A DNA stretch of 32,017 nt, taken from NCBI GenBank assembly GCA_015711725.1, contig JACVIX010000023.1, forward strand, positions 1-32,017, written 5' to 3'. Made by a program: the position numbers and the translations under genes. Source of the stretch: Candidatus Geothermincola primus. GTDB taxonomy: Bacteria; Actinomycetota; Geothermincolia; Geothermincolales; Geothermincolaceae. Positions 1-32,017 of this stretch are shown here, piece by piece. Under the pieces are notes generated by a model. The model searched no databases and was not told where the DNA came from. It worked only from the letters and a program-made list of their open reading frames with translations. The stretch's first letter is position 1, and each line of letters starts with the position of its first letter.

Positions 1-77
1 ATCGGACAAATAAGACAAGGGCGAAGTCGCGATAACGCGCATGGCGCATCAAGTCAAACGCGATGGCTAATATTAAC

Positions 78-98
78 TTGATGTAATATTTTCATCAA
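78..98. promoter_or_regulatory. Inverted repeat TTGATG-N9-CATCAA
   Basis: Six-base arms TTGATG (78-83) and CATCAA (93-98) flank an AT-rich centre, in the noncoding DNA 3' of the first SDR gene. It could be an operator for a gene to the left of the window or a weak stem-loop. No T-tract follows the arm closely enough to call a terminator. The rest of 1-176 holds no gene that I can support. Confidence 0.25.
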
Positions 99-176
99 AT
101 AAATTTTTCGCTTTATGAAATGAGTATTTTGCGAGCTTGCAATCGCGCTCCGCTTGATCCCGCGACTCTTTCCACT

Positions 177-962
177 CTACCCTGCCCGGGACGCTCCATC
201 GATAAGCAGGTAAATCCCGCTTACCAAGCTTGACTCGTCGGAAGCCAGATAGACCGCGGCATAGGCCACGTCCTCCGGCGTGCAGAGGCGGCCCAATGGG
301 ATGGTGCTCGCTCCCACCACTTTGGCCTGCTCCTTATCCTCCACCTGGATATTGTATAGCTGTCCCGCCAGAGCCAGAAACCGCTCCCCCATGGGGGTGT
401 CCGCCACCACCGGGCAGAGGCAATTGGACCTGATCTTCTGGGGTGCCAGTTCCACCGCCAAAACCTGCGACATCTGCAGAATGGCGGCTTTGGCCGCGCC
501 GTAGAGGCTGTTCCCCGCCCTGCCCTTGAGCGCCGAGAGGGAGGAAGTATGAATCATGGAGCCACCGCCCGCCTCGATCAAGTAAGGGATAGCGTACTTG
601 GTGCACAGCCAGGTTCCTTTGAAGTTAACCGATACCACCCGGTCGAAATCCTCCTCGGTGGTCTCCACAATCCAATTCATATGCTCTATCCCCGCGTTGT
701 TGAAGAGAACGTTGAGTCCTCCTAACTTTTTCGCCGCCTCTTCTATCATCTTGCGCACATCCTCGCTCTTGGAGATGTCGCACTGTATGGCATAGGCTTC
801 TCCTCCAGCGGCGTTGATGCCCTCCACCACCCTTTCCAACCTCTCTCCGTCGATATCCACAGCCGCCACCTTGGCTCCTTCCTTGGCGAACATCTCAGCG
901 GAAGCCTTCCCAAACCCAGAAGCGGCTCCCGTAACGATAGCCATCTTGTTTTCAAGTCTCAC
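177..962 (-). CDS. SDR-family NAD-dependent dehydrogenase/reductase
   Basis: This is a classical short-chain dehydrogenase/reductase of 261 aa, a normal length for the family, and should be a cytosolic oxidoreductase acting on an alcohol or ketone. Seen in the sequence: glycine-rich nucleotide motif TGAASGFG at residues 11-18, Asp36 at the end of beta-2 (which by family knowledge favours NAD(H) over NADP(H)), NNAG at 88-91, and the catalytic Ser141-Tyr154-Lys158 set (YGAAK). The C-terminus carries the usual VSGIYLLIDGA segment. The start is GTG, chosen because AGGAGGG lies about 8 bases upstream. It is downstream of, and co-oriented with, the aldehyde ferredoxin oxidoreductase across a 162-bp gap containing a TTAC-N5-GTAA palindrome, so it may have its own promoter. 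The substrate cannot be deduced. Confidence 0.9.
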   Translation of the reverse strand: MRLENKMAIVTGAASGFGKASAEMFAKEGAKVAAVDIDGERLERVVEGINAAGGEAYAIQCDISKSEDVRKMIEEAAKKLGGLNVLFNNAGIEHMNWIVETTEEDFDRVVSVNFKGTWLCTKYAIPYLIEAGGGSMIHTSSLSALKGRAGNSLYGAAKAAILQMSQVLAVELAPQKIRSNCLCPVVADTPMGERFLALAGQLYNIQVEDKEQAKVVGASTIPLGRLCTPEDVAYAAVYLASDESSLVSGIYLLIDGASRAG

Positions 963-1034
963 TTCCCATCCCTCCTTTTACCTGCCAAACCTATCCGGGA
1001 ATCCCGGAAAATAATTCTTGATAACGATAATATT

Positions 1035-1047
1035 TTACATTATGTAA
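1035..1047. promoter_or_regulatory. TTAC-N5-GTAA palindrome upstream of SDR gene
   Basis: TTACATTATGTAA is palindromic except at its centre and lies 73-85 bp before the SDR start codon, in AT-rich DNA. The same TTAC-N5-GTAA pattern recurs at 18867-18879 and 29225-29237, and with one mismatch at 3325, 7880 and 12718. A dimeric regulator site is the simplest reading; no regulator can be assigned. Confidence 0.4.
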
Positions 1048-1124
1048 CTAATATTTTTACTCTGATCCTCCGTCGCAATACACGACGCCGACTCATCCCT
1101 AGATGGAAATCTCCTCCTCGCTCC

Positions 1125-2990
1125 TCAATAACCGGCTAAATCGGAGAATTCCTCGAGATCCAATTCCTTCAAGCGCTCCAGACGAGGTACTCCCTCATCC
1201 GTCCAGTTCTGGACACGATAGTACTCTTCCAGCATGGGCTGGTAATCTGGGACGAAGTCCTTGGCGTTCCCTTCCGCGTAGGGCTCTCCACGCATGCGCG
1301 GAGGCATGAGATCATCCTCGCCGGTTAGCCCGCAGGCCAGGTTGATAATCCGGCCTAGATGGTAGATTCGCGCGCCGGTCTTCATAAGCTCATCTAAGGA
1401 GCGCCTCTTCCCTGTGGCATAAGCCAACGGGTCCAGATAATCGGAGAGGGTGAGCCCCACATAGACCATGAACTTGCAAGCCACCAGGGATTCTAAAACT
1501 GCGGTGAAGGCATGGTACCTACTTACCATTTGAGCCTTGCCCTCACTGGAGAAACGGTCCAAGGGCTCGGCGATGCCGATGTCCGGAAGGGTCATGCCTC
1601 GCTCGATGTTGTAGGTGGTAGCGGAGAGATGGCACGCTCCCCGGTTAGTGGTCCCGTAAGCCAGAGCCCATCCGGAGAAGGCCTTGGGATCATGCATTGG
1701 AAATTCCAGGCCTTTACAATGAACGGAGTAATTAGTGCTTTCCCCGCCCAGTCGCTCCGCGGCTTTCCTGGTTCCATCGGCGAGCAAGTCGCCCAGCCAG
1801 CCTTCCCGCCGAGCTAAACGGTCTACTAGGGCAACCACCGCCTTCCCGTTTCCCCAGCTCAAATCCAGACCCTCGGTCTGTTTCTCGTCGATGATTCCTT
1901 TCTCGAAACATTCCATGGCGAAAGCGATGGTGGATCCCACCGATATGGCATCCATACCATGACAATTACAGAGGTGGGTGGCTCTGGCAACCATGTGGAT
2001 GTCATCCACCAGGCACATGGCACCAAAGGAGGCTAGGCACTCGTATTCGGGTCCGGTCACCAATTGGGGCTCGGAAGAACCCTCTGCGACCTCCATCTTT
2101 CTGCCACAACCCACCGGACACCCTCGGCAATGCCAATTGCCTTTTAAAATCTCCTGGTTATAAACCTCGCCGCCAAGCTTGGAGTACCCCTCTGGCCAGT
2201 CCCCCAGCCTCCAGTTCTTGGTGGGAATGTCCCCGAAATAAGCGCAGATGGAAAAGGTTCCCGGAGTGCCGTTGTTTTTCAAAAAATCGCAGGTGGGATT
2301 GGATTTGATCTTTTTCAGAATTTCCTTTGCCGCGGCGGAAAAGGATTCCTCATCGGCCAGTGCCACTTTTCTGGAGCCGCGCACCGCGATGGCCTTGAGG
2401 TTCTTGGACCCCATGACTCCCCCCATACCGCTGCGCGCCGCGGCGCGACCCTCGTCCCCCATTATAGAAGCCATCCAGGAGAGACTCTCGCCCGCCTTCC
2501 CGATACTCACCACTCTCACTTTTCTGTCGCCCAGCTCTTCTCGAATGGCCGCCTCGCTCTCATAAGTATCCTTCCCCCAAAGATGGGAAGCGTCTCTTAT
2601 CTCCGCCATCCCATCGTGAACCCATAAGTAAACTGGCCGGGGAGACTTTCCGGTCACGATTATTCCATCGAATCCACTGGCTTTGAGCTCCGGCGCCCAA
2701 TAGCCCGAGGCGTGCGCCTCGCCCCAGTGACCCAGTGGCGATTTGCCGCAAACCACGTAACGGGTATTAGCGGGAAAGATAGTGCCGGTGAGCGGGCCCA
2801 CCATGAAAGCAAGCGCGTTCTCCGGGGAGAATGCGTCTTCCTTCCAGTTCACGCGCCGCGCCAGCAACACCTCACCCAGACCCAAACCCCCCAGAAAGAG
2901 CTCGCATTCTCTCTCATCCAGAGGCGTCTCCTCCAGCGCGGGGGAGTCCCCCAGCCGCACCTGGAGGATTTTTCCGTTGTAAGAGTACAT
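1125..2990 (-). CDS. Aldehyde:ferredoxin oxidoreductase (tungsten, AOR family)
   Basis: This 621-aa protein matches the full length of the AOR family, whose members oxidise aldehydes to carboxylates with ferredoxin, or run in reverse, using a tungsto-bispterin cofactor and one [4Fe-4S] cluster in the cytosol. Seen: the N-terminal MYSYNGKIL beta segment, a LGHWGEAHASGYWAPELKASG stretch near 86-106, the GRAAARSGMGGVMGSKNLKA signature at 181-200, the cluster ligands Cys288, Cys291 and Cys295 in a CRGCPVGC context, and a late Cys in LACGLTGEDD that fits the fourth ligand. An ATG six codons further upstream is in frame, but the start at 2990 is preferred because GGGGG lies 7 bases before it and the protein then begins as homologues do. 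Paralogues act on formaldehyde, glyceraldehyde-3-phosphate or bulky aldehydes; the substrate here is open. Confidence 0.93.
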   Translation of the reverse strand: MYSYNGKILQVRLGDSPALEETPLDERECELFLGGLGLGEVLLARRVNWKEDAFSPENALAFMVGPLTGTIFPANTRYVVCGKSPLGHWGEAHASGYWAPELKASGFDGIIVTGKSPRPVYLWVHDGMAEIRDASHLWGKDTYESEAAIREELGDRKVRVVSIGKAGESLSWMASIMGDEGRAAARSGMGGVMGSKNLKAIAVRGSRKVALADEESFSAAAKEILKKIKSNPTCDFLKNNGTPGTFSICAYFGDIPTKNWRLGDWPEGYSKLGGEVYNQEILKGNWHCRGCPVGCGRKMEVAEGSSEPQLVTGPEYECLASFGAMCLVDDIHMVARATHLCNCHGMDAISVGSTIAFAMECFEKGIIDEKQTEGLDLSWGNGKAVVALVDRLARREGWLGDLLADGTRKAAERLGGESTNYSVHCKGLEFPMHDPKAFSGWALAYGTTNRGACHLSATTYNIERGMTLPDIGIAEPLDRFSSEGKAQMVSRYHAFTAVLESLVACKFMVYVGLTLSDYLDPLAYATGKRRSLDELMKTGARIYHLGRIINLACGLTGEDDLMPPRMRGEPYAEGNAKDFVPDYQPMLEEYYRVQNWTDEGVPRLERLKELDLEEFSDLAGY

Positions 2991-3034
2991 TTTTCTACCC
3001 CCTTTCATCGTCTTTATCTAATCCAAAAACCGTT

Positions 3035-3062
3035 ATATTACTTCAATCACTTCATTGGACAA
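3035..3062 (-). promoter_or_regulatory. Possible sigma-70-type promoter for AOR gene
   Basis: On the minus strand TTGTCC (3062-3057) and TAATAT (3040-3035) are separated by 16 bases and lie about 45-70 bp upstream of the AOR start codon. The match to TTGACA/TATAAT is only partial (4 of 6 in each box), so this is a candidate only. Confidence 0.3.
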
Positions 3063-3324
3063 TTTCCAATTTTCATATACCCAGGAGCAAGAAGGGCAAA
3101 ACTGTTTTAATTCGGTTAAAGGGAAAAAGAAAACGTCTGACTCATTAGACAATCCGCCGTTTATTGCCCTTGCTCAACCAGACTTACTACCACTGGTTCG
3201 CGGAAAGGTAAAGGGTGGGATATACCCCGTGGCAAAAAAAGAATCCGCAACGATGATCGTCTTTTCTCAACTGAAAGAAATTGGCTAAATGCGCTTAACA
3301 TACTGTAATCGCCCAGGTGAATAT

Positions 3325-3337
3325 TTTCATTATGTAA
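3325..3337. promoter_or_regulatory. Near-copy of TTAC-N5-GTAA motif
   Basis: TTTCATTATGTAA differs by one base in the left arm from the site at 1035-1047. It sits about 335 bp upstream of the AOR start, in noncoding DNA, and is followed by further AT-rich half-sites (ATGTAA near 3378). Confidence 0.25.
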
Positions 3338-3630
3338 AATAATTTACCTTAGCATAATAAACATTAATTTTGACAAAATGTAAGGATTACTGATATTACA
3401 CATCTATAGATAATTTCTATTTGCAAGATTTAAATTTGTTTCATCAAAATTTTATTTGTAGTCCTTAGGCTTAGTTGCGCTAGTTAAGCTGAGATGAATG
3501 CGTTTCAAAAGATATTTGCCTGCTCGATCCAGTTATCACAAGGGTGAGGCGCTTGCAGACTATCAGATACAACACCAAAGAAATGTTGCCCACTCTTAAT
3601 AGGAAAAAGGACTGACACCATAAAACCTTT

Positions 3631-6201
3631 TTAAAGGGGTAAGCTGAAACGAAAGGCGGATCCACCCCCTTCTCGAGAATCGCACCAAATCCTCCCTCCA
3701 TGGGCGTCCACTATCTCCGTGGCTATATATAAGCCCATACCCAATCCGATGGAATGGTGCATAACGTCATCCACCTGATAGAAGCGGTCAAAGATCTTCT
3801 CCCTTTCTTCATCAGGAACTCCGATTCCGCGGTCGAGGATGGAGACCACTTGCTCCGAGGCGAGCTCTTCCAGTTCCACCTCCACTGTCTCGCCGGGAGG
3901 AGAGAATTTCGCGGCATTCTCCAAAAGGATTATCAGCAAGCGGTTCACCTTCTCGCGGTCTACTTGTATAGGTCGGCATTCGTTAATCCGCCGGAAAGAG
4001 AAGGGGTTGCCTACTTCCCTCCTCCTCATCTCTTCTAAAGCCCGATCTATCAGCCTATCCAAACGAACGCTCTGCAGCTTGAGGAAGTAGCGCCCCTCCT
4101 CTATACGGCTAGCGTCCATGAGCTCCTCACCCAGGAGGTTGAGGCGAAGCGCCGATGACTTTACTCTTTTAAGGTTCTCCCTCACTCGTTCGGAGGAGCT
4201 CCTATTAAGCTCTTCCCAAAGAAGCTCCACATAGCCCTGGATCAGGGTGATGGGATGGCGCAACTCATGGGAGGCGATGGAAAGAAAATTTTTCAACTGT
4301 TGGGCCTGTTCCTCCAGAGCTCTCTCATACTCCCATTCACGGGTGACATCTATCAAGGACACCACCAATTCCCGAGTTCCCGGTATTCGAGCCATGTTTC
4401 CCAGCGCGTGCAATATTTTTCCTTCCTTTCCCGCCAGACGCAATGGAAATTGCAATGTTGTCGGTGGGATTTCCTCGCACAATCTCCGCAATGCCTGCTG
4501 GAAATTTTCTTCATCGTCTGGATATACAAGGTTAACGAGACGAACTTTTCCCTGAATATCCACCAGAAAATGGCCCAACAGGGCGGCCATCTGCTGGTTA
4601 GCCATCTCGATGGTGCTATCCTCTCCGATAAGGCACATGGCCGTTCCGGTGGAATCGAAGACCGCGCGGTACCTCTCCTCGGATGCCCTCAGCGCTTCCT
4701 CATCCCGTTTGCGCTTGGTTATGTCCCGCACCACCACGATAAACCCTTGAGGCTCTCCATTGATACCGCAAAGCAGGGAGGCGCTAAATTCCGCCGGGAA
4801 GTCGCTGCCATCCCAGCGAAACATGCGATACTCCACATTGCGTAGAGTCCCCCTCTCCGGTATCTCCCAGTAATTTCGCCGCGCTCTCTCCTGATCCTCC
4901 TCCGCCACGTAATCGAAGAAATTCGCCCCGATGATCTTATCCATGGAGGGAAAACCAAAAAGGGAGACCGCCTGCTGATTGGCGACCAGAACATTAGCCT
5001 CAAGGTCGGTAAGAAAGATGGCATCGGGAGATATCTCCACCAGTAAGCGGTATAGCTCTTCACTCCTTTTAAGCGCTTCCGCGGCTCGTTGTCGCTCCTC
5101 TATATCCTCGGAGATGGCTTTGGCCATCTCATTAAAGGTCTTGGCCAGTCTGCCGATCTCGTCCTTTGACTTCACCTCCACCCGGTATTGCAGGTCGCCC
5201 AAACCGATAGCCTCCGCTCCCTTGGTCAGCTTCTTTATAGGCTTCACCAATGTGGTGGCCAGCCAGAATCCTGTAAAAGCCACCGCCATAAAGATAATAA
5301 CGGAAAAGATCACCGCTTGCCCCCGGAAGTCCTTCACCAACAGGAGCACCTCTCCAGCCTCCTGGGTAACCATCACTCTCCATTTAGGCAACAGGTGCCC
5401 TCGCCCACCTTCCCCCCCTGCATCTCCCTCCTCGCTGCTCATCCATGCGAAGTTGGCCAGTCGTTCGCGTCCCTCCTCATCCATATAATTCACCAGCCGC
5501 CTTCCTTCCCCTAACTGCGATAAAATCTTCACATCGGGTTTTTCCATAATCAATGACTTATTAGGATGAGCTATATACCTGCCGTACTCATCGAGGATGA
5601 ATGCGAACCCCGTATTCCCCAATCTTAGGTTGTCAGTGATGGCCCAGACCAGCTCCATATTGAACTGAGTTGCTATAACCCCTTTCACCTCTCCCCCTTC
5701 CCCACGCACCGGCGCGGCGAAGGTTATCACCGTTTTTAAGGGGTCAGGAATCATGTACACGTTGGAGACAGCGACCTCCCCAGCGAGAGCTTTCTGAAAC
5801 ACCGCCTTATAACGCCAGCCCCCTCGGTAATTGTAATCCGTGGATGTGACTACGTCGCCCGAGGGATCTATCAGGGTAATATCCTCATAAGCGTTGAAAA
5901 TGGCCTTCTTTTCCTTTAGATCTTCCTCCCATTCGCGCACGGTCGTCCTAGAATATATATCTTTATGTAAAGCGGCCAGCAGCTCAACGTCTTTGAAACC
6001 CTGCTCGATAATCCCTTGCACCAACAGCACTTGCTCCTGAGCCATCTCCCCGAAGTGCAGCGCGGCGTTATCTCTTAATTTCTCGGAGGCTTGGCTCATG
6101 GAAACCACCGCCACGCTGAGCACTGAAGCCGCAGCTATGGCCAGGAAACAGGCGACAATCTTGAACTGTATGCCCAATTTAAGGCGCTTCTTACTTTTCA
6201 T
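3631..6201 (-). CDS. Membrane sensor histidine kinase, Cache-HAMP-PAS-PAS-HisKA-HATPase
   Basis: An 856-aa hybrid-free sensor kinase. In order: a transmembrane helix near residues 14-36; an extracytoplasmic sensor region to about 310 with double-Cache features (ITLIDPSGDVVTSTD, FAFILDEYGRYIAHP); a second helix near 312-335; a HAMP linker containing the KPIKKLTKGAEAIGLGDL segment; two PAS domains (roughly 405-515 and 525-630); a HisKA box with the phospho-acceptor His in SIASHELRHPITLIQ; and a HATPase with N box LLENAAKFS, G1 DRGIGVP, F box FDRFYQ and G2 GLGMGLYIA. It begins only 20 bp after the PotD-like lipoprotein, so the two are probably co-transcribed. No response regulator gene is adjacent, making it an orphan kinase. 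Cache domains usually bind small ligands such as amino acids, amines or carboxylates; the ligand is unknown. Confidence 0.92.
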   Translation of the reverse strand: MKSKKRLKLGIQFKIVACFLAIAAASVLSVAVVSMSQASEKLRDNAALHFGEMAQEQVLLVQGIIEQGFKDVELLAALHKDIYSRTTVREWEEDLKEKKAIFNAYEDITLIDPSGDVVTSTDYNYRGGWRYKAVFQKALAGEVAVSNVYMIPDPLKTVITFAAPVRGEGGEVKGVIATQFNMELVWAITDNLRLGNTGFAFILDEYGRYIAHPNKSLIMEKPDVKILSQLGEGRRLVNYMDEEGRERLANFAWMSSEEGDAGGEGGRGHLLPKWRVMVTQEAGEVLLLVKDFRGQAVIFSVIIFMAVAFTGFWLATTLVKPIKKLTKGAEAIGLGDLQYRVEVKSKDEIGRLAKTFNEMAKAISEDIEERQRAAEALKRSEELYRLLVEISPDAIFLTDLEANVLVANQQAVSLFGFPSMDKIIGANFFDYVAEEDQERARRNYWEIPERGTLRNVEYRMFRWDGSDFPAEFSASLLCGINGEPQGFIVVVRDITKRKRDEEALRASEERYRAVFDSTGTAMCLIGEDSTIEMANQQMAALLGHFLVDIQGKVRLVNLVYPDDEENFQQALRRLCEEIPPTTLQFPLRLAGKEGKILHALGNMARIPGTRELVVSLIDVTREWEYERALEEQAQQLKNFLSIASHELRHPITLIQGYVELLWEELNRSSSERVRENLKRVKSSALRLNLLGEELMDASRIEEGRYFLKLQSVRLDRLIDRALEEMRRREVGNPFSFRRINECRPIQVDREKVNRLLIILLENAAKFSPPGETVEVELEELASEQVVSILDRGIGVPDEEREKIFDRFYQVDDVMHHSIGLGMGLYIATEIVDAHGGRIWCDSREGGGSAFRFSLPL

Positions 6202-6221
6202 ATTCTCCCATCGCCTCAGTT

Positions 6222-7286
6222 CTAACGTAGCAATTGGAAGATCCTCTCGTATTCACGGTTAGTTTCTCCCAGCTCCATATAGAACTCACCCTTAATCATC
6301 GCCCACTCCTGAGGAAAGAGAGAGGGGTCATAATCCTCGCTTTCCCTCATTATCTTTTCCGCTCCCTCCACCGGCGTCCCGTAATAAAAAGATAAAGCGG
6401 CGCGGGAGCTCACCTCCGGCCGTAGGAAAAAATCCAGTAGGAGATAGGCTTCATCCCGGTTGACGGCGTCGTTGCACAGGAGCAGACAATCCAACCAAGC
6501 ATTGAACCCTTCCGTGGGTAGAACATAAATTATGTTTTTCATCCCCCTCGCCAAGTAGGCCACGTCTCCACTATAAGCCTGAGCCATCCATAGATCTCCC
6601 CTTATCACTCCTCGGATGTTTTCAAAGGTCTCCCCCAGTCGCACTCCGTTGGCCTTGAGGCGCAGGGCTTTCTCCTCCGCCACGCGCAGCTCTTCAAGAT
6701 CACGAGTGTTAGCAGAAAAACCGCAGCTCTTAAGCACCGCCATCATCGCTTCCCGAGTATCATCGAGCAAAGCTATTTTTCCAGCGAAGGCGGGATTCCA
6801 TAGGTCCCCCCAACTGCGCGCAGTTGCGGGCACGAAATCCGTGTTTATCACCAAACCGGTGGTCCCCCACAGGTAAGGAACGGCTTTTAAGCCTTCGTAT
6901 CTCAAGAGGTGACTGCCTCGAATCTCTTCTTTGATAATACTGAACCCAGGAAGGCGCTCCTCATCCAGGTTCTCTATCATTCGCAACTCCGAGAGGAGGG
7001 GGATAAGTGAGGTATCGGCAGAAATAACATCATATGAATCAGGTTTGGACTGAATCGCGGCGATCATCTCTTGGGAGGTCTCATATTCCAGGAGCTCCAC
7101 CCGTATACCTGTCTCCTCCTCGAACTCCTGCAAGAGGGAAGTGTCAGTGAAATCCTTCCAATTAAATAAGCGCACCACCCTCTCCCTGGTCTCTCCGCCG
7201 GTTGGCGCCTTTTCACCGCATCCAGAAACCAGCAACGCAAGGGAAACGGCCATAGCAAGCAACGTTTTTTGGGAAAAAAGCCTCAT
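6222..7286 (-). CDS. PotD-like extracytoplasmic polyamine-type binding lipoprotein
   Basis: A periplasmic-binding-protein fold of the spermidine/putrescine type. The start at 7286 gives a lipoprotein signal: positive MRLFSQK, a hydrophobic run, and lipobox LVSGC with Cys23 as the lipidated residue. A GTG start 10 codons upstream (7316) is in frame, but it would put an acidic tract before the signal. Mature-protein hallmarks of the PotD family are the initial RLFNWKDFTD (PotD has YNW), SYDVISADT, PYLWGTTGLVIN, a GFNAWLDCLLL segment where PotD has a Trp-containing ligand loop, and the C-terminal LLLDFFLRPEV. No permease or ATPase gene lies on either side; the next gene, 20 bp on, is a histidine kinase. 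It may therefore present ligand to the kinase rather than serve transport, or use a transporter encoded elsewhere. Confidence 0.85.
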   Translation of the reverse strand: MRLFSQKTLLAMAVSLALLVSGCGEKAPTGGETRERVVRLFNWKDFTDTSLLQEFEEETGIRVELLEYETSQEMIAAIQSKPDSYDVISADTSLIPLLSELRMIENLDEERLPGFSIIKEEIRGSHLLRYEGLKAVPYLWGTTGLVINTDFVPATARSWGDLWNPAFAGKIALLDDTREAMMAVLKSCGFSANTRDLEELRVAEEKALRLKANGVRLGETFENIRGVIRGDLWMAQAYSGDVAYLARGMKNIIYVLPTEGFNAWLDCLLLCNDAVNRDEAYLLLDFFLRPEVSSRAALSFYYGTPVEGAEKIMRESEDYDPSLFPQEWAMIKGEFYMELGETNREYERIFQLLR

Positions 7287-7498
7287 GGATAAGCCTGTAC
7301 AGTCTTTCTCTCTCACCTACGCCACCGCCCGAAGACGAGGTGTTCTTTGGCGCATCCTTCGCCCCAATGTTGAAGCGCATCTATGGGTTTTTCCTTGTCC
7401 CATCGAGAAGGTTCGTTCGGAGTTATGACCTTTATCACGAATCGAACATATATTTTGAAGATTTCTATACAAATTCTTATTCCCTATTTATAATTTTA

Positions 7499-7775
7499 CC
7501 TCATATCAGCACGCTTAAACGCCTCCTTTCGCCCACGGCTAATTGCCTCATATCAGCGAGCTTAAACGCCGCCTTTCGCCCCTGGATAATTACCTCATAT
7601 CAGCACGATTAAACGCCGCCTTTCGCCCCTGGATAATTACCTCATATCAGCACGATTAAACGCCGCCTTTCGCCCCTGGATAATTACCTCATATCAGCAC
7701 GATTAAACGCCGCCTTTCGCCCACGGCTAATTGCCTCATATCAGCGAGCTTAAACGCCGCCTTTCGCCCACGGCT
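7499..7775. repeat. Six tandem 47-bp direct repeats
   Basis: Units begin at 7499, 7546, 7593, 7640, 7687 and 7734, an exact 47-base period. Each starts CCTCATATCAGC and contains TTAAACGCC followed by CTTTCGCCC; the sixth is cut a few bases short. Two blocks vary together: CACG(A/C)TTAAA versus GAGCTTAAA near the start, and CCTGGATAATTA versus CACGGCTAATTG at the end. Units 3 and 4 are identical. There are no spacers between units, so this is a minisatellite-like array and not CRISPR. Being noncoding with a period of 47, it is not a protein repeat. Confidence 0.95.
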
Positions 7776-7879
7776 ATGGAATCTTTCGGATAAAATATAA
7801 TCTCTTGAGCTGGCATACCGGGATTGAAACAACAAGAGAGAAAGGGGGGATGGGTTAAACCTTCTTTTATGATATTTAT

Positions 7880-7892
7880 CTACACCATGTAA
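7880..7892. promoter_or_regulatory. Near-copy of TTAC-N5-GTAA motif
   Basis: CTACACCATGTAA shares its last 11 bases with the site at 12718-12730 upstream of the dehydratase gene. It lies between the tandem array and the 3' end of the flavoprotein gene, so if functional it would act on the leftward unit. Confidence 0.2.
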
Positions 7893-7945
7893 TATTTATT
7901 CCAATAGACTAAGCGCGGTGTTTACCGCCTCGATTCTTTACACAA

Positions 7946-8884
7946 TCATTCCTGGAGTCGGGCGAGCACCACGGCGCAGCCCTCCACCATATCCCGTACT
8001 ATCTCCACCGCCGGCTTGATCTCCCTTATCATCCCCGCTACCTGGCCACACATAAAGGAACCTTCCTCCAGATCCCCCTCCATGGAGGCCCTCATGTTGC
8101 GTCCGAATCCTATCATCTCCAGAATCTCATCCGAGGACCAGCCCTCTCGTTCCGCCTGCAAAATCTTCTCCGCCAGGGCGGTTTTGAGCACTCGGGTGGG
8201 TCCGAAGGCCCTTCCCGTGATCACCGTGCCGGTATCGGGCGCGCTTATGATCAACTCCTTGTAGTTGGGGTGAGCGGGGCTCTCCACCGACGCCACGAAA
8301 CGGGTGCCCAGCTGCACTCCCTCCGCTCCCAAGGCGAAAGCAGCAACCATGCCCCGCGCGTCTGCTATTCCACCAGCCGCCACCACCGGCACCTCTACCG
8401 CGTCCGCCACCTGGGGAACCAGGACCAAGGTGGAGAGCTCATCGAAGCCGTTATGGCCCCCCGCCTCAAATCCCTCGGCGACGATAATGTCCACCCCCGC
8501 CTCCTGGGCTTTCAACGCCATGCGCACGTTGGAGACCACGTGGACGACCTTCATCCCCAGGGCATGCGCCTCCGAGGTGTGCTTTTTCGGGGAGCCGGCG
8601 GAGGTGGAGAGAACTTTCACCCCTTTCTCCCCCATTACTCGAAGAAGGTCGCCGGAGTCGGTGCGCACCAAGGGGATGTTCACACCGAAAGGCTTATCCG
8701 TAAGACTTTTAGCGATATCGATCTCGGCGGCGAGGACCTCGGGGGTCATACCCCCTGCCCCGATCATGCCTAACGCTCCCGCCTCAGAGACGGCCGCCGC
8801 CAAATTGCCATCGGATACCCAGACCATCCCCCCTTGAAGGATGGGATACTCTATGCCTAGCAGATCAGGGATTGCGCTCTTCAT
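7946..8884 (-). CDS. Nitronate monooxygenase / FabK-like FMN flavoprotein
   Basis: A TIM-barrel flavoprotein of the 2-nitropropane dioxygenase/nitronate monooxygenase family, 312 aa, a usual length. Members use FMN to oxidise nitronates, or as FabK reduce enoyl-ACP. Seen: GIEYPILQGGMVWVSDGNLAAAVSEAGALGMIG at the N-terminus, the glycine-rich AEGFEAGGHNG loop, VVAAGGIADARGM and GAEGVQLGTRFVASVES for phosphate binding of FMN. The His in AGGHNG is the position used as catalytic base in nitronate monooxygenases. A longer frame begins at 8911, but ATG at 8884 is preferred because GGAGGT lies 8 bases before it. It is transcribed divergently from the acyl-CoA ligase. Sequence alone does not separate nitronate oxidation from an enoyl-thioester reductase role; the CoA-ester genes nearby keep the second possible. 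Confidence 0.85.
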   Translation of the reverse strand: MKSAIPDLLGIEYPILQGGMVWVSDGNLAAAVSEAGALGMIGAGGMTPEVLAAEIDIAKSLTDKPFGVNIPLVRTDSGDLLRVMGEKGVKVLSTSAGSPKKHTSEAHALGMKVVHVVSNVRMALKAQEAGVDIIVAEGFEAGGHNGFDELSTLVLVPQVADAVEVPVVAAGGIADARGMVAAFALGAEGVQLGTRFVASVESPAHPNYKELIISAPDTGTVITGRAFGPTRVLKTALAEKILQAEREGWSSDEILEMIGFGRNMRASMEGDLEEGSFMCGQVAGMIREIKPAVEIVRDMVEGCAVVLARLQE

Positions 8885-9000
8885 CCACGTCCACCTCCAT
8901 CCTTTCAGCACGAGAGCTCCTTGACGCCCCGCGTTTCTTCACGCTAATGAGGACATCATCATCTTGACACGCGGATATATTATACCAGCAATATCAGCAG

Positions 9001-9026
9001 CTCTATCATCGATATCGATGATAGAG
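9001..9026. promoter_or_regulatory. Perfect 26-bp palindrome, candidate operator
   Basis: The half CTCTATCATCGAT is followed immediately by its exact reverse complement, giving an uninterrupted 26-bp palindrome centred at 9013/9014. It is 117-142 bp upstream of the flavoprotein start and about 350 bp upstream of the ligase start. With no loop and no T-tract, an operator for a dimeric repressor is more likely than a terminator. Confidence 0.5.
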
Positions 9027-9059
9027 AGGCGCGGCAACGGGAAACGGAAAAGATTATGC

Positions 9060-9071
9060 CGGTAATTACCG
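9060..9071. promoter_or_regulatory. 12-bp palindrome CGGTAATTACCG
   Basis: A second perfect palindrome lies 33 bp from the 26-bp one in the same divergent intergenic region. It could be an operator half of the same control region. It is short enough that chance cannot be excluded. Confidence 0.3.
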
Positions 9072-9223
9072 CTTTATATCATGATTACTTGCCACCGCTT
9101 CTTTGTTTTCCTTCCCTTGACTCAGCGTACGCCTCAGCCCTTATCACTCAAAAAAGGTGAGCCTGGCTTTCCTTGCATGAGATGCCGTATTGCCCCATTT
9201 CGCCTCTTTAAGCGCTTTTTAGC

Positions 9224-9229
9224 TATAAT
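9224..9229 (+). promoter_or_regulatory. Possible -10 box for acyl-CoA ligase
   Basis: A perfect TATAAT lies about 150 bp before the ligase start codon. No good -35 hexamer is found at 16-18 bases, so the promoter call is weak. Confidence 0.25.
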
Positions 9230-9376
9230 AGACTGTAATACCAAACCCACAATTGCGACAAAACATACAACTTAGGGAAAAGATGAATGGTTAGGGGAAG
9301 CTTCTTGCTATATCATTTATGAGTTAATGGGAGGAAGGTGAAAGCGGGGCCGCATCGAGGCGGAAAGGAGAAGGCT

Positions 9377-11023
9377 ATGGCTATTATTCCCGATAAATTC
9401 AAAGTGGCGCTGGACGGTCATCTGACCCTGGCCAATTTTCACCAGAAACTTGCGGAGTGGAGGGGAGATCACAAGTACTGCAAGCTCCACGAGCCTTTGG
9501 AATACCAAGACTTTCCCTTAAAGGAACTATCCATGGTGGACGCTGCGACTTTCGTGGAGCGCATGGCTTCCGCCTTGCGGGACATGGGCGTGAAACCAGG
9601 TGACCGAGTGGGTATTACCACCTCCAACAATATCGATCTTCCCATGGGCGTCTTCGCCATCGCCCGAGCGGGGGCGGTGGCCGTGCCCATGAATTACATG
9701 TTGAAGAGCGGGGAGATGCGCTATATAATGGAGAACTCCGGCGCGGAAACCCTCATAGTGGACCGGGAAATCTTCGACACCAATATCGGGGACCGGGATA
9801 AAATACCGGTTATCAAACGCTGGGTGATGGCGGGACCGTCCCGGGACTGTCTGGAAGGTTTCATCTCCTTAGACCAAGCCTTGAGCGCGGCGAATCCTCA
9901 AGGCCCTTCCATCCGTCAAACCCCCGATGACGTGGTGGCCATCTTCTATACCTCCGGCACCACTGGATTTCCTAAAGGAGCCACCATGACCTCCCGTAAC
10001 CTGCTCACCGCCCAGAAGATCGGCGCCGCCATCCTCCCGGTGGGACCAAAATCCAGCGGCATATACTGTCTTCCTGCCGCCCATGTCATGGGCTTCGGGG
10101 TGTATATCATGGGATGCTGCGTGGGGCTCAGGTCCTATTACATGCGACATTTTTCTCCGGCAGAGGTGCTGGAAGCCATGGAGCGGGAGAAGGCGCAGAT
10201 CTTCGTAGGAGTCCCCGCCATGTACGCCATGATGTTGGATCACGGAATAGATAAATACGACCTCTCCAGCCTGAAGATGCTGGGCAGCGCCGCAGACGCC
10301 ATGCCCCAAAGCCAGATCGAGATCTTCCAAAATAAGGGGAACCTCTTCAAGCTGGGGCCCTTCAGAGCCAAGGCTTTCTTCGCGGAGATCTACGGCATGG
10401 TGGAGCTGGCGGGCACCGCAACCATGAAGATATCCATCCTGGGACTGCGCTATCCCCCTGGCTGCGTGGGATGGCCGGTCTGGCCAGTGCGTGTACGCAT
10501 CCTCGACGAAGAAGGTAACCGCCTGCCTCCGGGAGAGGTGGGAGAAGTTGCCGTGAAGGGCCCAGGGGTGACCGTTGGCTACTGGGAGAACCCCGATGCC
10601 ACCCAGGAGTTGATCAAGGATGGGTGGCTGCGCACCGGTGATATGGGCAAGATGGACCGCTTGGGACGACTCTACTTCGTGGACCGCAAGAAAGACGTGA
10701 TCAAATGCGGTGGTTATTCCATCTTCTCGGTAGAGGTGGAAAGAGAAATCCAGGAGCACCCCGAGGTGGCGGAGGCGGCGGTGATCGGGGTGCCACATCC
10801 TCTAAAAAAACAGATGCCCATCGCAGTGGTGTCCCTAGTTTCCGGCTCGCACGCGAGCGAGGAAGAACTTCTTTCTTGGTGTAGAGAACATATCGCCGCT
10901 TACAAATGCCCTCGGGTGGTGAAGATCTTGCCGCCCGAGGAGATGCCCTACGGCATGACCCTCAAGGTACGCAAGCTGGAGCTGCGCGAACGTTTCAGTG
11001 ATTTGTTCCAGAACGAAAGCTGA
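9377..11023 (+). CDS. AMP-forming acyl-CoA ligase (ANL superfamily)
   Basis: A 548-aa AMP-binding enzyme that would activate a carboxylic acid to its CoA thioester through an acyl-adenylate in the cytosol. Seen: the P-loop YTSGTTGFPKG at 191-201, YGMVELAG (A5-type), GWLRTGDMG and DRKKDVIKCGGYSIFSVEVE (A7-A8 hinge), and a C-terminal MTLKVRKLELR in which the Lys aligns with the catalytic A10 Lys although the preceding Gly is Leu. A frame opening 13 codons upstream exists, but ATG 9377 has AGGAG 7 bases ahead and is chosen. It runs convergently with 4-hydroxybutyryl-CoA dehydratase 94 bp away, which suggests, without proving, activation of a hydroxy or short/medium-chain acid. The acid cannot be predicted from sequence. 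Confidence 0.9.
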   Translation: MAIIPDKFKVALDGHLTLANFHQKLAEWRGDHKYCKLHEPLEYQDFPLKELSMVDAATFVERMASALRDMGVKPGDRVGITTSNNIDLPMGVFAIARAGAVAVPMNYMLKSGEMRYIMENSGAETLIVDREIFDTNIGDRDKIPVIKRWVMAGPSRDCLEGFISLDQALSAANPQGPSIRQTPDDVVAIFYTSGTTGFPKGATMTSRNLLTAQKIGAAILPVGPKSSGIYCLPAAHVMGFGVYIMGCCVGLRSYYMRHFSPAEVLEAMEREKAQIFVGVPAMYAMMLDHGIDKYDLSSLKMLGSAADAMPQSQIEIFQNKGNLFKLGPFRAKAFFAEIYGMVELAGTATMKISILGLRYPPGCVGWPVWPVRVRILDEEGNRLPPGEVGEVAVKGPGVTVGYWENPDATQELIKDGWLRTGDMGKMDRLGRLYFVDRKKDVIKCGGYSIFSVEVEREIQEHPEVAEAAVIGVPHPLKKQMPIAVVSLVSGSHASEEELLSWCREHIAAYKCPRVVKILPPEEMPYGMTLKVRKLELRERFSDLFQNES

Positions 11024-11117
11024 TACTGGGGGACTAGCGCCCTCAACGTTCCATGGCTTTTTCTATCCACTGGTTGTGGCTTTATATCAACACAATGTTA
11101 TTATTTACATATTGTTA

Positions 11118-12584
11118 TTATTGATCGATAGGAGCCTCATCGATGCGCGCCAGCCGCTTCGCCAGCTCAGCTTTTTTCTCCAGTTCCGCCATGCGGTAAA
11201 TGACGATGCGCTGCGCTTGGGGGGATCCCGCTCCGTGAACGCTCTCGGTGAGATAGGCTGCCGCCCCGCATCCCATGGTCATATTCTCTATGAACTTCAT
11301 GATCTTTAGGCGATCGCCGGTGGGGATTCCCTCCTTGCCCTTTAAATACTTATCCAGATAGGGCGCCAGCTCCGGATTGAGCAGATCCTTCTCCGAGGGC
11401 ATGGTAACCACCAGCCCCCCCGCGATATCCTGGAGCAACCGGGATATCTCGAAGGGAAAACGGGTAACGTTATGCTTACAGATATTGGCCAGCAAAACGT
11501 CCACCATGTAATTTCCCGCCGGCATGGGATAACCCTGGGCGCTGCAGGCGATGCCGCAGCAGAAGAGGGTCTCGTTTAAGTGGACCATCTCCGTGATCTT
11601 TTCCCGCACATGACTGGCTCTATCCACCCCCTGGTAACGGGCAGCCAGCACCGCCGCGCCCACCAGAACGTCGCCCACTCCCACTTTGCAACCCCCATAA
11701 CTCTGCCGGTGATAGGCGGCGAACCTCTCCACCACCTTTCCGCTCTGGTCCACCTCTCCGCACATGAACACCCTCTCCCAGGGGACCAATATGTCCTCGA
11801 AGATAACCAGCGCTTCCTGGCTCCCATAAGTGGGGTTACCCACGTCCAAGGGGCTATTCTCCAGCTTGCGGGTGTCGGATGGCTGCCGCCCCAAAACGAA
11901 AGTTATCCCTGGAGTATCGCATGGTATGGCGAAGGAAACGGCGAAATCCCTCTCGTCCTCCCTCATGCCTACGGTGGGCATCACCAATATCTCGTGGGAG
12001 TTGAGGGCACCGGTCTGATGAGCCTTGGCTCCCCGCACCACGATGCCCTCCCCGGTCCTCTCCACCACGTGCACGAACATGTCCGGGTCGCTCTGTTCTC
12101 CGGGCCGCAGGGAACGGTCCCCCTTCACGTCAGTCATGGCCCCGTCCACCACCAGGTTCTCTTCCTGCACGTATCGGATATATTCTTTGAGCCGCCGGTG
12201 GTAATCGGTGCCGTGCGCCTGATCGCACTCGAAGGTGACAGAGTAGAGAGCGTTTAAGCCATCCATACCCACGCAGCGCTGGAAGCAGGTGGAGGTTCTC
12301 CTCCCCAGCATCCGTTGCATGAGCACTTTCTTCACCAAATCATCGGCGCTCTGATGGATATGGGTGAAACGGCTGATCTTCTTCCCAGTGATATGGGAAG
12401 TAGCGAAGAGAAGTTCTTCCGCCTCCGGTTCCTCTCCCAGGTTGAAGGTCTCCGCCAAGGCGTTGACCGAGGGCCTGATTAGGGGATGATCGACGGTGTT
12501 CTCCACCCGCTCTCCCAGCGCGAAAACCTTGCGCCGCATGGAGCGCAGGCTCTCCAGATAAGTCTCGGGGTCCGCAAGTTTCAT
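11118..12584 (-). CDS. 4-hydroxybutyryl-CoA dehydratase family flavoprotein
   Basis: This 488-aa protein belongs to the HpaB/AbfD family. In Clostridium aminobutyricum AbfD the [4Fe-4S] ligands are Cys99, Cys103, His292 and Cys299; here Cys100, Cys104 (CFQRC), His292 and Cys299 (HRQSYGGC) occupy those places, and Tyr296, Lys300 and Glu257 are also present. This separates it from flavin monooxygenases of the same fold, which lack the cluster. The reaction would be 4-hydroxybutyryl-CoA to crotonyl-CoA, with a vinylacetyl-CoA isomerase activity usual in the family, in an oxygen-sensitive FAD/[4Fe-4S] tetramer. The start at 12584 follows GGGAGGT by about 8 bases; a frame opening 7 codons upstream is less likely. 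Conservation of the active site is seen; substrate identity is family inference, since some paralogues act on other CoA esters. Confidence 0.92.
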   Translation of the reverse strand: MKLADPETYLESLRSMRRKVFALGERVENTVDHPLIRPSVNALAETFNLGEEPEAEELLFATSHITGKKISRFTHIHQSADDLVKKVLMQRMLGRRTSTCFQRCVGMDGLNALYSVTFECDQAHGTDYHRRLKEYIRYVQEENLVVDGAMTDVKGDRSLRPGEQSDPDMFVHVVERTGEGIVVRGAKAHQTGALNSHEILVMPTVGMREDERDFAVSFAIPCDTPGITFVLGRQPSDTRKLENSPLDVGNPTYGSQEALVIFEDILVPWERVFMCGEVDQSGKVVERFAAYHRQSYGGCKVGVGDVLVGAAVLAARYQGVDRASHVREKITEMVHLNETLFCCGIACSAQGYPMPAGNYMVDVLLANICKHNVTRFPFEISRLLQDIAGGLVVTMPSEKDLLNPELAPYLDKYLKGKEGIPTGDRLKIMKFIENMTMGCGAAAYLTESVHGAGSPQAQRIVIYRMAELEKKAELAKRLARIDEAPIDQ

Positions 12585-13191
12585 CTCGATCGACCTCCCT
12601 TTCAAAGCGAAACTCTATTTAAATCGTCAGTCATATTAAGCGCGCGAACATTCTTTCTTCCGCTAAATCGCCTTAAAACCTGAACCCAAAATATCTAAGA
12701 GATTGGATTCTTTCTCAATACACCATGTAAAAATTAACATTATCCTAATCGTTAAACGTCTCCAAAATTCCACAAACCCGGTTATCGAACATAAATCGTC
12801 TTGAATCGTCCCCTTCTCCTCGAAGCGCAATAAGGCGCGCTTTCGCCATCACCAGTCTACACCATAACCGGAAGGCCATGCACTGATAGACGCTTATGAA
12901 TTGTCTGGGAAAAGCCGCTTTCAATAAATTATAATGCGTAAAAAATTATTTAGAATGAGAGCTTTTAAGACGCGGGAAGAATCATATGGAAGATAAAGGG
13001 TCGCTATCATCCCCAGAAACATCGTCATCCCCGCTATCGATTTCGGCGAGCCCCCGCTTCCGAAACACTTTCCTTATTTCATCCGCCCAGCGAGCGGGAA
13101 CCCCTCATATCCCCGATTATATGGGTTTCTCCTGGCGCGCACGGCTTGCTCGATTTATACTTAAAGACTAAAGACACCGACTGGCGGAAGG
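12585..13191. other. Divergent intergenic region between dehydratase and ACD
   Basis: About 600 bp of mixed composition without a supported gene. It holds the motif copy at 12718-12730 on the dehydratase side and a TATAAT at 12930-12935 on the plus side for which no -35 is found at proper spacing. A short frame near 12986-13171 lacks a ribosome binding site and looks like chance. Confidence 0.45.
12718..12730. promoter_or_regulatory. Near-copy of TTAC-N5-GTAA motif upstream of dehydratase
   Basis: ATACACCATGTAA differs from the consensus arm by one base and lies about 134 bp upstream of the dehydratase start. The 12-base core TACACCATGTAA is identical to that at 7881-7892. Confidence 0.3.
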
Positions 13192-14625
13192 ATGAGCGAG
13201 AGAATCGACATGACCATAACCAATAACGAAATGGATACCTTTTTCGAGCCGCGAGGGGTGGCCATCGTGGGCGCCCGTCATTCCCCGGGATTCGGCTACG
13301 GCATACCCCTGGTGCTGAAGAGAGAGGGATGGGAAGACCGCATATATCTGGTTAACCCCAAAGGGGGCGAGTTGCACGGCCTTCCGGTTTACGCCAAGAT
13401 CGCGGAAGTTCCCGACCCTGTGGATCTGGCCATCGTGATCGTGCCCGCTCAGCTCACTCCCGGCGTGATGGAGGAGATAGGCCAGCGAGGAATCGGCCAC
13501 GTGATTCTGGAGACCGCGGGGTTCGCCGAGGTGGGAGAGGAAGGAAGAGCGCTGCAGGATAAAGTGAAGGCAGTGGCAACCCGTTTTGGAATACGGGTGA
13601 TAGGGCCCAATTGCGTGGGTGTGGTCAACGCCGCCAACCGCTTTACCACCGTGGAGGTGCTCCCGGAAGCCCTTAGGCAAGGCTCCACCGCCATCATCGC
13701 CCAAAGCGGGGTATTCGGAAACGTGCTCCTAGATTTGCTACCCTTCTACGGGTTATTTATCTCCAAGGCGGCCACCCTGGGCAACCGCATGGACGTAAAC
13801 GAATGTGACATGCTGGAATATTTCCATAAGGACCCTTCAACCCGAGTTATCATGATGTACTTGGAGGGTGCTGCGGAAGGAAGGCGCCTGCTTAAAACAC
13901 TCGCCAAAGTGACCTGCGACAAACCAGTGCTGGTGCTTAAAAGCGGGAGAACCTCAGCGGGGAGGGCAGCTACCGCCTCCCATACCGCTAGCCTCTCCGG
14001 TGAGGACCAGCTCTATGACTCCCTCTTTTATCAAACCGGCGCCATACGGGTGGATACCCTGGAGGGATTGGTGGAGATGGCCCGCGCCTTTTCAACCCAG
14101 CCCCTGCCCCGAGGAAACCGCCTAGGCATCGTCACCGGAAGCGGAAGTCTGGGGGTGATGGCCACTGACGCGGCGGTGAACGCGGGGCTGACCGTGCCAC
14201 CGCTCTCACCAGCCACGGTGGATTTTATGCGCAGGGAAACCCCCGGATGGATGAACGTGAGAAACCCCCTGGATGTGGGGCCCTCCAACCAGTTCGCCCG
14301 GGGGCTGGAGGCGCTCCTGCGGGATCCGGGTATAGATATGGTGCTGGCTATCACCATCATCCCTCACGCAGTGTTCCGAGAATTCAGACAGCTGGGGCTC
14401 ACCGCCAATATCTGGTTCGGCGATATCGCCTACATCCGCGAGCAGGCCCCGGAAAAACCGCTGGCTATCTGCGCGGTGGGAAATCCGGAACTGGTGGAGG
14501 ACGTAAGGAACATCTCCGGACCTCGAGTGCCGGTGTTCATCTCTCCCGAGCCAGCGGCGAAGGCCTTAGCCTCGCTCTTCCGCTACCGCAACTGGCGGAT
14601 AAGAACCGGCACTTGCCCCGCCTAA
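13192..14625 (+). CDS. ADP-forming acyl-CoA synthetase, alpha subunit (ACD type)
   Basis: A 477-aa protein with a CoA-binding Rossmann domain (about 15-145; GVAIVGARHSPG, IGPNCVGVVN) followed by two ligase-CoA domains. His264 in ASHTASLSGED fits the phosphohistidine of ADP-forming acetyl-CoA synthetases, which make ATP from acyl-CoA. The length matches a separate alpha subunit of about 460 aa, not the fused 700-aa form; no ATP-grasp beta subunit lies in the window. The first ATG (13192) abuts GGAAGG with no spacer; ATG 13210 and 13231 are alternatives, so the N-terminus is uncertain by up to 13 residues. A hairpin follows the gene, and the corrinoid activator begins 126 bp on. It may conserve energy from acyl-CoA products of neighbouring pathways; substrate unknown. 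Confidence 0.87.
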   Translation: MSERIDMTITNNEMDTFFEPRGVAIVGARHSPGFGYGIPLVLKREGWEDRIYLVNPKGGELHGLPVYAKIAEVPDPVDLAIVIVPAQLTPGVMEEIGQRGIGHVILETAGFAEVGEEGRALQDKVKAVATRFGIRVIGPNCVGVVNAANRFTTVEVLPEALRQGSTAIIAQSGVFGNVLLDLLPFYGLFISKAATLGNRMDVNECDMLEYFHKDPSTRVIMMYLEGAAEGRRLLKTLAKVTCDKPVLVLKSGRTSAGRAATASHTASLSGEDQLYDSLFYQTGAIRVDTLEGLVEMARAFSTQPLPRGNRLGIVTGSGSLGVMATDAAVNAGLTVPPLSPATVDFMRRETPGWMNVRNPLDVGPSNQFARGLEALLRDPGIDMVLAITIIPHAVFREFRQLGLTANIWFGDIAYIREQAPEKPLAICAVGNPELVEDVRNISGPRVPVFISPEPAAKALASLFRYRNWRIRTGTCPA

Positions 14626-14645
14626 AATCCTACTCGTTTTTATAC

Positions 14646-14678
14646 TGGGTTCCCCCGAGGAAACGGAGCCCAAGTTTT
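14646..14678 (+). terminator. Possible intrinsic terminator after ACD alpha gene
   Basis: TGGGTTCC (14646-14653) can pair with GGAGCCCA (14665-14672) through one G-T wobble, enclosing an 11-base loop, and is followed by AGTTTTAT. The T-tract is short, so attenuation or partial termination before the activator gene is as likely as full termination. Confidence 0.35.
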
Positions 14679-14750
14679 ATGGTTTATAATGGGAAAGTGC
14701 GGGAAGTTGGTTCTCGGTCGCCCAACATCGCTTAGAAGAAAGGGGGGGAC

Positions 14751-16622
14751 GTGTCGGTTTGGATATTCTTTCACCCTCTGGAGAATAAGGTTGAAGCGGT
14801 GGAGGAGAATAGCATTCTCGAAGCGGCTCTCAAAGCCGGCATTCCCATGGATAACCTCTGCGGTGGCCTTGGCAGGTGCGGAAAATGTAAGGTGCTAGTG
14901 TTGGAGGGAGAATGTTCTCCCCCCACTTCCGAGGAGAAAAACTACCTCAGCCAGGAGGAACTACGTAAAGGGCTGCGGCTAGCCTGCCAGGCTCGTCCCC
15001 TCACCCATACCAAGGTATGGCTTCCTCCCACCACCCTCACCCAAGAGCAGAGGTTGCAGCTGGAGGGAAAATCCACCTACTTCAGCCCAGACCCATCGGT
15101 GAAAAGGTTCTTCATTCCCATGCCCTCAACCAGCGTCCGATCTCCGGATAACCTACATTCATATATTACTACCACTTTAAAAGATAATCACATTATTGTT
15201 AAACCTAAACTAGACACTTATATTAATGATAGAATTTCCAGCCTTAATATCGCCTCTCAAAAGGACCTTTCGGTGATAATCAGAGGAGATACCATTCTTG
15301 ACGTAAGGGAAAAATCTGAAATCACTCCACTCCAGGGAGTTGCCGTGGACCTGGGCAGTACCAAAATAGCCCTGTTTCACCTGGACCTGGAGAGCGCCCA
15401 GCTCTTGGGGGCGCATGGTTATATGAATCCCCAAATCAGCTACGGGGAAGACATCATCTCCAGGTTAAACTATGCCATCCGTAATAAAGATAACCTGAAA
15501 AAGCTGCAACAAGTAGTCATCGAAAGTATAAACCTCAACTTAAGGTTTTTACTGGAAGGGAAGTCCTCCCTTAGGGAAATCATGGAGATTACCCTGGTGG
15601 GAAATACCGCCATGCACCATCTTTTTCTGGGTTTGGACGTGGAAAGCCTAGCCTTCAGTCCATATGTGCCCTTGGAGGAGCGGCCCCTGGAATTATCAGC
15701 TGACGCCCTGGGTATTATGGCGCACCCCAAAGCGAAAGTAGTACTTCCCCCTCCCATCGCAGGATTCGTGGGGTCAGATCACCTGGCGGTGGTTCTTGCC
15801 ACCAAATTACAAGAGGAGGAAAAGCCCTGCATGGTCATTGATATCGGCACCAATACCGAGGTGTCCCTGAAAAGCGGAGAGGAGATATTTTGCTGTTCCT
15901 GCGCTTCGGGGCCCGCTTTCGAGGGCGCGGGCATCAAATATGGAATGCGCGCCTCCGAAGGTGCCATCCAAGGTGTGCATATACATCCCACCTCCGGAGA
16001 GGTCCTTTTTTCAGTGGTGGGGGGAGATACCCCTAGAGGTATATGTGGGTCGGGAATCCTCGACGCCGTCTCCTCTATGGTCAAAGCGGGAATCGTGGAT
16101 CCCCGGGGAAAGCTGCTGCCTCGTCATCCACGAGTAATTCATGGGGATGACGGATACAGCTTTCGCCTGGCTCCTATGGAGGAGAAAGGTGCATGGGTCG
16201 AGGTAACCCAATCGGATATCCAAGAGATTCAAAAAGCCAAGGGGGCCATCCGCGCGGGGATAGAAGTGCTTCTCCACCGGGCGGGCATAGGCTACCATCA
16301 GCTCAATAAATTGGTCATCGCGGGCGCCTTCGGTTCCTATCTTGACCCCGCCAGCGCCAGGAATATCGCCATGCTACCCCCTATCTCCCTTGATAGGGTG
16401 GAACAAGTGGGCAATGCCGCTGGCGTGGGGGCGCGGGAGATGCTCTGCTCCATCAAATCGCGGGGCCAAGCCTACCGCTTGAAGGAAAGTATAACCCACG
16501 TAGAGCTGGTGACTTACCCCAAAATGGAGTCTTTCTTCGCCTCCTCCATGCTCTTGAGCGAAGAGGCAGTGCAGGATTACCGTCGTAAGTTCAGGCTCAA
16601 TCCCCCAGGAAGCACTTCCTAA
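14751..16622 (+). CDS. Reductive activator of corrinoid proteins (RACo/COG3894 type)
   Basis: A 623-aa ferredoxin-ASKHA fusion. The N-terminal [2Fe-2S] domain has Cys37, Cys43, Cys46 and Cys79. A linker (about 85-195), including a notably AT-rich stretch at 15160-15250, leads to an ASKHA ATPase domain with GVAVDLGSTKIALFHLD, TLVGNTAMHHLFLG, MVIDIGTNTEVSL, CASGPAFEGAGI, GICGSGILDAV and VIAGAFGSYLDP. This is the architecture of RACo/RamA-like enzymes, which reduce Co(II) corrinoid to methyl-accepting Co(I) at the cost of ATP. The GTG start is supported by AAAGGGGGGG just upstream. In context it would reactivate the three corrinoid proteins encoded on the opposite strand at 18.0, 30.5 and 31.1 kb. 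It is convergent with the first corrinoid/UroD pair. Confidence 0.92.
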   Translation: MSVWIFFHPLENKVEAVEENSILEAALKAGIPMDNLCGGLGRCGKCKVLVLEGECSPPTSEEKNYLSQEELRKGLRLACQARPLTHTKVWLPPTTLTQEQRLQLEGKSTYFSPDPSVKRFFIPMPSTSVRSPDNLHSYITTTLKDNHIIVKPKLDTYINDRISSLNIASQKDLSVIIRGDTILDVREKSEITPLQGVAVDLGSTKIALFHLDLESAQLLGAHGYMNPQISYGEDIISRLNYAIRNKDNLKKLQQVVIESINLNLRFLLEGKSSLREIMEITLVGNTAMHHLFLGLDVESLAFSPYVPLEERPLELSADALGIMAHPKAKVVLPPPIAGFVGSDHLAVVLATKLQEEEKPCMVIDIGTNTEVSLKSGEEIFCCSCASGPAFEGAGIKYGMRASEGAIQGVHIHPTSGEVLFSVVGGDTPRGICGSGILDAVSSMVKAGIVDPRGKLLPRHPRVIHGDDGYSFRLAPMEEKGAWVEVTQSDIQEIQKAKGAIRAGIEVLLHRAGIGYHQLNKLVIAGAFGSYLDPASARNIAMLPPISLDRVEQVGNAAGVGAREMLCSIKSRGQAYRLKESITHVELVTYPKMESFFASSMLLSEEAVQDYRRKFRLNPPGSTS

Positions 16623-16748
16623 ATCAACATCTTCGAAAAGGAGATAACGACTTCGCGGTGGAGCCCATCTTCCCTCCTCAGGGCACGTTTCTTCAACGAG
16701 TTAACCTCTCTTGCCCCGAGAACGCCCGCACGGAGACCTTTCCATAAG

Positions 16749-18020
16749 CTAACTTTCATCCACGGGCAACCCTTCCTTTTCTCGCCAAATCCCATAATTG
16801 GGCTTTTCCGGAATCTTCAAGGGCAATAGGTCCAGATCGTGAGCGATGGGGTAATTCCCCCATTGCTTCACCGAGGCCACCAGAGCGTGTAGATGTTCCG
16901 GTGGCGTGCCCATCGGCACTAGGTTCAAAAGCAAGACCATACGCCCTTTTCCCGCCCCCTCCCTCAGGAGCTTTCTTACCATCTCCAGGATCGCTTCCAC
17001 CGGTCCCTCCTCGATGAGATTGGGGCTGAAATTAAGCATCAGGCAGACTCTTTTCTCCTCCGCGTAGCCTCGAACGTGGGATATGCCCACTTCCTCGTAG
17101 TCCTCATTCCACACCAGCAGAAAGAAGGGGCGCAGCGCCGGAAAACGATTTCCCGGCACCATCATCTCCATCTTTATATCCAGCACTTCTCGGAAATCTT
17201 TTACCCACCGCTCACCCCAGCTCCCGGTATCCAGCACCGTGCGGGTGGGGGAGCTGGTGGCGGCGATGATTTTATGAATATAAGGAAGGCAGAATTCCCG
17301 CACCATCTCGGTGGTGACATTGGGCTGGGAAGCCCAGGCGTCTGACATAGTCACCATAGACGGTTGGACCTTTTCCGCCATCTTTTGGATCCAGGGAACC
17401 ACTACTTCCATGCTTAGAAATTCCATCAGGCGATGGACAAAAGCGGGGTGGCGCCGCACATCTCTGATTAGATTGACATATCCGCGGATGAGCACCGCCA
17501 TGGTGAAGGGGGAACAGGCATAGACTATGGGGGGTACCCCCATTAACTCGCTGTAACGCTCGTAGGACTCCAGAACGAAGGGCATGCGCCCACTCTTCCC
17601 CGGCACCGGGGGCTTAAGTTTGGAGAAGCTTTCTCTTTCCGGTAGGAGGGGCCTGCGCGTGTCCACGTCCGGCTCGCTCTCCTCCCTCCAGATGAGTGTC
17701 TGTCCCAGAGCCTCCACCTCGATGTTATAAAAATCGAAGACTGGGGACCAGAAATCCACCTCGAAATAACGGGCGGTGTTCATGGAGGCGTGAATAAAGG
17801 GTCGGGGACGGGTGAAAAAGGTCCGAGCGGATAGCCGGTTCAGCCGCATCGCGTAGGTATACGGCTGCATGAGCACCGGCACCCGGTCTGGCTGCCCATA
17901 TATGGCGGCGATAAGGCGCTCGTATCCATCCAAGCCATCCCTGCGCCAGCCCACCCCATACGCCAGACCACGAGCCATTCTACGTAGAACTCCCAGCTGA
18001 AAGCCTGCTTTCGCGTCCAA
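16749..18020 (-). CDS. Divergent UroD-family (MtaA/MtbA-like) protein without zinc ligands
   Basis: A 423-aa protein with the uroporphyrinogen-decarboxylase-type TIM barrel used by corrinoid methyltransferases. Recognisable parts are the N-terminal DGYERLIAAIYGQPDRVPVL, an internal IRGYVNLIRDVRRHPAFVHRLMEFLS and the C-terminal TPPEHLHALVASVKQWG. Where zinc-dependent relatives have a His-x-Cys-like pair, this protein reads TVLDTGSWG, and where they have a late Cys (SGCEIPP) it reads LLNLVPMG, so the usual Zn site appears absent. The start is TTG directly after the TGA of the corrinoid gene, with GGGAGGT 6 bases upstream, implying tight translational coupling. It may use another mode of substrate activation, or be a porphyrin- or corrinoid-binding partner. 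Function unassigned beyond family. Confidence 0.8.
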   Translation of the reverse strand: MDAKAGFQLGVLRRMARGLAYGVGWRRDGLDGYERLIAAIYGQPDRVPVLMQPYTYAMRLNRLSARTFFTRPRPFIHASMNTARYFEVDFWSPVFDFYNIEVEALGQTLIWREESEPDVDTRRPLLPERESFSKLKPPVPGKSGRMPFVLESYERYSELMGVPPIVYACSPFTMAVLIRGYVNLIRDVRRHPAFVHRLMEFLSMEVVVPWIQKMAEKVQPSMVTMSDAWASQPNVTTEMVREFCLPYIHKIIAATSSPTRTVLDTGSWGERWVKDFREVLDIKMEMMVPGNRFPALRPFFLLVWNEDYEEVGISHVRGYAEEKRVCLMLNFSPNLIEEGPVEAILEMVRKLLREGAGKGRMVLLLNLVPMGTPPEHLHALVASVKQWGNYPIAHDLDLLPLKIPEKPNYGIWREKEGLPVDES

Positions 18021-18659
18021 TCAGCCACCTCCCAACAGTCGCTCCACCAGGCTTACCGCCTGGGCGGCGTCTTTCCCGTAACCGTCGGCGCCTATCTTCT
18101 TCGCATAATCCTCGGTCACCGCTGCCCCTCCCACGATAACCTTCACCCTTTCCCGAAGACCCGCCTCTATCAGAGACTGAATGACCTCGGGCATCCTCCT
18201 CATAGTGGTGGTCATGTAGGCGCCCAAGCCCAGCACATCCGGGTTTGACTCCCGTACACTCTCCACGAAAGCCTCCTTCTCTACGTCTATACCCAGGTCG
18301 GTCACTTGGTAACCGGAGCCGCGCAGCATGGCCACGACGATATTCTTTCCGATTTCGTGGGCGTCTCCCTCCACTGAGCCTATGACCACCGATCCCCTGC
18401 CACGCCTCTCGCCCTCGCTCAGCAGGGGTTCCAACGCGACACTCACCTGGTTATAAGCCTCGGTGGCTAGAATGACGTCAGGCAGGAAATATTCTCCCTC
18501 CTGCCATAGCCGCCCCGCCTCGATTATTCCTGGGATAGCCCCTCTCTCCAAAATTTCCCAAGGATTTATATTTTCGTCCAGAGCCGCGCTGACGATTCTC
18601 TCAGCCTGCTCCTCCTCTCCCTCACAGATGGCTCTCTTCAGCTCCTCTTCCCAAGCCAT
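18021..18659 (-). CDS. Methyltransferase corrinoid (cobalamin-binding) protein
   Basis: A 212-aa protein of the MtaC/MtbC type: an N-terminal four-helix cap (about 1-85) and a B12-binding Rossmann domain. The lower cobalt ligand is His101 in EGDAHEIGKN, fitting DxHxxG, followed by SGYQVTDLGIDV, VLGLGAYMTTTM and VIVGGAAVTEDYAKKIGADGYGKDA. It would carry a methyl group between a substrate-specific methyltransferase and the folate-linked one. The start has AGGAGGAGGT 9 bases ahead. Its stop is immediately followed by the TTG of the divergent UroD-family gene, so they form a pair. A TTAC-N5-GTAA palindrome lies 208 bp upstream. The N-terminal domain differs clearly from those of the other two corrinoid proteins of the window, consistent with a different partner. 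Confidence 0.93.
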   Translation of the reverse strand: MAWEEELKRAICEGEEEQAERIVSAALDENINPWEILERGAIPGIIEAGRLWQEGEYFLPDVILATEAYNQVSVALEPLLSEGERRGRGSVVIGSVEGDAHEIGKNIVVAMLRGSGYQVTDLGIDVEKEAFVESVRESNPDVLGLGAYMTTTMRRMPEVIQSLIEAGLRERVKVIVGGAAVTEDYAKKIGADGYGKDAAQAVSLVERLLGGG

Positions 18660-18964
18660 TAACCCCGCACCTCCTCCTGAATTCGCCTTTCAACAAAAGG
18701 TCGTGCTGGATGTAATCATCCACTAAGACAGCGGGCGCGAGAAGTCTCGCCAGGCAATCGCCATAACCGCCATTTTTGATTACAGCCCATTAGGTAGAGC
18801 GAAAAAGCTGAGTTCCTTCTTTTGTTTTCTAAGATACTTGCCGGGAAAACTTTCACCCAATTAAATTTACATTACGTAATAAAATATTAGAACGGGTCTC
18901 TTTTAAACACAACTTTACCAACTGGTTCATCTCATCGCGCAAAGCATCTACCCGTAGAAATTAA
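18660..18964. other. Intergenic region upstream of corrinoid gene
   Basis: About 300 bp without a gene. It contains a short GC stem (GCGAG...CTCGC around 18735-18751), of uncertain meaning in the leader of the corrinoid gene, and the TTAC-N5-GTAA palindrome. I saw no cobalamin-riboswitch box. Confidence 0.4.
18867..18879. promoter_or_regulatory. TTAC-N5-GTAA palindrome upstream of corrinoid gene
   Basis: TTACATTACGTAA has exact outer arms and contains the 10-bp perfect palindrome ATTACGTAAT (18871-18880). It is an exact match to the pattern seen at 1035 and 29225. Confidence 0.4.
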
Positions 18965-19510
18965 TCAGCCTTCCACATCGCGAACGAATGTGCTTACCAA
19001 ATCCATGAACCGACTCCAGTTCACCACCAGAGTCACTGCTATCCAGGCGAGAAACAGCCAACCCCATATGGGATTGTGCACGAAAGCCACGATTATGGGC
19101 GTGGCGGACACGGGGGCGGAGACCGCCATCACGTAAGCTTTATTCATCCAGACCAGCGCGATCATCGCCACGTATAAGCAGTAAAGGAATAAGGGCAGGG
19201 AGGGAAGGAAACCCGCGGAGATGACGTAGATGAGGGTGGCGTACATAATTCCCAAATCCGCAAAGAATTCATGATCCCCGATCCAGCTCTTTTTGCCGGT
19301 GTTGTCAGAGCGCGCGAAATTGCCATCCATCACGTCCGTAGTCCAGCCCGCTAGCACCAAGAATATTACTAGTCCTAATAGATCTTTATTGCCCAGATAA
19401 GCGCAGATAAGGATGAAAAAAGAGATTAAGAACCGAGTAATCGTAAGCGCGTCGGCTATAACCCTCCCGTAAGGCCTTATGCTCTCCCTGAAAGCTAAGG
19501 TTCCACGCAA
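18965..19510 (-). CDS. CDP-alcohol phosphatidyltransferase family membrane enzyme
   Basis: A 181-aa integral membrane protein with about five to six hydrophobic segments, placing it in the CDP-AP family that makes phospholipid headgroup linkages. The conserved core reads Asp59-x2-Asp62-Gly63-x2-Ala66-Arg67, matching the first half of the family signature. In the second half the canonical Gly-x3-Asp-x3-Asp is replaced by Gly78-x2-Glu81-x3-Asp85 after a spacing two residues longer, so the first metal-binding Asp of that half may be Glu. Start is TTG with GGAGG 9 bases upstream; an ATG seven bases earlier is out of frame. It follows the flippase-like gene by 42 bp in the same direction, suggesting a joint role in lipid or lipid-linked glycan biosynthesis. 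Product lipid unknown. Confidence 0.75.
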   Translation of the reverse strand: MRGTLAFRESIRPYGRVIADALTITRFLISFFILICAYLGNKDLLGLVIFLVLAGWTTDVMDGNFARSDNTGKKSWIGDHEFFADLGIMYATLIYVISAGFLPSLPLFLYCLYVAMIALVWMNKAYVMAVSAPVSATPIIVAFVHNPIWGWLFLAWIAVTLVVNWSRFMDLVSTFVRDVEG

Positions 19511-19552
19511 CCCTCATCCCTCCTCTTTCACATTATCTCATTAAATCTCCGC

Positions 19553-20650
19553 TTAAGAGCCGGTTTTTAGACAACCGCGCTTTGTCTCCCGACGTCTGTC
19601 AAGTCGAAGGAAAAGATAGCATACGCCACCCGCCGCGGTGCAAAGCCAGTAGCTGAAGAAGCGGAAACCTAGTATGGCGGTGGCGAGCATCGCTCGGGGA
19701 TAACCATAGGCGTAGAGTACCGCTCCCATGGCTACCTCGAAAACGCCCAGCCCGGCAGGGGTAAGGGGAAGGCTTCCCAAGATGTCCGCTATGGTATAAG
19801 CGATGATGACCACGCCCAGATTTACCGGGCTACCGATGGCTCTGAAGACCACAAAGAGACATGCCATGTCCATGAGCCAGAAGCCCAAGGCGTAGAACCC
19901 ATTTTCCAGCAAGCTTCGGCGCTCCCACAAAAGTCCTTGAATGAAACCACGCATCTCCATTACCTGCGCAACCATAGCGCTCTCCTCGTAGCTCCTCCAT
20001 GCGCCCAGCTTGCGCAAAACTCGGACAAAGCGGCAAGCCATTCTTTCTAAAAAGGCCTCTCTCCTTATGACCAGAGAGAACGCCAGCATAAAGAGGAGGC
20101 AGCCTAAGGAGATAAAAAGGGCGGTCAACCTATAACTTGAAGGCAAGCCCGCCACCAATGCGGAGAACAACAAGCCCATGGAGAGAATCAGAATCATGGC
20201 TGCCGAATAAAATATATTCGCCGCGGTGAGTACCTTGAGGATCAGGGTTCGGGAGAGATTTTCCCGGCGCATCTCCACGTAGTTTAGGTAGAAGGTTCCG
20301 GCGTTTCCGCCGGGAACCACGTGGCCAAAGGCGTAAGCGGACATATAAATGAGCGCGGTGCGCCTGAAAGAGAGTCGAGCTCCACCTTCCCTTTGTAGCC
20401 TGTAATAGAGAAAGCAGACGGATAGCATGGATAGGGTCTCCACGGCAAGCGCCAGAGGGATAAAGGTTAAATCGGCGCGGCGAACCACGTTGAGCATCTC
20501 CGCCTCGCCAATGAAACGTGGAACCAGCAGATAGAGCCCGATTCCCAGCAGCAGGATGATCACCAGGTTCTGAACGAATTCGCCCCGCCGGTACCTGCTC
20601 CGTTCTTTTACACCGCCTAAAATTTCTCCCTCTTCAACCCGCGTAGACAA
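19553..20650 (-). CDS. Lysylphosphatidylglycerol synthase TM / UPF0104 flippase-like protein
   Basis: A 365-aa multi-pass membrane protein of the UPF0104/AglD-like family (the transmembrane half of MprF). Seen: seven or eight hydrophobic segments, GHVVPGGNAGTFYLNYVEM near 112-130 and SLPLTPAGLGVFEVAMGAVLY near 293-313, both family hallmarks. The family includes proteins that flip or present lipid substrates, but most members are uncharacterised. There is no C-terminal lysyl-transfer domain. The TTG start is well supported by AAGGAGT about 6 bases upstream. It forms a two-gene unit with the CDP-alcohol phosphatidyltransferase downstream. The link to the surrounding methyl-transfer genes is not obvious. 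Confidence 0.8.
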   Translation of the reverse strand: MSTRVEEGEILGGVKERSRYRRGEFVQNLVIILLLGIGLYLLVPRFIGEAEMLNVVRRADLTFIPLALAVETLSMLSVCFLYYRLQREGGARLSFRRTALIYMSAYAFGHVVPGGNAGTFYLNYVEMRRENLSRTLILKVLTAANIFYSAAMILILSMGLLFSALVAGLPSSYRLTALFISLGCLLFMLAFSLVIRREAFLERMACRFVRVLRKLGAWRSYEESAMVAQVMEMRGFIQGLLWERRSLLENGFYALGFWLMDMACLFVVFRAIGSPVNLGVVIIAYTIADILGSLPLTPAGLGVFEVAMGAVLYAYGYPRAMLATAILGFRFFSYWLCTAAGGVCYLFLRLDRRRETKRGCLKTGS

Positions 20651-21264
20651 TTAATACTCCTTTTTGTTTCGCCTTCCTCCACAGGTAAAATCGGGTTAGC
20701 TAGGTAGGATCCCTCCTCGTTTAAATGAATCGTTAAAAAATCGTATTACTATATTATATTTTCGTATCAAGCAATTGTATATTCCGGAGTTCATAAACTG
20801 TCAACGAGGTCGTCTTTCTTCCCCAATCGGCGGTCGAGGCGCGTTTCAGCTTAACACTCCTCACTTACATCTTTGCCCTCCAAGGAGATGGAACCAGCAA
20901 ACCGGAGATCCTTTCCCGTCTCGCCATGGCATGAAGAGCATACGCGCGATTTGCCCGAAAGGACACCGTCGCTTCCAAGGAGAAACCATGAAGTGGCGAA
21001 AGTCGATTCTTGAAGGTGATCCTTGCCCTGCGGGCCATCGCCGTTAGTGGTTCTTCCAGCATATACTCGAAAGGTCCGCGTATGGATATCCTTCTTTTAT
21101 CCGTCTTTTCCAGACGTTGCGAGCCTGTTGACTGTCCCTCCGCTGGGGTAGAACAATCTTGATGGATAAGAAGGAGGACGCCCTCACAAGCCATAAGTGG
21201 CCGGTTTCAGACTCTCTACTTCTTTTTGGGAATCGCAACAAGAATCAAGGTTTACACCAACATT
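20651..21264. other. Gene-free region of 614 bp
   Basis: The left 130 bp are AT-rich and may hold the flippase promoter. The remainder has coding-like composition, but every frame is broken or lacks a start signal. A minus frame at 20865-21194 repeats AMARRxRI twice, which may reflect an old short duplication or a decayed gene. No product can be named. Confidence 0.4.
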
Positions 21265-22434
21265 TTAGATCGCCAAGGCCAATTCCCACACCCGCGATTT
21301 ATTTTGTTCCCGTGGACCGTTATGATAGGTCTCGGCGATAATCTTAGCAAGCTCTTCCATGTCCCTTGGTCCCATGCCCATCCGAGTTATCTCCGCGGTT
21401 CCCATTCTCCCCATTGCATCTATAAATATCCCAATCTCTTCCAGCCACATGCTTAGCTTGGAGGCGCTGGAGGCATCCAGGTCTAGAATCACTTGGTGGG
21501 ATGAGGTATAACCGTGTTCCCTAAAACGTACCGGCACACCGAACTCGTCCAGGCGCCTGGCCAGTATCTTGGCGTTATCGATCACTCTCCTCCCATACCC
21601 CGTGTCATTAAGCATCTCTTCCAAGGCTATGCCCAGGGCGGCGATGCGGTTGAGATGGGGGTTGTCCACCAGAGCCGGTCCAGTCAGCTCCACATCCACC
21701 ATCTTGCGCAGAGCCACCGCATACTCAGGCACATTGGTGAGGATGATTCCACCTTGGGGGCCGAAAAAGGACATATGGGTACTTCCTACCAACAGATCCG
21801 CTCCTTCCCCCAAAGGGTCCTGGAACTGTCCGCAGGCGATAAGGCCTAGAACTTGGGATCCTTCATAGACACAAATTCCTCCCTCACCCAGCTTCCTCAT
21901 GCCCTCGCTGATCTCCCTCACTGGATGAGGAAAAGGGAAGAAGGACGCGCCCAGCATAACCACTCCCACCTTCTCTTCCTGGATTTTCCTTAGCGCGTGT
22001 CCCACGTCGATAGTGGTGGCGCTCTCGTTGAGCACGAAGGATACCCTTCTGCGGTTAACCTTTTCCAGGCCCAACTGTAAACCACCTTGGGCGCTGGAAA
22101 GCAGAGCTACCTGGTCCCAGGGCGCGGTGAACGTGAGTATCACCGCTAGATCGCAGATGCGCCCGGAAGGAGGGGTGACCAAGGCGAATCTGGTGCCGAA
22201 TAGCCTGCGCGCCAGTTCTTCGGTCTCCTCAATGATTCTCCTTGCCGCTGCCGTCCCACCATAGAAACGATGGTGACTTCTCCCTGCAAGATCGCTGGCA
22301 AGAGCCCTCAGCGCTCTCTCTGAGAGGCGATTCTCCGAGGCATTCAGATTGATGCCCTGGGAGCGCATCGCCTCGTGGCTCTCGATCAGCCTGCCAATTA
22401 TCGAATCTACGCTCACGATCCTTATCGTCTCCAA
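21265..22434 (-). CDS. Serine hydroxymethyltransferase homologue lacking the PLP lysine
   Basis: A 389-aa protein with the SHMT fold: NLNASENRLSERALRAL (29-45) matches the IASEN motif, RFYGG (56-60) matches RYYGG, and GADLLVGSTHMSFFGPQGG (211-229) matches the VTTTTHKTLxGPRGG active-site loop. The Schiff-base lysine of that loop is Met221 (codon ATG at 21774-21772). The Asp that holds the PLP pyridine nitrogen aligns with Glu191, the nearby His with Gln194, and the His that stacks on PLP with Gln116. The carboxylate-binding Arg region (EITRMGMG) persists. Ordinary transaldimination is therefore unlikely, though the frame is intact and long. The start is uncertain: TTG 22434 has no Shine-Dalgarno, while GTG 22416 has AAGGA close upstream. 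Its nearest upstream co-directional gene, about 480 bp away, is the methyl-THF methyltransferase. Function unknown. Confidence 0.8.
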   Translation of the reverse strand: METIRIVSVDSIIGRLIESHEAMRSQGINLNASENRLSERALRALASDLAGRSHHRFYGGTAAARRIIEETEELARRLFGTRFALVTPPSGRICDLAVILTFTAPWDQVALLSSAQGGLQLGLEKVNRRRVSFVLNESATTIDVGHALRKIQEEKVGVVMLGASFFPFPHPVREISEGMRKLGEGGICVYEGSQVLGLIACGQFQDPLGEGADLLVGSTHMSFFGPQGGIILTNVPEYAVALRKMVDVELTGPALVDNPHLNRIAALGIALEEMLNDTGYGRRVIDNAKILARRLDEFGVPVRFREHGYTSSHQVILDLDASSASKLSMWLEEIGIFIDAMGRMGTAEITRMGMGPRDMEELAKIIAETYHNGPREQNKSRVWELALAI

Positions 22435-22913
22435 AATTTAGCTAACTAAAGTCGACCGTCGAGAGGAAACCAATCGGTTGATGGGTCGACTCCGGTGTAA
22501 TCCCGATTTCATAACTTATATCGTATAAATATATCGGAGGATATATCCGTGTACTAAATAGAGATTCTCATTGCAAATCCATGATTTTTTCATGTTTAAG
22601 AATATTCAGAACGTAATATTTACAAATTGACTTAAATCCCGCTGCGCACATTGATTCCCTTTTCCAGGTAAAGATTAACTATAGGAAAAGCTCACGTTAA
22701 GCCCCTTAGGAATCGCCACCTGGACCGTTAGCGCAAACACGTCAAGTGAGAACTCCAAATGTCAACCCTATCCTAAATCAAGCACCGAAAGCTTTATGTG
22801 TCCGCTCGCATCCACAACCTATTATGTTTGACAATATATAAATATCTGCCAATCCGTTGGGATTTATTCATGAGATACACAATTCATGGACGATCTTCAA
22901 CTGAGGGAACCTT
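22435..22913. other. AT-rich intergenic region
   Basis: About 480 bp separate the SHMT-like gene from the methyltransferase gene. The stretch holds GGATATATCC (a 10-bp palindrome near 22539) and AT-rich half-sites such as CGTAATATTTACA near 22612. No gene or RNA is recognised. Confidence 0.4.
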
Positions 22914-23732
22914 CTATAACTTTCTCCGCTGACGGTAGTCTTGAAGAAATCTCCTCCCCATGGCGTCATGACCCATTAGCATGTCCGCTGCCAGGATGGC
23001 TTGCACCACCCCTTCCTCCAACGGGTTGACGATGGCGGCACTTAGCCCCGCCTTAATGGCCATAGAGAGGAAGGAGGCGTTAATCACGTTCCTGGTGGGC
23101 ATTCCGAAACTTATATTGGAGGCACCCAACACCGTTCCCACCCCTAACTCCGGGCGAGACCTTTCGATGCACGCGAGGGTAACGTTGGCCGATTGAGAAT
23201 CGGTGGCAACTGGGATGGTAAGAAAATCTATCAATATCCTTTCCGCGGCGATACCGAATTCAGCGGCACGCTGCACGATGCGGTGCGCCAGCTCTAATCT
23301 CTTCTCCACTGAGGTGGGAATTCCTTCTCTATCCTTGGTTATCCCTATGATAAAAGCGCCGCTTTCCGCCACGTCGGGAAGTAGCTGGTCCATCATATCC
23401 TCATCCGCGGTGACCGAATTGACTAGAGTATCCTCACCAGGCAGTTGTTTAAGCGCCGCGCGCAGCGCCGCGGCATCCGAGGAGTCCAGGCTTATGGGCA
23501 ACCCGGTGGCTTGGCGAACCGCCAGGGCCGCCCGGGGCAGCATCTCTATCTCATCCACACCCGCCGCGCCCACGTTCACGTCGATGATCTCTGCCCCGGC
23601 TCGAGCCTGCGCCTGAGCGTCGGCGATGACCATATCCACTCCTTTCGTTTTCAATTCGGCGGCTAGCGCCGGCCTTCCGGTGGGGTTGATACGTTCCCCG
23701 ATTATCAAGGTATGGTCTCCTAGCTCGATCAT
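22914..23732 (-). CDS. Methyltetrahydrofolate:corrinoid methyltransferase (pterin-binding family)
   Basis: A 272-aa pterin-binding TIM-barrel protein of the AcsE/MtgA/MtvD type. It would move a methyl group between a corrinoid protein and tetrahydrofolate in the cytosol. Seen: IIGERINPTGR at the N-terminus, IIDVNVGAAG, PISLDSSDAAAL, NSVTADED and LGASNISFGMP, all characteristic; in homologues the Asp of DVN and the Asn of the LG(V/A)SN segment contact the pterin. Start 23732 is chosen over an ATG 9 codons upstream because AAGGAGGG precedes it by about 9 bases. It lies 166 bp downstream of the second SDR gene. It is the only folate-linked methyltransferase in the window, so it is the likely common acceptor step for the corrinoid proteins encoded nearby. 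Confidence 0.92.
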   Translation of the reverse strand: MIELGDHTLIIGERINPTGRPALAAELKTKGVDMVIADAQAQARAGAEIIDVNVGAAGVDEIEMLPRAALAVRQATGLPISLDSSDAAALRAALKQLPGEDTLVNSVTADEDMMDQLLPDVAESGAFIIGITKDREGIPTSVEKRLELAHRIVQRAAEFGIAAERILIDFLTIPVATDSQSANVTLACIERSRPELGVGTVLGASNISFGMPTRNVINASFLSMAIKAGLSAAIVNPLEEGVVQAILAADMLMGHDAMGRRFLQDYRQRRKL

Positions 23733-23898
23733 CTCTTTTTTTCCCTCCTTGGAAATCACGATCTATCATCCAGGTTAGATTCCTTAATGCAATATTAATA
23801 TATTGTAAATAATTTATCGTCTATACACAAACATTCTTTTATCGCTTATCTTATCAACCTTTCCCGGCTACGGCGTGATGCTTATCCGCAAGAGGTTC

Positions 23899-24657
23899 TT
23901 ATGCCAGCCACCCACCGTCCACGAATAGGGTATGGCCGGTGATGTAATCCGATCTGCTGGACGCTAAGAAAAGCACCGCTTCCACCAAATCCTCTATCCT
24001 TCCTAGCCTGCCCAGGGGGGTACGGGCGATGATGGCTTTCCTCGCTCCCTCATACTTGATCACGTGCTCGCTCATCCCCACCTCGAAGAAAGAGGGGCCG
24101 ATGGCGTTTACGTTGATGTGATAGGGAGCCAGCTCCAGAGCAAGGGTCCTGGTGAGCTGCATCACCGCCGCCTTGGAGGCTCCGTATGGAGCTCCGAATG
24201 GGCAACCAGTTGCTGCCGCCGCCGAGGTGATGTTGATGATCTTGCCCGACTTCCTTTCCACCATATGTCGGGCAACCGCTTGGGTGAAAAAGAAGAGCCC
24301 TTTCAGGTTGGTATCCAGGATCTTGTCCCATGACCACTCCTCCACCTCCAGAAAACCCTGCCGGATGGGGTTGGTTCCCGCGTTGTTCACCAGGATGTCG
24401 ATTCTGGAAAACTCATCTATAATATTGTCCACGGTGGAGCGAATCTGGTCCACTACGGTAATGTCCATGGGAAAGGCAACCGCCCGCTGTCCCATGGCGC
24501 GTATCTCTCGCGCCAGTTCCTGGTTGGCCTCATGCTTCCGCGAGGTCAAGGCCACATCCGCCCCTTGGGAGGCTATCCCCAGAGCGATACCCCTACCCAA
24601 TCCATGGCTGGTGCCGGTAACCACGGCTATTTTGTTTTCCAACTCTCTTCCATTCAT
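23899..24657 (-). CDS. SDR-family oxidoreductase, NADP-type
   Basis: A 252-aa classical SDR. TGTSHGLG (14-21) is the nucleotide loop; Arg40-Lys41 after beta-2 suggests preference for NADP(H), unlike the Asp36 of the other SDR in this window. NNAG is at 91-94 and the catalytic set is Ser145-Tyr158-Lys162 (YGASK). The C-terminal TGHTLFVDGGW is typical of the 3-oxoacyl-ACP reductase/gluconate dehydrogenase group. Start ATG 24657 has GGGGAGAGGAG about 10 bases ahead. It is the first gene of a possible minus-strand unit with the methyl-THF methyltransferase. Substrate unassigned. Confidence 0.9.
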   Translation of the reverse strand: MNGRELENKIAVVTGTSHGLGRGIALGIASQGADVALTSRKHEANQELAREIRAMGQRAVAFPMDITVVDQIRSTVDNIIDEFSRIDILVNNAGTNPIRQGFLEVEEWSWDKILDTNLKGLFFFTQAVARHMVERKSGKIINITSAAAATGCPFGAPYGASKAAVMQLTRTLALELAPYHINVNAIGPSFFEVGMSEHVIKYEGARKAIIARTPLGRLGRIEDLVEAVLFLASSRSDYITGHTLFVDGGWLA

Positions 24658-24874
24658 AACTTATCTGCTCCTCTCCCCTATCAGGATTGCGATTTGTCCC
24701 AATTCCATGCGAGAAAATCGTTTCGCCGCGCTTCATACGCAAGTCAACATTCCGGCACAACATTTCGCACAAGCAAAGCAATCATTTCACAAATCCTACC
24801 TTATATTTTGACCCCAACCACAAACCATCCTTTTAGTGGCGTTCCCCACATATCGTTGAGTCCCTATGTCAAAC

Positions 24875-25255
24875 TATGCGAAGGTGACCAGAAATAGCAT
24901 AGCCTTTAGGGTTTCGGGTCGCGCGTCCGCGGAGATGGAACATCCCGAGCTGAGGACGAAACCACCATCTGAGCCCAATTCCCCGATGAGGCGCTCGCGG
25001 TAAGCGTTCACTTCCTCCGGCTTTTCTAACTTGAGCGAGGCGGCGCTCGCCCCCCGCGAAGCAAGAATGATTCCCCGCCATCTCCTTGACTCGAAATATG
25101 TTGGAAGTTACTTCCAGAGCATGAACGCACCACCTCGCCGGGAGTTCCAGGAGATAATGGCAGAAGCACGTCCGATCGCTTTCGAAATGAAGCGCTGAGT
25201 TTAATCCTCGCCCCACTATATCCACTATAAAAGATAACAATATCTCCAATCGCCG
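24875..25255 (-). pseudogene. Remnant of UroD-family methyltransferase gene (3' part, frameshifted)
   Basis: On the minus strand one frame reads FIVDIVGRGLNSALHFESDR followed by TCFCHYLLELPARWCVHALE, aligning with LVEKLLLHNITPILHCDGNW and the following strand of the intact paralogue at 27969-29165. Around 25040-25065 the frame shifts. The continuation, SLKLEKPEEVNAYRERLIGE followed by DGGFVLSSGCSISADARPET, matches the family C-terminus (DEYCHRLIEEVGRDGGYVMG, then GCEIPPNAKPENV) and ends in TAG at 24877-24875. The 5' two thirds of the gene are missing. It is therefore a decayed copy of a corrinoid methyltransferase, not a small gene. Its LHFE motif differs from the LHCD of the intact paralogues, so it was probably a different subfamily. 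Confidence 0.75.
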
Positions 25256-25272
25256 CGAAAAAGGTCGGTTCC
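25184..25272. repeat. 89-bp direct repeat, copy 1 (inside pseudogene)
   Basis: Begins GAAATGAAGCGCTGAG and ends AAAAAGGTCGGTTCC. It is the same length as copy 2 at 25540-25628 and differs at four positions. It lies within and just upstream of the recognisable UroD-family remnant. Confidence 0.9.
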
Positions 25273-25343
25273 ATTATCCTTGAGATATGTTGAGATAGAT
25301 TTGACATGTGAGAGATCACTCTTTTCTCCTGTTTGTTTGCTTT

Positions 25344-25375
25344 CACTCAGAAATAATTGAGTGGTCTCTTTTTTT
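25344..25375 (+). terminator. Hairpin with T-tract, plus strand
   Basis: CACTCA (25344-25349) pairs with TGAGTG (25358-25363) across an 8-base AT-rich loop; seven T residues follow at 25369-25375. It looks like a rho-independent terminator for rightward transcription, yet no rightward gene precedes it, so it may be a relic. Confidence 0.35.
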
Positions 25376-25411
25376 GCTTCTCTGAGTTGCCTACGAAAGT
25401 ATTACAGCAAC

Positions 25412-25529
25412 ATTCCTTAAAGAGGCGGAATCTTAAGAAAGGAGAACCGGCGCTAGTTCTTGTTAAGAAGACTCGTTTTTCTCCGCCCAAAGACACAGGC
25501 TTTACCCTCATATACTACATGAAGCGCGG
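25412..25529. repeat. Diverged repeat X, copy 1
   Basis: Begins with TTCCTTAAAGAGGCGGAATC then TTAAGAAAGGAGAACCGG and closes with ATGAAGCGC (25519-25527). It is similar, with many differences in the middle, to 25624-25741. Confidence 0.6.
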
Positions 25530-25539
25530 CAATGTACGG

Positions 25540-25628
25540 GAAATGAAGCGCTGAGTTTAATCCTCGTCCCACTATACCCACTATAAAAAATAACAATATC
25601 TCCAATCGCCGCGAAAAAGGTCAGTTCC
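25540..25628. repeat. 89-bp direct repeat, copy 2
   Basis: Second copy of 25184-25272 with 85 of 89 bases identical. It carries the same short stretch of UroD-like reading frame, so a piece of the remnant gene was duplicated about 356 bp away. Confidence 0.9.
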
Positions 25629-25741
25629 TTATAGAAGCGGAATCTTAAGAAAGGATAACCGGTACGGTTCCCTCTCAAGAAGAATCTCCTCTTTCCGCAT
25701 AAAATAACCCGCTCCTTCGCTATATAACGCATGAAGCGCTT
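25624..25741. repeat. Diverged repeat X, copy 2
   Basis: TTCCTTATAGAAGCGGAATC then TTAAGAAAGGATAACCGG, closing with ATGAAGCGC (25731-25739), parallels copy 1. It directly abuts the second 89-bp repeat. On the minus strand both copies encode PFLRFR followed by (L/F)(F/Y)KE in the same relative frame, which may hint at a lost coding sequence. Confidence 0.6.
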
Positions 25742-25936
25742 CAACGCGCGATAGGTTTTCTTGACCTCCTTAGGGCTTCTAGGATGCTTAAAAGAAAGCC
25801 GGTAAAAGAGCGATAGTTCATACAAATAAACCCCATAGTATGGCACCAATGCGTCCATTCGCCCTCGCTCACCCTATCCAGCGGCGAAAATCGCCTCTCA
25901 AGATCATATTTCGCGGGCTTGCGATTATACAATCCC

Positions 25937-26638
25937 TCAGCTTTCCTCCTCCCCTTTGAGGAAATCGCTCAAGGTGAACTCATCGCCGGGTTCCTTAACG
26001 ACGAACTCGGAATCCCAATCCCCCTCTATCATCTTCTTTAAAAGGCGATTGGATCCCGGTATCTCCTCGAACCTCAAACCGAATAACTCCGCCATCCCCT
26101 TGGCGAAAGCTCGGTATTCCTCGATGCGGTAGTTTCCGGTGTTGATTAAAGCCACCCGGGTGTAGTTAGCAAGAATGATCCTTGCCACCTTTAAAGCCTT
26201 CTCCTCCCCGTAGCGCTTTCTGATCCTTTCATATTCGGCCACCGGATGCTCCGCCGCCTCCACCCATCCCTTGGTGAAGTAATAGGTTCCAGGTTCCTCA
26301 GCCAGCCTGCGTAGATGTTCCTGGCGTGAACCTAGAAAAAGGGCGATGCAGTCATCGATGCGAGGGGCTACCAGGCGTCGATTACGGGATACTAAGCCCA
26401 CCAGGGCATTGGAGCATAAGCCATAACCCAAGATCAGATCATCCTTTCCCCCGGCTCGGTCCAGGGCGTCGATCTCCCTCTGCAGAGCTTCTCTCAGTTT
26501 CTCGGGATGAGCATGCAAGCCGAACTCCAACTCGGTCAGCTGATCCTCGGGTACCCCCAAATGGCGCAGTTCTTCCGCCACCGTGGCGCAGGCAATTACG
26601 CTGACTCCCCTATCAAATTCATTTTTAGGTGTTTTCAT
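25937..26638 (-). CDS. DUF1638 domain protein
   Basis: A 233-aa soluble protein of the DUF1638 family. Seen: VSVIACATVAEEL near the N-terminus, LILGYGLCSNALVGL near 68-82, and LVAPRIDDCIALFLGSRQEH followed by PGTYYFTKGWVE near 89-125, the recognisable family core with conserved Cys in GYGLC and DDC. From family knowledge these proteins tend to occur beside corrinoid methyltransferase genes, but to my knowledge no biochemical role is established. Here it sits between the CobW-type GTPase unit and the remnant region, and the UroD/corrinoid operon is upstream. The ATG at 26638 lacks a Shine-Dalgarno, so the start is not secure. A role in corrinoid or metal handling is inference from context. Confidence 0.82.
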   Translation of the reverse strand: MKTPKNEFDRGVSVIACATVAEELRHLGVPEDQLTELEFGLHAHPEKLREALQREIDALDRAGGKDDLILGYGLCSNALVGLVSRNRRLVAPRIDDCIALFLGSRQEHLRRLAEEPGTYYFTKGWVEAAEHPVAEYERIRKRYGEEKALKVARIILANYTRVALINTGNYRIEEYRAFAKGMAELFGLRFEEIPGSNRLLKKMIEGDWDSEFVVKEPGDEFTLSDFLKGEEES

Positions 26639-26770
26639 TTCGTCATATTTATGTCTTATTATTTCACCACGTAGAAACTATAAATCCCGCCGCTCAATCT
26701 CCTGGACCTGTCAAGTCTTAAATTAAAAATCTTTCGTCCCTGGAAAGCGCGGCAAATCGCGCCCGGGTAA

Positions 26771-27163
26771 TCACGTGAAGTTATGCGACTCTTCTCCCAG
26801 CGTTTCTTCTTCGGCTCCCCAATGGAAATGGTTTTGGAGAGAACTCCTAAAAACCCGTTCCAGCTCTTTTCTCTCCAGTCCCGAGACAATGCTGTTCATG
26901 GATAAAATATAAACATTTTTCTCGGGAAGGGGTCCGCCCTGAAGAACGGCTTTTCCCACCAGGGAGAGGAGACTGAAGAAAAGAGGTTTGCCCTCTCCCG
27001 CATCCAGAGCTCCCTTAATATGACCCACCAGCATGCAACCGGCGGCTTGCAATCCCAAAGCGTAATCCTTTAAAAACCCCTCCAGACAGGACTGGGCATC
27101 CTCTCCCCGCCTGGGTGACACTCGCGCTCGCGTGGAATGTACCGCCAAGTCACCTACAGCCAT
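26771..27163 (-). CDS. Small unknown protein translationally coupled to CobW-type GTPase
   Basis: I do not recognise this 130-aa protein. Its ATG (27163-27161) lies inside the last codons of the CobW-type gene, giving a 10-bp overlap that argues for translational coupling and a real gene. It has two Cys (CLEGF and AGCMLVG), a mildly hydrophobic middle (FFSLLSLVGKAVLQGG) and His residues near the C-terminus (NHFHWG), but no clear transmembrane helix or known motif. A metal- or cofactor-related partner of the GTPase is possible by position only. Length and composition are ordinary for the region. Confidence 0.6.
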   Translation of the reverse strand: MAVGDLAVHSTRARVSPRRGEDAQSCLEGFLKDYALGLQAAGCMLVGHIKGALDAGEGKPLFFSLLSLVGKAVLQGGPLPEKNVYILSMNSIVSGLERKELERVFRSSLQNHFHWGAEEETLGEESHNFT

Positions 27164-27753
27164 GCTCCCACCCTCTCCGTCAAATTTTCTAAATTATCCC
27201 CCTTGAGCGCGGAGACGGGCAGTACCTCCGCGCCGGGGTTGATACCCCTTAGGGTATTCAGGCGCTCTTCCAACGCGGTCCCATCCAGCGTGTCGATCTT
27301 GTTGAGGACCACAATATCCGCCGCCTTAAGCTGAGAATGCACCAATGGGGTAACCGTTTCCAGCAGCAAGTCAAGTCTTTCCGAGTCCGCAAGTGATATC
27401 ACCAAGGTGCCCTCCACATCCCGGCTGTACTTATCCAGCACTTCCAGGATGTTCTCCAGCCTAGCCACCCCAGAAGCCTCCAGAAAAACGCAGCGTGGTC
27501 GAAGGGTTTCCTTCAATTCGGATAGAGTGGTAACTAGATCTCCCGCCAGCTGACAACAGACGCATCCGGAGTAAAGCTCCCGTACATTTAATCCGCGGGA
27601 TCGTAGGTAAGGGCCGTCCACGCTCACCTCGCCCACCTCGTTCTCCAGGATAACCAAGTCACGTGTTCCCCAGCTCAAAAGGCCAGTGATAAGCCCCGCT
27701 AGCAGGGTGGTCTTCCCGGAGCCGAGAAAGCCGCCGATGATCACCAGCTTCAT
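27154..27753 (-). CDS. CobW/COG0523-type P-loop GTPase (short form)
   Basis: A 199-aa G3E-family GTPase. Seen: Walker A GGFLGSGKTT (8-17), the metal-binding motif SGCVCCQL (CxCC) near 62-69, Walker B-like VFLEASG and the guanine motif NKID near 151-154. It ends with the G domain and lacks the CobW C-terminal domain of longer members. COG0523 proteins act as metallochaperones for Zn, Co, Fe or other metals, or in cobalamin synthesis. The start has AAAGGA 6-7 bases before ATG. It lies some 200 bp downstream of the corrinoid methyltransferase operon and overlaps the next gene. Supplying zinc to the UroD-family enzymes or helping corrinoid protein assembly are reasonable but untested ideas. Confidence 0.87.
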   Translation of the reverse strand: MKLVIIGGFLGSGKTTLLAGLITGLLSWGTRDLVILENEVGEVSVDGPYLRSRGLNVRELYSGCVCCQLAGDLVTTLSELKETLRPRCVFLEASGVARLENILEVLDKYSRDVEGTLVISLADSERLDLLLETVTPLVHSQLKAADIVVLNKIDTLDGTALEERLNTLRGINPGAEVLPVSALKGDNLENLTERVGAWL

Positions 27754-27968
27754 TTGTTTCCTTTCAGGCCGAGGGCAATACTTTCTTGGCTAAGTCATCG
27801 CTCTTTTTGCCAGCGCTCCTCATGCAATTCCTCGATTGAGAGAGACAATTCTATTTTACCGCGTCGTGCGCATCGCAGCTAATCGGTCTCACGAATTTTT
27901 CTCCAGGCTGACCACGGAAATCTTTTTCGCGAAAGTTTCACTGGTTGCGCAAACACCACCCTGATATT

Positions 27969-29165
27969 TCACTTATTGTAATATCCATACTTGAAAACCG
28001 ACTGAAACATGGTTCTGACGTTCTCGGGCTTGGCGTTGGGAGGAATCTCACATCCCGCTCCCATGACATACCCGCCGTCTCTGCCCACCTCCTCGATGAG
28101 ACGATGACAATACTCGTCCACCTCGTTTTCCGATCCCAGACAAAGGAGATGATTGGGCACGTCCCCCATGATGCAGACGCGATCGCCGATGACTCGCTTG
28201 GCCAAAAATATATCGGTGGGACCATCGAACTGCACCATCGCGCTTCCCGCGGGGAGCTCTCTTAAGGTCTCGAGGTTGAGATCCCAGTTGCCGTCGCAAT
28301 GGAGGATAGGGGTTATATTATGTAAAAGCAACTTCTCCACCAGCTTTTTGAGAGATGGGAAAGAAAGCTCTCGGAAGGTCTGCGGGGAGATGAAATCTGA
28401 GGCGGAGCGATGCACTGCTATCTCTATGCGGGGTACCCTTAGCAATCCCGCTACCAGCCTACAAATTCTCACGTAGCCGTCGATTAGGGCGTCGGTCGCC
28501 GTCACTATCTCCTCCGACCTGCTGCGCACGTCTTTTATGAAAGGGACCAGACCCCTGGCAAGGGAAAAATAGTCGAAAGGGGCCTCGATAATCAGAGAAT
28601 AGAGGATGGCAAGCCCCTTCCTTTTCCACATCTCAAACTCCTTCGCCCAGGTGGCTAGGTGGTGAAGGAAGCGGGGGAGAAGATAGACATAGCCCCTCCA
28701 ACCTTCCTCCACCTGCTGCCAGATCCGGGAAGCCACTCGTTTGGAAAGTCTTATATAGGACCAGTTAGGGGTCTGTCTTGAGATGGAGGTGACCCACCCA
28801 TAGTCCTCGGGGGCAAGAACCTCTTCCTCCAGCAGCTGGTGGATGCAGTCATCGGGGAGGTTCATCCCAGGCCAGCGCGCCTTCATGGGCATGACAAAGG
28901 AATAGAGCTCGGGATAGCGCACGTTCACCGGGTAATGGAAATCCCAAGGGCCTAGGTCTTCCCAGCATTTAAACAGGGCTGCGCGGAAGGCTTGGGGATC
29001 ATCCCACACCTGGCGCATGGTGATTCCCCCATAGCTTCCCGCGAAGTAATTGTTCAAGGAAGAAGCGGGCACCCGGTCGGGCACCTGCAAATTAATCACC
29101 GCTCGCAGTCGTTCCTCTGCAGTCATGGTGTCCCTTTTGTCAAGAGTTCTATCTTCTCGCGTCAT
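27969..29165 (-). CDS. UroD-family corrinoid methyltransferase, paralogue 1
   Basis: A 398-aa MtaA/MtbA-like TIM-barrel methyltransferase. The N-terminus MTAEERLRAVINLQVPDRVP is the family opening. His289 and Cys290 (LHCDGNW) and Cys372 (AGCEIPPNAKPENV) are candidate zinc ligands comparable with the His and two Cys of MtaA. A GDRVCIMGDVP segment precedes the last. The start follows AGAGGGGG by 6 bases. It is the last of four or more genes reading leftward behind a GntR-type regulator, with two corrinoid proteins just upstream. The gap to paralogue 2 is 91 bp and holds a TTAC-N5-GTAA palindrome, so it may have an extra promoter. It would methylate a corrinoid protein from a substrate that cannot be named from sequence, or transfer the methyl onward. 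Confidence 0.88.
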   Translation of the reverse strand: MTREDRTLDKRDTMTAEERLRAVINLQVPDRVPASSLNNYFAGSYGGITMRQVWDDPQAFRAALFKCWEDLGPWDFHYPVNVRYPELYSFVMPMKARWPGMNLPDDCIHQLLEEEVLAPEDYGWVTSISRQTPNWSYIRLSKRVASRIWQQVEEGWRGYVYLLPRFLHHLATWAKEFEMWKRKGLAILYSLIIEAPFDYFSLARGLVPFIKDVRSRSEEIVTATDALIDGYVRICRLVAGLLRVPRIEIAVHRSASDFISPQTFRELSFPSLKKLVEKLLLHNITPILHCDGNWDLNLETLRELPAGSAMVQFDGPTDIFLAKRVIGDRVCIMGDVPNHLLCLGSENEVDEYCHRLIEEVGRDGGYVMGAGCEIPPNAKPENVRTMFQSVFKYGYYNK

Positions 29166-29224
29166 TGATGCCCCCTCTTCTTAAAGGCCGCTTAAAGTGT
29201 CTCGTTTCAATGTCAGAATAATTT

Positions 29225-29237
29225 TTACTATATGTAA
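29225..29237. promoter_or_regulatory. TTAC-N5-GTAA palindrome before UroD paralogue 1
   Basis: TTACTATATGTAA is an exact match to the arm pattern at 1035 and 18867, and lies 60-72 bp upstream of the start codon, a typical distance for promoter-overlapping control. Confidence 0.4.
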
Positions 29238-29256
29238 TAATAAATTGTAAAAATAA

Positions 29257-30477
29257 TCACGCTATCTTTCTTGCTTGTTCCGCAGCCCTGTCCTGGTAAT
29301 AACCGTATTTCACTACCGATTCCATCATCACCTTGACGTTTTCCGGCTTGGCGTTGGGAGCCAACTCGCATCCGGAAGCCAGGATGAAGCCGCCGCCCTT
29401 GCCCACCTCCTCGATGAGGCGGTGGCAGTACTCGTCCACTTCGCTGGGTGAGCCTAAGGCGAGCAAATCCGCGGGGACATCACCCATAATGCAGATACGG
29501 TCCCCCACTATCTCCTTGGCTTTGAAAATGTTGGTGGAACCGTCGCATTGCATAATCGCCTTTCCCGCGGGGAGTTCCCTCAACGCCTCCAAGTTGAGGT
29601 CCCAGTTGCCATCGCAATGCAGCACGGTGGGAACTCCCAAAGCCGCGAACCTCTCCACTAGCTTTTTGAGAGAAGGTAAAGATAACTTGCGGAAGGTCTC
29701 TGGGGAGATGAAATCATTGGAGGAGCGATGCAGACAGAGATCCGCGCGCTTAACCCCAGTGATCATGCTCACCATCTTGAAGGAATATACGAAGGATTCC
29801 ACCAGGGCGTCGGCGGCCTGCGCTATCTCCTCTTGCCGCTTTCTTAAATCCTCTACGAACTTGAGCATGCCCCGGGCCATGGAGAAATTATCGAAAGCAG
29901 CTTCGGTGGGGCAGGCGTACATGATGGCCACTCCTCGACGTTTCCAGCGCTCGAATTCCAGCCGCCATCTCAACCCCGCGCTTATCAAGCGTGGCCACAT
30001 GAAAGCGTAGGATCTCCATCCCTCCCCCACGTGCTCCCAGATGCGCGGTATCCACCTCTCCATAAAAAGCCGATAGAGAGCGTAGCGAGGGGTGAGCTTG
30101 GAGACACGCATGATCCACTGGTAATCCTCCTCTTTCATGATTTCTTCTTCCAGGAACTGTCGGATGCTGTTGGGGGGAAGCTCGAAACCCGGCTCCAGCA
30201 CCTTCATGGGAACGAAAAAAGAGATGAGTTCTCGATGGTAGGCATTGATATAGTAGTGAATGTCCCAAGGGCCCAAATCATAGAAAACCCGGTCCAATGC
30301 CTTATTGAATTTGGCGGGATCATAGAGCTCCGCGTTGTTTATCCCGGCGTAGCGCGCGGCAAAATAATATATAAGAGGGGAGACGGGAACTCGATCGGGC
30401 ACCTGCAAATTAATTACTGCTCGTAGTCTTTCCTCAGCGGTCATGGTGTCCCGCGGATGCAGCTTCACTTCCTTCAT
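29257..30477 (-). CDS. UroD-family corrinoid methyltransferase, paralogue 2
   Basis: A 406-aa paralogue of the downstream gene, sharing long identical stretches (MTAEERLRAVINLQVPDRVP, FISP(E/Q)TFR, SLKKLVE, LHCDGNWDLNLE, NAKPENV), so the two arose by duplication. Zinc-ligand candidates are His287, Cys288 and Cys370. The sequences differ most in the N-terminal half around residues 40-160, the part likely to shape the substrate pocket. The start has AAGGTGAGG a few bases ahead. It begins 24 bp after the end of the second corrinoid gene, consistent with one transcript. Two methyltransferases with two corrinoid proteins suggest matched pairs with different substrates, or a demethylase and a transfer enzyme. 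Which is which cannot be told here. Confidence 0.88.
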   Translation of the reverse strand: MKEVKLHPRDTMTAEERLRAVINLQVPDRVPVSPLIYYFAARYAGINNAELYDPAKFNKALDRVFYDLGPWDIHYYINAYHRELISFFVPMKVLEPGFELPPNSIRQFLEEEIMKEEDYQWIMRVSKLTPRYALYRLFMERWIPRIWEHVGEGWRSYAFMWPRLISAGLRWRLEFERWKRRGVAIMYACPTEAAFDNFSMARGMLKFVEDLRKRQEEIAQAADALVESFVYSFKMVSMITGVKRADLCLHRSSNDFISPETFRKLSLPSLKKLVERFAALGVPTVLHCDGNWDLNLEALRELPAGKAIMQCDGSTNIFKAKEIVGDRICIMGDVPADLLALGSPSEVDEYCHRLIEEVGKGGGFILASGCELAPNAKPENVKVMMESVVKYGYYQDRAAEQARKIA

Positions 30478-30501
30478 CGTCGCCTCACCTTCCCCGAACG
30501 C

Positions 30502-31134
30502 CTAACCTAGATAGATGCCCGCCAGTTTCAGCGCCTCGGCGGGGTCCTTTCCATAAGCGTCCGCACCCGAATATCCCACCACTGTCTCATTGACCGGGCC
30601 CCCACCGATGATCACCTTGACCCTATCCCTCAAGCCCGCCTTCTCCAGGGCTTGCACCGTCTCCTTCATGGAATCGAAAGCGAGGGTGAGGAGTCCCGAG
30701 AGAGCCAGCAAGCCCGACCCAGTCTCTTTGACCTTCTCCACGAAAGATTGAGGGGTGACGTCCACCCCTAAGTCATGGACGTCATACCCGCTGCAGCGCA
30801 GCATGGTGGCTACGATATTTTTACCGATGTCGTGGATATCTCCCTGCACGGTGCCGATCACGATGGACCCCCGCGAGGGGGTGTCCACCGCCTGGAGATG
30901 GGGTTCGATCAGGGCTATGGCTTGTTTGAAAATCTCCGCGGAAAGAATCAAATCGGGGAGGAAATACTCCTTCTCCTCGAACCTCTTTCCCACCACCGCC
31001 ATGCCTTCTCTCAACTCTTCCACTATAGAGAGAGGATCCCTCCCCGCGTCCAGCGCCTCTTTCACTTGGGCAAGGGTGCGCTCCTCCTCCATCTCCGCGA
31101 TCAGCGACGCGATACTCTCACTCAACGTAATCAC
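30502..31134 (-). CDS. Methyltransferase corrinoid protein, second of tandem pair
   Basis: A 210-aa MtaC/MtbC-type corrinoid protein with an N-terminal helical cap (1-85) and a B12 domain: GDIHDIGKN with His101 as Co ligand, SGYDVHDLGVDV, LLALSGLLTLAFDSM and VIIGGGPVNETVVGYSGADAYGKDP. The annotated GTG start overlaps the preceding TGA as GTGA, with AAAGGA touching it; a TTG three codons later (31125) would be 8 bases from GGAG and may be the true start. Together with the gene upstream it forms a tandem pair of related but clearly distinct corrinoid proteins. It should accept methyl groups from one of the two UroD-family proteins downstream. Confidence 0.93.
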   Translation of the reverse strand: MITLSESIASLIAEMEEERTLAQVKEALDAGRDPLSIVEELREGMAVVGKRFEEKEYFLPDLILSAEIFKQAIALIEPHLQAVDTPSRGSIVIGTVQGDIHDIGKNIVATMLRCSGYDVHDLGVDVTPQSFVEKVKETGSGLLALSGLLTLAFDSMKETVQALEKAGLRDRVKVIIGGGPVNETVVGYSGADAYGKDPAEALKLAGIYLG

Positions 31135-31772
31135 TCCTTTCTCGTAAACATCCTGGCGAACCTCACCGCATCCATGGCGTCGTGGCTCCAGGCATCGGCT
31201 CCCGCGTAATCGCAGACCCTCTGGGAGATGGCTCCGCCTCCCAGCATTATCCTCACCCGATCCCTCAAGCCCGCGCGCTCAAATCCGGAAACCGTCTCCC
31301 TGATTGACTCATACGCCATGGTAATCAGGGTGGTGATGCCCACTACCTCCGCCCGGTGTCTAACTGCTTCCTCCACGAACTCCGATGGGCTCACGCTCAC
31401 CCCCAGGTCGATGACTTTAAAACCTGAACAACGCAGGAGCATGGAGACGATTCCCTTACCGATGTCGTGAACGTCCCCTAGAGGGGCTCCCAGTATCACC
31501 CTTCTCTGCCCCTCTTCCATCGCATGAGGGAAGAGGCGGCGTTCCTCCATCATGGCCACTATCTCCTTGAAGATCTCCCCGGAAAGGATCAATCCGCTTA
31601 GGAAGTACTCCCGGCGCTCATACCTCTCCCCCACCAGCTTCAGTCCTTCCCTGCACACCTCGATTACGCGCAAGGGCTCAACCCCACGCGAAAGCATCTT
31701 TTCGGCGAGTCCGATCGCTCGCTCTTCTTCCAGATCGGATATGGCTCGGGCAAGTTCCTCATAGTTCTCCAT
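31131..31772 (-). CDS. Methyltransferase corrinoid protein, first of tandem pair
   Basis: A 213-aa corrinoid protein with the same two-domain layout. The B12 motif is LGDVHDIGKG with His102; the usual Asn after GK is Gly here. It continues SGFKVIDLGVSV, VGITTLITMAYESI and IMLGGGAISQRVCDYAGADAWSHDA. The C-terminus lacks the typical GYGKDA and reads AWSHDAMDAV, a small departure from its relatives. It starts 11 bp after the GntR-type regulator gene and overlaps the next corrinoid gene by 4 bp (GTGA), so it belongs to that operon. Confidence 0.92.
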   Translation of the reverse strand: MENYEELARAISDLEEERAIGLAEKMLSRGVEPLRVIEVCREGLKLVGERYERREYFLSGLILSGEIFKEIVAMMEERRLFPHAMEEGQRRVILGAPLGDVHDIGKGIVSMLLRCSGFKVIDLGVSVSPSEFVEEAVRHRAEVVGITTLITMAYESIRETVSGFERAGLRDRVRIMLGGGAISQRVCDYAGADAWSHDAMDAVRFARMFTRKE

Positions 31773-31783
31773 AAGCTATCACC

Positions 31784-32017
31784 TCACAAAGGCCTGGAGA
31801 TGGATTTGAAGTTAAACCTGTCCCCCCGGTAGACTAGCCATCCCCAAACCACCTTTAGCTGGTTCGCGGCGTAGATGAGCTGCTCCATCAGAAAAGCCGG
31901 TTCGCCTTCCTTGCAATTGAGCAGACGCGCCTCACTGGGTTTCAACGCGGTTACCGAGAGGTTCAGATCGGCTTTCACTGGCACTAGCTCCGGGCATCCG
32001 GAGAAGAGCTCGGCTAT
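31784..32017 (-). CDS. GntR/HutC-family regulator, C-terminal UTRA part (5' truncated by window)
   Basis: The frame runs open to the window edge and ends at 31784, 78 codons in view. The visible part, ALKPSEARLLNCKEGEPAFL followed by MEQLIYAANQLKVVWGWLVY and RGDRFNFKSISR, is the end of a UTRA ligand-binding domain, recognised by the EGEPAFLMEQLIY strand and the VYRGDRFNF motif. The winged-helix DNA-binding half would lie beyond the window. It is 11 bp from the first corrinoid gene, so it is probably the first gene of this methyltransferase operon and controls it in response to a small effector, perhaps the methylated substrate. Confidence 0.75.
   Translation of the reverse strand: MAELFSGCPELVPVKADLNLSVTALKPSEARLLNCKEGEPAFLMEQLIYAANQLKVVWGWLVYRGDRFNFKSISRPL

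Follow-up and report, generated by a model that had tools for sequence, protein, structure and literature searches.

The roles of the active-site residues of SHMT were described for the Thermus enzyme in a joint X-ray/neutron study (PMC10397204). D197 pairs with N1 of PLP, H200 contacts its O3', H122 stacks on the cofactor, and Y51* is a ligand of the PLP phosphate contributed by the other subunit. The SHMT of M. jannaschii (PDB 4uqv and 4bhd) is tetrahydromethanopterin-dependent (PMC3697235). Homologues of PLP enzymes devoid of the Schiff-base lysine are already known, such as Rv3778c of M. tuberculosis, a fold-type I protein that its authors judged to be probably non-catalytic (PMC12910592). 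We found no SHMT pseudoenzyme and no natural Lys-less case of the SHMT family in the open-access papers searched.

We analysed a 32,017-nucleotide stretch of the actinomycetotal genome of Candidatus Geothermincola primus (contig JACVIX010000023.1, positions 1 to 32,017), hereafter called the window. It harbours an SHMT-like gene, known from this single assembly of 225 contigs, with the following features:

21265 to 22434, minus strand: SHMT-like ORF of 389 codons, or 383 codons from the probable true start, GTG at 22416
22429 to 22432, minus strand: GGAG, a possible ribosome-binding site read directly from the sequence, 12 nt upstream of that GTG

The ORF contains no internal stop. The GTG codon at 22416 (residue 7) is probably the start, based on the GGAG upstream of it and on the match to the N-termini of related proteins. 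Residues are nevertheless numbered according to the 389-codon ORF, as in the original prediction. The codon-position G+C contents (0.59/0.43/0.64) resemble those of neighbouring genes on the contig. A+T-rich stretches of about 38–45% GC, compared with 53% for the window, flank the gene at 22440–22914 and 20650–20800, with no recognized RNA families in them. The Rfam search of the whole window gave no match, promoter and terminator scans were near shuffle expectation, and the repeat search around the gene yielded short imperfect repeats only.

The protein matches the Pfam SHMT profile over residues 8–336 with 71.9 bits (cut-off 27), and it scores 203.9 bits with the NCBIfam SHMT subfamily profile PRK00011, under the cut-off of 335. 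Its nearest solved relative by sequence is M. jannaschii SHMT (189 bits). An AlphaFold2 model built on a 74-sequence alignment reached a pLDDT of 94.5 and a pTM of 0.93, and the top Foldseek matches of this model were 4uqv and 4bhd (TM about 0.88, about 36% identity). The SHMT fold is thus confidently predicted to be retained.

We transferred the residue roles from Thermus SHMT by way of an alignment that included E. coli GlyA, and the pocket is described from this alignment. The positions of interest are the following:

22276 to 22278, minus strand: Ser53 (AGT) in place of the cross-dimer PLP-phosphate Tyr (Thermus Y51*; TAC/TAT in relatives)
22159 to 22161, minus strand: Arg92 (CGC) at the phosphate-binding position of Thermus S95 (Asn in 14/14 close relatives)
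22078 to 22080, minus strand: Leu119 (TTA) at the PLP-stacking position (Thermus H122, E. coli H126; Tyr/His in relatives)
21862 to 21864, minus strand: Glu191 (GAA) in place of the Asp pairing with PLP N1 (Thermus D197, E. coli D200; GAC/GAT in relatives)
21853 to 21855, minus strand: Gln194 (CAA) in place of the His contacting PLP O3' (Thermus H200, E. coli H203; CAC/CAT in relatives)
21772 to 21774, minus strand: Met221 (ATG) in place of the Schiff-base Lys (Thermus K226, E. coli K229; AAG/AAA in relatives)
21406 to 21408, minus strand: Arg343, the substrate-carboxylate arginine, which is kept (Thermus R358, E. coli R363; from the alignment)

At positions 221, 191, 194 and 53, all 73 aligned relatives have K, D, H and Y, and the window protein alone has M, E, Q and S. 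Two of these replacements, D191E and H194Q, are conservative. The stacking position is occupied by Tyr or His in 72 of the 73 relatives, and Asn or His is found at position 92. The original prediction had correctly placed Met221, Glu191 and Gln194 at the lysine, aspartate and histidine sites. Its assignment of the stacking histidine to Gln116 was an alignment slip, as that residue aligns with E. coli H123, which is variable among the relatives, and it had missed both Tyr53 to Ser and Asn/His92 to Arg. The substrate-site residues Ser33, Tyr58, Arg343 and His313 (S31, Y61*, R358 and H312 in Thermus) are kept, as are Gly91, His220 and the scaffold of the GSTH-GPQGG loop. The catalytic Glu, which is E53 in Thermus and E57 in E. 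coli, has His55 in its place, and the loop for folate (E. coli N347) is deleted.

The gene is present in 13 of the 18 genomes of the order, including that of the window. The other twelve proteins are 51–57% identical to it, each of them with K, D, H and Y. In a scan of 84,980 species, the relatives were mainly archaeal. The closest are of Thermoplasmata type (L049 at 53% and L063 at 47% by tblastn), all have the lysine, and the archaeal relatives range from 33 to 53% identity. Phylogenetic analyses placed the window protein as the sister of the twelve same-order sequences (SH-aLRT 91), within a fully supported clade of 15 that also comprises L049 and L063. Lys is therefore ancestral, and its loss occurred on the window's own branch. 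The grouping of the short SHMT-like genes of this Actinomycetota order (L033–L046) with archaeal L049 and L063 suggests a transfer between archaea and bacteria.

We searched for a second protein with Met, Glu and Gln at these positions, as the original prediction had proposed to check whether a clade has them in common. None was found in the order, the class, 397 genomes of the phylum or the best 80 loci of the 84,980-species scan. We also scanned the 397 genomes for a DNA motif with a non-Lys codon at site 221 that starts with A followed by C, G or T, and only the window matched. The corresponding scan for codons that do not begin with A gave five matches, none of them SHMT-like by tblastn; together, the two scans covered replacements other than Asn (AAY).

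The original prediction also held that a lysine at position 221 in related genomes would point to a mutation in a single strain or to a sequencing error. All aligned relatives do have this lysine, but neither conclusion follows, because the pocket differs at six positions at once, by nine nucleotides or more, on a long branch. The K-bearing relatives rather supply the ancestral state. That the gene encodes a canonical PLP enzyme distorted by faulty sequencing or assembly might be considered for a gene from a single assembly, but we regard it as extremely improbable. Sequencing error is not credible because it would have to account for six separate changes in the pocket and no fewer than nine nucleotides, with the frame left undisturbed. 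Moreover, the gene differs by 43–49% from its nearest relatives throughout its length, so a local error does not explain the difference.

Random decay of the gene is disfavoured by the distribution of the changes. Among the 29 columns invariant in the 73 relatives, the window protein keeps 25 and alters four (Y53, D191, H194 and K221), all of which are side-chain ligands of PLP. Given four random changes among 29 columns, these four would be hit with a probability of 4.2e-5, and any four of the five PLP-contact positions from the literature with one of 2.1e-4. Relative to the 14 closest proteins, five of the six invariant PLP-contact positions (the set being taken from PMC10397204) are changed, versus 5 of the 96 remaining ones (Fisher p = 1.7e-5). 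In total, 10 of 102 invariant positions are changed in the window protein, compared with 9 of 101 in each of the archaeal proteins L049 and L063, whose changes spare the PLP ligands lost in the window. The branch of the window protein is not unusually long (0.67 vs 0.57 and 0.57 for L049 and L063). Its identity to L049 is 51.3%, against 51.7% for the K-bearing relatives, and its distances to the outgroups are close to theirs as well.

In simulations of neutral drift to 60–70% identity, 2.6–3.7 stops arose on average, and the frame was free of stops in 5–19 of 300 runs. These simulations exclude long-standing neutrality, whereas a relaxation that set in recently would escape them. A relic silenced only recently, in which the PLP-site changes represent early decay and the frame has not yet had time to be broken, could still look as the gene does now. 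That the gene is known from one genome only and that G001 (82% complete), the nearest other family member searched, is devoid of it are consistent with such a relic, as is the presence of a canonical SHMT in the genome (see below), which may make the paralogue dispensable. Nevertheless, we consider this scenario unlikely, since all four changes at universal positions fall on PLP ligands, the six pocket sites require nine nucleotide changes or more, the invariant positions unrelated to PLP are no less well kept than in equally distant relatives that bear the lysine, and codon periodicity is normal. The frame, the codon composition, the evolutionary rate and the predicted fold are all of the kind seen in genes under constraint. 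The claim that several PLP contacts changed together while frame and fold were kept thus stands, and the concentration of the changes in the pocket agrees with an altered function rather than simple decay. Based on the alignments and the tree, we see here a concerted, lineage-specific loss of the PLP site, with sequencing error ruled out and random decay disfavoured.

The window protein belongs to a subfamily of short SHMT-like proteins, represented in our alignment by 55 sequences from Bathyarchaeota, Nitrososphaerota, Thermoplasmata, Asgard archaea and one order of Actinomycetota (loci L033–L043, L046, L049–L078 and others). The folate loop and the catalytic Glu (E. coli Glu57) are absent from 55/55 members, including those that bear the lysine, and the stacking residue is Tyr rather than His in nearly all of them. 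The K-bearing members tested scored 208–324 bits, under the NCBIfam SHMT cut-off; L090, a long archaeal SHMT, exceeds it with 507.9 bits. In 9 of the 13 genomes tested, a second SHMT is found alongside the short one. The window protein groups with this clade, is devoid of the folate loop and has the FQDPL.EG and GSTH...GPQGG motifs. It is the sole member without the PLP-binding Lys, Asp, His and Tyr, all four of which are kept in the 54 others.

The ancestor was in all likelihood a PLP enzyme working without folate, and extant K-bearing members are possibly folate-independent aldolases or transaldolases. To our knowledge, no member has been characterized. The K-bearing proteins thus apparently represent an uncharacterized and probably folate-independent PLP family, usually found in genomes with a canonical SHMT. 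With the folate loop and the catalytic Glu missing throughout the subfamily, the earlier suggestion of a folate-binding pseudoenzyme is unlikely.

The genome of the window follows the same pattern. A canonical SHMT is encoded on another contig (554.7 bits, 33% identity to the window protein) and covers the housekeeping role. No other SHMT family member was found in the genome besides these two. We considered a heterodimer with a K-bearing sister subunit and rejected it, as the genome has no other short-clade member and only the canonical SHMT. Catalytic complementation across the dimer is also unlikely because the cross-dimer Tyr53 is lost.

The original prediction had pointed to the corrinoid/folate methyl-transfer genes around the SHMT-like gene. 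They are indeed present in the window, together with a flippase-like gene:

14751 to 16622, plus strand: RACo-type corrinoid reductive activase (profile match)
16749 to 18020, minus strand: URO-D/MtaA-type methyltransferase (profile match)
18021 to 18659, minus strand: cognate corrinoid protein of a methyltransferase (profile match)
19553 to 20650, minus strand: LPG_synthase_TM flippase-like membrane protein (profile match)
22914 to 23759, minus strand: methyl-THF:corrinoid methyltransferase (PRK07535, 260.8 bits, cut-off 259)

The corrinoid methyl-transfer region is dense (14751–18659, 22914–23759 and 27969–31772). Besides the RACo activase and the methyl-THF methyltransferase, it comprises three URO-D/MtaA-type methyltransferases and no fewer than two corrinoid proteins, and DUF1638 and CobW-type genes are interspersed among them. 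A gene for a CDP-alcohol phosphatidyltransferase (18965–19510) lies about 42 bp from the LPG_synthase_TM gene, and the two probably form a unit (18965–20650) directly downstream of the SHMT-like gene. The gaps between the latter and its recognizable neighbours are about 480 and 615 bp. In the twelve same-order relatives, the neighbourhoods comprise ECH, rubrerythrin, TetR, AFOR and PGA_cap genes, and those of the archaeal relatives comprise PGK/GAPDH, DNA ligase/PRC-barrel, radical SAM/translin and isopropylmalate-dehydrogenase-like genes. No corrinoid system was found next to the gene in any of the same-order and archaeal relatives examined, and their neighbourhoods gave no hint as to function. 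As no examined relative shares it, the corrinoid neighbourhood says little about function, and we dropped the proposed link to corrinoid/folate methyl transfer.

With moderate confidence, we favour a natural, non-catalytic pseudoenzyme, whose PLP ligands were replaced on its own branch and whose fold otherwise continued to evolve under ordinary constraint; the catalytic residues are lost and the fold is kept, as expected of such proteins. It would descend from an SHMT-like protein that depended on PLP and did without folate, in a subfamily known chiefly from archaea and a single actinomycetotal order. On the way to the window genome, the four side-chain ligands of PLP that are strictly invariant elsewhere were all replaced (K221M, D191E, H194Q and Y53S), and the stacking and phosphate-site residues became Leu119 and Arg92, respectively. 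PLP would then no longer be bound as a Schiff base, and most likely there would be neither an internal aldimine nor PLP catalysis. We speculate that the intact carboxylate pocket (Ser33, Tyr58, Arg343, His313) might serve a ligand-binding, sensing or regulatory role, or a structural one, and that Arg92 might hold an anion at the former place of the PLP phosphate.

The replacement of the lysine alone does not prove the loss of the cofactor, as the K226M variant of B. stearothermophilus SHMT was crystallized with serine (PDB 1yjy), and fold and ligand binding can thus survive without this residue. PLP might accordingly still be bound non-covalently, as an external aldimine or PMP, with a reduced or altered chemistry, and D191E does retain a carboxylate near N1. 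We nevertheless find this very improbable. The stacking residue, the cross-subunit phosphate Tyr and the O3' His are also gone, such that every strictly invariant PLP side-chain ligand is lost, the lysine being just one of them. The joint loss of these other ligands makes loss of PLP likely, and some residual cofactor binding may persist.

A broader alternative to the non-catalytic pseudoenzyme, which we hold as tentative, is a cofactor-free SHMT descendant whose remodelled pocket (Arg92, Glu191, Gln194, Met221 and the kept carboxylate arginine) would support either PLP-free catalysis or sensing. Its strictly enzymatic version, in which these new residues would perform a PLP-free reaction on a carboxylate substrate, appears quite improbable. 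The concerted nature of the changes, the new Arg at the phosphate site and the preserved carboxylate pocket and GSTH-GPQGG scaffold are consistent with it, but neither a set of catalytic residues nor a substrate can be put forward, the new residues are not conserved in any clade, and the genomic contexts of the relatives are uninformative.

The pseudoenzyme that we favour can be compared with three described proteins. The FQDPL.EG and GSTH...GPQGG motifs are common to it and M. jannaschii SHMT, but that enzyme also has the PLP-binding Lys, Asp, His and Tyr and a pterin-binding loop, all of which are missing here. Rv3778c is likewise a relative of PLP enzymes devoid of the Schiff-base lysine; however, its kin are cysteine desulfurases and selenocysteine lyases, whereas those of the window protein are SHMTs. 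The K226M variant of B. stearothermophilus SHMT has the same Lys-to-Met replacement at the same position. It was made in the laboratory as a single change with the other PLP contacts intact, in contrast with the six natural pocket changes of the window protein. The loss is unusually clean in the latter, with the universal side-chain ligands of the cofactor gone and nothing else universal changed. As its close K-bearing relatives fix the ancestral state, they form with it a tractable pair for following how a cofactor-dependent enzyme becomes a cofactor-free protein.
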